DNA of 64,000 bases from positions 1 to 64,000 of the forward strand of contig CALKXE010000118.1 of assembly GCA_938003955.1 (NCBI GenBank), given 5' to 3'. The position numbers were made by a program, and so were the translations under genes. This DNA comes from an uncultured Saprospiraceae bacterium. GTDB taxonomy: Bacteria > Bacteroidota > Bacteroidia > Chitinophagales > Saprospiraceae. Below the pieces are notes generated by a model. The model was not told the DNA's origin. It worked only from the letters and a program-made list of their open reading frames with translations, and did no database searches. Below are positions 1 through 64,000 of this stretch, piece after piece. Every line of letters begins with the position of its first letter. Position 1 is the first letter of the stretch.

Positions 1-615
1 TATCCTCAAGAATGGTGGAGATGGACGATCGGTGCTAATTGGAAGCATCCGAATGGCCCCAATAGTAATATTGATGATAAGATGGATCACCCTGTTGTGC
101 AGATCGCTTGGGAAGATGCAAACGCTTATTGTAAATGGACTGACAAACGACTTCCGACAGAAGCCGAATGGGAATGGGCTGCTCGTGGCGGAAAAGAAGA
201 TATGGTATATCCATGGGGAAACGAATCAGTTGAAAAAGGAAACCCCAAAGCCAATTTTTATCAAGGGCTTTTTCCATACAAAAACACGGTAAAAGATGGT
301 TACGAAGCTACGGCTCCAGTAAAGACATTTAAACCAAATGATTATGGACTTTATGATATGAGTGGGAATGTTTGGGAGTGGTGCGCGGATTGGTTCGATA
401 CGGAATATTATAAAAATAAAGCATCAAGAATATCAACAGCTTCTGGTCCTGATAGATCAAATAATTCCAGAAGTCCCTATCAAAAAGAAAGAGTAATCAG
501 AGGTGGCTCGTTCCTATGCAATGACAGTTACTGTTCTGGATATCGGAACGCTAGAAGAATGGGATCAACAGCGGATACAGGATTGAATCATACTGGGTTT
601 CGTTGTGTGAGATAA
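1..615 (+). CDS. Formylglycine-generating enzyme (FGE/SUMF1 family), 5'-truncated by window edge
   Basis: The frame is open from base 1, so the start lies outside the window; 204 residues are visible. The sequence reads through hallmark FGE-sulfatase segments: HPVVQIAWEDANAYCKW, RLPTEAEWEWAARGG, YPWGNE, DMSGNVWEWCADW and the terminal TGFRCVR. Aerobic FGE oxidises a cysteine in sulfatases to formylglycine using a copper-binding cysteine pair. Both cysteines appear to be kept here in GGSFLCNDSYC (codons at 517-519 and 532-534), the same spacing as in known FGEs, so this is more likely a true sulfatase-activating enzyme than a general FGE-fold protein. No sulfatase gene lies in the window. An N-terminal signal or lipoprotein anchor cannot be seen. 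Confidence 0.9.
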   Translation, partial: YPQEWWRWTIGANWKHPNGPNSNIDDKMDHPVVQIAWEDANAYCKWTDKRLPTEAEWEWAARGGKEDMVYPWGNESVEKGNPKANFYQGLFPYKNTVKDGYEATAPVKTFKPNDYGLYDMSGNVWEWCADWFDTEYYKNKASRISTASGPDRSNNSRSPYQKERVIRGGSFLCNDSYCSGYRNARRMGSTADTGLNHTGFRCVR

Positions 616-1134
616 TTGCGACAAAATGGAAACTTAGTCGCTAATTGAACCAAGTTTCTATATAAATCAATTTCCAATTTATGGCCTAGAAAAATACGAG
701 ACGATATTATTAAGAATTTCTAAATTAAAATATTGCTGAAGCTGCATTCTTCATCTTTATTGATCAATAAAATGCACATAAAAACTAAAATTCATTACCT
801 ATATTTGTACTAGTGGATTTTTGTATTTATCCTAAATTGAATTTAGGGGTAAGTATAATACTAAAGCTTAGATATTTAAGTTTGAGGTCTAAATGCCTCT
901 TAGAAAAATGTTTTGTCTTTTTAGTAAGAGTTTAATCCTTAAATTCTCCGATGCTTGCGTCGGAGTAATAAAAAGATGTTTTTATATAAAAACGCTATAC
1001 CACAAAAAGATTCGATTTCCTGCCTTTAGGGTGGAAAAGTTTTGGCGAATGCTCCATCCGCTTGCGGTGGGGTAGTCAAAATTTAGAATCTTTTTTACTT
1101 AAATAAGGAATTTGCAAAGTAGAAATTGTTCTGT
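616..1134. other. Intergenic region holding a dispersed repeat
   Basis: There is no convincing gene. A weak hairpin (GGAAACTT near 628 and AAGTTTC near 652) follows the FGE stop but lacks a T-run. The right half is copy A of a dispersed repeat (see 938-1098). The short open frame at 893-1075 lies mostly in that repeat. Confidence 0.6.
938..1098. repeat. Dispersed intergenic repeat family 1, copy A
   Basis: About 160 bp that aligns along its length with 18992-19158. Shared blocks include ATGCTTGCGTCGG, AAAAAGATGTTTTT, ATAAAAACGC, TTTTGGCGAA and CTCCATCCGCTTGCGGTGGG, ending in a shared ATCTTTTTTA. The block CCATCCGCTTGCGGTGG can fold into a hairpin with CCGC/GCGG as core. It lies just upstream of the DUF1800 operon. 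It codes for nothing recognisable. Confidence 0.8.
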
Positions 1135-2880
1135 ATGATAAATAAAATATTAACTGCTCTTCTTATATTAATGTCTCACTCTTCATTCAGTCAAATTTAT
1201 GAAGATTACCTTGGTGCAGGGCAGCAGATTGGCATAAAGGTACAGAGTTCACCACATGTAAATCCTGACACAAGTATATATACCATTTCTGGGACAACTC
1301 TGATTCCAGATTTGATAGGTGCGTCGAGATTTCTTTCGCAGGCTACCTTAGGAATTAACTATGAAGAAATAGAACATGTCAGCACTATTGGAATTGATGC
1401 ATGGTTAGATGAGCAGTTTGCTTTATCAGAGAGTTCTTACATGGAAAGATATGATTCCCTTTATCAGGAAATTCAATTGATAGTTACAGAAAATACGATA
1501 CATAGACCATCTTATCATAGCATTACTTTTTATGATTGCATCTTCAATGATCTTGATTTTTTGAGACAGAAAATCGGTTTTGCGCTGTCGCAAATACTTG
1601 TGATAAGTAAAGCTGGTGATCTCTCAGATAAACCTGAACGATTATTTGGGGTACATGACGCATTGTACCAAGGTGCATTTGGTAATTTCAGAGACATGCT
1701 AGGAAATGTAACCTACTCATATGGCATGTCCACATACTTAAGCTACTTCAATAACCGTAGAGCAGATGTTATTGGGAATACTCAGCCTGACGAAAACTAC
1801 GCAAGAGAAATAATGCAATTATTTTCTATCGGCTTAATAAAATTAAATATCGATGGAACTCCGATAAAAGATTCGAATGGTGATAATATTCCCACTTACG
1901 ATATTGAAAATATAGAAGAACTGGCAAAAGTGTTTACAGGACTGACTTTAAATGGAGATGAGCAATTGCCTTTGGTCGTCAATGATGACATTCATTCGAT
2001 AGGGAGCAAACATATTATAGATGACGTGATTATTCCTAGTGGCCAATCTGGTGCAGAGGATGTAGAGCAAGCATTGGATGTCTTATTCAATCATCCCAAT
2101 GTTGGTCCTTTTATTGGTATGAGGCTGATTCAGCAATTAGTAAAATCTAATCCAACGCCAGCCTATATAAAGAGAGTTGCTATGGTGTTTAATGATAATG
2201 GACTAGGTGAAAGAGGAGATCTAAAAGAAGTGATCCGAGCTATACTCTTGGATCCAGAAGCAAGAAATTGTGATTGGATAGACCATCCAGAAAACGGAAA
2301 ATTGATTCAACCTGTAGAAAGGTTTGTGACTTTATATAAGGCATTTGATATCTCTAGTCCTACAGGTGTTCTTTGGATGGATGATGTAGGATCTTTTGGA
2401 GGCAGTTTGCAACAAGCTTTCCAAGCTTCTCCAACAGTTTTCAACTTCTTTAGCCCATTTTTTGCAGAAGACAATGTTATAGCTCCTTTAGGTTTACGTT
2501 CCCCAGAGTTTCAAATACTGGATAACATCACTTCTATCAACTATCTAAATATAATGGAAAATAGGCTGAAAGGTGAAGAAGCTTTTTTAAATCTGACAAC
2601 ATCGAATACAGGAAACAATTTGAATCGAGATACTAACAATAAACCTGTTTTAGATTTCACGGATGAGTTAGCTATTTACCAAAATGAAGGAATTGAAGCA
2701 TTACTCGATAGATTGGATATACTTATTTGTAGAGGGCAACTCTCTCAGGGTGTCAAAAATATTATTATCGATACGATAAATGAAAATATTCTTAATGTAA
2801 ATGGATATGATGAAACTAACATGATGCATGATATATTGTATTACATCTTTTTGTCACCAGATTATATGATTCAGAAGTGA
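1135..2880 (+). CDS. DUF1800 family secreted protein
   Basis: About 581 residues. The frame can be extended to a TTG at 1126, but the ATG at 1135 places a normal signal peptide first (INKILTALLILMSHSSFSQ), so 1135 is preferred. The body matches the DUF1800 family: ASRFLSQATLGINYEEIE near the start, then segments such as NYAREIMQLFSIGLIKLN, LAKVFTGLTLNG, HPNVGPFIGMRLIQQLVKSNP and SPTVFNFFSPFF. The biochemical role of DUF1800 is unknown; these proteins are exported and are commonly encoded beside a DUF1501 gene, as here (18 bp gap). It is probably the first gene of a four-gene operon ending near 7407. Confidence 0.9.
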   Translation: MINKILTALLILMSHSSFSQIYEDYLGAGQQIGIKVQSSPHVNPDTSIYTISGTTLIPDLIGASRFLSQATLGINYEEIEHVSTIGIDAWLDEQFALSESSYMERYDSLYQEIQLIVTENTIHRPSYHSITFYDCIFNDLDFLRQKIGFALSQILVISKAGDLSDKPERLFGVHDALYQGAFGNFRDMLGNVTYSYGMSTYLSYFNNRRADVIGNTQPDENYAREIMQLFSIGLIKLNIDGTPIKDSNGDNIPTYDIENIEELAKVFTGLTLNGDEQLPLVVNDDIHSIGSKHIIDDVIIPSGQSGAEDVEQALDVLFNHPNVGPFIGMRLIQQLVKSNPTPAYIKRVAMVFNDNGLGERGDLKEVIRAILLDPEARNCDWIDHPENGKLIQPVERFVTLYKAFDISSPTGVLWMDDVGSFGGSLQQAFQASPTVFNFFSPFFAEDNVIAPLGLRSPEFQILDNITSINYLNIMENRLKGEEAFLNLTTSNTGNNLNRDTNNKPVLDFTDELAIYQNEGIEALLDRLDILICRGQLSQGVKNIIIDTINENILNVNGYDETNMMHDILYYIFLSPDYMIQK

Positions 2881-2898
2881 TCTTAAAAAATAAGAATA

Positions 2899-4317
2899 AT
2901 GGCTAAAAAAGTAAATAGAAGGGCGTTTCTAAATAGACTGGGATTAGGATGTGTAGAAGTAGGTGCGGTATCATTATTATCTGGCATGACCAATATGGGA
3001 TTGTTACAAGCTGCTGCATCCGCAAATAGATCGTGGGTCACTTCAGTACCAGCAAATGGAAATTATAAATCGATGGTGTGTATCCTACTATCAGGTGGTA
3101 ATGACAGTTTTAATATGCTGATGCCCAAAGACAATGATTCTTATAATGACTATTTGAATACAAGGAGTGATATAGCTATACCTCAAGCAGATCTATTAGG
3201 AATCAATCCTTTGAATGTAGCTGATGGTAAGGAGTTTGGTTTGCATCCTAGTATGCCTAAAATTCAAAGCTTATTTGAGTCTGAAAAGTTATCTTTTGTA
3301 GCTAATATTGGTGCCTTAGATAGGCCTACGACTCTGGCAGATTATAATGCGCAGTTAAATCTTCCTTTTGGGCTTTATTCTCATTCTGATCAAGTAAGAC
3401 ATTGGCAGACTTCTGTACCTAAGGATACTATGGCAGTAGGATGGGGAGGCAGGTTAGCCGACTTGCTTCACTCTAATAATAGTAATCAAAATATTTCCAT
3501 GAACATATCATTCAATGGATTGAATATGTTTCAAAGAGGAAATGATATACTACCTTATACTGCTTCAACATCGTTGAATGGAAGTGTACTACTCAACAAC
3601 TCAACAAATACAGGATTTTACGAAACATTAAAAAGAGAAACTGTTGATAATATATTGGAACAAAATTATGCCAATTCGCTTGAACAGGCTTATGCTGGTG
3701 TGGTGATGGATGCCAATTCAGTATCCGCTGAATTTGATGCAGCAGTTGCAGGCGGTACTCCTTTTACGACTGCCTTTGATGAAGGAGATAGCTTCCAGAA
3801 GCAGCTTAAGATGGCAGTACGGGTAATGGCCGCTAGAAATTTATTAAATGTTTCTAATCAGACATTCTTTGTTAATCTAGGAGGATTTGATGTTCATGAT
3901 AATCATGCTGTAAGGCAAAGTGATTTATTGTCACGATTAGATAATGGGCTGGATAATTTGAGACTGGCTCTAGAAGAGTTGGGTTTAGATGATTGTGTGA
4001 CGACTTTTACGATGTCTGATTTTGGACGAAAATTAGTAAGTAATGGTTTTGGATCTGATCATGGATGGGGAGGTAATTCTTTGGTAATGGGTCCAGCATT
4101 ACCGGGAAAAAATATTATTGGACAATATCCTGAACTCTATTTGGGAAGTCCACTTGATACAGGAGCTGGAAGATTTATTCCCACTACCTCAACTGATGAA
4201 TTATATGCCGAATTAGCACTTTGGTTTGGGGCTTCAGATGCTGATCTTACATATATATTACCTAATCTTTCGAACTTTTGGATGCCAGGTCAAGGCAGTA
4301 CACCACTTGGATTCTAA
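2899..4317 (+). CDS. DUF1501 family protein with twin-arginine-type leader
   Basis: 472 residues. The N-terminus carries a twin arginine (NRRAFLNRLGLG, R7-R8) followed by a hydrophobic stretch, consistent with Tat export. The body has DUF1501 features: MVCILLSGGNDSFNMLMP, FGLHPSMPKIQSLFE, NIGALDRPT, YSHSDQVRHWQTS, FFVNLGGFDVHDNH, TMSDFGRKLVSNG and SDHGWGGNSLVMG. The fold is related to the alkaline phosphatase/sulfatase superfamily, with conserved Asp/His clusters. The substrate is unknown. It follows the DUF1800 gene by 18 bp and precedes the modular protein by 17 bp, so the three are probably co-transcribed. Confidence 0.9.
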   Translation: MAKKVNRRAFLNRLGLGCVEVGAVSLLSGMTNMGLLQAAASANRSWVTSVPANGNYKSMVCILLSGGNDSFNMLMPKDNDSYNDYLNTRSDIAIPQADLLGINPLNVADGKEFGLHPSMPKIQSLFESEKLSFVANIGALDRPTTLADYNAQLNLPFGLYSHSDQVRHWQTSVPKDTMAVGWGGRLADLLHSNNSNQNISMNISFNGLNMFQRGNDILPYTASTSLNGSVLLNNSTNTGFYETLKRETVDNILEQNYANSLEQAYAGVVMDANSVSAEFDAAVAGGTPFTTAFDEGDSFQKQLKMAVRVMAARNLLNVSNQTFFVNLGGFDVHDNHAVRQSDLLSRLDNGLDNLRLALEELGLDDCVTTFTMSDFGRKLVSNGFGSDHGWGGNSLVMGPALPGKNIIGQYPELYLGSPLDTGAGRFIPTTSTDELYAELALWFGASDADLTYILPNLSNFWMPGQGSTPLGF

Positions 4318-4334
4318 TCTAGTAAAGATACATC

Positions 4335-6881
4335 ATGAAAAATTTCAAAAAATATACTTTACTTCTATTTATACTAAGTTTGTTTTGCTTAGAAGCGAAA
4401 GCTCAATGTGTGGATGAGAGTAATTTCTGGATAGAAAGCTGGACTTCTTGTGAAGTTTCCGCCAACCCCAACCCATTGCGAGGAAATACTGCTTGGATGC
4501 TATTAGACTTTGCGGAACCGCAAGCGATATCTACCACTCATATATGGAATGCTAATAGAGCAAGTGAAAGTGGCAAAGGCGCAAAAACTGTATTTATGGA
4601 TATTTCTACAGATGGGATTAACTGGATGCCTGTAGATTCAGATCCGTTAATTTGGCCTCAAGCTACAGAGTTAGATGGATATGAGGGATTTCCTGGCCCC
4701 GATCTAAGTGCATTTGGATTTATTGAAAAAGCACTTTTTACCTTTGTAGATAATCATGAATCAAGCTTGTGTATAAGCGTAGCTGAATTTCGTTTTGACA
4801 TCGACACTCTTGCTTGCTATGGAACAATAGATGAATGCGGAATCTGTAATGGGCTCGGCTTACAAACTTATTATGAAGACGCAGATGATGATGGTCTTGG
4901 TAATCCAAACGTTTCAGTAGAAGCATGTGAACCTCCTGTTGGATATGTTGATAACAGTGATGATAATTGTGATAATGGATTAATCGGTTGGGATAAGGTC
5001 GAACCACTTTTTTTAGAAAACGGATGTACTGGCTGTCATAATGGTCCTGGAGGATCAGGTGGTTTAGACTTGACTAGCTATAATGGAATTAGTCAAGGGG
5101 GAAATTTATGCGGTGTTAATATTCTAAAAGAAACTACTTTGGTCGACATTATTAATATAAATGAATACGATGGATGTACTTCTCCGATCCCTTTCCCATC
5201 AATGAATGAAAGAGTAGGTAATGCAATGGATCCTTCTGAACTTCAATTGATTCAGACATGGATAGACGATGGTGCTTTAGAAAATTGTAATTGCCCAATT
5301 GGATCACCTGATAGTGATGATGATGGAGTCTGTGATGACTCAGATTTATGCAATGGTCTTGATGATGCACTCATCGGGTCATCTTGTGATGATGGTAACT
5401 CATGCACAATTCAAGATATGATTACCATCGACTGTGAATGCGTAGGTCTGCCTGGGCCTGATACAGATTTTGATGGAGTGTGCGATTTAGAAGATCTTGC
5501 GCCCAATGACCCATGTACAGCTGACGGTATTTTAGGAATGCCGGAGCCAACAGATTGGTTTGCCAATCTATCCAATGATTGTGATTTGGACGGTACAACT
5601 GTAGCTATAGGAGATCTAAATGATTATGATGAATGTATCAATCATCAAGGAAGTTCATTGAACCCTGAATGCACATGTATAGAAAGTTTTGAAATCGCAG
5701 GAGGAGCACTTGTTACTTTTGAAGGTTTTAATAATGCTTTTAGAGCTGAGGGAATACCCAATGGAATTTTTACGAATAGTCTTGGAGCTAATGATTTTAT
5801 CGTGATGTCATTTCCTTATATGGAAATTGGTACAGAGATTTGCTTTACGGTAGGTTTTAATTCGACTGACGGTGCACAATTTGAAGTGAATGATCTTGGT
5901 ATTTACAAATTCCTGAATCCAGATCCTACTCTAACTAATAATGAGCCACAAGTTGTTTGTTTTCCTACTTTTATGTCAGGCACACAAAAAGTAAGAATCT
6001 CAAGAATTGCATCAGGTACATTCCGAATAGATGGATCAACCTTTAGTTATTGTCCGTGCACAGAAAGTGATCCTGGTAAGGACTTTGTCTCTTGCGATTG
6101 TCCTGATGATTTTACAGAGGAAGCTGGAACTTACCTAGAATCATTTGGTATATCTAACCCTGAACTATCTAATGGTGTCGCTGACGGTCAATTTACTGGA
6201 TCTATTGCAGGATCAGATTCTTTGATACTTACTTATCCTAGTCTTTCAGAAAATTATCAAATATGTTTAGATGTATTGTTTTCATCTATAGATGGAAAAA
6301 TGTCTTTAGACATCAATGGCGAGAACACAATTTTTCCGAACTTGTCGAATAGTACAGCAGCACATCAGGTCTGTTTCTTTACGAATTCAAGCGATAGTCA
6401 TACGATCGTAGTAAAAGATGGAGGCTCAGGTAACATAAAAATAGATGGTTCTTCTTCAGGATATTGTAACCCATGTTTTATTGATGTAGATCTCGATGGC
6501 GTATGCGATGACGTTGATATTTGTTTGTCAGGAGATGATCTATTAGATCAAGATGGAGACGGTATTCCTGATGCATGCGATACATGTGATGGTAACTTAG
6601 TAGGTCTAACTTGTGATGACAATGATAATTGTACCTACAATGACATCTATGATGCTAATTGTAATTGTATAGGAACTACCTTACTATACAAATTGGTAGA
6701 TAGTCTTCAAGGGCCATTGACACTATATACGGTAGATTCTATTACGCTTACTGGTAACTTTGATATATTATCTAACGGATATTTTCAAGCAGGAAAATCT
6801 GTTACAATAACTCCTGGTTTCGAAACCAGTACACTGACAAAATTAGATATACAAATTGGTGATTGTGAATCTGAAGATTGA
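4335..6881 (+). CDS. Large secreted modular protein with CxxCH motif, discoidin-like and 3-coathanger-like parts
   Basis: 848 residues with a signal peptide ending LEAKAQ. Residues 25-155 look like a discoidin-type beta sandwich (AWMLLDFAEPQAISTTHIWN). ECGICNGLG and a YYEDADDDGLG segment follow. Residues 225-330 contain NGCTGCHNG (C231, C234, H235), GGLDLTSY and LIQTWIDDGALENC, which resemble the c-type cytochrome-like domains found beside DUF1501/DUF1800 genes; heme binding is inferred from CxxCH only. Next come Asp-rich DSDDDGVCDDSDLC repeats of the thrombospondin type 3 kind, two similar beta-rich domains (about 455-575 and 590-715), more Asp repeats, and a terminal AGKSVTITPGF segment typical of the 3-coathanger stack. 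No clear T9SS type A motif is visible. Confidence 0.75.
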   Translation: MKNFKKYTLLLFILSLFCLEAKAQCVDESNFWIESWTSCEVSANPNPLRGNTAWMLLDFAEPQAISTTHIWNANRASESGKGAKTVFMDISTDGINWMPVDSDPLIWPQATELDGYEGFPGPDLSAFGFIEKALFTFVDNHESSLCISVAEFRFDIDTLACYGTIDECGICNGLGLQTYYEDADDDGLGNPNVSVEACEPPVGYVDNSDDNCDNGLIGWDKVEPLFLENGCTGCHNGPGGSGGLDLTSYNGISQGGNLCGVNILKETTLVDIININEYDGCTSPIPFPSMNERVGNAMDPSELQLIQTWIDDGALENCNCPIGSPDSDDDGVCDDSDLCNGLDDALIGSSCDDGNSCTIQDMITIDCECVGLPGPDTDFDGVCDLEDLAPNDPCTADGILGMPEPTDWFANLSNDCDLDGTTVAIGDLNDYDECINHQGSSLNPECTCIESFEIAGGALVTFEGFNNAFRAEGIPNGIFTNSLGANDFIVMSFPYMEIGTEICFTVGFNSTDGAQFEVNDLGIYKFLNPDPTLTNNEPQVVCFPTFMSGTQKVRISRIASGTFRIDGSTFSYCPCTESDPGKDFVSCDCPDDFTEEAGTYLESFGISNPELSNGVADGQFTGSIAGSDSLILTYPSLSENYQICLDVLFSSIDGKMSLDINGENTIFPNLSNSTAAHQVCFFTNSSDSHTIVVKDGGSGNIKIDGSSSGYCNPCFIDVDLDGVCDDVDICLSGDDLLDQDGDGIPDACDTCDGNLVGLTCDDNDNCTYNDIYDANCNCIGTTLLYKLVDSLQGPLTLYTVDSITLTGNFDILSNGYFQAGKSVTITPGFETSTLTKLDIQIGDCESED

Positions 6882-6948
6882 TTTCTATCATTTTACGCTC
6901 AAAAAAACAAGACATAAAAAACTTATATTTTATTAATAATATTCAACT

Positions 6949-7407
6949 ATGAAATTTTTATTCTTCTCCTTATTCTTCTCAGTTGTAGCTATTTCCGTAA
7001 CTGCGCAGCAAGAAATATTAATGCTCAAAACTTCTGGTAAAGTAGTGATTGGTGATACTACATTGATATCGACCCCAGGCAACTATAATCTTTACGTTCA
7101 AAATGGAATACTTACTGAGCGTGTAAAGGTTGCCCTTAAATCCGAGGCAGATTGGTCTGATGATGCATTTGAAAAAACTCCTACAATTGCTGAGGTAAAA
7201 ACATCTATTGCAACCAATCAACATCTTGTAGATATGCCTTCTGCATCTAGTCTTACAAAGACTGGATATGATGTTACAAAAATGGATGGTAAGTTGTTAG
7301 CTCAGATCGAATGGTTATGGCAGCATACTATTACACTTAAAGAAGAAAATGAAATTCTTAAGAAGGAGTTAGCAGAGATTAAATTATTAATTAAAAAAGA
7401 AGAATAA
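6949..7407 (+). CDS. Small secreted coiled-coil protein (tail-fibre-like)
   Basis: 152 residues. Signal peptide MKFLFFSLFFSVVAISVTAQ; then a short domain (GKVVIGDTTLISTPGNYNLY, VQNGILTERVKVAL) of the type found in Bacteroidota tail-fibre-like or cell-wall-anchor-like proteins; then a C-terminal coiled coil (LLAQIEWLWQHTITLKEENE and a following Lys/Glu heptad stretch). These usually sit at the end of operons for surface proteins. It starts 67 bp after the modular protein and is probably the last gene of that operon. The function is unknown; it may form a trimeric or dimeric stalk. Confidence 0.7.
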   Translation: MKFLFFSLFFSVVAISVTAQQEILMLKTSGKVVIGDTTLISTPGNYNLYVQNGILTERVKVALKSEADWSDDAFEKTPTIAEVKTSIATNQHLVDMPSASSLTKTGYDVTKMDGKLLAQIEWLWQHTITLKEENEILKKELAEIKLLIKKEE

Positions 7408-7743
7408 TATTAAGGAATGAGCCATTAATAAAGTGCGTTTTTATGTGTTTTAAGCGATGGCTTTCACAGAAAACATGCGTTTATTTATTCTTAAAGGCAA
7501 TAAACGTAGGCGATGTACCGCATCGGCGAGACTTTTTAACGTAGAGGAAGGAAAAAGATCAAGCAGGAAAATGTAATTATATTATTGATTCATTCCTAAG
7601 TATGAGTTTTCTTTTCTAATGTTGTTACAGTGGAATATTATTTATAAGTATTGATTTGAACCAAAAAACGTTCATACTCGATTAGCATGAACGTTTTTAT
7701 ACTGTGTTGAAAACAATGAACTCCACTTTGTTATTATTCTTAA
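7408..7743. other. Intergenic region between convergent genes
   Basis: No gene is seen. It contains a short hairpin CGATGTACCGCATCG (near 7511) and the strong bidirectional terminator at 7663-7699. Confidence 0.6.
7663..7699. terminator. Bidirectional rho-independent terminator
   Basis: AAAAACGTTCAT and ATGAACGTTTTT form a near-perfect stem around an 11-12 nt loop, with A/T runs on both sides. It lies between the 3' end of the plus-strand operon (7407) and the 3' end of the minus-strand metallopeptidase gene (7744). Confidence 0.8.
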
Positions 7744-8739
7744 TTAGTGCTTATGTCCCTTGATCAACTTCGGTAATAAAGCTTTATAATCTGCCATGTT
7801 AAGCGACTTCAATCTTGCTGGGTTTAGAGAAGCTCTTATGTCCTTTCTTAATGTCACTAATTCAGGAAAACCATAGAATGCTTTCACTTTTTGATCAGCG
7901 ATGCTATTACCCGTCGGTTTGTTTTCTTGGATGACAAAAGCCGTGAATACTTCTGCTATATCTTCACCAGGATTGGTTGCCGCGTATTCTGTCAAAAATC
8001 GATCTTTATACTGATTATAAGTAGTGTAAGAATCGTCAGGATCATGTTGGTCGATAATGTCTGCCCATCCAATCTCGACAATCTTATTTATGTAAGAATT
8101 ACTATTGCTACAACCTTCTCCAGTATGATAATTATTACAGCTGTCTTCATTGATACTTGCATCAACTTGATCATCATTCAATGTTAATACATGTCCATGC
8201 TCGTGGAGTACTGTATAAGTAAAGTCGTTAGAGAAGTCTACTGATTCTAGACCACTTGCTTCGTCTATAGCCAAAGCAAATACCCATTTACTTAAATCTC
8301 CATCAATAGGTGCTACATATCCTAATAGTTGGCCCCTGCCATGAAAAAGTTCAAACTGTGAAATCTTTCCGCGGTCTCTTAATGGTATAAGCGTTGTAAC
8401 AAAATTCCATATTTCTTGGTGAAGAGCATCATTTGTTTGATATGATATTAAGTCGTCGGATACTGGGAAGTCTTTTATTTTAGATATGTTGTTGCCCTCA
8501 ATTTTGTATAATGATATCGCTCCGTCTTCTCCTTCTTGATCAAAGTCATAATCAGTGTTTCCACCTGTTTCTCCATCAGAATTTCCCCATTCTCCGTCTT
8601 CTCCTTCATCCTCCCATTCACCGCTGTTATCTTCTGATTCTTCCCAGTTGTTAGCGATTCCTTGTTCGAAATCTTGATCCTTTTGGCATGATGTAATGAA
8701 GAACATACCGATTGCTAGTATTACAAATAACTTTCTCAT
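7744..8739 (-). CDS. Zinc metallopeptidase-like lipoprotein
   Basis: 331 residues from the ATG at 8739; nine further codons upstream are open, but this start gives a standard lipoprotein signal, MRKLFVILAIGMFFITSC, with the lipidated Cys at 18. A very acidic linker rich in Glu, Gly, Asp and Trp follows. The catalytic region has TVLHEHGHVLTL, an HExxH zinc site, with a downstream GEDIAEVFTAFV whose Glu could be the third ligand. This is the pattern of Bacteroidota putative zinc-binding metallopeptidases; the substrate is unknown. It probably acts on the outer face of a membrane. A diverged copy of palindromic repeat family 2 lies 80-190 bp upstream. Confidence 0.7.
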   Translation of the reverse strand: MRKLFVILAIGMFFITSCQKDQDFEQGIANNWEESEDNSGEWEDEGEDGEWGNSDGETGGNTDYDFDQEGEDGAISLYKIEGNNISKIKDFPVSDDLISYQTNDALHQEIWNFVTTLIPLRDRGKISQFELFHGRGQLLGYVAPIDGDLSKWVFALAIDEASGLESVDFSNDFTYTVLHEHGHVLTLNDDQVDASINEDSCNNYHTGEGCSNSNSYINKIVEIGWADIIDQHDPDDSYTTYNQYKDRFLTEYAATNPGEDIAEVFTAFVIQENKPTGNSIADQKVKAFYGFPELVTLRKDIRASLNPARLKSLNMADYKALLPKLIKGHKH

Positions 8740-8819
8740 AACTCGTGGTTTTGTGCCGATTCTCATTTTGACTTTTGATTATTCGACTGGTTAAAAAACT
8801 AAAAAATATTAAGTGTTGA

Positions 8820-8926
8820 GTTACACCATTTCTGTTTTGATATAACACTAAAGATGATGGTGTAATGCAGACCCATATTGAATGTCGCTTATGAAATAAG
8901 TGGCATCTTCAATAGTCGTCGGTATC
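8820..8926. repeat. Palindromic dispersed repeat family 2, diverged copy
   Basis: It aligns without gaps over its first 69 bases with the copy at 58431-58538 (about two thirds identical by eye) and shares its ends: GTTACACCA at the left, CATATTGAATGT in the middle and CAATAGTCGTCGGTAT at the right. The inner palindrome has changed, with CTTAT/ATAAG forming a small stem. Confidence 0.7.
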
Positions 8927-9050
8927 ATATCATATTTATGTGTTTGTTGATTGTATAATAGAGTTGCATAAGATGGATTATACCCCTAGTAGAATTGTAT
9001 GTATTTATTATTTTTCTCTTTTTATTAGAATAAGACAAGCAATATAAAAC

Positions 9051-9091
9051 GAGAAAGCCCGATTGTCCATACAGAACAATCGAGCTTTCTT
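9051..9091 (-). terminator. Terminator of the reprolysin-like gene
   Basis: GAAAGCCCGATTGT and ACAATCGAGCTTTC pair around an 8-nt loop. On the minus strand the hairpin is followed by a T-rich stretch, 26 bases after the stop codon at 9118. Confidence 0.8.
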
Positions 9092-9117
9092 ATAAGGTTA
9101 GTACCTAGGATTAGCTA

Positions 9118-11607
9118 CTATATTTTTACAAAACGTTGAGTTGATTTTGTAGAATTATTATTAATGATAATAGTGTAGACACCGTCTACTAATCCAGATA
9201 TGTCAATTTTTTCTTCATCAGTGACCATTTTCTGGATGACTACTTCATTGATGTTATTTGTAATTGTTATTTGAGAATCAGAGTTAGCTCCTGAGATGGT
9301 GATGAAGTCTGTTGACGGGTTTGGAAATACTATTATATCTGACTTTATCATTTGATTCTTGATGATAACAGTTGAAGAGTATTCAAATTCCCCATCATTA
9401 TCCACTTGCCTTAATCTATAGTAAACAATGTCTGATCCGGAGTTTCTATCAATGTATTCATAATCATTATTTGAAGCCGTGTTTTGAGAGGATGTATTTA
9501 CCTTATCGATTGAGGTGAATTTATGACCATCATCCGATTTTTGGATTTCAAAATGATCTGTATTTATTTCATTGGCAGTTGTCCATTTGAGGTGATTAGA
9601 GCCATCTTGATTCTTAGATCCAGTAAATGATAATAAATCAAGAGGTAAAAGCACCTCAATCGTGAAATCTGCGTCAGATACATCAAAGAATGTTGATGTG
9701 ATTTTGGCAGTAGGATCAGTGTTGCATTGTACGAGTATTCTGGCAGTGGAATTATTTACATTTGGTATTGATACCTGTTGTGCACCATCATTAGGTACAT
9801 TGACTGCTAGTGCTGCATACTGATATCCACCATCTATTGATATAAGAACATCCACATTTGAGCAATGACTATTAGTACCATTCACATCCCATGTAACAGT
9901 CTGTGAAGAACCTGCTGGCATGAATTCGCCTCCATTAGGTGCGGTAACTAAGAATGGACCTGTATTGGCAACGGTAACTATCATGTCATCTGAAGCTATT
10001 CGACCCCAATTTTCATTGTTATCTCTAACGACTAATCTAAAATTCATTGTTCTAGCGACACAAGATAATTTTTCCCAATCTGAGCCATTATTATCACCCG
10101 TAAGTACTTGAGTGAGACTAGGGATTGTTCTAGTACTATCACTAGATGGGTCAATATATTTTACAAGAGGATCCGTAGTTGAATTACAGTCTGGTGGTCC
10201 ACTGATGCCTACAAAAGAAGAACCATCATACTGCTCCCAAACATATGTAAGCCCAGCGGGTCCCTGATTAGGATCACTACCTGAGCCAACCAGAATAAAT
10301 GGAGTTGATTTTGGTATCGTCACATTTAATTTTGCATCCGCTACAGGAGGATCATCATTACCACTTCCTGGAAACGTAGTTGTCCCACAAGTTCCACTCG
10401 TTGTAATGTAGGCATTCATAGAACCAATTGATGCAGAGTGAAAATAAGGATCGCTTTCATCTTGATATCCATTTCCGCATAATCCAGCATATGACATAAT
10501 AGACGAACCTTCACCTGGTTCGAACCTGAAATTGTTTACTGATGTCTGGCATTCTAGTGATGCAAAATTATGAACAGCATTGAACTGATGCCCAATCTCA
10601 TGTGCTACATAATCTACCCAAAGAGAATTGACAGAAATATTGCTTCCAGAAAATCCTAGGGCCTGAGCATTAGATTCGCACACAACGCCATGCGCAGCGA
10701 TTCCTCCTAAGGGAGCCCATGCAACTAGATGGCCAACATCGTAGTTGTTTGTGCCTATTGCATTATCAGTATGAGTCTGATTTTTATTTACTAAAATAAC
10801 TTGATCCCCATATGTGTTAAAAGGATCAGTATTGGCATCACAAAATACCAATGCGTTAGTAGATACTAATTCAAACTGTACAGCTAAATCTCTTTTATAT
10901 ATTGGATTAATGAGGTTGACACCAGCGGCTAATTCATTAAGTATATTCATTTGAGTACAAGGACTTCCACCAAATACGGCTCCAAACTCACCAGTTGCTA
11001 CTAATGCTAATTTGTAAGTTTTAAGTGAAGTCGACATCCTAACATTAGATTCAGTTTCCTTTATTTTTTTTGCCTCTCCATGGTGTCCACATTTAAGACC
11101 CTCCAGTTTTAGTTCATTCTTTAAATAAACAATATGTTCATCATTTTGACCTTTGTATAGAGGCTCAATGACATAAGAAGCATTATCATCATAAACCATA
11201 GCTTGGAATCCTCTAGAACTAATATCGCACCTGATATGAATATCTTTGCGCTCAGTAGAAAAGCCTTCGAATGTTTTGATAGAGTAGTATTGCTTTACGC
11301 TTTCATGCACTACATTATTTTCGAATATTTCGAACTCTTCCAAAGATCCGTCGACAGTAGGTATTGAGATGATCAGTCCTTGGTCTTGTCTTTCTGATGC
11401 TTTTGGTGCATCGGTTAAGGAGTTAAGAAGCTTACTGTTATCAATTGAATAGACTGAATAACTATCGGGAACAAGACCTAACCTTAAATCAGGGGATTGT
11501 CTTAGATCATTTTTACTAGTCTTCTTCCAAACTTCGCTTTTTGAAGTTTGTGCTTTGATACCTAATCCTACTAAACATAGAACAAGAATTAGAGTGATTT
11601 TTTTCAT
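9118..11607 (-). CDS. Reprolysin-like (M12-type) secreted metallopeptidase with T9SS sorting domain
   Basis: 829 residues from the ATG at 11607 (MKKITLILVLCLVGLGIKAQ); 15 upstream codons are open but would bury the signal peptide. A propeptide-like region of about 200 residues precedes the catalytic domain. The zinc site is the metzincin motif HEIGHQFNAVH near residue 335, followed by SIMSYAGLCG, a candidate Met-turn. A beta-sandwich region (FLVTAPNGGEFMPAGSSQTV) lies near residues 560-660. The C-terminus has a fibronectin-like segment and a T9SS type A domain (VFPNPSTDFITISG ... GVYTIIINN ... TQRFVKI), so export through the T9SS is expected. It is probably monocistronic. Confidence 0.88.
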   Translation of the reverse strand: MKKITLILVLCLVGLGIKAQTSKSEVWKKTSKNDLRQSPDLRLGLVPDSYSVYSIDNSKLLNSLTDAPKASERQDQGLIISIPTVDGSLEEFEIFENNVVHESVKQYYSIKTFEGFSTERKDIHIRCDISSRGFQAMVYDDNASYVIEPLYKGQNDEHIVYLKNELKLEGLKCGHHGEAKKIKETESNVRMSTSLKTYKLALVATGEFGAVFGGSPCTQMNILNELAAGVNLINPIYKRDLAVQFELVSTNALVFCDANTDPFNTYGDQVILVNKNQTHTDNAIGTNNYDVGHLVAWAPLGGIAAHGVVCESNAQALGFSGSNISVNSLWVDYVAHEIGHQFNAVHNFASLECQTSVNNFRFEPGEGSSIMSYAGLCGNGYQDESDPYFHSASIGSMNAYITTSGTCGTTTFPGSGNDDPPVADAKLNVTIPKSTPFILVGSGSDPNQGPAGLTYVWEQYDGSSFVGISGPPDCNSTTDPLVKYIDPSSDSTRTIPSLTQVLTGDNNGSDWEKLSCVARTMNFRLVVRDNNENWGRIASDDMIVTVANTGPFLVTAPNGGEFMPAGSSQTVTWDVNGTNSHCSNVDVLISIDGGYQYAALAVNVPNDGAQQVSIPNVNNSTARILVQCNTDPTAKITSTFFDVSDADFTIEVLLPLDLLSFTGSKNQDGSNHLKWTTANEINTDHFEIQKSDDGHKFTSIDKVNTSSQNTASNNDYEYIDRNSGSDIVYYRLRQVDNDGEFEYSSTVIIKNQMIKSDIIVFPNPSTDFITISGANSDSQITITNNINEVVIQKMVTDEEKIDISGLVDGVYTIIINNNSTKSTQRFVKI

Positions 11608-12017
11608 ACACTTGGTTTGTTTAACGGTGATTCGGAGTGATGATATAATCACATGAAAAATTAAATATTAAATAGCTGCAAAGTTTTAGTTTTTAGTTAT
11701 TTATATATTTAGAATTTTTCTAATGTTACTGCAAATGTCAATAAAAGTTAACAAAAAGCCAAGCCACTGACAAAGAATTTGTAAATAAGTAATTAGATCC
11801 TTTACGGATTTCTTAGTTTGATGACTCAATATGTTTCTTAACCTTAAACTAAATATACTGGAAAATACCGAACTGGAAGGGAACAGGGTTATGAATGGTG
11901 CCATTCAGTATAGAAAATACTTCTAAAAAAGTGCCATGAAGATTCCGCGTTTTATTCAAGAAAGTAGGGTAGTGTAATACAAATACGTTTCTAACAATAC
12001 ACAAAATAGTTATTGAA
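11608..12017. other. Divergent intergenic region
   Basis: Lies between two divergent starts. The only structure seen is the short inverted repeat TGAATGG-tg-CCATTCA at 11892-11907, which could be an operator or a small hairpin. No gene is visible. Confidence 0.5.
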
Positions 12018-13205
12018 ATGAATCGAATCGGAAGTCTAGTTTTTTTACTCTTTTTTAGCTTAAATGTAATTGCACAATCCAGCATCCAATCCCACATGAT
12101 GGGACACAGTCTCATGGATCATGCGTCATCTACAGAACAAACCAAGATCGCGTATTGGATACATCAATTGGCATTAGAAGCTGGGCATGTATATGAATCA
12201 ACTGGCCAATTTGGGTCTGTATGGGATTTTGCCAACTTTGATCCGCAATCAAATTGGGGAAGTCCAGGAATAATTGGTTCATGGGATGCTGATGTAGAAA
12301 CCTACCAAGACGCAGACCTTAATAACTTTATGTTTACTGCATTCAATTATGTGCAAGATTTACCTCCTGATGAAGTGTACTATACAATAGGGTCTTCTGT
12401 TTTAGCTGCAAGCGAACGATTGGTGGATTCAGTGAAATTATACCAACCAACTAACGATATATTTATTTACGAAAACTGGCCTGATATGGCAGCTTTTACT
12501 TCTGAAAGGCCATTCAATCCTACCGCTGCTGAGTATGCTAATTACAATGCGTATACAAATGGAGATTTCCATGATTGGTGGATAGATCTGCATGATCTTA
12601 TGATGAGTTCTTATCCAAGCTATAATATTAGAATGATTCCTGTAGGACCAGTTATTGCGGAGTTGATGAGTACAGCGCCATATAATACGATCCCAGTAAA
12701 TCAACTTTATGAAGACAATGCTCCACATGGTAGAGAGACTATCTATTTTTTAGCTGGCCTTGCGACATATATGGCGATCTATGGAGAAAAAGCACCAGTA
12801 ACCTATTCAATACCGAACACAGTTCTATCTACTATTGCCAATAATTATACGACAATCATCGATGATTTTTGGGATTATTTCGTCGCTTTTAATGATGCCA
12901 ACGGAAACAATCGAGTATTTGTGAATGCTCCAGGAGGAGGGGCAAGTGATAGTGATAATGACGGCGTGGATGATAGTGTAGATAACTGCCCTAATACATC
13001 CAATTCGGATCAAGCCGACTATGATACGGATGGGGTAGGGGACCTTTGTGACACACCGGAGAACAAGGTTGTAATAGATCAAGGAGTACTATTCCAGAAT
13101 GATGCAGAAGGTATTTTAATGAAAGGTAGAAATGGAAATTGTTATTTGCTGTATATTGATGGTAGCGGGCAAATAGTTGCAGAGGAGCGACCGTGTCCGG
13201 AGTGA
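12018..13205 (+). CDS. Secreted protein, possibly SGNH-hydrolase-like, with a thrombospondin type 3 segment
   Basis: 395 residues. Signal peptide 1-20 (LFFSLNVIAQ). Just after it stands MMGHSLMDH, which resembles the block I nucleophile motif (GxSL) of SGNH/GDSL hydrolases, and near residue 232 YEDNAPHGRE offers an Asp and His in roughly the position of block V. This assignment is tentative. Residues about 310-347 are Asp-rich calcium-binding repeats (SDNDGVDDSVDNCPN, ADYDTDGVGDLCD). The last 45 residues form a small beta-rich tail without a clear T9SS type A pattern. It stands alone on the plus strand. Confidence 0.6.
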   Translation: MNRIGSLVFLLFFSLNVIAQSSIQSHMMGHSLMDHASSTEQTKIAYWIHQLALEAGHVYESTGQFGSVWDFANFDPQSNWGSPGIIGSWDADVETYQDADLNNFMFTAFNYVQDLPPDEVYYTIGSSVLAASERLVDSVKLYQPTNDIFIYENWPDMAAFTSERPFNPTAAEYANYNAYTNGDFHDWWIDLHDLMMSSYPSYNIRMIPVGPVIAELMSTAPYNTIPVNQLYEDNAPHGRETIYFLAGLATYMAIYGEKAPVTYSIPNTVLSTIANNYTTIIDDFWDYFVAFNDANGNNRVFVNAPGGGASDSDNDGVDDSVDNCPNTSNSDQADYDTDGVGDLCDTPENKVVIDQGVLFQNDAEGILMKGRNGNCYLLYIDGSGQIVAEERPCPE

Positions 13206-13285
13206 TGTCATTGTTGATACTTGGTAATATGGAGCGGACGCATCGATTGCAAGTCTGATCTCATATTACTTGTAAGCTGTTGGTT

Positions 13286-14143
13286 TTATTTCATTTTGAT
13301 CAGTTTTATTGATTCTCTAAATTTGTCACCAATCAATTCAATAAAGTATATTGATCCACTTAAACTTGTTCCATCAATAATTATTTTTTGGCTATTCAAA
13401 TTATTTTTTGAGCGTATTAATTTACCATTAAAACTATATAATTTATATTCTTTTATACTTGTTGATTTCTCTAAAGTCCAGTTATCGTAAGTAGGATTAG
13501 GACTAACTGCTATTTTTTCGAAAATGGGCTCTATTATAGAATTAACTATACAGTTGTTATATTCATTAAATTTGATTGTGTCATTCTGCGGCGTAATATA
13601 TTCACAAAGTCCAGAAGTACCATTTTCACATAATGGAAATTGTGGAGTCATACACCAATTTACTGAACCAAATTTCTCCAAAAAAACACCATGCCAATCC
13701 ATATAACTTCCTTCTTTCTCCGCAATCGAAATATGCTGAACTTTTTTGTCATTATAAAACCCTATTGAATCAATAACCACTATAGTTGTTTCATATGCAC
13801 CATTGCTTGAAGGAAAATTAACTTCGTATGTTTCTCCTTTCACCAGACTAAAATCATAAATAGTATGGGCCGAATCGTTAAAGTATTGAATAATTTTGTC
13901 TTCATTCCACCTTAATATTAATTCTAAATCTAACGAACATTCACAGTCTCCTTTCAAAACAAAATATTGTTCATCGCCGATTAATGTATCAGATACAATT
14001 TCTATTACTCTTTTATCATCTTGATTAGGGAATGGCAAAAACCATCCTTGATTATAAATCCATTTTGAGCCTATTCCAACATCTTGACTTTTTATTACTG
14101 TTGAAGAAATACTTAATATTAATAAAATGTAAAATCGCTTCAT
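13286..14143 (-). CDS. T9SS type A sorting domain protein, short paralog
   Basis: 285 residues. Signal peptide MKRFYILLILSISSTVIKSQ followed by DVGIGSKWIYN, matching the mature N-terminus of the two larger proteins encoded at 14292-15758 and 16867-18333. A middle part follows the same plan: FSLVKGETYEVNF, VVIDSIG, then FLEKFGSVNWCMTPQFPLC, comparable to ENIGSIGFLLPQFGAC in the neighbour. The C-terminus has the sorting domain (VSPNPTYDNWTLE ... GSIYFIELIG). It is shorter because it lacks the second repeat-like half of its paralogs. The function is unknown; it is probably secreted and surface-attached. Confidence 0.75.
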   Translation of the reverse strand: MKRFYILLILSISSTVIKSQDVGIGSKWIYNQGWFLPFPNQDDKRVIEIVSDTLIGDEQYFVLKGDCECSLDLELILRWNEDKIIQYFNDSAHTIYDFSLVKGETYEVNFPSSNGAYETTIVVIDSIGFYNDKKVQHISIAEKEGSYMDWHGVFLEKFGSVNWCMTPQFPLCENGTSGLCEYITPQNDTIKFNEYNNCIVNSIIEPIFEKIAVSPNPTYDNWTLEKSTSIKEYKLYSFNGKLIRSKNNLNSQKIIIDGTSLSGSIYFIELIGDKFRESIKLIKMK

Positions 14144-14291
14144 TCTTTTAGTGTTTTTGGTTTATCAATTAAATTTAGTTTTACTTACCGCTAACTGAAC
14201 TTAATGAATAGGATGTTGATCATTCTAATTCTTTAAGCTCAGGTGTCGATTGCTAATTTTTAATTTGAAAAAAATCGATTGTTGTCCTGTT

Positions 14292-15758
14292 TTACATTTT
14301 TACAATTTTCCTATTTACAGTACCATTTTCGAAATCTATCTTGATGAAATAGATACCTGAGATGAGTCCCTTTAAGCTCGTATTATCGCCAAATTTAAAT
14401 GAATTGATTTTCTGCCCATGTATATCATAAATAGTTACGAGCTCATATGGTACTTCAGTTTCAATTTGGAAGTAATTAGAGATGGGATTTGGAGATATGT
14501 TTATTGCCGAATTAATGAAAAGAAATTCATCACTTAGTATAGCACATTCATCTTCTGGTTTTTCTGTATAATTAAATGAATTAGAAAAGAAACATCGGAA
14601 TGACTCCTGCTCTCCAGCGGTCAATTGAGTAAGCCCTCTTCTCATGAAGCCTCCTGTAGGACCGACTCCTTCTATTATTTCTCTTATATTATTGCCAATA
14701 ATTTGATTGTCAACCACTTTAGATATGTCTTCTACCTGCCATCTGCGGAGTTGAGTACCATTCGATGCAGTTATAGCATCAATTCCAGTAATCGTATATC
14801 TATATGGGTTGACTATTGGTTCTATACCACCATTGCTGCTGATATCGTATAGGTTAGCGTTTTCGGGCAGGTAATAAGTGACAGTATCTCCAATTATTAA
14901 GTCATGTGAAAAATCAAATAGAAGCCTATCAGTATTGTTTTCGTCTAAAAAATATACTCTATTATCATATGATGTCAATAAAACCTGCGAACCTTCTATG
15001 GCAGTTTCATCTTCGTTTAATAATTCCATAACATCGTAAAACCAAGAGGCAGCTATAGAGTCTTTTTCTATGATAATATGAGCAATTTCTGTTGTTAGGG
15101 GTAATCCCCATTTCCCAAAAAACCACTGAGAGCCATTTTGGAAATAAGTGTTTCCATAGAATAATTCACAATCACTATCAGAGGTAAATTTTATAGTTTG
15201 TCCATCAGGGTAAGTAATACATCTTAAGTCTCCTGCGCCAGGATCACAAGCTCCAAATTGTGGTAAAAGAAAACCAATTGAACCTATATTTTCTATGAAT
15301 GTTAGATTCCATTCAAAGCCATTATTGACTTCTGATAGGCTGCAGTATTGAGTTAGAAGCGAGGTTCCGTTTAGAATAGTCTCACCAATAGAATCGATAA
15401 CAATCTCTACCGAATCACCAGGGTATCCTACATAATCTTTCATGAAATATGATTCTCCAGGTTGTAGATTAAAATCATGGATAAGACCTTCTTTTCCTTC
15501 AATTATCATAAAATACTTCCGATCTTCAATCCTAAGATGGCTTGCTGATGGTCCACAAGAACCAAAGTTGTCAAATTTGAAGTATGTTTTTCCGTTTATA
15601 ATCTCTTCTCCCGTGATAGTATAGTTTCCTGTAAGTGCTTCACCTGGCAAAGGAAAAATACCTAGATTGTTGTAGGTCCAAGTAGTCCCTATTCCTATTT
15701 CTTGAGAGAAAACAGATATTGAAATAAAGAGAAGTAAAACTGTAATTATTGGTTTCAT
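14292..15758 (-). CDS. T9SS type A sorting domain protein, paralog 1
   Basis: 488 residues from the ATG at 15758 (MKPIITVLLLFISISVFSQ); the frame is open 30 codons further up, but that would displace the signal peptide. It is a close paralog of the protein encoded at 16867-18333 (same length), with shared stretches such as GEEIINGKTYF, SHLRIEDRKY, YYLPENANLYDISSNGG and GPTGGFMRRGL. Two homologous halves, each beginning with a GIGTTWTY- or GSQWFFGKW-like segment, are followed by the T9SS sorting domain (ISPNPISNYFQIE ... GIYFIKIDFENG). No enzymatic motif was recognised. Confidence 0.8.
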   Translation of the reverse strand: MKPIITVLLLFISISVFSQEIGIGTTWTYNNLGIFPLPGEALTGNYTITGEEIINGKTYFKFDNFGSCGPSASHLRIEDRKYFMIIEGKEGLIHDFNLQPGESYFMKDYVGYPGDSVEIVIDSIGETILNGTSLLTQYCSLSEVNNGFEWNLTFIENIGSIGFLLPQFGACDPGAGDLRCITYPDGQTIKFTSDSDCELFYGNTYFQNGSQWFFGKWGLPLTTEIAHIIIEKDSIAASWFYDVMELLNEDETAIEGSQVLLTSYDNRVYFLDENNTDRLLFDFSHDLIIGDTVTYYLPENANLYDISSNGGIEPIVNPYRYTITGIDAITASNGTQLRRWQVEDISKVVDNQIIGNNIREIIEGVGPTGGFMRRGLTQLTAGEQESFRCFFSNSFNYTEKPEDECAILSDEFLFINSAINISPNPISNYFQIETEVPYELVTIYDIHGQKINSFKFGDNTSLKGLISGIYFIKIDFENGTVNRKIVKM

Positions 15759-15948
15759 GATAGATGTGATTGGTTGAAAAATATTTCTTTCGATAAAAAA
15801 TACGAAAAATATATTATAAAGGTTAGTAATTAGTATGCTAAGAGGCACGTGATTCTATTTTATTTCAAAACCGAATTTTTTCTAAAATAAGAGTTACTCT
15901 ATATTTCATATCTTAACGGTACTTATAGCCACCAAAAAAACCGCCAAT

Positions 15949-16833
15949 ATGAAAAAGAAGATCCTTTGGGTATCATTAATCGGACTGTTAATCTTCGGCC
16001 TATTCCAAGGACGGAAAAAGTATTATCAATACAAAGATCAACAACGAAAAGATGCTTATTACGAAAACCTAGTGGACACATCATCACCTACGGTTACAGT
16101 GCTAAAAGACTCTATTCTTATAGCATATCAGAATGATAAAAGGACAGTTCATATCTATGTGCCACCAGAATACAATTCAGATAGTACTACTCGGTATCCT
16201 GTGATCTACATGTTGGACGGTGAGTCGTCATTCAATGATTTGGCAAATATGGGACCCGAGTGGCAGATAGATGAAGTGATTAATCAAGCATCTTCTGAAG
16301 GAAGACAAACAGCAATAGTAGTAGGTGTAGAGGAAGCCGAAAATAGAGATGCGGAATACACACCATTTGTAAACGATGATAATCCTGAAGCACATGGCGC
16401 AGAATTTTCAAAATGGCTAACTACTGATTTGAAGAATATCATAGATTCTAATTTTCGAACACAGGTAGCGGCTGAGTCAACGACAATCGGGGGCATTTCG
16501 AGAAGTGGAATGATGGCATATTATATGTTAATGGCACATCCTGATGTATTTGGAAATGCATTGATCCAATCTCCCTCTATGTGGGTAGATCGTGATCGAT
16601 TGATGACTATGGAGCTCTCTGATGATCAACTGAAAAATAAAAAGATATTTGTCAGTGTAGGCCAATATGAAGGAGGAATTATGGTTCCTCATGCGAAAGA
16701 GATTTTTGAAAAGTTTAAAAGTCAAGGTCTTGGTGAAGATCAATTGCGTTTTGAAATGATAATGAATGAATCACATTGGCATATCACTTGGAGGAAATCT
16801 TTTGCTCTTGGTTATCCATGGCTTATGGAATAG
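15949..16833 (+). CDS. Alpha/beta hydrolase, esterase D-like family
   Basis: 294 residues. An N-terminal hydrophobic segment (ILWVSLIGLLIFGLF) suggests a membrane anchor or uncleaved signal. The fold is indicated by the opening beta strands ending in YPVIYMLDGESSFND, the nucleophile elbow GGISRSGMMAYYM near residue 180, and a C-terminal SHWHITW that supplies the probable catalytic His. This matches the putative esterase family that includes enterochelin esterase and S-formylglutathione hydrolase. The substrate is unknown. It sits between two paralogous T9SS genes on the opposite strand, which may be chance or insertion. Confidence 0.82.
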   Translation: MKKKILWVSLIGLLIFGLFQGRKKYYQYKDQQRKDAYYENLVDTSSPTVTVLKDSILIAYQNDKRTVHIYVPPEYNSDSTTRYPVIYMLDGESSFNDLANMGPEWQIDEVINQASSEGRQTAIVVGVEEAENRDAEYTPFVNDDNPEAHGAEFSKWLTTDLKNIIDSNFRTQVAAESTTIGGISRSGMMAYYMLMAHPDVFGNALIQSPSMWVDRDRLMTMELSDDQLKNKKIFVSVGQYEGGIMVPHAKEIFEKFKSQGLGEDQLRFEMIMNESHWHITWRKSFALGYPWLME

Positions 16834-16866
16834 TAATAGTGGATGTATGGACAATGCGAACCTTGT

Positions 16867-18333
16867 TTACAGCTTTATTACTTTTTTATTAATTGTCCCT
16901 TCTTCAAAATCGATTTTTATAAAGTATACCCCAGGTGTTTGATCATAAAGATTAAGATGCTCACCAAATTGAAATGACTTTATTTTTTGTCCTTGGATAT
17001 CAAACACAGATACAAGCTCGAATGGTGTTTTGCTTTTTATTTGGAAGAGTCCGCTTGTTGGATTGGGAGATATTTTAACTCCTGAGACAAGTGTCGTTAA
17101 TCCATCACTTAGTCCGTCGCACTCGCCTTGCTCTATTTCTGAATAGTTGAAAGCATTAGAAAAATAACAACGGAATGACTCTTGTTCTCCTGAAAGTAGT
17201 TGGGCTAAACCCCTTCTCATGAACCCTCCTGTCGGTCCAATTCCTTCTATTATTTCTGTTATCCGATTCCCAATGATTTCGCCATTTATTTCAGTGTTGA
17301 TTGGATTAACCTGCCAACGGCGGATTGTCTGAGAAGTAGTAGAGATTTCATTATCTATTCCAGTTATTACATATCTGTATGGATTGATGATTGGCTCTAT
17401 TCCTCCATTACTACTGATATCATATAAATTAGCATTTTCTGGTAGATAGTAAGAAACAGTGTCGCCAATTTCAAGGTTATAAGAAAAGTCAAATAATAGT
17501 CTTTCATCACCATTCTGATCAAGAAAGAAAACTTTATTATCATCTGAAGTTAGAAGAATTTGTGAGCCTTCCACAAGGCTATTTTCATCATCTAATATTT
17601 CCATGATTTTATATTCCCCAAACTGATTTATACTATCCTTTTCTATTACTATTTTAACGACTTCGGATGATTGGGGTATTCCCCATTTCTCGAAGTACCA
17701 TTGTGACCCTTTCCAGAAATATGAGCTCCCAAGAAATTGATCACATTTATCGTCAAGTGTGAATTTTAAGAATGTACCATCTGAAAATGAAAGACATCTT
17801 AAGTTTCCAGCTCCTGGTGTGCAAACCCCAGATTGTGGTAATAGAAAGCCAACTGAACCTACATATTCTATAAAAGTTAAATTCCAATCAACTACTCCAA
17901 TTTCTCCTGCAAAGCTGCAATATTGAGTTTGTAGTGTTATTCCATCTATTATAGTTTCACCAATAGAGTCAATAATGATTTCTAATGAGTCGCCCGTATT
18001 TTCAATGATATCCTTAAAAAAGTATGATTCCCCAGGAAGTAGGTTGAAGTCATGAAGAAGAATCTCTTCATCATTTATTAATACATAATATTTACGATCT
18101 TCTATTCTTAAGTGACTCGCTGCTGGTCCACATGAGCCAAAATTATCAAATGCAAAATATGTTTTTCCATTTATAATTTCTTCACCTGTAATGGTGTAAT
18201 CATCAGTAGTTGGTGAATTTGGTGGCGTAAAATAACTAAAGCTGTCATAGGTCCATGATGTACCTATTCCGATTTCTTGAGAGGATAGTGCGGTAGAAAT
18301 AAAGAGAAGTAGAAGTGTAATTTTAGTTGTCAT
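16867..18333 (-). CDS. T9SS type A sorting domain protein, paralog 2
   Basis: 488 residues. Signal peptide MTTKITLLLLFISTALSSQ, then EIGIGTSWTYDSF. It is colinear with the protein encoded at 14292-15758 over its whole length and has the same two-half plan and C-terminal sorting domain (ISPNPTSGLFQIKS ... GVYFIKIDFEEG ... VIKL). The two genes probably arose by duplication; the esterase gene lies between them in the opposite direction. The function is unknown; export by the T9SS is inferred from the sorting domain. Confidence 0.8.
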   Translation of the reverse strand: MTTKITLLLLFISTALSSQEIGIGTSWTYDSFSYFTPPNSPTTDDYTITGEEIINGKTYFAFDNFGSCGPAASHLRIEDRKYYVLINDEEILLHDFNLLPGESYFFKDIIENTGDSLEIIIDSIGETIIDGITLQTQYCSFAGEIGVVDWNLTFIEYVGSVGFLLPQSGVCTPGAGNLRCLSFSDGTFLKFTLDDKCDQFLGSSYFWKGSQWYFEKWGIPQSSEVVKIVIEKDSINQFGEYKIMEILDDENSLVEGSQILLTSDDNKVFFLDQNGDERLLFDFSYNLEIGDTVSYYLPENANLYDISSNGGIEPIINPYRYVITGIDNEISTTSQTIRRWQVNPINTEINGEIIGNRITEIIEGIGPTGGFMRRGLAQLLSGEQESFRCYFSNAFNYSEIEQGECDGLSDGLTTLVSGVKISPNPTSGLFQIKSKTPFELVSVFDIQGQKIKSFQFGEHLNLYDQTPGVYFIKIDFEEGTINKKVIKL

Positions 18334-18499
18334 GATTTAATGAATTGGTTGTAATAAGTTGTGATATTAAAAATACGGGTTTTATATGATAATGGTTGGT
18401 TTTCAGAAGAATTAGTATTCTAAAATCACTTATTACTGTAATAGAAAGCCTAGCTATGATATATTTATAATTTATATATCGCTACCTTCATCTCATAAA

Positions 18500-18973
18500 A
18501 TGAATAATTCCATGTCCAACACAATCCAATCTTTCTATCAAGCATTCGCTAATCATGATGCTGAAAAAATGGTCTCATACTACTCAGATGATGTAGAGTT
18601 CACAGATCCAGCATTTGGTACTCTAAAAGGAGAACGAGCAAAAAACATGTGGCGTATGCTACTCGAAAGTCAAAAAGGAAAGAAATTTGATGTTGTGTTT
18701 TCTGATGTCAAAGAAGATGAAACTAGCGGGTCGGCCCACTGGGAAGCCAAGTATATATTCAGTCAAACAGGAAGATCTGTACACAACAAGATAGATGGAT
18801 CATTTATAATAAAAGATGGAAAAATAGTAAAGCATATTGATCGATTCAATACTCGAAAATGGGCAAGTCAAGCCATGGGATTAAAAGGGTGGCTTCTAGG
18901 AAGTACTTCATTCTTTCAAAAGAAACTCAATGCCCAAACCAATAAGTTGTTAGATAAATGGGAGTCAAAGTAG
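18500..18973 (+). CDS. SnoaL-like / NTF2-like domain protein
   Basis: 157 residues; a second ATG at 18512 (MSNTIQSFYQAFANHDAEKM) is an equally good start. The pattern IQSFYQAFANHDAEKMVSYYSDDVEFTDPAFGTLKG is that of the SnoaL-like branch of the NTF2 fold, which forms a cone-shaped pocket and serves as polyketide cyclase, isomerase or ligand-binding protein. The C-terminal residues are basic. No signal peptide, so it should be cytoplasmic. The gene is alone between divergent and convergent neighbours; the specific ligand is unknown. Confidence 0.75.
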   Translation: MNNSMSNTIQSFYQAFANHDAEKMVSYYSDDVEFTDPAFGTLKGERAKNMWRMLLESQKGKKFDVVFSDVKEDETSGSAHWEAKYIFSQTGRSVHNKIDGSFIIKDGKIVKHIDRFNTRKWASQAMGLKGWLLGSTSFFQKKLNAQTNKLLDKWESK

Positions 18974-18991
18974 TAGACGATTATTTAAATA

Positions 18992-19158
18992 TTTAAATTC
19001 TTCTATGCTTGCGTCGGGGTTATAAAAAAGATGTTTTTCCATAAAAACGCCTTGCCAAAAAAAGATCCGAATTCCGACCTTTAGGTTGAGAGGATTTTGG
19101 CGAAAGCTCCATCCGCTTGCGGTGGGGTAGTTACTCCAAAAATTAGGATCTTTTTTAA
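18992..19158. repeat. Dispersed intergenic repeat family 1, copy B
   Basis: It matches 938-1098 in the same order and orientation, with the best-conserved part at TCCATCCGCTTGCGGTGGGG and the shared end ATCTTTTTTA. It fills the gap between two convergent genes and so could also serve as a transcription end, although the hairpins are imperfect. Confidence 0.8.
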
Positions 19159-19186
19159 TAGTAATAGCATTGTGACGTAAAAGTAC

Positions 19187-19783
19187 CTACTCGTCATCAA
19201 AGAAATCCTCTAATTCTCCTTTCTTCATCAACATAATGAAACTTCTAGCTGCAGCAATAACATCTGCACGCGCATTACCGGCGGGAGCAAACTTCTGGTG
19301 AAATAAAGTCATGTAGATTTCTTGAAGCGAAGGCCACTTGTATCCACCACCTCTACTTTGCAGTTTGCAATAGAAAGTTGCTTCTTGCATCAGACATAAT
19401 CGCTCAGTGGTGAAGTGAGGCGGGTGCAACCCTTTTCTCATATATTCTGCAGCGATTATATTCTCTTGCACATTCATATTGTGTGCTATCAAATAATCTG
19501 CTTCCTCCACTGATTTTGCGAATTCTGCGAAAACATCTTCTATTTGTTCTCCTTTTTTACTGATTTCCTCTTCTTCCAGTCTGGTAAATTTTATGACATG
19601 GTGGTCCACCTCAAAACCTTCTGGCTTAATTATACAATCGTAATCTTTTATTGGTTTGAATTCATCATTCAAGATGATCCATGATAGATGAATCAGTCTA
19701 GGCCAGCTAAAAGTGTCTGTAAAAGGAGCGTTATAATCTTTTGGTTTGCCTATGCCAGTTGCGTCGAATACGAGATATTTCAT
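19187..19783 (-). CDS. DEDD-type 3'-5' exonuclease-like protein with degenerate active site
   Basis: 198 residues. Overall organisation is that of the RNase T/DnaQ exonuclease fold: MKYLVFDATGIG at the N-terminus, YLIAHNMNVQENII in the middle and GNARADVIAAARSF near the end. Compared with the DEDDh motifs (FDxETTG, HNxxFD, HxAxxD), D7 and D174 are kept but Glu is replaced by T9, the middle Asp by Q106, and the catalytic His by G169. So nuclease activity is doubtful; it may bind nucleic acid or protein. The stop is followed by the family 1 repeat, and hemC starts upstream in the same direction (gap of about 60 bp), so co-transcription is possible. Confidence 0.7.
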   Translation of the reverse strand: MKYLVFDATGIGKPKDYNAPFTDTFSWPRLIHLSWIILNDEFKPIKDYDCIIKPEGFEVDHHVIKFTRLEEEEISKKGEQIEDVFAEFAKSVEEADYLIAHNMNVQENIIAAEYMRKGLHPPHFTTERLCLMQEATFYCKLQSRGGGYKWPSLQEIYMTLFHQKFAPAGNARADVIAAARSFIMLMKKGELEDFFDDE

Positions 19784-19846
19784 TTTGATAAGTTTGGGGT
19801 CTGCGATATTGTAGTTAGTTATAGTATAAGGTCTTGTAATTTGAGT

Positions 19847-20752
19847 TTAATTTTCTCCTTTTAGTTGCTTGTAGATTTCTTCTGCCATTCCCACGAATGT
19901 TGATTGAGAGATATTGCATCTTATAACCTTTCCATCTACATCGTTCGCCATAGCGCCCCAAGCATGATAGTTTCCTAGTTGATCTTGCTCGCAATAAACT
20001 CCTAGGGGAAGATGACAGCCTCCATCCATCATTTGCAGTACTTTACGTTCTACATTGGTACTTCGTGCAACATCAATATCTCCTATTTGGACAATGATTT
20101 TTCGCATTTCGGTGTCTTCACTTCTAGTCTGGTAGGCCAATACTCCTTGTGCAGGAGCTGGTACAAACTCCCTTGGGTGCATTTGTACAACATCAAATTC
20201 TGATAAATCTATTTTGAGTCTATTTAAACCGGCAGTTGCAAGTACAATCGCACCAAACTGACCTTCTCTTAATTTTTGAATTCTAGTTGGTACATTTCCT
20301 CTTATGTCTTCAGTTTTTATATCAGAATTTAGGTCCTTAAGTATTGCCTTTCTTCTAGCTGATGAAGTCCCAATTACAGTTCCTTTTTTAACCCTCAGAG
20401 GTTGTGTCTTGTCAAAGCTATCTTTAAGTATTAGAATAGTATCTGATGGGTCTTCTCGATAAGAAGTGGCAGCTATTCTGAGGCCTTCTGGACTAGTAGT
20501 AGGAAGGTCCTTCATCGAGTGCACGGCTACATCTATGCTTCCATCCAATAATTGATCTTCTATTTCTTTTGTGAAAAAGCCCTTTCCTTCAATTTTATCA
20601 AAACTAAGATGCTGGATTTTATCTCCTTTGGTTTTTATGATAATGACTTCACTATCGTGTCCAATGGACTTGAGTTGATCTTGCATGAAATGTGCTTGCC
20701 ATAACGCCAAATCACTTCCTCTGCTCCCAATGATGACTTTTTTCTTTTCCAT
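19847..20752 (-). CDS. hemC: Hydroxymethylbilane synthase (porphobilinogen deaminase)
   Basis: 301 residues, normal for the family. The enzyme joins four porphobilinogens into hydroxymethylbilane in heme and tetrapyrrole synthesis, in the cytoplasm. Visible features: IGSRGSDLALWQAHFM at the start, KGKGFFTKEIEDQLL-like segment (EGKGFFTKEIEDQL), VHSMKDLPT, IGTSSARRKA, IRGNVPTRIQKLREG and AQGVLAYQ. C246 in GGCHLPLG is the expected attachment site of the dipyrromethane cofactor. A perfect TAnnTTTG element lies only four bases upstream of the ATG, suggesting a leaderless mRNA. No other heme gene is nearby. Confidence 0.96.
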   Translation of the reverse strand: MEKKKVIIGSRGSDLALWQAHFMQDQLKSIGHDSEVIIIKTKGDKIQHLSFDKIEGKGFFTKEIEDQLLDGSIDVAVHSMKDLPTTSPEGLRIAATSYREDPSDTILILKDSFDKTQPLRVKKGTVIGTSSARRKAILKDLNSDIKTEDIRGNVPTRIQKLREGQFGAIVLATAGLNRLKIDLSEFDVVQMHPREFVPAPAQGVLAYQTRSEDTEMRKIIVQIGDIDVARSTNVERKVLQMMDGGCHLPLGVYCEQDQLGNYHAWGAMANDVDGKVIRCNISQSTFVGMAEEIYKQLKGEN

Positions 20753-21060
20753 AAGGCAAATATACAGTTACAATTGTTTTTAAGTTGTCAAAATGTAGAG
20801 CATTTCAAAAATGATAAGTGAGATGGCAACGGTCCTGAATTAAAGTCGAATTTTATCAACATACGTTTAAACTCTATGTTTATACTTTCTTGAAAAATGT
20901 GCCAATGATTATTTTGAATAGTATAGCGGAACGCAGAATATTAAGAGGAAACCCGCATTGATTATATATAAACAAATAATATATAGATATAAAATGCATA
21001 TGTTCAGGAATCTTTTCTATTTTCGTTCTTTATTTTGAGCAAAACGTAAATCACAAGCAT
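20753..21060. other. Divergent region between hemC and the GHMP kinase
   Basis: AT-rich, with no gene. The frame of the kinase is open back to a stop at 20977-20979, but the extension has no ATG, GTG or TTG. Confidence 0.5.
20757..20764 (-). promoter_or_regulatory. Candidate Bacteroidota -7 element for hemC
   Basis: TATATTTG on the minus strand matches the TAnnTTTG consensus. It ends four bases before the hemC ATG, which would put the transcript start at or next to the start codon. No well-spaced -33 TTG is seen (the nearest is 24 bases upstream), so the match could be chance. Confidence 0.45.
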
Positions 21061-21975
21061 ATCAAAAAGCAATTTTACGCCAACGGTAAACTGCTTTTGT
21101 CTGGTGAGTATGCTGTCTTAGACGGCGCATCGGCATTCGCAGTACCCACTAAGATGGGACAAAAAATGACAGTAAAGACTTCCCGTGGTTCTGACCTCGT
21201 TTGGGAATGCTTTGATAGTGAAGGTGTATCTTGGTTTAAGAGTCACATATCTCTCTATGATTTTTCAGCTATAGATACTACCGATCAAGCTGTAAGTGAT
21301 AAAATTCAAAAAATATTAAAAAATTCAGTTCGTCAAAATTCAGAATTTCTTTCAAAATGGAATGGGTTCAAGGTGGAAACATTTTTAGAGTTCCCTAGAG
21401 ATTGGGGATTGGGTTCTAGTTCGACACTATATCAATTAGTAAGCGAATGGGCAGATGTTAATGCATTGATCCTTTATTTTAAAGTAGAAAATGGATCTGG
21501 TTATGATGTAGCGTGTGCTGGCGCGGGCAGTCCTATTTTATATTTTGCTAACGATGATGAAGTAAGTTATACGCCTGTTGAATTTAAGCCAAGTTTTGCA
21601 AATGATCTATATTTTATCCATTTGAATCAAAAACAAGATACCAGTCTTGGAATCAAGGAGTATCTAAAGGCAGTGAAGAGTAAAAAAGCATTTGTGAAAG
21701 GCGCTACAGAAATTTCTGAAGCAATGATCGAAGCAAAAGACTTGAAGACTTTCGCTAGTTTGATGGATAAGCATGAAAATTTAGTTGCAAAGCATACAGG
21801 ATTCGAAAAAGTAAAAGATAAATTATTCTCAGACTACTATGGATCAGTAAAATCTTTAGGAGCTTGGGGTGGTGATTTTGTAATGGCTACTTCATCCAAG
21901 TCAGAAGTAGAGACAAAGGCATATTTTTCTGCTAAAGGATACAATACCGTCTTGACCTATAATGAGATGATCTAA
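21061..21975 (+). CDS. GHMP kinase family protein, start codon non-canonical or lost
   Basis: About 304 residues from 21061. The coding sequence clearly includes KKQFYANGKLLLSGEYAVLDGA, because the segment before the first TTG (21097) holds the conserved N-terminal GKLLLSGEYAVL of the family, but there is no ATG, GTG or TTG in frame upstream; the ATC at 21061 is the most plausible start. The ATP-binding loop is DWGLGSSSTL and the third motif GSGYDVACAGAGSPI. It resembles mevalonate-kinase-like or related sugar kinases of Bacteroidota, so a role in isoprenoid precursor or sugar phosphorylation is possible; the substrate cannot be told. Confidence 0.75.
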   Translation: MKKQFYANGKLLLSGEYAVLDGASAFAVPTKMGQKMTVKTSRGSDLVWECFDSEGVSWFKSHISLYDFSAIDTTDQAVSDKIQKILKNSVRQNSEFLSKWNGFKVETFLEFPRDWGLGSSSTLYQLVSEWADVNALILYFKVENGSGYDVACAGAGSPILYFANDDEVSYTPVEFKPSFANDLYFIHLNQKQDTSLGIKEYLKAVKSKKAFVKGATEISEAMIEAKDLKTFASLMDKHENLVAKHTGFEKVKDKLFSDYYGSVKSLGAWGGDFVMATSSKSEVETKAYFSAKGYNTVLTYNEMI

Positions 21976-22029
21976 GGATTCAATTTCTTTTCAAAATCAA
22001 TTTTCAATATTGTTGTCAGGCATATCTCA

Positions 22030-22057
22030 TTGTTGTCGCAATCTTATCCTACATTTG
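22030..22057 (+). promoter_or_regulatory. Bacteroidota-type promoter upstream of the beta-helix lipoprotein
   Basis: TTG at 22030-22032, a 17-base spacer, then TACATTTG (22050-22057), a perfect TAnnTTTG. The transcript should start near 22062, about 30 bases before the ATG at 22092. Confidence 0.55.
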
Positions 22058-22091
22058 TGCGTTTTTAAGACTGAAATATTAATATCCTAGT

Positions 22092-23570
22092 ATGCACTTC
22101 AGACATCTGATAATTCTTGGCCTTGTTATTACTACAATCGTTTTCCATGCGTGTCAGAAAGATACTACATTCTCAGGGACAAATCCCTCTATAAGTGTTT
22201 CTACAGACACACTCACATTTGATACTGTTTTTACAGAAGTTGGTTCAGCGACCAGATCATTCAAGATATATAATAACGAAAGTGAAGATATTGAGATTGA
22301 CCTAAAAGTGAACAGTTTAAATGCTTCAAAATTCAGATTGAATGTCGATGGAATTCCTGGTAATGAGATAAAAGACGTATTTATCAAGGGTAATGACAGT
22401 ATATATGTTTTTGCAGATGTAACTGTTGATCCAAATCAGCCAGTTGGTATCAGCCCATTTGTAATAGAAGAATCAATTACTATTTCTGGAAGTGGCTCTG
22501 AGAAAGATGTCATTCTCGAAGCTTGGGGACAAAACGCAAACTATATACCAGGCACCAAAAATAAAGGGGTGATAAGTCTATTGTCTTGTGATCTAGGAAT
22601 GGAAACATGGGATGATCCAAAGCCTTACGTTATTTATGGTGTGTTATTTATAGATAGTTGTGAATTGGTGATACCGGAAGGCACCAATATTTATGTTCAC
22701 GGAGGATTAGTGAGACAAGATAGTTTGATTTATAATGATGGATTTATTATAGTCTTGGCAGATGGTCAAATTACTGCTCAGGGTACAGCGATGAATCCGA
22801 TAACATTCCAAGGAGATAGACTTGAAAGCTCATTTGATGATGTAGCTGGGCAATGGGTTGGGATAAGGTTTATTTCTGGAAGTGTAGGGAATCATTTGGA
22901 GCATGTAAAGCTAAAGAACTCAGTAGTTGGAGTTAGAGTAGATAGTGCGGCACAATTGTCCTTGGAGTCTTGTGAGATTTATAATACATCGTCTGCTGGA
23001 ATTATAGGAATCAGAGCGGAGATTGATGCTAAGAATACACTCATCCATAGTAATGGCCAGAGTTGTGCTATATTGACTTATGGGGGAGACTATAATTTTG
23101 AACATTGTACATTCTCTAGTTATGGTAACCAAAGTTCAGCTGTCAGATTTGACAACTTTCAATGTACAGATCCACCTCTTTGTCAAGAGGAAGTATACGT
23201 CAATAGGCTTGACACGAAATTCACCAATTGTATATTTGCCGGCAGTGACAAAGATGAAATATTACCGATTGATTGGACAGGAGGAGACGAGCCAGAACTA
23301 TTTAACTTCGATTTCGTCAATTGCGCAGTAACTATTGACGAGATATTATTGCCAGAACAATACCCTAATTTTTTCGACAATTGTATAGATTGTTTCAGAA
23401 TTTCAGCAAGTGACACCCTGTTTTTTGATGCTGACAATAATGAATATAGACTAGATACAATGTCGATCGCTATCGATAAGGGGATACAAATTTTTGATAT
23501 TAATCAAGATATTAACGATGATTCTAGAGATGGAATGCCAGATGTTGGGGCATTCGAATTTCAAAAATAA
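22092..23570 (+). CDS. Surface lipoprotein with beta-sandwich and right-handed beta-helix
   Basis: 492 residues. Lipoprotein signal MHFRHLIILGLVITTIVFHAC (Cys 21, HAC box). Residues 35-150 (SVSTDTLTFDTVFTEVGSAT ... IYNNESEDIEIDL) look like an Ig-like or choice-of-anchor domain common in Bacteroidota. From about residue 185 to 440 repeated short beta-strands (LEHVKLKNSVVGVRV, LESCEIYNTSSAGIIG, FEHCTFSSYG) suggest a parallel beta-helix, as in pectate-lyase-like folds, with no catalytic residues recognised. It ends GMPDVGAFEF, a frequent ending in such proteins. The role is unknown, perhaps glycan binding on the cell surface. Confidence 0.8.
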   Translation: MHFRHLIILGLVITTIVFHACQKDTTFSGTNPSISVSTDTLTFDTVFTEVGSATRSFKIYNNESEDIEIDLKVNSLNASKFRLNVDGIPGNEIKDVFIKGNDSIYVFADVTVDPNQPVGISPFVIEESITISGSGSEKDVILEAWGQNANYIPGTKNKGVISLLSCDLGMETWDDPKPYVIYGVLFIDSCELVIPEGTNIYVHGGLVRQDSLIYNDGFIIVLADGQITAQGTAMNPITFQGDRLESSFDDVAGQWVGIRFISGSVGNHLEHVKLKNSVVGVRVDSAAQLSLESCEIYNTSSAGIIGIRAEIDAKNTLIHSNGQSCAILTYGGDYNFEHCTFSSYGNQSSAVRFDNFQCTDPPLCQEEVYVNRLDTKFTNCIFAGSDKDEILPIDWTGGDEPELFNFDFVNCAVTIDEILLPEQYPNFFDNCIDCFRISASDTLFFDADNNEYRLDTMSIAIDKGIQIFDINQDINDDSRDGMPDVGAFEFQK

Positions 23571-23743
23571 GCACAATTTTGCTTTGTTTCTATTCGCTCA
23601 TCATATTTTCACCATCACATATTGAGGACACTGTTATGAGCGAAGAGGATTAATATCTTGTTTTGATCATTCTAATTTCTTAAAAGATATATGAAAAAGG
23701 CATGGTATGAATTGTAGTTTTTAATAACTTTACTCAGAGTTAA

Positions 23744-25786
<2,043 letters not shown>

Positions 25787-25905
25787 TTGTTCATTTTAGA
25801 GAATGATTGTTTAAAATAGAATATTTATCTTACACATATACGTTGTAATATTATACCTATGAGTCATGCAATTGCGGCTCAAGAATCACCTAAATTAATA
25901 TAAGA

Positions 25906-26322
25906 ATGCGAATTCAAATACTATCAATTTTAATTTTTCTTTGTTGTGTAAGTTGTTCTTCTGAAGAGGATGAAGGCTTTTTTGGAAAATGGGAAGGTAC
26001 TGCATCTATTATTGTCAATGGTAATCCGACGCCATCTGAGACGACCGCTGTAATTGCGGAAATTGATAGTATGATAATTGAATGCAATATTTCTGCTAAT
26101 GGACTAAGCTATATATTTGATACAAAAGAAGTTGATGGCAAACTTACATTCTCAAATGAACCAGCAAAAAATCTAGAAGGTGCTGTGAATCAAACGACCA
26201 TCACTGGCAGTGCAGAATTGATTGCAGATACATTACTTATTTTTCGACATCAAGTAGTAACCATGAATGGCTCTGCAATTATCTCAGCGGTAAACTACGA
26301 TTTAGAGTTTAATAGAGAGTAG
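25906..26322 (+). CDS. Small lipoprotein, paralog A of a pair flanking the pirin gene
   Basis: 138 residues. Signal MRIQILSILIFLCCVSC with lipobox Cys. The mature part (DEGFFGKWEGTASIIVNG ... ITGSAELIADTLLIF) resembles a small beta-barrel or lipocalin-like fold by its alternating strands, which is inference. The protein encoded at 27797-28216 is similar along its whole length. The pirin gene starts 28 bp downstream and may be co-transcribed. No function is recognised. Confidence 0.7.
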   Translation: MRIQILSILIFLCCVSCSSEEDEGFFGKWEGTASIIVNGNPTPSETTAVIAEIDSMIIECNISANGLSYIFDTKEVDGKLTFSNEPAKNLEGAVNQTTITGSAELIADTLLIFRHQVVTMNGSAIISAVNYDLEFNRE

Positions 26323-26350
26323 TAAGGAATTCTGAAAAAATAGTGCGACA

Positions 26351-27364
26351 ATGAGTAACATATTGAATATAAAACCTCTTGGCTTTCCTTGGGAGACGCA
26401 AGATCCTTTTTTATTTTGCGCATATCATAAAGATACCTACCCAAAGGGAAATAGTAAGATGGGAGTAGATGTTGATTTACTTAAAGGTCGAAATATTGGC
26501 CAAGATTTTATGTCAAAGGATGGATGGAATATGTATCATGGAAAAAATATTCCGGGATTTCCCTATCACCCACATAGAGGTTTTGAAACCATTTCTATAT
26601 GTAAAGAAGGTGCAATTGACCATTCTGATTCTTTAGGTGCTTCTGGTAGATTTATGGAGGGTGATGTCCAATGGATGACAGCTGGAAGAGGAGTACAGCA
26701 CTCAGAAATGTTTCCCTTATTAAATGAAAAAGAGGGCAATCCATTAGAAATGTTTCAAATTTGGTTGAATCTACCCAAAGCTTCGAAAATGGTAGAACCG
26801 CACTATAAAATGCTCTGGAAAGAAGAGGTTCCCGTAATTGAACACAGGGATAGTGAGGGGAGAATCACACAGGTAGATGTAGTAGCTGGAAATATAAACG
26901 AAATAAAAGCTCCTGCTCCGACTCCAAACTCTTGGGCGTCAAACCCTGCAAATGCAGTAGCCGTATTTACTGTGAAAATGGAAGCAAATGCAGAATGGAC
27001 TCTAAATAAGACTAACCCCAAAGCAAATCGAACTGTCTTTTATTATAGCGGAAACGCTATCGCGATAGGAGAAAGAAATATTAAAGTGAACCATATTATT
27101 GAGTTAAATGCAGAAGCAAATATTCAAATTAAAAATGGGGACGAAGAAAGCCACTTTCTTATTCTTGAAGGATTGCCTATAAATGAGCCTGTTGTAAAAC
27201 ATGGCCCTTTTGTCATGAATACTGATGAAGAAATTAGAGAAACAATGATAGAGTATGGTAGAACTCAATTTGGTGGATGGCCCTGGAATGAGACAGAAGT
27301 GGTGCATCCTAGAAATAAGGGAAGATTTGCTCTGCATAGCAATGGCGAAGAAGAAATTAAGTAG
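26351..27364 (+). CDS. Pirin family protein
   Basis: 337 residues. Conserved pirin motifs: YHPHRGFETIS (metal-binding His pair), GDVQWMTAGRGVQHSEM (second metal site, His and Glu) and FQIWLNLP. Two cupin domains follow the usual arrangement, with the second from about residue 175. Pirins are iron-binding bicupins; some have quercetinase activity and others act as regulators. No substrate can be inferred. The gene stands between two paralogous small lipoprotein genes. Confidence 0.92.
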   Translation: MSNILNIKPLGFPWETQDPFLFCAYHKDTYPKGNSKMGVDVDLLKGRNIGQDFMSKDGWNMYHGKNIPGFPYHPHRGFETISICKEGAIDHSDSLGASGRFMEGDVQWMTAGRGVQHSEMFPLLNEKEGNPLEMFQIWLNLPKASKMVEPHYKMLWKEEVPVIEHRDSEGRITQVDVVAGNINEIKAPAPTPNSWASNPANAVAVFTVKMEANAEWTLNKTNPKANRTVFYYSGNAIAIGERNIKVNHIIELNAEANIQIKNGDEESHFLILEGLPINEPVVKHGPFVMNTDEEIRETMIEYGRTQFGGWPWNETEVVHPRNKGRFALHSNGEEEIK

Positions 27365-27796
27365 TAAATAAGATTTTAAAAGAAAATCTCGAGAATAGGT
27401 CTATAAAAGTGCTCTTTAGCTAATCATGTGGTAAACGGGAATTTGATTCTTGAACTTTAGCTGTTCGCCATGACAATCAATTACTCCCTCTAATCCCATG
27501 AGTCGTATTAATTGCGAAGTATTTTAACATAAACCATACGAAAAAGGCAGGAAAGGTCTATCCTGAATAACGGTAAGAGCGATATGAGAAGATTGTACGT
27601 CAGTAATCAATAATTTTAGTGGATGAGAGTACTATTTGGATTTTGGGGTTTCATGACGAATCGTGCGGTTAACGAGAATTTCAATTTATCGAACCTTATT
27701 TGCACAACCTTTGCACTTTCTTAACGGTCTCTTACAATTTTATTAAACATAGCGGTGCGTTTTAGCTGATATAAATCACAAACTAAACCGTAAAAT
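27365..27796. other. Intergenic region with a direct repeat
   Basis: No gene is seen. Two similar stretches, near 27422-27457 and 27659-27697, share TG(T/C)GGT-AACG-GAATTT followed by T/A-rich text and GAACTT/GAACCTT. It otherwise looks like spacer DNA. Confidence 0.5.
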
Positions 27797-28216
27797 ATGC
27801 GAATCCAATTACTGCCAATACTTATTTCTTTTCTTATAATTAGCTGTTCTAAATCAGAAGATGAAGGTTTCCTAGGAGAATGGGAAGGGAAATCAGTAAC
27901 CATATTAAATGGAAATCCGGTAGAGTCAGATATAGAAGCCACTATATCCGACCAAGGAAATCTGTCAAGAGAATGCGAAATAACGGTAAAAGGACTGACA
28001 TATATATTCGATGCGACCGAAGGAATAGATATACTTACATTTACCAAAGCCCCAGCTAAAAATTTATCTGATTCATTAACTCAAACTTATATTACGGGGA
28101 CTGCAGAATTAGTAAGGGACACAATATTAGTATTCGACCATCAAGTACTTACTATGGACGGGTCATTTGTAGTTTCAGCGGTCGATTATAATTTAGAGTT
28201 TGAAAGGAAGGATTAA
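27797..28216 (+). CDS. Small lipoprotein, paralog B
   Basis: 139 residues. Signal MRIQLLPILISFLIISC with lipobox Cys. It matches the protein at 25906-26322 over its length (DEGFLGEWEGKSVTILNGN, AKNLSDSLTQTYITGTAELV, DHQVLTMDGSFVVSAVDYNL). The pair appears to be a duplication with pirin lying between. The coding end is followed at once by a family 2 palindromic repeat. Confidence 0.7.
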   Translation: MRIQLLPILISFLIISCSKSEDEGFLGEWEGKSVTILNGNPVESDIEATISDQGNLSRECEITVKGLTYIFDATEGIDILTFTKAPAKNLSDSLTQTYITGTAELVRDTILVFDHQVLTMDGSFVVSAVDYNLEFERKD

Positions 28217-28533
28217 TGAATCATGTTATACCAATTGTGTTTCAATTTGCCGCATAAGGATATTGGTAAATGCCGAGATGAGAGGAATGGCTTGCGTAGC
28301 AAACACCCGATATTGAATGTTGCAGACGAATGTATGCGGCAAATTCAATAGTAATCGGTATTAGTGATGTTGCCGTGGGGTTGAAAGATACTTGTAGAAT
28401 ACGTAATATTCACAATTGGAAGCTGTACATTAGTGTGCTTTCATGAAAGTAGAAAACTATTATAATCAGCATAGATGGATATTCCAATGATGAACATTCT
28501 AGTATTTTTAGAACGAAAACCTGAAACTAGTTT
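28217..28533. other. Intergenic region with a family 2 repeat
   Basis: Holds repeat copy 28225-28362; the remainder is AT-rich and shows no gene. Confidence 0.5.
28225..28362. repeat. Palindromic dispersed repeat family 2, long copy
   Basis: It has the same ends as the copy at 58431-58538: GTTATACCAATTGTGTTTCA at the left and AATAGTAATCGGTATT at the right. It carries about 30 extra bases near the middle (near 28280-28310). The left arm TTTGCCGCATA and right arm TATGCGGCAAA are complementary, so the RNA or single strand could form a long imperfect hairpin. Confidence 0.85.
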
Positions 28534-28731
28534 ATGAGAAAAAAATATAAAACCTTTCAAGTACTATCAGTAATACTGGTAGTTTTTGGTGCAATAATGG
28601 CTATTTACGGTAGGATATATGATGACGGGAAATTCGGAGATATAGCATTCTATGGAAATATCACATTATCAATTGGGGTCCTAGTGAGTGCTTATACCAC
28701 ATATTTGAAAAAGAATCTAAGATCGGATTAG
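28534..28731 (+). CDS. Small two-helix membrane protein
   Basis: 65 residues. Two hydrophobic segments (VLSVILVVFGAIMAIYG and ITLSIGVLVSAYTTYL) separated by a short polar loop with GKFGD, and a basic tail. The plan resembles the protein encoded at 62597-62773, which also has IYG before a short loop and a basic end. The function is unknown. Confidence 0.5.
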   Translation: MRKKYKTFQVLSVILVVFGAIMAIYGRIYDDGKFGDIAFYGNITLSIGVLVSAYTTYLKKNLRSD

Positions 28732-28781
28732 ATCCAACTAATTGTTAATAAGATGAATGTTAAAAATTGAAGAATAAATAA

Positions 28782-29474
28782 TTACTCTTCTTCAGAATAC
28801 AACGATTCCAAATATCTCTCTTGTTTGGTCTTCTCAAATGTATCGCGAGGTAGAAAAAACTTTTCTGTTCCGATTTCATCAGCCCACGGATTTGGTTTTT
28901 CGGCTTCATCGTCTTCCTTTACATTCTTGAATAAGAATGCTGTGAATATTCCGACAAGACCACCAAATAAATGACTTTCCCACGAAACACCTTCTTTATT
29001 AGGAACGATTCCGTGAAAGTAAGAACCAAAAGCGACCAACATTATAAGTGCTAGAATTATAGATTTAAGATTCCTTCTAAAAATACCTGTCCAGGCCAAA
29101 AAAGCGACTAAGCCATAGACGACGCCACTCGCACCGATATGGGAAGTATGCCCTCTAGCAAATAGCCATACTGTAAATCCTGTAAAAATGGTAATGATTA
29201 TAATTGAAGATACAGCTACACGTCTGTAGAAGACCATAACCATCGACATCAAAGCAAGCATTGGGATCGAGTTTGACATTAAGTGTTGCCAATCAGAATG
29301 AAGAAACGGCGCGGTTACGATTCCAGGTATTCCATCTATTTCTCTAGGAATAATACCCCAGCTAGTATATTTGTCATCTTTAAATACTTCAATTATTTTG
29401 ACAAGCCACATAAGCATGACCACACCAATAGGAAATAATAACTTATTGAATATACTGTCATCTTTTTCTGCCAT
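28782..29474 (-). CDS. Rhomboid family intramembrane serine protease
   Basis: 230 residues from the ATG at 29474 (the TTG at 29477 is also in frame). Six hydrophobic segments are visible. The catalytic Ser is S116 in GASGVVYG and the His is H168 in ESHLFGGLVG, the dyad of rhomboid proteases that cut transmembrane substrates. An HSDWQHLMSN segment comes before, as in the family. The C-terminal tail is highly charged. It is the downstream member of a minus-strand group with the gene at 29502; the gap is 27 bp. The substrate is unknown. Confidence 0.88.
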   Translation of the reverse strand: MAEKDDSIFNKLLFPIGVVMLMWLVKIIEVFKDDKYTSWGIIPREIDGIPGIVTAPFLHSDWQHLMSNSIPMLALMSMVMVFYRRVAVSSIIIITIFTGFTVWLFARGHTSHIGASGVVYGLVAFLAWTGIFRRNLKSIILALIMLVAFGSYFHGIVPNKEGVSWESHLFGGLVGIFTAFLFKNVKEDDEAEKPNPWADEIGTEKFFLPRDTFEKTKQERYLESLYSEEE

Positions 29475-29501
29475 CAAAGTTAGTCGAGGTGATTAAATCA
29501 A

Positions 29502-30224
29502 TTAATATCTTCTACTGATTAGTTTAACAAAGTTTGCGGTTTTCTTTATTTTAGAACCATCACCCCAATTAAGCCTTACAGCAATATCATTAACAAGATA
29601 ATCGCGAGCTTGTTCTAAGGAGTTAAGTTTATCTAGTTCTTGCATTGTACTATTGAATAGTCCAGTATCTCCGCTAAACAGTTCATTTACTGTAAATATA
29701 CGTTCATTGATACCCATACATTTTGTAAGATCAGAGATTGGTGATTGACTTAGTTTGTCTGATAATTCAGCCACAGATCCTTTCTCGAACAATTCTAAAA
29801 GCTCTTGCGGAGCACTGGTTTTTGGAAGATCTAATTCTTCTACTTGAATAACTTCTGCGGGAGTATTATTTTGAATAGATGAAGAAGGTTCTACTTGCTT
29901 TTGTATAGGTGTAGGAACTGGTTGATTGGTAATTTCTTGTATTTCTTGACGAACGACATCAGCTATTTCCACAGCTGGTGGGGTAGGGGCTTTTATTTCA
30001 GCTACTGGATTTGAAATGGGACTTTGAGCCACATCACTTTTAGGAGCTCTATAAGCGTTTTCTTTCTTCGAAGACTCTTTAGTTTGAGTAGCTTTCTCAT
30101 ATAAATCTCTAATATAACTCAGTAATAAATCTTTTTCAATCTTACTTACCTGTTCTTCATCTCTCATGTTGTCGAGCAGTTGATTTATCTTCTTTGCCGC
30201 TTTTTCTACTTTCTTGAAATTCAT
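29502..30224 (-). CDS. Conserved hypothetical protein
   Basis: 240 residues. N-terminal 60 residues are a charged helix (KKVEKAAKKINQLLDNMRDE); a Pro/Glu/Val-rich linker spans about 70-150; a C-terminal helical domain (ELLELFEKGSVAELSDKL ... GINERIFTVNELFSGD ... LNWGDGSKIKKTANFVKLI) looks conserved. It has no signal peptide. Its position directly between obgE (48 bp upstream) and the rhomboid gene suggests a shared transcript. No function is recognised. Confidence 0.65.
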   Translation of the reverse strand: MNFKKVEKAAKKINQLLDNMRDEEQVSKIEKDLLLSYIRDLYEKATQTKESSKKENAYRAPKSDVAQSPISNPVAEIKAPTPPAVEIADVVRQEIQEITNQPVPTPIQKQVEPSSSIQNNTPAEVIQVEELDLPKTSAPQELLELFEKGSVAELSDKLSQSPISDLTKCMGINERIFTVNELFSGDTGLFNSTMQELDKLNSLEQARDYLVNDIAVRLNWGDGSKIKKTANFVKLISRRY

Positions 30225-30272
30225 TTTGAGACTTTTTATACTAAGCTTTCGCCTGATTTATTTTAACTAGAT

Positions 30273-31265
30273 CTACTTGTTCATCATTTTCCACAACTCA
30301 TCTTTGAGTTCCATAAGGCCTTTTTGAGCTACGGAAGAAAAGAATAAGTGAGGTATATCAATATTGACCGTTTCGGATATTAACGCTTCCATTTCCTCAT
30401 CTAGCATGTCAGATTTGGATATTGCTAGCATTCGAGGTTTGTCAAGTAATTCAGGATTATAGATTTCCAACTCATTTAGTAGGATCTCGTATGCCTTGCT
30501 TATATCAGGTGCGTCTGCAGGCACCATGAATAGAAGAACAGAATTTCGCTCTATATGCCTGAGAAATCTAGTTCCTAAGCCTTTACCTTGACTGGCATGT
30601 TCGATAATTCCAGGAATATCAGCCATCACAAATGACTTGTTATCTCTGTAATTAACGATACCTAAGTTCGGTACTAGTGTTGTAAACTCGTAGTTTCCTA
30701 TTTTAGGTTTTGCCGCTGTAATTACAGACAAGAGCGTTGATTTACCAACATTCGGAAAACCAACTAATCCAACATCAGCTAGAACTTTTAATTCTAATAG
30801 TTTCCATTCTTCTCTACCAAGAATTCCTGGTTGAGAATATTGTGGAGCTTGATTGGTGGATGACTTAAAGTTATGGTTGCCCAGTCCACCTTTACCACCT
30901 TCGAGTAAGATTTCCATTTGGCCATCTTCAGTAATCTCGAATAAGGTTTCTCCTGTCTCGACATCTTTAGCAATAGTGCCTAAAGGAACCTGAAGAATAA
31001 TGTCACTTCCCTGTGCACCAGAACTTCTACTGCCTCCTCCGGAATCGCCATGTTCGGCTTTAATATGTCGTTTATATTTTAGATGCAGTAATGTCCACAT
31101 CTGTTTGTTACCTTCTATCAATATATGACCGCCACGACCACCATTGCCTCCATCTGGTCCACCATGTGGAGTATACATTTCCCTTCGGAAGTGCGAACTA
31201 CCCGGTCCGCCGTTTCCAGAACGACAGTTTATTTTTACGTAGTCTACAAAGTTTTGACCTGCCAT
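30273..31265 (-). CDS. obgE: Obg family GTPase
   Basis: 330 residues. The N-terminal Obg fold is glycine-rich ([26 protein letters not shown]-like runs), then the GTPase domain with the P-loop GFPNVGKST, the switch segment [16 protein letters not shown] and a SKSD motif. The variable C-terminal OCT domain of long Obg proteins is absent, as in several lineages. Obg is an essential GTPase linked to 50S ribosome assembly and stress signalling. adk ends 41 bp upstream in the same direction; the two may be co-transcribed. Confidence 0.96.
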
Positions 31266-31306
31266 TAAGTTGGGTTCTGTTATTTATTAGAATTGAAATT
31301 GGACGA

Positions 31307-31882
31307 TTATTTAGCTTCGTCTATTGCACTTTTTAGTCTGTCAAATATCTCTTCAATAGATCCTATTCCAGTTACTTTTATTGACTTATCAGTTTTTGCA
31401 TAATAATCAAAAACCTGAGCAGTCTCTTTGTTATAATTTGCTATTCTATGTCTTATGATTGTTTCATCATTGTCATCAGCTCTACCAGAAGTGATACCTC
31501 TGTTCAGTATTCTTTTTACGATCTCATCATCATGGACTTCTAAAGAGGTTAGAACAGTAATAGCTGAGTCTTTTTCAGTTAGAAATTCATCTAATGATTC
31601 AGCTTGTGCGATTGTTCTTGGGAAGCCATCAAATATGTACCCTTTTACATCAGGATTAGAATTTACTTTATTTTTCAACATTCCAATTGTTACTTCATCA
31701 GGTACTAAATCACCCTTTGATATGTAACTTCTTGCTTCAAGGCCAAGTGGTGTATTGTTGCCCATTTCATATCGGAATAGATCTCCAGTCGAAATGTGTA
31801 GTAGATCATAATGGTCTACTAGGTTATTAGCTTGAGTTCCTTTTCCTGATCCAGGTGGTCCAAAAAGTATAATGTTTAACAT
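31307..31882 (-). CDS. adk: Adenylate kinase
   Basis: 191 residues from the ATG at 31882 (MLNIILFGPPGSGKGTQ); the frame is open for 29 more codons but that extension has no family similarity. The P-loop is GPPGSGKGTQ; the AMP-binding helix STGDLFR and the DGFPRT motif follow. The LID is of the short type (RGITSGRADDNDE). The enzyme interconverts AMP, ADP and ATP. On the minus strand a perfect TAnnTTTG element lies about 65 bases upstream, with a small hairpin between. Confidence 0.95.
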   Translation of the reverse strand: MLNIILFGPPGSGKGTQANNLVDHYDLLHISTGDLFRYEMGNNTPLGLEARSYISKGDLVPDEVTIGMLKNKVNSNPDVKGYIFDGFPRTIAQAESLDEFLTEKDSAITVLTSLEVHDDEIVKRILNRGITSGRADDNDETIIRHRIANYNKETAQVFDYYAKTDKSIKVTGIGSIEEIFDRLKSAIDEAK

Positions 31883-31918
31883 AGTAATTCTCTTTTTAAA
31901 AATTTGTAATGTGCAACT

Positions 31919-31936
31919 CGACTTAGTAAGGAGTCG
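31919..31936 (-). promoter_or_regulatory. Hairpin in the adk leader
   Basis: CGACT and AGTCG pair around an 8-nt loop in the leader between the -7 element and the adk ATG. The function is unknown; a similar CGACT/AGTCG hairpin occurs upstream of clpC near 39929-39942. Confidence 0.35.
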
Positions 31937-31946
31937 GATAAGCCTG

Positions 31947-31954
31947 CAAAAGTA
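31947..31954 (-). promoter_or_regulatory. Candidate -7 element for adk
   Basis: TACTTTTG on the minus strand is a perfect TAnnTTTG, leaving a leader of about 60 bases before the ATG at 31882. A -33 TTG with normal spacing is not evident. Confidence 0.5.
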
Positions 31955-32040
31955 AGATTCACAGATCAATTAATAGACCTTATGGCGCAAAAGTTCCTAT
32001 ATACCTTAATCATTTAGGATATTTAGCTCTTACTACTGGA

Positions 32041-32598
32041 TTAAAGCACGTCACGACCAAATAAATATCGCTTTTTCCAGTACTGAGAATTGGATATGTC
32101 ATCTAAAACTACACCTCTAGAACTAGTACTATGTATTACTTCAATTTTATTTCTATCTACATTTGCTACAATCGCTACATGAGAAACCTTGCGACCGCTT
32201 CCAAAAAAAACCAAATCTCCTTCCTTAAGCTCATTCATAGATTTTTTTCTTCCTTGTTTCGCTTGTTTATAGGAGGGGCCAGAGACTGTAACTCCATTCT
32301 CCTTATAGACATGACTTGTAAATCCTGAGCAATCGAACCCTGAAGAAGGCTTTTTGCCACCATATACATAAGGTTTGCCAATATATTTTTGGGCTGTTTT
32401 TACAATGCCATTTCTTTTGGATGAAGAACTAGTATAAGATCTCTTGGCTGTTGATTTTGTAGTTGTTCTAGATGATTCTTCTGTTCTTGACTTCTTTTTA
32501 TAATTGTTGGCGTATCTCTTGTTGCTATTGCATGAAGAAAAAACTAATATAATTGCAAATGCTAGCAGCGTAATTGGATTGAAAACGTTTTTATTCAT
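32041..32598 (-). CDS. NlpC/P60 (C40) family peptidoglycan peptidase, lipoprotein
   Basis: 185 residues. Lipoprotein signal ends VFSSC with Cys 23. A Ser/Lys/Thr/Arg-rich linker covers about residues 25-65. The catalytic domain has GFDCSGFTSHVY (nucleophile Cys), GRKVSHVAIV (His) and VIHSTSSRGV (third polar residue), the C40 triad. Such enzymes cut the D-gamma-Glu to diaminopimelate bond in peptidoglycan stem peptides. The gene stands alone on the minus strand. Confidence 0.9.
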   Translation of the reverse strand: MNKNVFNPITLLAFAIILVFSSCNSNKRYANNYKKKSRTEESSRTTTKSTAKRSYTSSSSKRNGIVKTAQKYIGKPYVYGGKKPSSGFDCSGFTSHVYKENGVTVSGPSYKQAKQGRKKSMNELKEGDLVFFGSGRKVSHVAIVANVDRNKIEVIHSTSSRGVVLDDISNSQYWKKRYLFGRDVL

Positions 32599-33069
32599 AA
32601 CTGACTAGATTTAGTGTAAATATATTAACTCTTGTTTGTTAGAAAAATTGCTTTCAAAAACTGGCTCAGACTTCATTGTTTGGGCCATTTTTCATTACTG
32701 CGGGTTTGATAGAAAGCTGTATTTTTTTAATAACAATAAGTAGAAATAGCAAATAATTAACGCGTTACATATTGCTAATTATCTTAATATGACAATAATG
32801 GTGCCATTCCTTCCCAAGTTTGGTCTTTCAGCGGAAGCCTAACTCAAGATCTGTACTAGATGAAGATGGTTATTTTGGAATGCTAAGCCTGACAAGCTGA
32901 TTTGATGGATTGTTGTAGATTAGTAATATTGATTAATATGAAAATAGCCATTTATGCTCAATTGAACATAAATGGCTATTTTTTAACGTAAATTTTAGAA
33001 TGTTCAAACCAAAAGGTAGAATTAAAATCTATCCTTTTAGCCAGAATTCTGAGATTTGAAAACTAACTT
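32599..33069. other. Intergenic region
   Basis: No gene is seen. The notable part is the hairpin at 32941-32984. Confidence 0.5.
32941..32984 (-). terminator. Rho-independent terminator, possibly bidirectional
   Basis: AAAATAGCCATTTATG pairs perfectly with CATAAATGGCTATTTT around a 10-nt loop. It lies downstream of the DUF4920 gene on the minus strand; T-runs lie on both sides. Confidence 0.8.
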
Positions 33070-33558
33070 CTAAAGTATAATAACTCCATCGGCCATAAAT
33101 TTCAATTCTGTCACAGGTTCAGTAATCTTAGCTATGTCTTCAGCTGATTGACCTTCATCTTCTGCATAGTGTCTTAGCTCTTCTACTGTTGTCTCTTCTG
33201 TGTATGCTTTCCCTTGCATGATGGCGGTGTTTCCAGAAGCATCTAGAGGCATGAAGAAGCCATAGTCCTTGAACTTCACAAAGAAACCTTCGTCGTCTTT
33301 ATTTGTCTCGGATACAATATTCATCCAGCATCCTTTTGCTTGACATACACCTTCGATTTTACCTTTGAGTTTTACATTCTCTACAGTTTCGTTGGTTTCT
33401 AGTTTCGTCAATAATTCATCATAAGAGATAGCACCTTCTGGCGTAATTTTTTCTCCAAAGAATGCCATGCCGTTTTCTACAGATGTAGGGGTGGATTTAT
33501 TCTTACAAGCTGATAATGAGAAGATTCCGATAAGTAGAATTGCAATAATATTTTTCAT
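33070..33558 (-). CDS. DUF4920 domain lipoprotein
   Basis: 162 residues with lipoprotein signal MKNIIAILLIGIFSLSAC (Cys 18). The mature part has FGEKITPEGAISYDELLTKL, then VKLKGKIEGVCQAKGCWMN with two cysteines spaced like an OB-fold metal-binding site, then VKFKDYGFFMPLD, matching the DUF4920 family. Its members are small periplasmic proteins with a proposed OB fold. The function is unknown. The terminator is well defined downstream. Confidence 0.8.
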   Translation of the reverse strand: MKNIIAILLIGIFSLSACKNKSTPTSVENGMAFFGEKITPEGAISYDELLTKLETNETVENVKLKGKIEGVCQAKGCWMNIVSETNKDDEGFFVKFKDYGFFMPLDASGNTAIMQGKAYTEETTVEELRHYAEDEGQSAEDIAKITEPVTELKFMADGVIIL

Positions 33559-34298
33559 AAGTTTTAAATTTTATTTGTGTTAAAAATCAACGATTTCTGT
33601 TTAATCGTGTTCTCCACATTTCTATAAAATGTTTTAAAGCCACGATTCTATCATTTCTGTGGATGTCTTAGTTTTTTTATAGGCACTCAGTAAATAAAAT
33701 TAAGGACATGAAAAGCTAACCATTAATTTAATTTTTTACTGTGGAGTACTGTAGTTACCTCATAGGAGTTTTAGATGTTTAATTTTTTATTTTAGTCTAA
33801 GACTAACGGTTTTCATTAAGTAGTACCTTTACCGAATGAGATTATTCCTTGTGGTTTGAAGGCTCAAATTTTTAATGGCATTAACCATTAAAAATCACCC
33901 ATTATTACTTCCGAAGGTTTGCAAAACTAAGTCATTGGAATTTCATAATTCTAATCGTTAAGTAATTTACACGAATAGGGATTAAACCCATTGGACTGCA
34001 ATATAATTATACTCATTGGAGTTTTATAATGAAATTCAGAGAATCCTTTTAAGGGTTTACTCTTATTATCAAAAAGTAAAAACACTGATCGCCTATAGAT
34101 ATACTATACATTAAGAAACCAAAAGGAGTATCGAGACTAGTCATAAATGATATGACATCTGATTGTGGGGCAATCGGATCTTTATATTCCAATTAATTCT
34201 TTAAGTTTCCTTAAAACCAAGATGCGAATCTAATAATTCACGGAATAGAAGGATGCTGTAATTATTGTTGATGGGGCTAACTCAGAAACGTTTTTTTA
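33559..34298. other. Long intergenic region upstream of the MORN-caspase gene
   Basis: 740 bases without a convincing gene or tRNA. CATTGGA occurs three times at 33933, 33989 and 34014, followed by similar T/A text (TTTCATAATT, CTGCAATATAATT, GTTTTATAATGAAATT). It may hold a long leader or regulatory sites. Confidence 0.4.
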
Positions 34299-36053
34299 AT
34301 GTCGAAATATACCACTATGAAATTCTCACCGATTGGATTATTCAGAAAGTTTTTAAAGAACACTAAATTTAAATCACAAGATAAGGCACTTCCTAAGCCA
34401 ATTGCAGACTTAGACAATGAATGTCAAAATAGTTCGCCATTTACATCTTCGGGACGCATAGGAATTGGTTTTTTCCTTTCACTCACTGCTGGTAGAAGCC
34501 CTATAATCATTCCTAAATCATTATTCTTTATTCTGTTTTGCTTGTTGACAATGCCTAGCTTGACATTTGCTAAATGTGTGAAAGGAAACTGCACAAATGG
34601 TGAAGGAATCTATATGACCAATGATGGCAATAAATACATAGGGAAATTCGAAAATGGGCAAATTAATGGAGAAGGTAAATGGGTCTCTCGTCACGGAGAT
34701 ACATATAGAGGTCAATTTGTCAATGGACGAACAGAAGGAAAAGGAAAGCTTACCTTATCGAATGGTGAGTATTACATAGGAGACTTTATAAATGGTAAGT
34801 TTCATGGAAAAGGTAAGTATGCATTCAAGAGTGGAGATGATTATATTGGTCAATGGAAATATGGGAAAATGCATGGAGATGGTACCTACTTCTTCAGTAA
34901 CGGCACGAATAAGAAAGGAGAATATGTAGATGGAAAGTTGATTCTACGTCATCAAGAACCAGAGCCACAAACAACTTATAATAATACATTCAACGAAGCA
35001 GCAATTGTATCATTGGATGATGTGACAAAAGATTGTACTCAGATCGATTGTCATAATGAACTAGGTGTATTCAAGTATGGAGATGGAACTCGGTATGTAG
35101 GTGAGTTCAAAGATGGATATCCAAACGGGCAGGGGAGATGTGAATTTGCCAACGGAGATCTATATGAGGGAGAATGGAAGATGCATGCTCCTGATGGCAA
35201 AGGTGTGCTCACATTCGCGTCAGGGAGAAAACACGCAGCTATATGGGATCAAGGGATTCCAAAAGAACAATTATTGGATGATTATGAATATATCTCAAAG
35301 TTTAAAAATGAAACTAAAACGTACAATGATGAAGTGGATGTTTATGCACTTGTAGTAGGGGTTGCAACATACCAACATATGCCATCTCTAAAGTATACGG
35401 ATGACGATGCATATCAACTTTATGCCTTCCTTAAGAGTCCAGAAGGAGGGGCTATCCCGAATGAAAATATAAAAGTTTTAGTAGACGATGTAGCCACTAA
35501 GAATAACATACTTTTATCAATGGATCAATTGTTTTCTAAGGCTGATGCCAATGATGTGGTGCTTCTTTATATGTCTGGTCATGGATTAGAAGGATCTTTT
35601 ATACCAAGTGACTTCGACGGATATAAGAATCAACTAAGCTACAATTCTATCAATGAAATTTTACAAAAGTCAGATGCCAAGCATAAGCTACTTATTGCGG
35701 ATGCATGTCACTCTGGTAGCCTTGTTGCGAGCCGAGGAAGTTCTTATGCACCAGCCGTAAATAGTTATTATAATATCCTTGAAAATCTAGATTCAGGAGG
35801 AACAGCAATGTTGCTTTCTTCCGCAGCTGAAGAAGTGTCTTTAGAGTACTCTGGATTGCGACATGGAGTATTTTCTCACTTTCTAATGCAAGGACTCAGC
35901 GGACAAGCAGATCAGGATCATAATAAAGTAGTTACTATTTCTGAATTGTACCAATATATGTACAGTGGAGTAAGAGAGTATACTCAAAATGCACAGAGTC
36001 CGATTTTAACGGGGAGCTATAACCGTGAGATGCCAGTCGCTGTGATTCGGTAG
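34299..36053 (+). CDS. MORN-repeat caspase-like (C14) protein
   Basis: 584 residues from the ATG at 34299; a second ATG is at 34317. A hydrophobic segment (SLFFILFCLLTMPSLTFA) near residues 74-91 suggests a signal or membrane anchor after an unusually long N-terminal extension. Then about seven MORN units: GEGIYMTNDGNKYIGKFENG, EGKGKLTLSNGEYYIGDFING and similar, in two blocks split near residue 225. The C-terminal half is a caspase-hemoglobinase fold: VYALVVGVATYQ, MSGHG with H428, and LIADACHSG with C470 form the Cys-His dyad. MORN-caspase combinations occur in bacteria; the target is unknown. It stands alone after a long upstream spacer. Confidence 0.85.
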   Translation: MSKYTTMKFSPIGLFRKFLKNTKFKSQDKALPKPIADLDNECQNSSPFTSSGRIGIGFFLSLTAGRSPIIIPKSLFFILFCLLTMPSLTFAKCVKGNCTNGEGIYMTNDGNKYIGKFENGQINGEGKWVSRHGDTYRGQFVNGRTEGKGKLTLSNGEYYIGDFINGKFHGKGKYAFKSGDDYIGQWKYGKMHGDGTYFFSNGTNKKGEYVDGKLILRHQEPEPQTTYNNTFNEAAIVSLDDVTKDCTQIDCHNELGVFKYGDGTRYVGEFKDGYPNGQGRCEFANGDLYEGEWKMHAPDGKGVLTFASGRKHAAIWDQGIPKEQLLDDYEYISKFKNETKTYNDEVDVYALVVGVATYQHMPSLKYTDDDAYQLYAFLKSPEGGAIPNENIKVLVDDVATKNNILLSMDQLFSKADANDVVLLYMSGHGLEGSFIPSDFDGYKNQLSYNSINEILQKSDAKHKLLIADACHSGSLVASRGSSYAPAVNSYYNILENLDSGGTAMLLSSAAEEVSLEYSGLRHGVFSHFLMQGLSGQADQDHNKVVTISELYQYMYSGVREYTQNAQSPILTGSYNREMPVAVIR

Positions 36054-36223
36054 TGTGCGGAACTTATTTTTTCGATTTGCTTCGCAAGACTTTTTGCGAC
36101 TTCCAATGAATTGTAAGCGACATTGGCTTTAGTGACGGCGAGGATTATTGTTGTATTAAAACTGTATAGCTAATGTCTTACGGTAATGTAGTGGTCAGTG
36201 GTTTTGTATAACAAAACGTGTAA

Positions 36224-36257
36224 CCAAGTGTAACGAATTGCAAATTCGTGGACTTGG
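36224..36257. repeat. Strong inverted repeat
   Basis: CCAAGT pairs with ACTTGG outside, and ACGAATT with AATTCGT inside, around GCA. The hairpin is not followed by a T-run, so it is not an obvious terminator; it may be a repeat remnant. Confidence 0.6.
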
Positions 36258-36410
36258 CGAACATAAAGTAGCTTCGTAGAAACATAGATATATGAAATTA
36301 TTGATTCTGACAGTATGCTTTTATCAAAAGATGGTGGTTCTTGTTATGATAGAGTGGACTGTTTGTTTTTGCTGTAAAAATATGATTTAAACAATTAGAT
36401 ATGATACAAA

Positions 36411-36441
36411 AAAGCCCCAAGAAAAATATCCTTGGGGCTTC
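36411..36441 (-). terminator. Terminator of infC
   Basis: AAGCCCCAAG and CTTGGGGCTT form a perfect stem with an 8-10 nt loop; on the minus strand it is followed by a run of Ts, about 30 bases after the infC stop. Confidence 0.9.
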
Positions 36442-36471
36442 ATTTATATCATAAAAAGTAAATTTATAATC

Positions 36472-37059
36472 TTACTTCTTTTTCTTTAATTTTGGAGAGA
36501 TCATTACGATCATCCTTCTACCTTCCATTTTTGGAAGTGCTTCTGCTGCGCCGTGCTCTTCTAGTTCTTTTAGGAACCTTAATAGCAATAGTTCACCTCT
36601 ATCTTTGAATACGATCGTACGACCTCTGAAGTGGACATAAGATTTAACTTTAGCTCCTTCATCTAAGAATTTCTTAGCGTGTCTTAGCTTAAATTCAAAA
36701 TCATGATCATCTGTATTCGGACCGAAACGAATTTCTTTGATTACAGTCTTAGCAGTTTTGGCTTTGAGTTCTTTCTCCTTTTTCTTTCTGTCATAGATGA
36801 ATTTCTTTACATCTATGATTCTACAAACTGGAGGATCAGCTTTTGGACTTATTTCTACTAGATCAAGTTCTACCTCTTGGGCCCATTTATAAACTTTACT
36901 TGTTTGATAAATGTCAGGAGTAATTGTTTCTCCTACGATTTCACTTATTGATTCTAGGTTATCACCTACCAATCTGATTTTTGAAACTCTGATATCTCTG
37001 TTAATTTTAAAAGAAAATTTCTCTTCTTTTTTAACAAACTTCTTTCTCTGTCTAGCCAA
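36472..37059 (-). CDS. infC: Translation initiation factor IF-3, non-AUG start
   Basis: About 195 residues from a TTG at 37059. The N- and C-domains are both present: INRDIRVSKIRLVGDN, DLVEISPKADPPVCRIID, KKKEKELKAKT, IRFGPNTDDHDFEFKLRHA and VHFRGRTIVFKDRGE. IF-3 binds the 30S subunit and rejects non-AUG starts. No ATG or GTG occurs in frame between the TTG and the stop at 37099-37101; the only alternatives are TTG (37059) or ATT, ATC and ATA codons. TTG gives an N-terminus (LARQRKK) like that of other IF-3s. A non-AUG start allows self-repression, as known for E. coli infC. Confidence 0.95.
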   Translation of the reverse strand: MARQRKKFVKKEEKFSFKINRDIRVSKIRLVGDNLESISEIVGETITPDIYQTSKVYKWAQEVELDLVEISPKADPPVCRIIDVKKFIYDRKKKEKELKAKTAKTVIKEIRFGPNTDDHDFEFKLRHAKKFLDEGAKVKSYVHFRGRTIVFKDRGELLLLRFLKELEEHGAAEALPKMEGRRMIVMISPKLKKKK

Positions 37060-37138
37060 ATGCTTAAATATTTTGTTTTTAATGTTGATTCTAAATATCT
37101 ATTTCTAGATTTTTAGTATGTTTTATTTGTCGAATGTA

Positions 37139-37179
37139 CAAAAAAGTACACTTGCTATCATAACAAATGTACTTTTTTG
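37139..37179 (-). terminator. Terminator of clpC
   Basis: AAAAAAGTACA and TGTACTTTTTT pair around a 17-nt loop, about 100 bases after the clpC stop on the minus strand and just upstream of infC. Confidence 0.65.
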
Positions 37180-37277
37180 ATTTGAAGTTCAATCTATTAT
37201 CTACTAATAATGCAGATTTAAGATCATTCACTGCCTTTTTTTATATAAAAACAGAAAATAATTTCAATTCTGTTTGA

Positions 37278-39860
37278 TTATTCTTCAGTCTTTTCTTCCA
37301 CTTTGATTACAGTATTCTCTGCGGATATGTTTAATCCATCTTTTTCCTCATTCATCTCAGCGATGAGTTTTGTTCCATCTTTCGGATTGTTGTTGAGGAT
37401 ATATTCTGCAAGCGGGTCTTCTATGTATTTCTGTATTGCTCTATGAAGCGGTCTTGCACCAAATTGTGGATCAAACCCTTTTTCGGCTACAAATTTCTTG
37501 GCATCATCATTCAATTCTAAAGAGAAATCTAACTCCTTGATTCTGTTATACAATTGCGTCAATGATATATCTATGATTTGAGATATATCTTCTTGATTCA
37601 GACTATTGAATATTATTACATCATCAATCCTGTTCAAGAACTCTGGAGAGAAAGTCTTCTTTAATGCTCCTTGAATTACAGCCTTGCTGTTCTCTTCAGA
37701 AGATTCTTTTCTTGATTGTGTAGCAAAACCAACTCCTTGACCAAAGTCTTTCAACTGACGGACACCAATGTTAGATGTCATAATGATCAACGTATTCTTG
37801 AAATCAATCTTACGACCAAGACCATCTGTCAATTGTCCATCATCCAATACTTGGAGTAGGATGTTATATACATCTGGATGCGCTTTCTCTATCTCATCCA
37901 ATAGAATTACACTGTATGGCTTACGTCTCACTTTTTCAGTCAATTGACCACCTTCTTCGTATCCTACATATCCTGGAGGCGCTCCTATCAATCTACTGAT
38001 AGAGAATTTCTCCATGTATTCACTCATGTCGATTCTGATTAGAGAGTCTTCTGAGTCGAACATATATCTAGCCAATGCTTTTGCTAATTCTGTTTTACCC
38101 ACTCCTGTAGGTCCTAAGAATATAAAAGAGCCTATTGGCTTGCTAGGATCTTTAAGGCCTACTCTGTTTCTCTGAATAGCCTTACTTACTTTTACAACAG
38201 CGCTATTCTGGCCGATCACCATTTTTTCAAGGTCTTCCGCCATGTGGACTAGCTTTCCGCTTTCACTTTCCGCTACTCGATTTACAGGAATACCAGTCAT
38301 CATAGAAACGACTTCAGCTATTTCTACTTCGCCTACTGGGTATCTTTTTGATTTACTTTCTTCTTCCCATTCTTCTTTGGCTTGATCTAGTCTTCTGAGT
38401 AGTTTTGACTCATTGTCTCTAAGGTCAGCCGCTTCTTCATACTGCTGATTTTTCACAGCATTATTTTTGTCTTCTTTTACTTTTTCGAGATCCACTTCTA
38501 GTTCTTCTATGTTCTTAGGAACATGTATGTTCTTGATGTGGGTTCTTGCACCTACTTCATCCATTACATCGATGGCCTTATCTGGCAAGAATCTATCAGA
38601 AATATACCTATCACTCATTTTCACACAAGCTTGGATCGCTTCATCAGAATAAGTTACATGATGAAAATCCTCGTATTTATTTTTGATATTATGCAATATG
38701 TGTATTGCTTCTTCCGGTGATGGCGGCTCGATAAGTACTTTTTGGAATCTTCTATCTAGTGCGCCATCTTTTTCGATATGCTGACGGTATTCGTCCAACG
38801 TAGATGCTCCGATACATTGTAGTTCTCCTCTAGCCAATGCGGGCTTGAAGATATTTGATGCATCAAGAGAACCGGTAGCACCACCTGCGCCTACGATTGT
38901 ATGTATTTCATCAATAAAGAGGATTACATCGGTAGCTTTTTCTAGCTCATTCATGATGGCTTTCATTCGCTCCTCAAACTGTCCTCTGTATTTTGTGCCT
39001 GCTACCAATGCGGCAAGATCTAGCATTACGATTCGTTTGCCGAATAGAGTTCTAGATACTTTTTTCTCATTGATTCTAAGTGCAAGACCTTCTGCGATTG
39101 CAGTTTTACCAACACCAGGTTCCCCAATTAAGATTGGGTTGTTTTTCTTTCTTCTTGAGAGAATCTGGGATACTCTTTCTATCTCTTTTTCTCTTCCAAT
39201 AATAGGATCCAACTTACCTTCTTCAGCAAGTCTAGTTATGTCTCTTCCAAAGTTATCCAATACAGGAGTTCTAGACTTATTTTGTCCTTTTCTTCCGCCT
39301 TGACCACCACCGTACTCTCCGCCCATAGGACCTCCAGGGTCTTGGTCAGAACTGTCAGTAGGTAATTCTTCTTCAGATGCTCCGCCAGCATAGAAATCAC
39401 CAAATCCTTGATCCATTTCTTGCTTCACGTATTCTAATTCAGTTTTATAAGCTTCGTAGTCGATGTCAAAACCACTCATCACCTTCGATGCTAAATTCTC
39501 CTTATGTTTTAGGATTGATAACATTAAGTGTTCAGGCTTGATCTCCTCGTTTTTGTAGACTTTAGCTTCTAAGAAAGTAACCTTTAATACTTTTTCAGCT
39601 TGCTTATTCAGAGGGATGTTACCTACATTATAAGAAGTCTCATCAGTCTTTTTTTGAGTGGCTGATTCTTCAACTTTATATCGTAGTTCCTCCATGTCCA
39701 TATCCAGTGACTCCAATACTTTGATCGCCAATGAATCTTTATCTTGTATCATTCCCAAAAGTAGATGCTCCGTGCCAATGTAATCATGGCTCAGCCTGAT
39801 TGCTTCTTCTCTTGACAATTGGATTATCTTCTTTACTTTGGGTGAAAATTTTCTATTCAT
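37278..39860 (-). CDS. clpC: ATP-dependent Clp protease ATP-binding subunit ClpC
   Basis: 860 residues. The N-terminal double Clp repeat starts MNRKFSPKVKKIIQLSREEAI, followed by a Gly-rich linker near 165-190. The first AAA module has GEPGVGKTA, then the UVR-type coiled middle region (residues about 430-480), then the second AAA module with GPTGVGKTE. ClpC unfolds proteins for ClpP and takes part in protein quality control; clpP is not in the window. It is longer at the C-terminus (LIAEMNEEKDGLNIS) than some ClpC proteins. The upstream region carries a cluster of TGTCA motifs that could be operator sites. Confidence 0.95.
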   Translation of the reverse strand: MNRKFSPKVKKIIQLSREEAIRLSHDYIGTEHLLLGMIQDKDSLAIKVLESLDMDMEELRYKVEESATQKKTDETSYNVGNIPLNKQAEKVLKVTFLEAKVYKNEEIKPEHLMLSILKHKENLASKVMSGFDIDYEAYKTELEYVKQEMDQGFGDFYAGGASEEELPTDSSDQDPGGPMGGEYGGGQGGRKGQNKSRTPVLDNFGRDITRLAEEGKLDPIIGREKEIERVSQILSRRKKNNPILIGEPGVGKTAIAEGLALRINEKKVSRTLFGKRIVMLDLAALVAGTKYRGQFEERMKAIMNELEKATDVILFIDEIHTIVGAGGATGSLDASNIFKPALARGELQCIGASTLDEYRQHIEKDGALDRRFQKVLIEPPSPEEAIHILHNIKNKYEDFHHVTYSDEAIQACVKMSDRYISDRFLPDKAIDVMDEVGARTHIKNIHVPKNIEELEVDLEKVKEDKNNAVKNQQYEEAADLRDNESKLLRRLDQAKEEWEEESKSKRYPVGEVEIAEVVSMMTGIPVNRVAESESGKLVHMAEDLEKMVIGQNSAVVKVSKAIQRNRVGLKDPSKPIGSFIFLGPTGVGKTELAKALARYMFDSEDSLIRIDMSEYMEKFSISRLIGAPPGYVGYEEGGQLTEKVRRKPYSVILLDEIEKAHPDVYNILLQVLDDGQLTDGLGRKIDFKNTLIIMTSNIGVRQLKDFGQGVGFATQSRKESSEENSKAVIQGALKKTFSPEFLNRIDDVIIFNSLNQEDISQIIDISLTQLYNRIKELDFSLELNDDAKKFVAEKGFDPQFGARPLHRAIQKYIEDPLAEYILNNNPKDGTKLIAEMNEEKDGLNISAENTVIKVEEKTEE

Positions 39861-40359
39861 CTATGTAGATATATATTAATCAATTATAAATATAATGATT
39901 ATCTGTCAATTATATTCCGACTTTCTAGTCGTAAAATCTATTTTCTTTCAATTTGTCATAAAATTTCAATTTTCTACCACTTCTTAAAGCTGCGGGAAAT
40001 TCTAATTTATGGCTTCGTATTATTATACTGTCAATATAGTGCCAATTGCTATTATCTGCTGATTTGTCAGTAGTATGTTTAAAATAAACGTCTTAATGTC
40101 ACTATTCATTGGTATTAATATGACAGTCCTTGTATACAAATTGTTTCAGTGTTAACGAATAATTAATTAAGAATGATAAATTATTGAGTCTAGGTAGGGT
40201 AAGACTTAAGGTAGTAATTTGCCTGTTTTTTTTGACTTATTAAAATGATAGAATATTACTATTTGCATACTTATCATGAAAAATGATAAATTTGCACTCT
40301 CTACAGAACAATTATAAGACGTTTTATGTAGTTTAGTACAAGTTGATAAAAAAGCCGAT
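39861..40359. other. Divergent intergenic region with repeated TGTCA pentamers
   Basis: Between clpC (minus) and the STAS gene (plus). TGTCA occurs at 39904, 39954, 40029, 40065 and 40097 and its complement TGACA at 40121. A CGACT/AGTCG hairpin lies at 39929-39942. No gene is seen. Confidence 0.5.
40287..40294 (+). promoter_or_regulatory. Candidate -7 element for the STAS-rnz operon
   Basis: TAAATTTG matches TAnnTTTG exactly, with a TTG at 40263-40265 (21-base spacing). The leader would be about 60 bases. Confidence 0.5.
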
Positions 40360-40737
40360 ATGAAGTTTAGTTTAGATAAAAAAGAGAGTTATTCAGTATT
40401 CAGCCTTGAAGAGGAAAACCTGAATAGCATCCTTGCACCGAATTTGAAATCAGAGTTTGTTTTTCTTCGTAATGAAGGAGTAAGAAACTTAATCTTTGAT
40501 TTAAGTGGAGTAAAGTATGTTGACTCATCAGGATTAAGTGCTATTCTTACTGCCAATAGACTTTGGAAAGGATATGGTACATTTATCCTAACAGGTGCTA
40601 AGCATGCACCAGTTCAAAAGTTGATAGAGATCTCTAGATTAGAATCTATTCTTACTATAATACCAACGGTAAAGGAATCTGTCGATTTTGCAATGATGAG
40701 CGAGCTAGAAAGACAAATTCAAGGAGAAGAGGAATAA
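40360..40737 (+). CDS. STAS domain protein, anti-sigma factor antagonist-like
   Basis: 125 residues. The STAS fold is shown by NLIFDLSGVKYVDSSGLSAI; the Ser pair in DSSG is where RsbV/SpoIIAA-type antagonists are phosphorylated. Such proteins release sigma factors by binding anti-sigma kinases. No partner kinase is visible in the window. RNase Z starts 10 bp downstream, so an operon is likely. Confidence 0.88.
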   Translation: MKFSLDKKESYSVFSLEEENLNSILAPNLKSEFVFLRNEGVRNLIFDLSGVKYVDSSGLSAILTANRLWKGYGTFILTGAKHAPVQKLIEISRLESILTIIPTVKESVDFAMMSELERQIQGEEE

Positions 40738-40747
40738 TCATCCTCCT

Positions 40748-41662
40748 ATGTCCAAGAAATTTGAAGTAACCATTTTAGGAGTCAATTCTGCTTTTCCCGT
40801 ACACGGGAGGCACCCATCATGTCAAATTGTCAATTTTGCTGAAAGATTGTACATGATTGATTGTGGTGAGGCAGCGCAAATTCAAGTTGCCAAGTACAAA
40901 GTCAAAAGAAATAAATTAGATCATATTTTTATAAGTCATATGCATGGGGATCATTGTTATGGTCTTCCGGGGTTATTGACAAGTTTTGCTTTGGGTGGTA
41001 GAACTGAGCCATTATTTCTTCATGGTCCTACAGGCATCAAGAAATTTATCGATGTGATCATCGAAGTGTCTGGAGCATATATGCCTTATGATTTGAACAT
41101 CAAAGAGTACGATACAGAAACTTGTAACAACATTCCTTTGACTTCAAATCTGAAAGTAACCACATTTCCGATGAAGCATAGAATCCCTACAATGGGTTTT
41201 AGGTTTCAAGAAATAATCACAGGTTACAATATCAACCCTACTAAAATTAAAGAATACGACCTTTCTATTGATGAAATAAAAGCTGTAAAAAGTGGGGGTA
41301 ACCTTAAAAGATTGGATTTAGTTATTGATAATTCTGATCTGATTATATCACCTTCTAATCCGAGATCATATAGCTATTGTAGTGATACTGTATATGATTT
41401 GGAGTTAGTACCTTATATTCTGGATAGCAGTCTTTTGTATCATGAGACAACCTACCTTAGTGGATTAGAAACCATTGCAGGTGAAAGATTCCATACGACG
41501 CTAGGTCAAGCTATTAATATTGCCCAAAGATCAAATATTGATAACATGATCATAGGCCATTATTCTTCTAGATACCCAGATGTTAATGTGTTTCTAGATG
41601 AAGGATTACCTCTATATTCGGGATTGAAATTAGGCATAGAAGGTTCGACATACGAAGTTTGA
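40748..41662 (+). CDS. rnz: Ribonuclease Z
   Basis: 304 residues of the metallo-beta-lactamase superfamily. The zinc-binding motif HMHGDH sits at H64-H69 with YGLPGLL after it, the hallmark of tRNase Z. Later His residues (MKHRIPTMGF, CSDTVYD, ETTYLSG, GHYSSRYPD) complete the metal site. It trims the 3' end of tRNA precursors. It is the short type and ends with the GHYSSRY region. The STAS gene precedes it closely. Confidence 0.95.
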   Translation: MSKKFEVTILGVNSAFPVHGRHPSCQIVNFAERLYMIDCGEAAQIQVAKYKVKRNKLDHIFISHMHGDHCYGLPGLLTSFALGGRTEPLFLHGPTGIKKFIDVIIEVSGAYMPYDLNIKEYDTETCNNIPLTSNLKVTTFPMKHRIPTMGFRFQEIITGYNINPTKIKEYDLSIDEIKAVKSGGNLKRLDLVIDNSDLIISPSNPRSYSYCSDTVYDLELVPYILDSSLLYHETTYLSGLETIAGERFHTTLGQAINIAQRSNIDNMIIGHYSSRYPDVNVFLDEGLPLYSGLKLGIEGSTYEV

Positions 41663-41712
41663 TGCTTGATGTATTATTTTTCCAGATCAATTATTTATCT
41701 TACTAATAGACA

Positions 41713-42507
41713 ATGAGAATACTCAAATCTCTACATGAAAACAAGGCATTTAGACTGTTTCTTCTGCTTTCTGGTTTTTTTATTGCGAATACTTTAGTTG
41801 CAGAATTTGTAGGTATTAAAATATTTTCTTTTGAAGAAACCTTAGGCTTCGAGCCATGCTCTCTTTCGATATTTGGGGTAGATGGTCTTGGATTTAATCT
41901 TACAGCTGGCGTTGTATTATGGCCTGTTGTTTTCATTATGACGGATGTGATCAATGAATATTTCGGAATGCGAAGTGTTCGGTTACTTTCCTACTTAGCT
42001 GTTGGTTTGGTCTTCTATGCATTTGCAATGGTCTACTTCGCTATTGATCTTTCGCCTAATGAATGGTGGCAGTACGAGAGCGGAAAATTATCGACAGATC
42101 CTTCTAAACATATTGGAGATATGAATCTTGCCTTTAATAGTGTAATGGGGCAGGGGTTAGGGATTATACTCGGGTCAATGATAGCCTTCTTGATTGGACA
42201 GATATTGGATGTAGCTATTTTTCATAGAATTAAGAAGGTGACAGGAGAAGGTAAAGTGTGGCTAAGGGCGACAGGGAGTACGTTGGTTTCTCAATTTATA
42301 GATAGTTATGTGGTATTGATTATTGCCTTTTATCTCTGGTCAGATTGGGAGCTTTCTAGAGTATTGGCCATAGGTACTGTTAATTTGATGTACAAATTTG
42401 TAGTAGCGATTTTGCTTACTCCGTTGATTTATTTAGCTCACAATGTGATAGACCGTTACTTGGGCAAAGAATTAGCGGATAAGATGAAGGCCGAAGCTGC
42501 GGAATAA
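41713..42507 (+). CDS. Queuosine precursor transporter
   Basis: 264 residues. It matches the DUF165/YhhQ family: seven or so hydrophobic segments, the PVVFIMTDVINEYFG motif and an Arg-rich loop after it (GMRSVRLLSYL). The protein takes up queuine-type precursors, here prequeuosine, used to modify tRNA. Another integral membrane substrate is possible. It follows rnz by 50 bp in the same direction, both concerned with tRNA. Confidence 0.88.
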   Translation: MRILKSLHENKAFRLFLLLSGFFIANTLVAEFVGIKIFSFEETLGFEPCSLSIFGVDGLGFNLTAGVVLWPVVFIMTDVINEYFGMRSVRLLSYLAVGLVFYAFAMVYFAIDLSPNEWWQYESGKLSTDPSKHIGDMNLAFNSVMGQGLGIILGSMIAFLIGQILDVAIFHRIKKVTGEGKVWLRATGSTLVSQFIDSYVVLIIAFYLWSDWELSRVLAIGTVNLMYKFVVAILLTPLIYLAHNVIDRYLGKELADKMKAEAAE

Positions 42508-42511
42508 AAAT

Positions 42512-43438
42512 TTATATCTCGACTGTTATTATCTGACCGGTTTCAGAAGTTATAAATAACTGTCCGTTAAAAATCACAAAATCAAACAAATCTAATTCAG
42601 TATTTATAGAGATGTCTGACCACGATTTTCCGTCATCGATAGATTTCCAAATGGTGCCATTGTCACCTACTATATATCCAGTCTCATTATAGAATTTTAT
42701 TTTTCTAAATGGTTTGTTATTTGCCAATGGTGAATGAGCACTTTTGATTGCACTCCATTTAATACCATGGTCATTAGAAAATAGAATGGAACCACTGTAA
42801 CCAGCGACATAAGGTATTCCTTCAGAGTTATACCCAACAGAATTATAAAAATCGCCATCTTGACTAGATCTATTCCAAAGAATTCCATTGTCAAGGGAGT
42901 ACAGTAGAATACCATAGCCTGTAGCAATACAATGACCGTTTTGGTCGCATTTTATATCCGTTAACTCATGGTCGTAATTGTATTCTTTTAGTATTTGATA
43001 TTCATCATCAAGCGGATATAGCCACCCTTTGTTGAAATCCTTGCCAGCAATAACTACAAAGCCATCTTTTACTTGAGTAATCCCTTTGAAGAGACTATTC
43101 GTTCCTATTTCTTTTTTTATTAATTCTTGGGATCCAGAGAATAAAAATCCACTAGTGCCTACAGCTAATAATTCAGATTCAGTTGCATGTAAATCGAAAA
43201 GTGCTCGATTAGTGAAATATTCTGTTTGCCAAACGTTCCCGTCACCTGATGTAGATAGATCACATTGTTTCCAAACTTCACCGCCAGCTACATATAACTT
43301 ACTATCAAATACTTCGATAGCATAATAATCGTAAACGGAATCAGTTTGAATAATAGAAAATAGATCAGACCTATTGTCGCAGGAAAAAAAAGTAAGAAAT
43401 GAGAAAACGAAAAAAAGAATAAACCAGTTATTTCTCAT
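42512..43438 (-). CDS. Lipoprotein with beta-propeller-like repeats
   Basis: 308 residues with a lipoprotein signal (FFVFSFLTFFSC, Cys 20). Repeats such as LLYSLDNGILWNRSS, SILFSNDHGIKWSAI and TIWKSIDDGKSW are BNR/YCF48-type propeller units, often found in photosystem assembly factors and related secreted proteins. The function is unknown. The start overlaps the end of the upstream gene by 11 bp, so the two form an operon. Confidence 0.75.
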   Translation of the reverse strand: MRNNWFILFFVFSFLTFFSCDNRSDLFSIIQTDSVYDYYAIEVFDSKLYVAGGEVWKQCDLSTSGDGNVWQTEYFTNRALFDLHATESELLAVGTSGFLFSGSQELIKKEIGTNSLFKGITQVKDGFVVIAGKDFNKGWLYPLDDEYQILKEYNYDHELTDIKCDQNGHCIATGYGILLYSLDNGILWNRSSQDGDFYNSVGYNSEGIPYVAGYSGSILFSNDHGIKWSAIKSAHSPLANNKPFRKIKFYNETGYIVGDNGTIWKSIDDGKSWSDISINTELDLFDFVIFNGQLFITSETGQIITVEI

Positions 43439-43901
43439 TAGTGGTCACCAATTTGGTGTGTGTGGGGAAAGATGCACTACCATAGTGAGAAAAACATTCT
43501 GTATGTTCAATTGGTAAGCTATAGTTAGAAGCAAAATCTTCTAGAACCTTCGTCACCAATGTGAAATCCATGTTTTTTGAATTCGGTTTAGGATAATAAA
43601 CCACTTTTTTAATCGATCCATCGGTATTCCAAAATAAATTGATCCATATTTTGGTGCCCTTGAGATCTACTCCATCAGCGGAAGCGCTTTTTTCGATATC
43701 GGATAACATGTCAGTCCATACTTTGTAAGCACTGTCCATGCTGTTTCCAGCAACTTCTAATAATAGTGAAGGACATTCTGAAATTGTCTGTTCGTATCCT
43801 TTTTCGTCATCACCAATTAGGGAAACGAGAGATGAAGTTTCTTGAGCTATGCTAGATAAACTACAAACTAATAAACACAATATGACTGTTACCTGTCTCA
43901 A
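43428..43901 (-). CDS. Secreted hypothetical protein, TTG start
   Basis: 157 residues. The start is a TTG at 43901, with the frame closed by a stop at 43923-43925 and no ATG in between; the signal peptide RQVTVILCLLVCSLSSIAQ requires a start here. The rest has GTKIWINLFWNTDGSIKKVVYYPKP and a segment with Cys near the C-terminus. No known domain was recognised. It lies upstream of, and overlaps by 11 bp, the propeller lipoprotein gene. Confidence 0.6.
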   Translation of the reverse strand: MRQVTVILCLLVCSLSSIAQETSSLVSLIGDDEKGYEQTISECPSLLLEVAGNSMDSAYKVWTDMLSDIEKSASADGVDLKGTKIWINLFWNTDGSIKKVVYYPKPNSKNMDFTLVTKVLEDFASNYSLPIEHTECFSHYGSASFPTHTKLVTTNEK

Positions 43902-44051
43902 ATTTGGGATTTTGATTAATTGTTAAAACAAAACTATGAAAAATAAATGATACATGTATGTTTTATTTCGTGCCACTTACTAACAAATCTTCATTCGTGT
44001 GGAAAACTATGATTTTTGTCTAAATAAAACACAATAATAACCTAGATATTA

Positions 44052-44059
44052 TACTTTTG
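44052..44059 (+). promoter_or_regulatory. Candidate -7 element for the CvpA gene
   Basis: TACTTTTG is a perfect TAnnTTTG about 40 bases upstream of the ATG at 44102. No -33 TTG with normal spacing was found. Confidence 0.45.
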
Positions 44060-44101
44060 TTCTTGTTATTGTAATAAGAATCAAAAATTAAACCACTTTC
44101 C

Positions 44102-44662
44102 ATGGGATTAGATATTATAGTTGTACTTATCGTTGCATTTGGATTTTATGCAGGATTTAGTAGAGGATTGGTGAAGACTGCTTTTGATACGATGAGCCTT
44201 GTAATAGGAATCTTGGCGGCGATGATACTGTCATCATTCACGCAGGATTTATTAGAAAGTATGTTTAATATTTCCGAGACATTTACTTATTTAATTTCTG
44301 TGGTAATCACTTTTATAGTGGTGATGGCTGCAATAAGATTTATTGGGAGACGAATCGAAGATATATTAGAAGCTGCAAATATCAACATCATTAATAAATT
44401 GGCTGGGGGTGTCTTGCAAGGAGCATTCTTTGCTTTTCTATTAAGTATGCTCATTTGGACACTCGGTAATTATAATATCATGAAACCTGAAACGAGAGAG
44501 AATTCTGTAACTTATCCATACTTGGAACCATTGCCAGAAGCTGGGAAATCTGTTTTTGTCGCTGTGAAACCTATTTTTCAAGATTTTTGGGATAATACGG
44601 TTAGAGCTTTGAAATCAGTAGACGGAGCAATAGAGCCCGCAGAAAACGCTGTTGAGGGATAA
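44102..44662 (+). CDS. CvpA family membrane protein
   Basis: 186 residues. Four hydrophobic segments (IIVVLIVAFGFYAGFSRG, LVIGILAAMILSSF, FTYLISVVITFIVVMAAIRF, LQGAFFAFLLSMLIW) with the NKLAGGVLQGAFFAFL motif characteristic of CvpA. The family takes part in colicin V production in E. coli and more generally in envelope and membrane processes. Its exact role here is unknown. The next gene follows 81 bp downstream. Confidence 0.85.
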   Translation: MGLDIIVVLIVAFGFYAGFSRGLVKTAFDTMSLVIGILAAMILSSFTQDLLESMFNISETFTYLISVVITFIVVMAAIRFIGRRIEDILEAANINIINKLAGGVLQGAFFAFLLSMLIWTLGNYNIMKPETRENSVTYPYLEPLPEAGKSVFVAVKPIFQDFWDNTVRALKSVDGAIEPAENAVEG

Positions 44663-44743
44663 AATTCAAATTATGTTGCTTTTAATTAGATCTATTGGTG
44701 TAGATGCATGTTGTTATTTCTGTATCAATAGAGTAGCGTAATA

Positions 44744-45340
44744 ATGATCGATTTTTTTAAGAAATTATTCAGTAATCAGCAAGTGAAAAAGGCTAGTTTG
44801 CCTTTTCTTCACGAAGCTATTGATGTAAAGAATTATCCTCTTTCAGACCTTTTATTGTGGCAAAAAGAAGGCAAGTGGGCTGCGTTTATACAAATAGTAC
44901 AAAAAGCACATTCAGACAGACTAATAACTGGAAAATCAATAACTGGATCTACTTCAATTATGAATTCTACTCATGCAAATGGATGGATGCTTCATTGTGT
45001 TAATCACGCTTTCTCTGATCTGGATTACAATCATTTCGCATATCTCTTATACACTAAAGTAAAAAGACTTGGGTACACGCTGAATCTAGGAGAAGTCCGA
45101 TCCCAAGAAAGGTCTCCGAATATAGAAACCATTACAAAATACTATCTTAAGCCTTCTCTTAGGAATAGATTCATATCCGATGATAACCTTGCTGCACAAT
45201 TGTATGGTAATATAACTATAACGTATAAGATTATCAATGGTAGACCATTCGAGTTTAAGTTTGAGGCACATGCATATCAAGATTCGAAATATTCTAAACC
45301 ATTAGAATTTTCAGTATTATTAGATGAAGTGTTGATTTAA
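44744..45340 (+). CDS. Hypothetical cytoplasmic protein
   Basis: 198 residues without signal peptide or recognised domain. It has WQKEGKWAAFIQIVQKAH and MLHCVNHAFSDLDYNHFAYL in the first half and a basic central region. It lies downstream of cvpA in the same direction, perhaps in one transcript. Confidence 0.55.
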   Translation: MIDFFKKLFSNQQVKKASLPFLHEAIDVKNYPLSDLLLWQKEGKWAAFIQIVQKAHSDRLITGKSITGSTSIMNSTHANGWMLHCVNHAFSDLDYNHFAYLLYTKVKRLGYTLNLGEVRSQERSPNIETITKYYLKPSLRNRFISDDNLAAQLYGNITITYKIINGRPFEFKFEAHAYQDSKYSKPLEFSVLLDEVLI

Positions 45341-45461
45341 AGTTATTTAATTCTTAGATATATTCCTATATTACATCTGTCCCCAGAGTGAAATGACCAA
45401 TTACATTTATCGTTTCATTCATACTTGCAATTCATTTTACACTATCAAATCTATGAATGCT

Positions 45462-46781
45462 ATGAAAAATCTATGTGTTATTTTAATTTTCCTTCTGTCT
45501 TTTTTGTCTAATGTAAGTTCGCAATCAGAGCTGATGTTAAGTAGTTGCGGAGAACTTACATTTCCTATTAATGATCATACTGACATGGATGATGATGGAC
45601 TTGCCTGTGAAAGCTTTGTAACTTTACAAAACATCGCCTTTTATGCAACAGAGGTAGAATGTAATGTTGCGGCATTAAATTGGGTAATTACGGTTGATAT
45701 AGACATGAATGGTGTGGATGATGTAGAGTATAGATCTGACCTCCCAACGGACGACGATGATCTTGATGACTCGAATAATAATGGAATTCCGGATTTATAT
45801 ATAGCTTCTACGACTAATGGAGAAGCTCAGGAAATAGAAGTGGGTAATTTGCAAGGGCCAGAGTCTACTCATTCTGTATCATGGCGAGTGTCTGATGAAT
45901 GTGGAGTGATTTCGGAATGTCTACAAGTTTTTCATGTTGTTGACATGAAAGCTCCAACTCCATTTTGCATAAGTGTATCTTCTGTGTTGTTTGAAGGTGG
46001 CGAAGGTGTAGAGGTTTTTGCCCAAGATGTTAATATTGGTGCATTTGATAATTGTACACCGTGGGATGAAATAAGATTTTCATTCAGTGGCGATAGTATT
46101 GTGCCAATGAGGCTAATTGATTGCGATGATGTTCTTAATTCTCCAATAATGCTAAATGTATACTTCTGGGACAATCATGGGAATACTGATTTTTGTTCTG
46201 TGTATTTGACTGTGATTCCCGGTCCATTATCTGATTGCTTTCCTTATGAAGTCATCAATGGATATGTGAAAACAGAAGATGATATACCAATTGAGAATGC
46301 TGAGGTTAAAATTATTTGCGCGTTACCAGAGTTTCCAAAATCTACATTTACTGATGCAGATGGATATTATTCTTTTAATGGCGTCCCTCAAGGTGGCTAT
46401 GGATGTTCTATAACTGTAGAAAAAGAAGATGAGTATATCACAAGCGTCACTACTTTGGACCTTGTGAAAATAGTGCGACATATATTAGGTCTACAGCCAT
46501 TTACGACACCTTATCAAATCATTGCTAGTGATGTGACTGGGGATAATAAAGTAAAGGCTTCGGATTTAATTATGCACAGAAAACTTATATTAGGTGTGAT
46601 TTCAGAATTTCCTACATCTCCTCCTTGGGTATTTATTGACAAAAGTTATCAATTTTCTGACCCTGACGATCCATGGGGAGCCCTTGAGAATTGGAATGTT
46701 AATCCATTTAATATTACTATAAGTCCAAATTCAGCTCCATATGATTTTATAGGAGTCAAGGTTGGAAATATTGTAGATTAA
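45462..46781 (+). CDS. Secreted protein with Ig-like, carboxypeptidase-regulatory-like and dockerin-like parts
   Basis: 439 residues from the ATG at 45462 (MKNLCVILIFLLSFLSNVSSQ); an ATG at 45393 would put 23 residues before the signal. Residues 45-220 are Cys/Asp-rich (DMDDDGLACE, DSNNNGIPD). INGYVKTEDDIPIENAEVKI with YYSFNGVPQGGYGCSI is a carboxypeptidase regulatory-like domain. LVKIVRHILGLQPF and SDVTGDNKVKASDLIMHRKL are a dockerin-type pair. It stops at DFIGVKVGNIVD without the T9SS domain usually found after such segments; it may be shortened or carried by another partner. Confidence 0.7.
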   Translation: MKNLCVILIFLLSFLSNVSSQSELMLSSCGELTFPINDHTDMDDDGLACESFVTLQNIAFYATEVECNVAALNWVITVDIDMNGVDDVEYRSDLPTDDDDLDDSNNNGIPDLYIASTTNGEAQEIEVGNLQGPESTHSVSWRVSDECGVISECLQVFHVVDMKAPTPFCISVSSVLFEGGEGVEVFAQDVNIGAFDNCTPWDEIRFSFSGDSIVPMRLIDCDDVLNSPIMLNVYFWDNHGNTDFCSVYLTVIPGPLSDCFPYEVINGYVKTEDDIPIENAEVKIICALPEFPKSTFTDADGYYSFNGVPQGGYGCSITVEKEDEYITSVTTLDLVKIVRHILGLQPFTTPYQIIASDVTGDNKVKASDLIMHRKLILGVISEFPTSPPWVFIDKSYQFSDPDDPWGALENWNVNPFNITISPNSAPYDFIGVKVGNIVD

Positions 46782-46856
46782 AAGTCAAACAACCTTTTTT
46801 GAATTCTGATCATAAAAATATCACTAAGATTGTACCTTCGTGAAAAATTATCACGG

Positions 46857-47828
46857 ATGCAATTTTTAGATTCTTACAAAGACCTGTTTCTTGAATATTT
46901 ATTAGCTAATAGATTTGATATGGCGCCTCATAATCTTTACGAGCCAGTAGATTATATACTAGGTCTAGGAGGGAAGCGAATACGCCCACTACTACTTTTG
47001 ATGGCTGCAGATATTGCTGGGAAGAACGCTGGAGATGCGTTGCCAGCTGCTATGGCAGTCGAAGTGTTTCATAATTTCACATTATTGCATGACGATATAA
47101 TGGATGAAGCTCCTCTCCGCCGAGGTAAAGCTACTGTGCATGAAAAGTACGATACTAATACTGCCATTCTCTCGGGAGATGTAATGATGATTTCCGCCTA
47201 CCGGTTTTTAGAGGATTATAAACCTGAGATAGCGATCAAGCTCTTAAAGATATTCAATAAGATGGCTGTAGAGGTCTGTGAAGGTCAACAATTAGATATG
47301 GATTTCGAAACCAGAGAAGATGTTGCGATACCTGAGTATATTGATATGATTACTTATAAGACCTCAGTGCTTTTAGGTGCGGCAATCCAAATGGGTGCTA
47401 TAATTGGTGGGTTAGATGATAAATCAGCAAATCACCTTTATCACTTTGGGAAAAATATTGGAATATCCTTCCAAATGCAAGACGACATGCTAGATACATT
47501 TGGAGAACCAAAAGTAGGTAAGCAACCAGGTGGAGATATCATCCAAAATAAAAAGACCTACTTATATCTGAAGACGCTACAACTAGTTAGTGATAGTGAA
47601 AAAGAAGAATTGTTAGGACTATATAAAACAAGACCATCCGATACCGCTACAAAAGTAGCTAGGGTAAGGGAAATAATGAAAAGTGCGCACGTCATACTAC
47701 ACTCTGATGAAGTAAAGAGCGAATATAAAAATCTAGCATTTTCTCATTTGGATGCCTTAAAAATGACTAACGAACAATTAAATCAATTTCGATCATTCGG
47801 AGATTATCTTCTAAAAAGAAATGTTTAA
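46857..47828 (+). CDS. Polyprenyl synthetase family protein
   Basis: 323 residues from the ATG at 46857 (a TTG at 46830 adds nine residues). The two Asp-rich motifs are DDIMDEAPLRRG and MQDDMLDTFG, the FARM and SARM that bind Mg-diphosphate. LGGKRIRPLLLLM lies near the N-terminus. It makes farnesyl, geranylgeranyl or longer diphosphates for quinone, undecaprenyl or carotenoid synthesis; the chain length cannot be told. Its stop overlaps the 3' end of porX by four bases. Confidence 0.93.
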   Translation: MQFLDSYKDLFLEYLLANRFDMAPHNLYEPVDYILGLGGKRIRPLLLLMAADIAGKNAGDALPAAMAVEVFHNFTLLHDDIMDEAPLRRGKATVHEKYDTNTAILSGDVMMISAYRFLEDYKPEIAIKLLKIFNKMAVEVCEGQQLDMDFETREDVAIPEYIDMITYKTSVLLGAAIQMGAIIGGLDDKSANHLYHFGKNIGISFQMQDDMLDTFGEPKVGKQPGGDIIQNKKTYLYLKTLQLVSDSEKEELLGLYKTRPSDTATKVARVREIMKSAHVILHSDEVKSEYKNLAFSHLDALKMTNEQLNQFRSFGDYLLKRNV

Positions 47829-49384
47829 TTCTTAGGAGATAACACAATGTATGGGCATATCACTTCTTCTAGAGATATACCACCATGTTGAAACGTATCT
47901 TTATAAAAGTTCAAATAGTAATTGTAACTATTCGGATATAGGAAAAATGTGTCTTCTTTAGCAAAAATAAACTTACTGCTCATATTGGGCATTGGAAGAC
48001 CGACTTTGTGAGGGTCTGTTATTTCTAAGACATCTTTCTTATTGTATTGAAGGTTTCTACCTACTTTGTATCTAAGATTTGCAGTTGTTTCTCTATCACC
48101 TATAACTTTTGACGGGTTTTGTACTCTTATTGTTCCGTGATCTGTAGTTATTATAAGCTGGATGTCCTTCTTTGCAATTTTTTTCAATGCAGACCAAAGT
48201 GGACTGTTTTCGAACCAAGATTTTGTTAATGATCTATATGCAGTCTCGTCGCTCGCAAGCTCTTTAAGTACTTCCATCTCTGTTCGAGAATGAGAAAGCA
48301 TGTCTATAAAGTTATAGACGATAGCTGTTAGATCATTGTTTAAGTAATTAAGGATATTGTCATTAAGCTGCTTCGCCTTACTTACGTTTGTTACTTTGAA
48401 GTAATCAACTTTCATATCCGCTTTGATCAATCTTTGCACTTGGTCTTCAAGAAGTTCTTTCTCCTTCATGTTTTTTCCGCCCTCTTGATTATCATTTAAC
48501 CAATACTCAGGAAATCTCTTTTGGATATCTCTCGGCATCATGCCTGCAAATATTGCGTTTCTACTATACTGTGTAGAGGTTGGCAAAATACTATAGAATG
48601 TTTCTTCTGATTCTACTCTGAATAATTCCGTGATAATCGGTTCTATGATTTTCCATTGGTCATATCTCAAATTGTCCAATAGTAAGAAGAAAGTAGGCTT
48701 GTCTTTTGATATTTTTGGAAATACTTTAGTCTTCATTAAGTTATGCGAGCCTATTGGACCGTCTTCATTTTGGATCCAGCCTTCATAGTTCTTTACTACG
48801 AATCTAGAGAACTCTTTGTTGGCCTCTCTTTTTTGCATGTCCAGAATTTCTTTCATTTCTGGATTGTTTGATTCATCCAGTCTTAATTCCCATGAAATGA
48901 TATTCTTATATAGTTCTGACCATTCTTCATAACTGAGTCCGTTATTGATTTCCATTCCTATTTTCCGAAATTCTTGTTGGTAGTCAGTTGCGGTTTTTTG
49001 AGATACTAGTCTTTTGTTGTCGATTATTTTTTTGAGAGTAAGCAGTATTTGGTTAGGGTTTACTGGCTTGATCAGATAATCATCAATCTGGGAACCTATC
49101 GCTTCCTCCATGAGATTTTCGGCCTCATTTTTAGTAATCATGACGACTGGAATATTCTGATTTGTACTTCTTATTCTGCTTAATGTTTCCAATCCAGTTA
49201 AGCCTGGCATGCTTTCATCTAAAAATACGATGTCTATATCATTTTGTTCCTCTAACACATCAAGAGCATCATGACCATTTGTTACTGTTTCTACTTGATA
49301 TCCTTTTTTCTCAAGAAAAAATAGTTGTGGTTTCAATAGGTCGATTTCATCATCTGCCCAAAGTATTTTGATGTTATTGCTCAT
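47825..49384 (-). CDS. porX: PorX, T9SS response regulator with PglZ domain
   Basis: 519 residues. Receiver domain 1-120: ILWADDEIDLLK (D11, D12), FLDESMPG with phospho-acceptor D56, MITK with T84 and LIKP with K106. A helical linker spans 125-205; the PglZ domain follows (KPTFFLLLDNLRYDQWK, QLIITTDHGTIRVQNP), the alkaline phosphatase fold. In Porphyromonas PorX is the partner of the PorY kinase and the SigP sigma factor and controls T9SS genes; its PglZ domain is a Zn-dependent phosphodiesterase. porY and sigP are not in the window. The gene agrees with the T9SS substrates found elsewhere in the window. Confidence 0.93.
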   Translation of the reverse strand: MSNNIKILWADDEIDLLKPQLFFLEKKGYQVETVTNGHDALDVLEEQNDIDIVFLDESMPGLTGLETLSRIRSTNQNIPVVMITKNEAENLMEEAIGSQIDDYLIKPVNPNQILLTLKKIIDNKRLVSQKTATDYQQEFRKIGMEINNGLSYEEWSELYKNIISWELRLDESNNPEMKEILDMQKREANKEFSRFVVKNYEGWIQNEDGPIGSHNLMKTKVFPKISKDKPTFFLLLDNLRYDQWKIIEPIITELFRVESEETFYSILPTSTQYSRNAIFAGMMPRDIQKRFPEYWLNDNQEGGKNMKEKELLEDQVQRLIKADMKVDYFKVTNVSKAKQLNDNILNYLNNDLTAIVYNFIDMLSHSRTEMEVLKELASDETAYRSLTKSWFENSPLWSALKKIAKKDIQLIITTDHGTIRVQNPSKVIGDRETTANLRYKVGRNLQYNKKDVLEITDPHKVGLPMPNMSSKFIFAKEDTFFLYPNSYNYYLNFYKDTFQHGGISLEEVICPYIVLSPKN

Positions 49385-49697
49385 AAGTTATATGCTTTGA
49401 CTCGAAAAAATATATAGAGTGTTGTAAAGGAAAGGTAAAGAACGATGTATAGTTTTATAAAAGTATAGAATGTTTAATATTAGTATAAAGATTTTAGTGT
49501 GAATGAAAACAAGATTTTGTAATGAGAGAGGTGTTTAATTATTTTTTGTTTTTTTTATTAGGGCCAATGATTTAATTATCAGTCCGTTATAGTCAGTGTA
49601 GGGGTAAACACCGATTATTAAGGAGTAAATTGTATTATCATTGTGTGACTTTTAAAACTATATAGGAGTCTTAAAGTTATTAGTACCCAAAACAACT
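49385..49697. other. Divergent region between porX and the HD gene
   Basis: AT-rich; no gene or strong repeat is seen. Confidence 0.4.
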
Positions 49698-50909
49698 ATG
49701 GCCAAGAAGAAAATATTTAATGACCCAGTCTATGGATTTATCAGTTTCCCAACGGAATTGATTTACGATCTAATAGATCATAAGTATTTTCAAAGGTTGC
49801 GTAGGATTACGCAATTAGGCCTTACGCACTATGTATATCCAGGAGCATTGCACACTAGATTTCATCATGCACTTGGGGCATTACACCTAATGACAGAAGC
49901 AGTACAATCTTTAAGAGACAAAGGCGTAGCTATTTCTGATGAGGAATATGAAGCTGTTTGCATAGCTATATTATTACATGATATTGGTCATGGTCCTTAT
50001 TCTCATGCTTTAGAACACAGTATTATTGATATACATCATGAAGATTTATCAGCTTTATTTATGAAAAAGCTGAATGAAGAATTTGATGGAAAACTAGAAT
50101 TGGCGATGTCAATCTTTTCTGGATCATATAAGAAGACTTTTTTACATGAACTGGTAAGTAGTCAACTTGATATGGATAGATTAGATTATCTAATACGAGA
50201 TAGTTACTTTACAGGTGTGGCGGAAGGAGTAATCGGTTATGATAGGATAATAAAGATGCTTAATGTAGTAGATGGTCAACTTGCAGTAGAGGAAAAAGGT
50301 ATTTACAGTATTGAGAAATTTTTGGTATCAAGAAGAGTAATGTATTGGCAAGTATATTTGCATAAGACAGTTCTCTCAGCAGAGCAAATGTTGATAGCAA
50401 TCTTAAAAAGAGTCAAAATACTTATAACTAAAAATGTTAAAGTTTTAGCCTCAGAATCGCTTCAAAAACTACTCGAAATAGATTTTTCTTTAATAAGTAA
50501 AGAATTGATACTCACGGACTACCTTGATGTATTTGCGGAATTAGATGATGTTGATATATTGGCAATGATAAAAGCAAATAGCACACACTCAGACTTTATT
50601 TTAGCTTATATGTGCCAATCTTTATTGAAAAGAAGACTTTTTAAGATATCTTTGCAGATAGATTGCATAAGCGAATCATTTATAGAGAGTAAATTACAAG
50701 ATATAATTGAATCGTTTGGAGTAAATAAAGAAGAAGCTGAAAATTTGATTTTACAAGGACAAGAATCAAATCTGACATATAACTCCAAAAAAGAAGAAAT
50801 AAGAATATTGGGTAAAGATGGCATTGTAAAACCACTTTCGGAATTTGATACTGAATTTTTGAAATCAAGTGGAGTTACAAAGCATTTTTTATGTTATCCA
50901 ACGAAATAA
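49698..50909 (+). CDS. HD domain phosphohydrolase
   Basis: 403 residues. The HD motif is LLHDIGHGPYSHALEH (H94-D95), preceded by RFHHALGALHL (H56-H57). The arrangement is that of dGTPase/SAMHD-like proteins of Bacteroidota (start FNDPVYGFISFP, then HKYFQRLRRITQLGL and SSQLDMDRLDYLIRDS). Such enzymes hydrolyse dNTPs or other nucleotides using two metal ions. The target nucleotide is unknown. The repeat protein follows 71 bp downstream in the same direction. Confidence 0.92.
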   Translation: MAKKKIFNDPVYGFISFPTELIYDLIDHKYFQRLRRITQLGLTHYVYPGALHTRFHHALGALHLMTEAVQSLRDKGVAISDEEYEAVCIAILLHDIGHGPYSHALEHSIIDIHHEDLSALFMKKLNEEFDGKLELAMSIFSGSYKKTFLHELVSSQLDMDRLDYLIRDSYFTGVAEGVIGYDRIIKMLNVVDGQLAVEEKGIYSIEKFLVSRRVMYWQVYLHKTVLSAEQMLIAILKRVKILITKNVKVLASESLQKLLEIDFSLISKELILTDYLDVFAELDDVDILAMIKANSTHSDFILAYMCQSLLKRRLFKISLQIDCISESFIESKLQDIIESFGVNKEEAENLILQGQESNLTYNSKKEEIRILGKDGIVKPLSEFDTEFLKSSGVTKHFLCYPTK

Positions 50910-50980
50910 ATAATAAGAACTATAGCTAGGAATTAATAATTTTCAGAATAAATATTTTATAATCAAACCATTTTTCAACT

Positions 50981-53900
50981 ATGAGAAAACTGAATTTCAT
51001 CTTAACAGCGATATTTACCATCGCATCACTTAGTATATTTGCACAGGGAGCTCCTGAGGCAGGAATGCCAAGTGAACCAGGTAAGTGTTACGCAAAATGT
51101 TTAATTCAGGATCAATACGAAACAGTAACTGAGCAAGTGTTGGTTAAAGAAGCAGCTGTAAATGTTAGAGTAGTACCTGGTACTACAGAAACAATAACAG
51201 AGCAAGTTTTAGCCAAAGAGGCATCTACTACCTTATCAGTAGTGCCAGCGCAATTCGAATCTGGATCGGAGCAGGTTTTAGTATCAGAAGGTAAGTCTTC
51301 TGTATCTATCAACCCAGCAACGTTCGAAACAGTATCGGAGCAGGTATTAGAACAAGATGCGTATAGTACGTTATCTGTTGTACCAGCTACATTCGAAACA
51401 GTATCTGAGCAAGTATTGGTGTCTGAAGGAGCATCTAGTGTATCTATTACACCTGCAACATTCGAAACAGCTACTGAGCAAGTATTGACCCAAGACGGAC
51501 AATCTGACCTTAGAATTATCCCCGCTACTTTCGAGACTATGTCTGAGCAAGTACTTGCTGCAGACGGTTCTTCAACTGTAAGAATTAACGCCGCTACTTT
51601 CGAGACTATGTCTGAGCAAGTAATGGTAAACACACATGGAGCTGCTTCTTCTTCAGGAGCAACTACTTATTTAAATGTAAAATTCAATTCTGGTTCTGCA
51701 GTATTGACTGGATCAAGTTCTGAGATCGCACGAGTTGCTTCTTCTCTAGATTGTTCTAGTGGTGCTTCAGCAAGAATAGTAGGACATACAGATAGCCAAG
51801 GTGGAAACGATGCTAACTTAGCTTTATCTAGAAATAGAGCAAAAGCAGTATACGATGCATTAATAGCTGCTGGAGTTTCTTCTTCATGTATTTCTCATGA
51901 TGGAATGGGAGAATCTTCTCCTATTGCTGATAACAATACAGCAAGTGGAAGAAAGCAAAATAGAAGAGTAGAATTAATCGCAAGAGGAGGAGCTACTTCT
52001 ACTACTGTGAATAGTGATCCTAACTCTATCATTGATCTTAGAATCAGACCTGCACAATTCGAAACTGTTTCTGAAACAGTATTGGCTGCTGATGGCGCTT
52101 CTAGCGTTAGAATCATCCCTGCAACTTTCGAGCAAGTATCAGAGCAAGTATTAGTTGCTGATGGATCATCAAATGTATCTATCTCTCCTGCAACTTTCGA
52201 AACTCAATCTGAGCAAGTATTAGTGAAAGATGCTTACACGACTCTTAAAGTAGTACCTGCAACTTTTGAAACTGTATCAGAGCAAGTTCTTGTACAGGAT
52301 GCTTACGAAGTATTATCTCCAGTACCTGCGGTATATGAGACAATCACTGAGCAAGTATTAGTAAAAGATGCTTATACTACACTTCAACCAGTTCCTGCTA
52401 CATATGAGACAGTAACTGAGCAAATTTTAGTAAAAGATGCTTACACTACTTTATCAGTAGTACCTGCAGTATACGAAACAGTATCAGAGCAAGTATTAGT
52501 AAAAGATGCATACACTACTCTTAGAGCAGTACCTGCAGTATACGAAACAGTAACTGAGCAAGTATTACAAAAAGATGGTTATACAACATTATCTAAAGTA
52601 GCTGCTACTTACGAAACAGTAACTGAGCAAAAACTTAAGAAAGATGCATATACTACACTAAGACCAGTTCCTGCTACATACGAAACAGTATCAGAGCAAA
52701 AATTAGTAAAAGATGCATATACTACGCTTTCTATCATTCCTGCAACGTTCGAAACAGTAACTGAGCAAGTAATGACAAAAGCGGGATATAATACTTTATC
52801 TGGAATAGCTGCTCAATATGAGACAGTTTCAGAGCAAGTATTAGTAAAAGATGCTTACACAACAATCAGAGTAGTACCTGCGAGATACGAAACAGTATCA
52901 GAGCAAGTATTAGTAAAAGAAGCTACAACTAGAATCGAAACTAGACCAGCTAAATATGAAACTAGAACTGAATCAAGAGTAGTAGAACCTGCTTCAACTA
53001 AATGGGAAAAGAAGAAAGCTGACAAAAATTGTCTTTCTGCAAATCCTGAAGATTGTTTAGTATGGTGTCTTGTGGAAGTAGCTGAAAAAACTCAAACATT
53101 CACAACTCAAGTAAGAGTAGGATGTGATGACGGATGGACTGATGACGGTGAGTGTACTAAGACGATTGATATTCCTGCGGAATACTCAACTAGAACATTC
53201 CAGAAGTTAGTATCTGATGCAACTACTGAAGTTGTAGAAGTACCAGCTGAATATACAACTAGATCTTTCCAGAAATTGGTTACTCCTGCATCTGCATCAG
53301 AGAATCAAATCGAGGCAAAGTACACAACTAGAACTTCTAAGAAATTAGCTTCAGATGCAACAAGTACTTCAAATGATGTACCTGCTAAATATGAAACTAG
53401 ATCTTACAAGAAGCTTGTAAATCCTGCTTCTTCAGAAGCTGTACAGGTTGATGCTACATATGAAACGATCAGTTACAGAAAGCTTGTAACTCCAGCAACT
53501 ACTCAAGCAACACCAGTAGAGCCAGTATACACAACGAGATCAATCAAGAAATTGGTTACTCCTGCGTCTACAGAAGCTGTACAAGTTCCTGCTGAGTACA
53601 CAACTAGATCTTACAGAAAGCTTTCTAGTCCAGCGACAACACAAGCTAATCAAGTAGATGCTAAGTACACAACAAGATCAATCAAGAAATTGGTTACTCC
53701 TGCAAGTACTACAGTAAGAGAAGTGCCAGCTGAATATACAACGAGATCAATCAAGAAATTGGTTACTCCAGCAACTACTAAATCTACAACAGTACCTGCA
53801 AAGTACGAAAACAGAAACTTCCAAAAGTTAGTATCTGGAGCAACTACTACAGTAGTTGAAGTACCTGCAGCATACACTACAAGAACTAGTAAGAAATTAG

Positions 53901-55183
53901 CTTCTAGTGCTTCTGCTTCAGAATCTACAGGAGATCCTAAGTACACAACTAGAACTATGCAAAAGTTAGCTTCTTCAGCTACATCTGAGAATTCAGTTGG
54001 AGATCAGAAGATGACAACAATCACTATGCAGAAATTAGTTTCTGATGCTTCTACAGATGCAGTATATGGAGGACCTCAATATACTACTAGATCATACAAG
54101 AAATTAGCATCTGATGCTTCTTCTGAAATGATATCAGGAGATCAGAAGTACACAACTTATACTTATCAGAAGTTATCTTCTGATGCTACTTCAGAAGCTT
54201 TAGCTTGTGGTGGAACATCTACTTCATTGGCAGTAAACTTTGCTAGTGGATCAGCTACATTGATCGGTAACTCAAGTTCAGAAATCAGTAGAGTTGCTGG
54301 TATGATGGCTTCAGATGCTACAATGACTGGAAGAATAGTAGGACATACTGATTCTCAAGGTGTAGATTCAGCTAACCAAACGCTTTCTAGAAATAGAGCA
54401 AAAGCAGTATACGATGCATTAATTGCAGCGGGTGTTGATGCTTCTAGATTGAGCTACGAAGGAAGAGGAGAATCTTCTCCAATTGCTACGAATGCAACAG
54501 CTGACGGTAGAAGACAGAACAGAAGAGTAGAACTAGTATCTTCAGGATCAGGTTCAAATGATGACTGTAGACAATACAAAACAAGAACATACCAGAGATT
54601 AGTTGCAGATGCTTCTGCTTCAAACTCAACTGGTGATGCTAAGTATACGAATAGAACTTTCCAGAAGCTTGTTAATCCAGCTACTACTAACTCTAACACT
54701 GTACCAGCAAAATACGGAACAAGAACATTCCAGAATTTAGCAGGAAGTGCAACTTTCAATGAGGCAACTACAGAGAAAGAATACACAAACAGAAGTTTCA
54801 AGAGATTAGCTAACGCTGCAACAACTAACGCTAACACTGTAGAAACTAAGTATGAGACTAGATCAATCAAGAAAACTACTAATCCAACAGTAGAGAAGAT
54901 TGATGTTGCTCCTCAATACAGAACGATCACTAAGAGACAATTAGTGAAAGCGGGTGGATTTACAGAATGGAAAGAAATCATTTGTGCTGCAGATGTTACT
55001 CCAGACTTATACAGAAGAATCCAACAAGCATTAATCAACAAAGGTTACAATGTTGGTTCTGCGGGTGCTGATGGTCAAATCGGAACAGCGACTAAGAACG
55101 CTCTTGTGAAATTCCAGAAGGACAATGGACTTCCAGTAGGTGCACTTGATACAGAGACTCTAAGAGCTCTTGGTGTACAGTAA
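50981..55183 (+). CDS. Giant 23-residue-repeat envelope protein with two OmpA domains and a peptidoglycan-binding domain
   Basis: 1400 residues. Signal peptide ends SIFAQ at residue 22; GKCYAKCLIQDQ opens the mature part. About 43 units of 23 residues follow. Blocks A (about 45-215, 8 units) and B (345-675, 14 units) have the form YETVTEQVLVKDAYTTL-x-x-VPA; blocks C (720-1070, 15 units) and D (1195-1335, 6 units) read YTTRSIKKLVTPAST-x-x-x-x-VPA. Between B and C is a Cys-rich joint (NCLSANPEDCLVWC). OmpA C-like domains lie between A and B (223-336) and between C and D (1073-1188), each with IVGHTDSQG and NRRVEL. A PG_binding_1-like domain ends the protein (IQQALINKGYNVGS, KFQKDNGLPVG). It likely spans the periplasm and holds peptidoglycan; its ligand is unknown. 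Confidence 0.85.
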   Translation: MRKLNFILTAIFTIASLSIFAQGAPEAGMPSEPGKCYAKCLIQDQYETVTEQVLVKEAAVNVRVVPGTTETITEQVLAKEASTTLSVVPAQFESGSEQVLVSEGKSSVSINPATFETVSEQVLEQDAYSTLSVVPATFETVSEQVLVSEGASSVSITPATFETATEQVLTQDGQSDLRIIPATFETMSEQVLAADGSSTVRINAATFETMSEQVMVNTHGAASSSGATTYLNVKFNSGSAVLTGSSSEIARVASSLDCSSGASARIVGHTDSQGGNDANLALSRNRAKAVYDALIAAGVSSSCISHDGMGESSPIADNNTASGRKQNRRVELIARGGATSTTVNSDPNSIIDLRIRPAQFETVSETVLAADGASSVRIIPATFEQVSEQVLVADGSSNVSISPATFETQSEQVLVKDAYTTLKVVPATFETVSEQVLVQDAYEVLSPVPAVYETITEQVLVKDAYTTLQPVPATYETVTEQILVKDAYTTLSVVPAVYETVSEQVLVKDAYTTLRAVPAVYETVTEQVLQKDGYTTLSKVAATYETVTEQKLKKDAYTTLRPVPATYETVSEQKLVKDAYTTLSIIPATFETVTEQVMTKAGYNTLSGIAAQYETVSEQVLVKDAYTTIRVVPARYETVSEQVLVKEATTRIETRPAKYETRTESRVVEPASTKWEKKKADKNCLSANPEDCLVWCLVEVAEKTQTFTTQVRVGCDDGWTDDGECTKTIDIPAEYSTRTFQKLVSDATTEVVEVPAEYTTRSFQKLVTPASASENQIEAKYTTRTSKKLASDATSTSNDVPAKYETRSYKKLVNPASSEAVQVDATYETISYRKLVTPATTQATPVEPVYTTRSIKKLVTPASTEAVQVPAEYTTRSYRKLSSPATTQANQVDAKYTTRSIKKLVTPASTTVREVPAEYTTRSIKKLVTPATTKSTTVPAKYENRNFQKLVSGATTTVVEVPAAYTTRTSKKLASSASASESTGDPKYTTRTMQKLASSATSENSVGDQKMTTITMQKLVSDASTDAVYGGPQYTTRSYKKLASDASSEMISGDQKYTTYTYQKLSSDATSEALACGGTSTSLAVNFASGSATLIGNSSSEISRVAGMMASDATMTGRIVGHTDSQGVDSANQTLSRNRAKAVYDALIAAGVDASRLSYEGRGESSPIATNATADGRRQNRRVELVSSGSGSNDDCRQYKTRTYQRLVADASASNSTGDAKYTNRTFQKLVNPATTNSNTVPAKYGTRTFQNLAGSATFNEATTEKEYTNRSFKRLANAATTNANTVETKYETRSIKKTTNPTVEKIDVAPQYRTITKRQLVKAGGFTEWKEIICAADVTPDLYRRIQQALINKGYNVGSAGADGQIGTATKNALVKFQKDNGLPVGALDTETLRALGVQ

Positions 55184-55225
55184 GATATTATCACCTAATA
55201 AATTTTATTAGGAGTTAAGTTATAT

Positions 55226-55261
55226 AGCCTGCAAGATTAATTTCTTGCAGGCTTTTTTTTG
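55226..55261 (+). terminator. Terminator of the repeat protein gene
   Basis: AGCCTGCAAG and CTTGCAGGCT form a perfect 10-bp stem with an 8-nt loop followed by at least eight Ts. Confidence 0.95.
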
Positions 55262-55743
55262 TGCACTACGCGAAGTTTATTCTTGAAGTGGGCTATTCGC
55301 TAGTATTCATGTCAAGTTATCTATAAGGCCTCTATCAGCCTTTAGGCAATCATTTGCGAGCCGGCTTTTAAATGCTCAAAGGCTCTCTTTTGTATTTACA
55401 CACCTATGTTGAATGCTTAAGGTCGGGTCGAATGATACTTATTGTCTCAGTAAAGGGAAGTTAGAACCCCGACCTGTACTCCAAAGGGTAGACGTTTTTC
55501 ATTAGCAATCCAATTTGGATACATCTGTCTGTAATTGTGATATTAAAACATATAGTATTGTGCAATTTTATGGCTATTTATAAGAGTGCTAAAGGCAGTG
55601 CTATGATATAGGGTGTTCTTCTTTGGATGAAATCAAAGAGGAGGAAGGTTATTTTGTGTTTTTTTTATAAATGTTGACATTTTCCTTAAAAGAGTCAAGT
55701 GGACTAGGAAGCTCTGGTATTCTTTTCGTTTATTTTAATTCTT

Positions 55744-55773
55744 TCTAATTGTTTTCATTGGATAACAATTAGA
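55744..55773. repeat. Perfect inverted repeat
   Basis: TCTAATTGTT and AACAATTAGA form 10 perfect pairs around a 10-nt loop, without a clear T-run. The role is unknown. Confidence 0.6.
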
Positions 55774-56420
55774 TGCTTTTTCGAGTGCTTCTAACTCGAT
55801 GAGATGAGGTAAGTTGCTGAAAAATTACGGTGGATTAGGAGGAGTTTAGAACTTCATTTAATTTATAATTATGACCTTAAATGGATGAAGCATGAATGTC
55901 ATATCAATTTATTAGTCAGTAGTACAGCCAGGAGGATTAGTATAAGTGTTCTTTTTTGGAAATTTAAGAGGGTGAATTTTCGATACTTCACTCATACTGC
56001 CTAGACAATGACGACCTCAGCTATCCATCAATTAATAATTTGCCTACATTATATATATAGTGGTGAATGTTTTATAAGGTCGAACAACTTAACATTCTTC
56101 AAAAAGTGATATTTGGGGAGTGGTTAAACTAGCAGAGCTTTTCGTGTTAAGAATTGGATAAGATTTGTACACCTTGTTAGGTGACGTAGAGCTTAATGTT
56201 ACCCAAATATGTAATTATAAGTTTAGTGAGATGTGAATTGATTGGTCTTGATTTTTTTCATTCTGAATCAAAAGAAAATAGTTGGACTTCATCCTGAGGT
56301 TTTAAACTTAGGTGATTGGGGTAATAATGATGGGGTAGGGATTGTGGTCGCTTTAATAAGTCTAGGACTTAGTCTAACTTTTAGAATCGAAATCTGAACG
56401 AAACATATCTTAGAGTGTAA

Positions 56421-56455
56421 AAACACAAAAAGCCCCAATGTCTGTGACAAGGAGC
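56421..56455 (-). terminator. Probable terminator after rpmF
   Basis: On the minus strand AAGCTCC pairs with GGGGCTT (with one G-U) over seven positions, followed by TTTTTGTG. It lies about 30 bases after the rpmF stop. Confidence 0.55.
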
Positions 56456-56485
56456 TTATTTGCATATATGTTGATTTAAAGGAGT

Positions 56486-56689
56486 TTAATCCTCTAATAG
56501 TACTTCTTCGTCAGCTTTGATAAAGACTTTACCTCTGTAGTATAAATCATCACCTACATAGTACGCTCTATGGAATTGGTGCGCTTCACCAGTTTCCTTA
56601 CAGATAGAAATCTGAGGCATCTCTGCTTTATAGTGAGTTCTTCTTTTTCTCTTTCTTTGCTTCGAAATTTTACTCTTTGGATGTGCCAT
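56486..56689 (-). CDS. rpmF: 50S ribosomal protein L32
   Basis: 67 residues. MAHPKSKISKQRKRKRRTHY is the basic L32 N-terminus, and the rest is a short acidic-ended domain. It is a component of the large ribosomal subunit. The usual zinc cysteines are not visible, as in Cys-less L32 types; one Cys is present in ICKETGEAH. The YceD/DUF177 gene lies 48 bp upstream, the common bacterial pairing. Confidence 0.95.
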   Translation of the reverse strand: MAHPKSKISKQRKRKRRTHYKAEMPQISICKETGEAHQFHRAYYVGDDLYYRGKVFIKADEEVLLED

Positions 56690-56737
56690 TTCTCTTTATT
56701 TAATATCAGTAATTATCAATTAATACTTTCGTATTCT

Positions 56738-57271
56738 TTATTTGTCCAATTCTAGGCCTTTTAATGAGTCCCAGATTCCGTTATTAGGTTCTTCTTTCTC
56801 TATTTCTTGCTCTTCTATAGGTTCTAGTTTATCTAGAATTCTAAAATTACAAGGAGGTTGTTCGTCATTTTCACAATCATACGTTTTTACAAGAGGCATA
56901 CATAATAGTATGAATTCGTAAATTATCTGCGAAAGATTCAATGTAGATGTTTCTGGATGTATGTACATGATCTCATCAGTACTTTCACTTTCGGTACCGT
57001 GTTTCACATGTAAAGTAAATTCACCATCCATAGGTAAGTCAATAGACTCTGTACACCTATCACAATTTGTTTTTGTACTCCCTTCTATATCAAAAGTAAA
57101 TACACTTGATCCATGTTTTCTTTCCATTTCTACTAAAACTTTAAAGTTTCCATTGTTTAAATGAGAAGCTTTAAATTCAGTAAAAAAAGTACTGTCGACA
57201 TTGAATTCAAGATTGTGAATTCCATCTCCCATGCCTTTGTAAGGAATAGTAAAATGGTTTAGAACATTCAT
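56738..57271 (-). CDS. DUF177 (YceD-like) protein
   Basis: 177 residues. The core segment NCDRCTESIDLPMDGEFTL, with a CxxC pair, matches DUF177/YceD, as does the later YEFILLCMPLVKTYDCEND with another Cys pair. YceD is encoded with rpmF in most bacteria and has been linked to 23S rRNA levels in plants and E. coli. A role in large-subunit biogenesis is inferred from this neighbourhood. No signal peptide. Confidence 0.9.
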   Translation of the reverse strand: MNVLNHFTIPYKGMGDGIHNLEFNVDSTFFTEFKASHLNNGNFKVLVEMERKHGSSVFTFDIEGSTKTNCDRCTESIDLPMDGEFTLHVKHGTESESTDEIMYIHPETSTLNLSQIIYEFILLCMPLVKTYDCENDEQPPCNFRILDKLEPIEEQEIEKEEPNNGIWDSLKGLELDK

Positions 57272-57552
57272 AATTAAAAGAACTTTTTTTAACGGAGTGC
57301 AAAGATAAGCTTATTTTCCTTAAAAACTAGTAATTACACTGCCTTTACTATTGTTTTGACAGCTGTAAAATGGATTGCTTGTAGCGTAGTGATTCATAAT
57401 CAATTGTATATTATAATAATTGATATATATGATGTTTATCAATTTCACAATTTACATTTTAGGCTTCAATTCTAAAACTAGTCCTTAAGTTTAAACCTTT
57501 AGAACAACATACTTACTTGGTCGAGTCACATATAACCTAAGCATGAATATTA

Positions 57553-58104
57553 TTATTCAGCTATCATAGGATTCTTATATGAGTCATATTGGTAGAGCTG
57601 GTATTTTTCTATTTTGTCTATTAATTTGAATGCATACTGCGTGTCAGTTGCATATCCACAGTTTTTGAGACCAAATGCCCATCTTTTGTAGTCGTCTTTT
57701 TCGAAATTGAATAGCTCAGAGTAATGAGCGGATTGAGTAAGGAAATTACTATGGTCAACATATGAATCAATTACACTTTCATATGATCTAAAGCATGACT
57801 TGATAAGATTACCTTTAGCATCGAAGTCATCATCTTTGTGGTTGTAGGTATGTCCCTTCCAATAGGATTTACATTTTATTCCAAAGTGATTATTTGCAAA
57901 TACTGCCAGATCACTTCCTCCAACTCCAGATTCGTGAAGCGCCTGTGCTAAAGTAATACTTGCAGGTATGCCACTTCGGTGCATCTCGACTACTGCAAGA
58001 TCCTTGTACTTTTCTACATAAGCATTTGCAGCTATATCTTTAGGGTTTTCCGAAATAAATAAACTTAGGAATGAAAACATTAATAGGGTAATGTACTTTA
58101 ACAT
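57553..58104 (-). CDS. Glucosaminidase domain protein
   Basis: 183 residues with a hydrophobic N-terminal signal (ITLLMFSFLSLFIS). The catalytic domain has SGIPASITLAQALHESGVGGSD with E58 as acid, then NNHFGIKC and SYESVIDSYVDHSNFL, as in FlgJ/LytG-type N-acetylglucosaminidases. It would cut peptidoglycan glycan chains in the periplasm, perhaps during cell growth. It lacks a LysM domain. It stands alone on the minus strand. Confidence 0.92.
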   Translation of the reverse strand: MLKYITLLMFSFLSLFISENPKDIAANAYVEKYKDLAVVEMHRSGIPASITLAQALHESGVGGSDLAVFANNHFGIKCKSYWKGHTYNHKDDDFDAKGNLIKSCFRSYESVIDSYVDHSNFLTQSAHYSELFNFEKDDYKRWAFGLKNCGYATDTQYAFKLIDKIEKYQLYQYDSYKNPMIAE

Positions 58105-58336
58105 AAATACTTGATTTTCGTATTAAACGAGTTTAGAAAATATCGGGATTACTTATGTTGATTCTTATTATATTACAAATTATCAACATGTATACATGGT
58201 AGTAATTTCCAAATGTTATGCCAAGTTTCTAAAAATGTGATTTTTGGATAGAGATTAGGATCGAGTGAAGAATTGATAATTGGTATAAGATTAGGGCATG
58301 GCTAAGGCATTGCTCACAACATAACAATGAAACCAT

Positions 58337-58760
58337 TGCCCGAGCCATACCTTGCTTATCCCCCTTTGGGGGGGGCTAGGGGGTGGAAATCACGCCAAAT
58401 AGCTGAGATCAGACAATGTCGGATTAACTTGTTATACCAATTGTGTTTCAATTTGCCGCATAAAAATATTGGTTAATGCCGATACATATTGAATGTTGCA
58501 GACGAATGTATGCGGCAAACTCAATAGTAATCGGTATTCCATAGATAGGCAATCTGTTTTGAAAAATATATTATGATATTGGACATGGATAGTTCGATTT
58601 CTCTGAAGTCTGTCTTGATTTTCATTATACGATACAAATTTATTTTGATGCAGGTGCTTTATTAAATTTATAATGTTGTGATTTAGACGGTTCTAACAGG
58701 GTTGTGTTCGTCCACCCCCTTCACCCCCTCCGAAGGGGGGTATTAACAGTGGCTCGGGCA
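58337..58760. mobile_element. MITE-like element with about 50-bp terminal inverted repeats
   Basis: The left end (58337-58387: TGCCCGAGCCA ... CCCCCTTTGGGGGG ... AGGGGGTGGA) is inverted at the right (58711-58760: TCCACCCCC ... CCCCCTCCGAAGGGGGG ... TGGCTCGGGCA). The ends are imperfect in the G/C-rich part. It has no transposase; the interior holds a family 2 repeat. It may be a non-autonomous element or a composite of spreading repeats. Confidence 0.6.
58431..58538. repeat. Palindromic dispersed repeat family 2, core copy
   Basis: 108 bp with ends shared with 28225-28362. Arms TTTGCCGCATA (left) and TATGCGGCAAA (right) are complementary, and the outer ends ATACCAAT and ATCGGTAT also pair in part. 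It lies inside the 424-bp inverted-repeat element. Confidence 0.85.
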
Positions 58761-58865
58761 GATTTCAATTAAAAGGACGAAATCCCAGTTAACTTAATTA
58801 CCAATTCCTCACTTTTCCTACTTTTCAATCTTTTCTAGTAAATTGCAGACAGTAAAAAATGTTTC

Positions 58866-60188
58866 GTGTTTATATACATTATCAAACGTCTACTTCTTTT
58901 TATACCTACACTAGTTCTGGTGTCGTGCATAGCGTTTTTTCTAAAAAACAATGTACCCTCTGATCCTGTAGAAACCTTACTAAGTCTGCAAGGAGTGGAT
59001 GATTCAAGTGAAGCATTTATTGTAGCATACGATGAAAAAGTAATAGAGTTGGGGATGAATCTTCCTTTATTCTATTTTTCAATCCAATCTAACTACACAT
59101 CTTGGCTTGATAAAACTAAGTTAGAAAGTTCAGCAAAGCGTTTTGCTAAAGAACTCGCAAATGAAAAGTACAACGTAAGCGATGTATTAGAGTTAATTTC
59201 ACTTATATACCAGCTGGAAGACAAAGAAAGGCGAACCCTATTAGTTTGTCAGGCCCCACGTGAAGTCATTGAAAGATTGGATAGACCGCAACTTGATAGA
59301 GTAGGGCTTGAAATGAAATCAATGATTAGATCACAAGTTGGTAGGATGGAAGGCAATAAGGAGCACTGGCATTATCCAGTTTTATCATGGCATGGATTCG
59401 AGAATCAATACCACAATTGGATTTTAAATTTCATAAAAGGAGATTATGGTGTATCTCTAGTTGACGCACAACCAGTGTTTAGGAAATTGTGGAATAGCAT
59501 GAAATGGACGCTGATGCTACTTGTCATAAGTTTGACAATCTCTGGTCTGATTTCGTTTGTATTAGGAATTTACAATGGTATCAATCAAGGGACAAGATTT
59601 GACCGATGGTCAAATGGAATATTATTTCTGTTTTATAGTATACCAAAATTTTGGTTGGCGACGCTGATGATCATATTTTTCACAACTGCAGAATATGGAA
59701 ATTGGACTAATATATTTTCTACTGTTGGGGATTGGCCAAGAATGACGGGCTTTTTTGAAATGTTTTATGTGTCAGCTCATAAATTGATATTACCGATTAT
59801 TGTGATTGTTATTCCTGATGTAGCGTATTTGTCAAGGTTAATAAGGGCTAGTATTATAAATGAAAATAATAAAGAGTACATAAAAACTGCTAGAAGTAAA
59901 GGAGTTCCAAAACGAGATATACTTCGTAAACACTTAGTGCCTAATTCGTTGATTCCTACTATTACGTTGTTTGCAGGTGTGTTGCCGGGAGCACTTGGCT
60001 CATCATTAATAATAGAGGTGATATTCAATATTCCAGGAGTAGGTAGATTGATGTATGAAAGCATAAAGACGGCAGATTGGGCCATTGTGTTTCCAATAAT
60101 CATGATAGTGTCTATACTTACTGTAGTCATTTTCTTAGTAGCAGATATATTAATAGCATGGTTAAATCCTAAAATAAAACTAGGATGA
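58866..60188 (+). CDS. ABC transporter permease, DppB-like
   Basis: 440 residues from a GTG at 58866 (FIYIIKRLLLFIPTLVL); the frame is closed by a stop at 58839 and no ATG is in frame. It has the DppB/OppB permease pattern of one N-terminal helix, then a large extracytoplasmic region (about residues 30-205, much longer than in E. coli DppB), then five helices. The coupling loop is EYIKTARSKGVPKRDILRKH. Together with the next gene it would form the channel of an oligopeptide- or nickel-type importer. No substrate-binding protein or ATPase gene is nearby. Confidence 0.9.
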   Translation: MFIYIIKRLLLFIPTLVLVSCIAFFLKNNVPSDPVETLLSLQGVDDSSEAFIVAYDEKVIELGMNLPLFYFSIQSNYTSWLDKTKLESSAKRFAKELANEKYNVSDVLELISLIYQLEDKERRTLLVCQAPREVIERLDRPQLDRVGLEMKSMIRSQVGRMEGNKEHWHYPVLSWHGFENQYHNWILNFIKGDYGVSLVDAQPVFRKLWNSMKWTLMLLVISLTISGLISFVLGIYNGINQGTRFDRWSNGILFLFYSIPKFWLATLMIIFFTTAEYGNWTNIFSTVGDWPRMTGFFEMFYVSAHKLILPIIVIVIPDVAYLSRLIRASIINENNKEYIKTARSKGVPKRDILRKHLVPNSLIPTITLFAGVLPGALGSSLIIEVIFNIPGVGRLMYESIKTADWAIVFPIIMIVSILTVVIFLVADILIAWLNPKIKLG

Positions 60189-61249
60189 TGGATTCAGTTA
60201 GAAATATGTGGAAAATTGCTAGCAACCATGGTGGGTTGAGGTTCTCAATTATTGTCATTTTTGTATGGATAATTATTGCTTTGTTTGCGCCATTATTGGA
60301 ATCGTTTTTGGGTGTCGTGTTTTCAAATTTACAACCCGAAAATAGTTTGTTACCGCCGTTTAGCAAGAGTGACGATCTTTTTCATGTATTAGGGACGGAT
60401 TATCTTGGACGAGACTTGTTAGCCGGGATGATTCATGGTGCGAGGGTTGCATTTATTATTGCTCTTGCGAGTGTTTCCATTTCCTTGATTCTTGGTCTTT
60501 CTATTGGCTTAGTGATCGGTTTTTATGGGGATAGCGGCATTAGAAAGAATCTCATACAACAGATACTTATTTATGTATCTATCGTAGTTGGTGTTTATTA
60601 TTTTATGTCTATGGTTAACGATGGTGTAAGCATTTATAATCTCATTCCATTTTTAGGGATTGTTGTTTTAACAGTAGGGTTGGACAGGTTGATTGATAAG
60701 CTTCCATTTAAGAAATACGGAGTGCCGCTAGATCTGATAATGCAGCGGTTATTTGAATTAAGGGAAGGGTTACCTGGACTTTTTATTATTCTTTCGGTTG
60801 CTGCATTGATTACTTCTCAGTCCATATTTTCTGTGGCAATCATTATCTCTATTTTATATTGGATGACTTTTGCTCGGCACGCTAGAGCTGAGACACTGCA
60901 AGTGAAAGAAGAAGATTATATAATGAGTGCTCAATCTAGCGGAGTGTCTGATTTTCGATTATTGATTTATCATATATTGCCTAATGCAATGCCATCTATC
61001 TTTGTGATTATTGCCTTTACTTTTGGAGCTGTAATTTTGCTAGAGTCGTCGTTATCATTTTTGGGTATTGGTATGCCTGTAGAAGAAGTAAGTTGGGGTA
61101 AGATATTAGCGGGCGCTAGGAAATCCCCTAAAGCTTGGTGGCTAGCTGTATTTCCCGGAATGGCAATCTTTTTAGTTCTCTATGCATTCAATAATTTGGC
61201 GGACTATTTTGCTCAATATCAAAGGAGAAATGATAAAGCGGATAAATAG
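60185..61249 (+). CDS. ABC transporter permease, DppC-like
   Basis: 354 residues. The start ATG overlaps the stop of the previous gene in ATGA (4 bp), so the two are translationally coupled. DppC/OppC features include GTDYLGRDLLAGMIHGARVA, the coupling loop EDYIMSAQSSGVSDFRLL and the SSLSFLGIGMP segment. An insert between the first helices (near residues 125-190, with further hydrophobic segments) makes it longer than E. coli DppC. The substrate is unknown. Confidence 0.9.
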   Translation: MMDSVRNMWKIASNHGGLRFSIIVIFVWIIIALFAPLLESFLGVVFSNLQPENSLLPPFSKSDDLFHVLGTDYLGRDLLAGMIHGARVAFIIALASVSISLILGLSIGLVIGFYGDSGIRKNLIQQILIYVSIVVGVYYFMSMVNDGVSIYNLIPFLGIVVLTVGLDRLIDKLPFKKYGVPLDLIMQRLFELREGLPGLFIILSVAALITSQSIFSVAIIISILYWMTFARHARAETLQVKEEDYIMSAQSSGVSDFRLLIYHILPNAMPSIFVIIAFTFGAVILLESSLSFLGIGMPVEEVSWGKILAGARKSPKAWWLAVFPGMAIFLVLYAFNNLADYFAQYQRRNDKADK

Positions 61250-61412
61250 AAACAGTTTGTTGTATAATGTAATTTTTGAAATATATCAAAGTAAGATAAG
61301 CATAGACTAAAATAGAAAAATAAACAAATGTAAACACACTTAGAATATGGTCCCTGAAATCATTTCTTATTTTTTTTGCAATCTTTGCAACTACAATTAA
61401 AACAAGACAGTA

Positions 61413-62114
61413 TTGAAAGTCGCTATTCATCAACCTAATTTTCTTCCTTGGATGGGTTATTTTTATAAGATAGCACAGTGTGATACGTTTGTATTTTTTG
61501 ATGATGCGGAATACACTAAACGTTCATTTATTAGAAGAGTCAAAATTCACAAACCAAACAGAGTGAATGAGGACAAATATCTAATTGTTCCGCTTCAAAA
61601 ACATTCTGATTTTGCGAATATTTCAGAATTAAGGTTGCTCAATGATATCAATTGGCAACGGAGAATTAAAGCGCAAATACATCAATCGTATAGTAAGTCA
61701 CCTTTTTATTATCAGTTGGAATCTATATTGGATACATTCTTTACAAACGAATGGCACTCTGATTCATTTTCTAACTTTGGTACAGAGATTATAGTACATA
61801 TTTCTAATATGCTAGAGCTAAAACGAGAATGGATATACTCTAATAATCTAGCTATTACAAAGCATAAAGCCGAAGCTAATATTGAAATCATCAAGAAAGT
61901 AGGAGGGACAGAATATGTATCAGGAATTGGAGCTAAAAAATATCAAACAGAAGATCAATACTTAGAGCAAGGAATTGAACTTACTTATAGTGATTATCCC
62001 GTCTATTTTAAGAAAAAAGATCTACCAATGCATTTTATGAATAAGTCTGTTTTAAGTTACTTAGCTTGGTTTCAGGTAGAGGAGATTCAAGAGTTGTGTT
62101 TCGGTAGTGTGTAG
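61413..62114 (+). CDS. WbqC family protein
   Basis: 233 residues, with TTG at 61413 as start: MKVAIHQPNFLPWMGYFYKI is the WbqC N-terminus, and the frame is closed by a stop at 61398-61400, leaving no other start. FFDDAEYTKRSFIRRVKIH and the C-terminal YLAWFQVEEIQELCFG match the family. WbqC-like proteins occur in O-antigen and glycolipid gene clusters; their reaction is unclear. It follows the permease genes by 163 bp; no polysaccharide cluster is visible. Confidence 0.88.
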   Translation: MKVAIHQPNFLPWMGYFYKIAQCDTFVFFDDAEYTKRSFIRRVKIHKPNRVNEDKYLIVPLQKHSDFANISELRLLNDINWQRRIKAQIHQSYSKSPFYYQLESILDTFFTNEWHSDSFSNFGTEIIVHISNMLELKREWIYSNNLAITKHKAEANIEIIKKVGGTEYVSGIGAKKYQTEDQYLEQGIELTYSDYPVYFKKKDLPMHFMNKSVLSYLAWFQVEEIQELCFGSV

Positions 62115-62596
62115 AACATATTGCACTAAAAGATAATTTGATTCGAAAATGCTTGGACATCAATTAATCCAGCCTTCCTCTTCTCATCACAATCGTCAAT
62201 GTAATTCGATGCCCCTTCATGGGTGAATAGAAACAGGAAAATAATCTTCTGTACTACAGTAATTTCCCTGAGATTATTGCTATCATTTATCCTCCCCATT
62301 TCTATCTTGTAATAAGGCTTTTACAAAAGCACATCGAAATTAATTGAATTAAGAGAATTTACCTTATTGTAGTCGTTGTGTGATAAAGTATTGATCTCAG
62401 AGAGATCATCGATTGTATTGTGCAATTTGTCCTACTCACTTTTGGGTCGAGATTGTAGAAGTTGATGTTTTTTTGTAAGTTTAAACAATCAATTACTTCG
62501 TTTTGATAAAGTGAACTCAGGCATTTTTTTCAAAGGTTTACTATTTGGAATCACTCAAGAATTGATGGATATTCGAATTTGAAATCAAAAAATGAC
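62115..62596. other. Intergenic region
   Basis: AT-rich; no gene, tRNA or strong repeat is recognised apart from a short GATCTCAGAGAGATC inverted repeat near 62395. Confidence 0.4.
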
Positions 62597-62773
62597 ATGA
62601 ATAAATCATTACGAAATTTAATTATTGGAATCGGTGCAGTTTCCATTCTCTTCTCAATTTATGGAGTTATTAGAGGTGGGGAATTTACAGATGCCTTATC
62701 TGGGGTTATTATTGGAGTGGCTCTGATTGGAACAGCTGTAATGCAACAAAAGAAAAATACAAAGCATGAATAA
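62597..62773 (+). CDS. Small two-helix membrane protein
   Basis: 58 residues from the ATG at 62597; a TTG at 62579 would add six. Two hydrophobic segments (LIIGIGAVSILFSIYGVI and GVIIGVALIGTAV) separated by RGGEFTDALS, with a Lys-rich end. The plan matches the small protein at 28534-28731. The function is unknown. Confidence 0.5.
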   Translation: MNKSLRNLIIGIGAVSILFSIYGVIRGGEFTDALSGVIIGVALIGTAVMQQKKNTKHE

Positions 62774-62822
62774 GTAGTTATATGCTGATTAAAGTTCTGT
62801 AATAATTAACCAATTAGTATAA

Positions 62823-63641
62823 ATGTCAAAATTCTTTATTCTAGTAATTGGATGTATCCTAATTTGTTTTTCATGTAGAAATTCTAATAGTTTCGAAATT
62901 AAATCAAATGTATCCGCTGATGAATTCAAAGAGAAGATCAGATATAGTAATATCCAGAATGTAAAAACACTTGATGTCTCTAAATTAGATTTTGGAATTA
63001 TGTATCGGGCAACAGGATATGGCACGGCAAACTGTGTCATTCAAATAATCAGAAGTGGTGACCACTATATTATAAAGACCATCGAAATGTCTAGATCGAA
63101 GGCGTTTTCAAAACACTTTGTACAAAAAGTTTATGAAAGAATTCTTACTAACAAGGAGTTAAGTTTAGTATTATCAAAATTCAAGGAGTGCGAGCATTTA
63201 CCTGTAAATATTTCCATCGAAAACCCTTGTATGCATGAATCATACTTCGATATCCAAATCAAAAGTGGGAATAACTTTTGGGGGACAAAATGGTGTTCGA
63301 TCCACACTTATAAACATTCTAAAAAGTACGTTGGTTATAAAGGAAAAATTCAAAGCTTAGAAAGTTTACTGCTTGAATTAGCTGAGGTGACTCCTAGCAA
63401 GAGGATGCTTGTTATTAATGAAATGAATAATAATGATTCGCTAAAGGTCGAGGCTTTTATTACCTATGGATTAAAAGCTTATAGTACTAAATGTGAATTC
63501 GATAAACAACCTATCTATACTAACAATAATGGAGTAGGGCAAATGAAAATACACCCAAAAGACACTACTAATTGGAAAAGTAGACTTGATGTTTACGAAA
63601 TAAGAAAAGACAGAAGTATTCATCTTGTAAGTGAAGAATAG
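62823..63641 (+). CDS. Hypothetical lipoprotein
   Basis: 272 residues with lipoprotein signal MSKFFILVIGCILICFSC (Cys 18). The mature part is mixed beta/alpha with several Cys (GTANCVIQII, FKECEHLPVNI, NPCMHESYFDI). No known domain was recognised. The gene is close to the small membrane protein gene (50 bp) and may be co-transcribed. It is followed by a tandem repeat array. Confidence 0.55.
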   Translation: MSKFFILVIGCILICFSCRNSNSFEIKSNVSADEFKEKIRYSNIQNVKTLDVSKLDFGIMYRATGYGTANCVIQIIRSGDHYIIKTIEMSRSKAFSKHFVQKVYERILTNKELSLVLSKFKECEHLPVNISIENPCMHESYFDIQIKSGNNFWGTKWCSIHTYKHSKKYVGYKGKIQSLESLLLELAEVTPSKRMLVINEMNNNDSLKVEAFITYGLKAYSTKCEFDKQPIYTNNNGVGQMKIHPKDTTNWKSRLDVYEIRKDRSIHLVSEE

Positions 63642-63671
63642 TTTATGTTCAATATAGCTTAAAATCAAGCA

Positions 63672-63853
63672 GTCTAATGTCGAACCATCGAAAAGCAAAG
63701 CGATCTAACGTCTAATAGTCTAAAAGCAGAGCGGTCTAATGTCGAACCATCGAAAAGCAAAGCGATCTAACGTCTAATATTCTCAAAAGCAGAACGGTCA
63801 AATGTCGAACCATCGAAAAGCAAAGCGATCTAACGTCTAATAGTCTAAAAATC
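63672..63853. repeat. Three-unit tandem repeat of 62-63 bp
   Basis: Units begin at 63672, 63734 and 63797 and share TCGAACCATCGAAAAGCAAA, then GCGATCTAACGTCTAATA, with small changes at the joints. There are no unique spacers, so it is not CRISPR. Within each unit GTCTAAT/GATCTAAC-type words recur, giving a shorter internal periodicity. Confidence 0.9.
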
Positions 63854-63879
63854 AAACATCAAAGTCACCAGTAAATTTT

Positions 63880-63953
63880 CTCGCATGTTTGCTTTTAGCA
63901 AGCCAAGCTATAAAAATTACGTACTCGCGCGTTTGCTTTCAGCAAGCCACGCT
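63880..63953. repeat. Direct repeat pair of 30 bp
   Basis: Copies at 63880-63909 (CTCGCATGTTTGCTTTTAGC and on) and 63924-63953 (CTCGCGCGTTTGCTTTCAGC and on) share 26 of 30 positions by eye, separated by 14 bases. Confidence 0.75.
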
Positions 63954-64000
63954 TAAACGGCAACACTGTATTCTCTCAATGCATCATTCAAACTAACTTT

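Follow-up and report, generated by a model that had tools for sequence, protein, structure and literature searches.

Two REP-like hairpin repeats and a MITE form a composite in an uncultured Saprospiraceae genome, and hairpin repeats of the same class flank DUF559 genes

Within the window, by which is meant the whole stretch of 64,000 nucleotides analysed from an uncultured Saprospiraceae bacterium, positions 58337-58760 are a composite in which a REP-like hairpin repeat (family 1) is present twice, in opposite orientations, on either side of a separate and unrelated MITE (family 2). Taken alone, the element is an ordinary composite; family 1 is one member of a widespread hairpin-repeat class found on either side of genes encoding the Vsr-like domain DUF559. 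The best explanation of the site, and one that we consider on the whole probable, is that it holds two decayed gene-less family-1 repeats, the spread of which was helped by a DUF559 nuclease, together with a MITE that was inserted later.

The composite occupies the gap 58105-58865 between the divergent genes for a glucosaminidase (reverse strand) and an ABC transporter permease (forward strand). The features of the site, and a second copy of the MITE elsewhere in the window, are as follows.

57553-58104, reverse strand: flanking glucosaminidase gene (PF01832); the same neighbour is present in the congeners G001 and G003
58299-58336: decayed partner half of the left arm and doublet linker, placed by end-motif positions and by-eye comparison with doublets; partner end TGGCTAAGGCA at 58299-58309, 27-bp linker between TGGCTAAGGCA and 58337, left hairpin of the partner lost
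58337-58388, forward strand: family-1 half-unit, left arm, with end TGCCCGAGCCA at 58337-58347
58360-58375: left-arm hairpin CCCCC-TTTGGG-GGGGG, followed by the spacer CTA
58379-58388: second G-run of the left arm plus TGGAA
58432-58434: left target duplication of the MITE, TTA; the right side is TTC at 58537-58539
58435-58536, forward strand: MITE (family 2), 102 bp, terminal inverted repeats TACCAATT..AATCGGTA
58711-58760, reverse strand: second family-1 half-unit, inverted, right arm, TCCACCCCC with hairpin CCCCC-TCCGAA-GGGGG
58750-58760: right-arm end TGGCTCGGGCA
58866-60188, forward strand: flanking ABC transporter permease gene (PF00528), which served to locate empty sites
28229-28360, forward strand: second MITE copy of the window, a 132-bp long-loop variant, with TTA at 28226-28228 and 28361-28363

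The initial annotation described a single 424-bp element with inverted ends, a nested palindrome and no transposase, possibly a MITE or a composite repeat. The inverted ends are indeed present, and the G/C tracts inside them (58711-58738 against 58360-58387) are 75% complementary over 28 nt. The absence of a transposase likewise agrees with the absence of any ORF of at least 80 aa between 58105 and 58865, and an Rfam scan of the window returned no match. The unity of the element did not survive a search of the 304 contigs (5.24 Mb) of the genome, in which 40 of 118 first-look candidates were scored: of the 44 matches reported for the 424 bp, one is full length and is the stretch itself, and the other 43 are confined to parts of query positions 77-211, which are the MITE; therefore the 424 bp is not a repeat unit. 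Nor does the structure begin at 58337, and since the partner end TGGCTAAGGCA and a 27-bp linker are present, the left arm is read as a doublet minus one hairpin; the partner half of the right arm is not recognisable. Elsewhere in the genome the family-1 arms occur as doublets or singlets. Thus, of the two readings offered, composite holds for the whole and MITE holds for the inner 102 bp only; the 424 bp as a MITE is rejected, with no second copy reported among the candidates scored, no target duplication seen at its ends in the window sequence, and arms found separately elsewhere. Just outside the 424 bp, AATTGGTATAA (58278-58288) and TAATTACCAATT (58795-58806) resemble MITE ends, possibly by chance in AT-rich DNA. 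In another part of the window (50981-55183), a 1400-aa ORF contains dozens of imperfect VPATFETVSEQVLV-type repeats and, by eye, apparently two OmpA-like stretches.

The inner palindrome was present as the initial annotation had said, with a length of 102 bp instead of 108 bp, and its second copy, which had been placed at 28225-28362, is the 132-bp variant listed above. A pattern search allowing at most 3 mismatches found 41 matches to the left end and 40 to the right end of the MITE in the genome, and the reversed-pattern control found 0. There are about 40 genomic copies, of which 38 were extracted, with ends TACCAATT..AATCGGTA. The three bases on each side are TNA, identical on the left and the right, in 30 of these 38 copies, so that a target-site duplication, which could not be seen around the 424 bp, is found around the MITE; the TTC to the right of the window copy is taken as a mutated copy of TTA. 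The length is 102 bp in 25 of the 38 copies and 131-132 bp, with a longer loop, in seven, while copies of 162 and 257 bp contain other inserts. The inner 102 bp is thus short, multicopy and non-coding, with terminal inverted repeats and a target-site duplication, as a MITE should be. TNA targets are typical of the IS1031 group of IS5. The window MITE shares the 3-bp TNA target duplication with MITEs of that group but differs from them in that its genome has no match to PF01609, the sole transposase family that was searched for as an IS5-type parent. Among 59 relatives, with at most 11 candidates scored per genome, no congener has a match to the MITE, and G028 and G044 have weak partial matches.

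Some copies of the MITE in this genome (G000) have features of their own. Two of them (L059 on C65, 304 bp; L079 on C147, 361 bp) carry tandem arrays in the loop, with 5.6 and 10.1 copies, respectively, of an 18-bp TTCGAAGAAAACACTCGA unit and 7.1 and 4.3 copies of a 12-bp GTATAAGAGATG-like unit; in both, minisatellites have grown within the MITE loop. A third copy (L061, 162 bp) has the look of such growth at its beginning, but no array was detected in it. Another copy (C20:2662-2777) lies beside a Y1_Tnp gene (L137, G000 C20:3192-3533), which, like a second Y1_Tnp gene (L138, G000 C203:9670-9987), has by eye its own flanking repeats, for example around GACTTCAGAGAAGTC and GAATTGGAAGCGACATTGGC.

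A homologue of the ABC permease is present in all 12 relatives searched, and through it the same site can be examined in the three congeners. In G001 and G003 the glucosaminidase and permease genes again face one another, 390 and 202 bp apart, respectively, with neither repeat between them; in G002 the permease is followed by homologous intergenic sequence with neither repeat up to the end of the contig, which is reached before the left-hand gene. Because the site is empty in all three congeners, the repeats either were inserted in the lineage of the window or have disappeared from every one of the others. The initial annotation had named a static structure, with the same arrangement at the same place in all relatives, as the outcome that would count against a mobile element, and these empty sites are the opposite of that outcome.

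The core of family 1 is TATCCCCC-loop-GGGGG, 3-4 bases and GGGGGTGGA, and in this genome it is preceded by GCC(C/A)GAGCCA. The strict core pattern, searched in 60 genomes including that of the window, matches 10 times in this genome, 9 times in G002, 26 times in G006, 9 times in G023, 5 times in G026, 4 times in G045 and once in G050; it is absent from the other 53 of the 60, and the reversed control gave 0 matches in all 60. Eight other stretches of this genome were fetched, and four of them (C14, C39, C49, C21) contain outward-facing doublets of about 130 bp with the plan TTCCACCCCC-hairpin-TGGCTCnGGCA, linker, TGCCnGAGCCA-hairpin-GGGGGTGGAA, where the linker is 19-27 bp if both end motifs are recognisable. 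The remaining stretches contain two like-oriented copies (C239), singlets (C117, C134) or end motifs only (C116). The predicted fold of the C21 doublet as single-stranded DNA is a single long hairpin (-46.8 kcal/mol, z -9.7), as for an inverted REPIN doublet; the window copies are decayed, and single window arms fold no better than shuffles.

One of the two DUF559 genes of the genome (PF04480, Vsr-like; C21:34417-34734) lies between an intact and a decayed family-1 doublet, so that family 1 flanks a DUF559 gene within the same genome. Exact matches to the family-1 pattern lie within 600 bp on both sides of a DUF559 gene in G023 (C583) and G026 (C218), and inexact family-1 copies lie on both sides of a DUF559 gene of G002 (C114). 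Across the five genomes that have both pattern and gene, the exact pattern is within 600 bp of three of 15 DUF559 matches, and in G006, the genome richest in family 1, none of six DUF559 matches is close to any of the 26 pattern copies. DUF559 is present in five of the seven pattern-positive genomes versus 21 of the 53 others; no DUF559 match was found in G001 or G003, the congeners without the family-1 pattern, nor was a DUF559 gene detected in G045 (four family-1 copies) or in the 57%-complete G050 (one copy). This genome-level co-occurrence is suggestive, but the pattern-positive genomes are few and co-occurrence alone is unconvincing; therefore the direct flanking of the genes is relied on. 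A second DUF559 lineage (L141, G000 C122:14957-15295; L140, G002 C24) is flanked by a different palindromic repeat, which has the end motif GGCTCGGGC in common with family 1.

The flanking of DUF559 genes by hairpins extends well beyond these genomes. From 374 named loci found to encode DUF559 relatives, the best 80 were taken with flanks of up to 3 kb, and 71 were testable after exclusion of L153 (100% identical to L145 over 3312 bp) and of eight loci with a flank shorter than 300 bases; one locus (L242) contains a masked N stretch and was judged on its visible part. The motif sought was a hairpin whose 3' arm recurs within 8 bases, on both sides of the gene and at most 450 bp from it, and control placements were made 1.5-2 kb away in the same loci. 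The motif is present on both sides in 42 of the 71 named loci versus 0 of 272 control placements, and in 0 of 72 cases when the named flanks were shuffled by mononucleotide. When the two flanks of a locus are aligned locally with each other, the score is at least 20 in inverted orientation at 34/71 loci (controls 0/272) and in direct orientation at 29/71 (controls 4/272). Either the motif on both sides or matching left and right repeats were found at 54 of the 71 loci versus 4 of 272 controls, and 17 of the 71 have no matching repeats. Of 34 DUF559 loci fetched from relatives, 27 have flanks long enough to be tested; there is flank evidence at ten of the 27 versus one of 57 control placements, and no matching repeats at 17.

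The units so found have a common make-up. The 16 printed inverted pairs, which were found by alignment alone, consist of G/C hairpins whose G-rich (or GGGAGG-like) arm is repeated close by. Among 108 units from the motif search, in which hairpin and repeated 3' arm are search conditions and only the make-up of the runs and the TG are independent results, 82 have a C-run, a G-run and a second G-run of four or more (for example TCCCCCTTTGAAGGGGGTTAGGGGGATGTT), and TG follows in 63 of the 108, counted among those 82. They come from Bacteroidota, Proteobacteria, KSB1, Ignavibacteria and others, and a few look like chance occurrences in GC-rich DNA. Likeness between repeats tracks likeness between the DUF559 proteins (Mantel rho 0.36, with 0 of 999 permutations as high, 48 loci), a correlation that shared descent could also produce. 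Matching flanks of some kind were found at ten of 19 Y1_Tnp loci, as expected for RAYTs with their own REPs, and the hairpin motif on both sides at none of the 19; thus, repeat flanks are common to DUF559 and RAYT loci, and the hairpin plan is not.

Several DUF559 domains are inserted in frame within other proteins. A single open frame encodes MetH-DUF559-MetH in G023 (L238), in which the MetH chain 3bul aligns to the query up to position 466 and again from 619, at chain residues 402 and 405. For a methionyl-tRNA synthetase (metG, L174, from a Chitinophagaceae MAG), 1rqg aligns up to query position 269 and from 418, at its residues 247 and 243, and for PriA (L193), 4nl4 aligns up to 177 and from 425, at its residues 155 and 234. 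Host domains precede and follow DUF559 in an HsdR protein (L176); YkuD matches twice in a further protein (L206), and the one of these two stretches for which a position was given lies before DUF559. A host domain is on one side of DUF559 in HemE (L254, C-terminal), an amino-acid kinase (L227, N-terminal), a second HsdR (L243) and an N6-methylase (L139). Peptides beside DUF559, such as PPAPPEGGE and SPPSGPVGG, look like translations of G/C hairpins, and in the MetH and MetRS cassettes G/P-rich hairpin-like peptides lie on both sides of the domain. One open frame of an Alphaproteobacteria MAG (L222:2632-4572) reads YkuD-DUF559-AdoHcyase; it may be a product of recombination between cassettes or an assembly chimera, and was left out of the insertions.

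The DUF559 protein of C21 matches the endonuclease-like structure 3hrl (PDB; E 1e-14), the only match of the single-protein search, and a profile of five DUF559 proteins matches both 3hrl and 3r3p, 'Mobile intron protein' (E 5.4e-5 for 3r3p), which we take to be the catalytic domain of I-Bth0305I. An alignment of DUF559 sequences from 79 of 105 loci, excluding L153, L238, L242 and rows with stops or N, has a Vsr-like catalytic motif, E-x-D-G-x-x-H..D, of which the core D, D, H and D are invariant in 79/79 sequences and the E is conserved in 78/79. DUF559 thus has both the sequence relation and the catalytic E, D, H, D by which EDxHD homing endonucleases are recognised. In the available text of PMC12907096, VsrA, a Caulobacter protein with a DUF559 domain, is described as Vsr-like. 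The Pfam matches of the scanned proteins include no intein domain.

The pathway by which these parts could have produced the window element is modelled on the REP system, in which, according to the accessible portions of PMC6006769 and PMC3116915, TnpA_REP (RAYT) is thought to spread its own REPs in a like manner. From this analogy we infer that DUF559 acts on the repeats and drives their spread. The DUF559 protein would cut at or beside the hairpins, repair or replication would copy the hairpins to new places, and sometimes the nuclease gene would be copied along with its flanking hairpins. At the site in the window, family 1 appears to have come first and the MITE later: two family-1 copies, now decayed, would have arrived in opposite orientation in the gap between the divergent genes, and the 102-bp MITE, with its preference for TNA targets, would later have been inserted between them. 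For the class as a whole, it is an evenly balanced proposition that the hairpins (C-run, loop, G-run, short spacer, second G-run, often TG) are the DNA partner of DUF559 nucleases, that gene plus hairpins form a mobile cassette capable of inserting in frame inside essential genes without splicing, and that gene-less doublets, those of the window among them, are its non-autonomous progeny, the whole being a system like REPs and REPtrons but with a Vsr-like nuclease in the place of the HUH transposase.

The main rival to a spread helped by DUF559, possible though considerably less probable, is that the hairpins are older and the DUF559 genes are newcomers, the nuclease homing into the hairpins as its target without moving them. 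The position of the C21 gene between two like-oriented doublets is consistent with homing, as are the frequency of direct-repeat flanks (29/71) and the match of the DUF559 profile to a protein named for mobile introns. Because hairpin-like peptides are found on both sides of DUF559 in MetH and MetRS, however, repeats and gene seem to travel together; yet a gene-less hairpin could have come first even there. It is improbable that the arms and interior of the window element were inserted together, as a hairpin-DUF559-hairpin cassette that had lost its gene. The arms do face inward, as do the inner halves around DUF559 in C21 and around several named genes, and their end motifs are identical, but the C21 doublets are like-oriented whereas the remnants in the window are inverted, tblastn for a DUF559 remnant between the window arms gave only chance-level matches, and no second copy was reported among the 40 of 118 candidates scored.

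More doubtful still is a reading in which a RAYT (Y1/HUH transposase) moves family 1, an ordinary REP in that case, and DUF559 is a bystander. The genome (G000) has three Y1_Tnp genes, the family-1 doublets look like REPINs, and some kind of matching repeat flanks ten of 19 Y1_Tnp loci; against this, a search of 22 Y1_Tnp (RAYT-type) loci, of which some overlap, in seven genomes including this one detected family 1 at none of them, the hairpin motif flanks none of 19 such loci on both sides, and GTAG or its complement CTAC is present anywhere in only 11 of the 108 DUF559-flanking units. A RAYT as the partner of family 1 is therefore unsupported. That the arrangement is static, for example a transcription terminator between the genes, is scarcely credible: G/C hairpins can terminate transcription where they lie close to the end of a gene, but the flanking genes are divergent, so that no terminator is needed there, and the repeats are absent from all three congeners.

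If spread by DUF559 is the correct explanation, REP-like repeats, which are commonly found without a recognised partner, are given one, a domain of unknown function gains a role, and the spread of these repeats can be tested with one purified protein and one hairpin. The hairpin repeats that flank many DUF559 genes suggest that such repeats can spread by a route not recognised so far, and the in-frame insertions in metH, metG and priA raise the question of how an inserted nuclease domain of about 150 residues is tolerated. No paper linking DUF559 to palindromic repeats was found in the literature searched, which excluded preprints and most subscription journals; going by that literature, this link is the new part of the present analysis.

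The systems most similar to this one are the REPINs and REPtrons, as presented in the accessible portions of PMC3116915 and PMC6006769. In both, the G/C hairpins are short and form inverted doublets, decayed single copies occur, and a resident gene lies between repeats that have similar copies scattered through the genome. The difference is that the resident gene here encodes a DUF559 (Vsr-like) nuclease and theirs an HUH transposase (TnpA_REP, RAYT); in addition, the GTAG tag is rare here (11/108 units), no GTAG-type tag is found at the hairpin foot in the window arms as read, and the hairpin is followed by a second copy of its 3' arm. Another similarity is to the REP-like families of palindromic repeats that have a CGTC tag or are 'untagged', for which no dedicated transposase was found by the authors of PMC3733652 (available text); that 2013 survey, which also names the Rickettsia palindromic elements (RPE), did not settle whether any specific protein binds untagged palindromes. 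The repeats described here differ from those families in that CGTC or its complement is present in 2 of the 108 DUF559-flanking units and in that a nuclease partner is proposed. EDxHD homing endonucleases (I-Bth0305I; available text of PMC3943268) resemble DUF559 in the match of the profile to 3r3p and in the conserved catalytic residues, and differ in that DUF559 is a single small domain, with no intein domain in the Pfam matches, encoded by a gene bounded by hairpin repeats. The location of the cassettes has a parallel of its own. RPEs are palindromic elements inserted inside coding genes, as DUF559 cassettes are too, but to our knowledge RPEs encode no nuclease, whereas the cassettes described here encode one.
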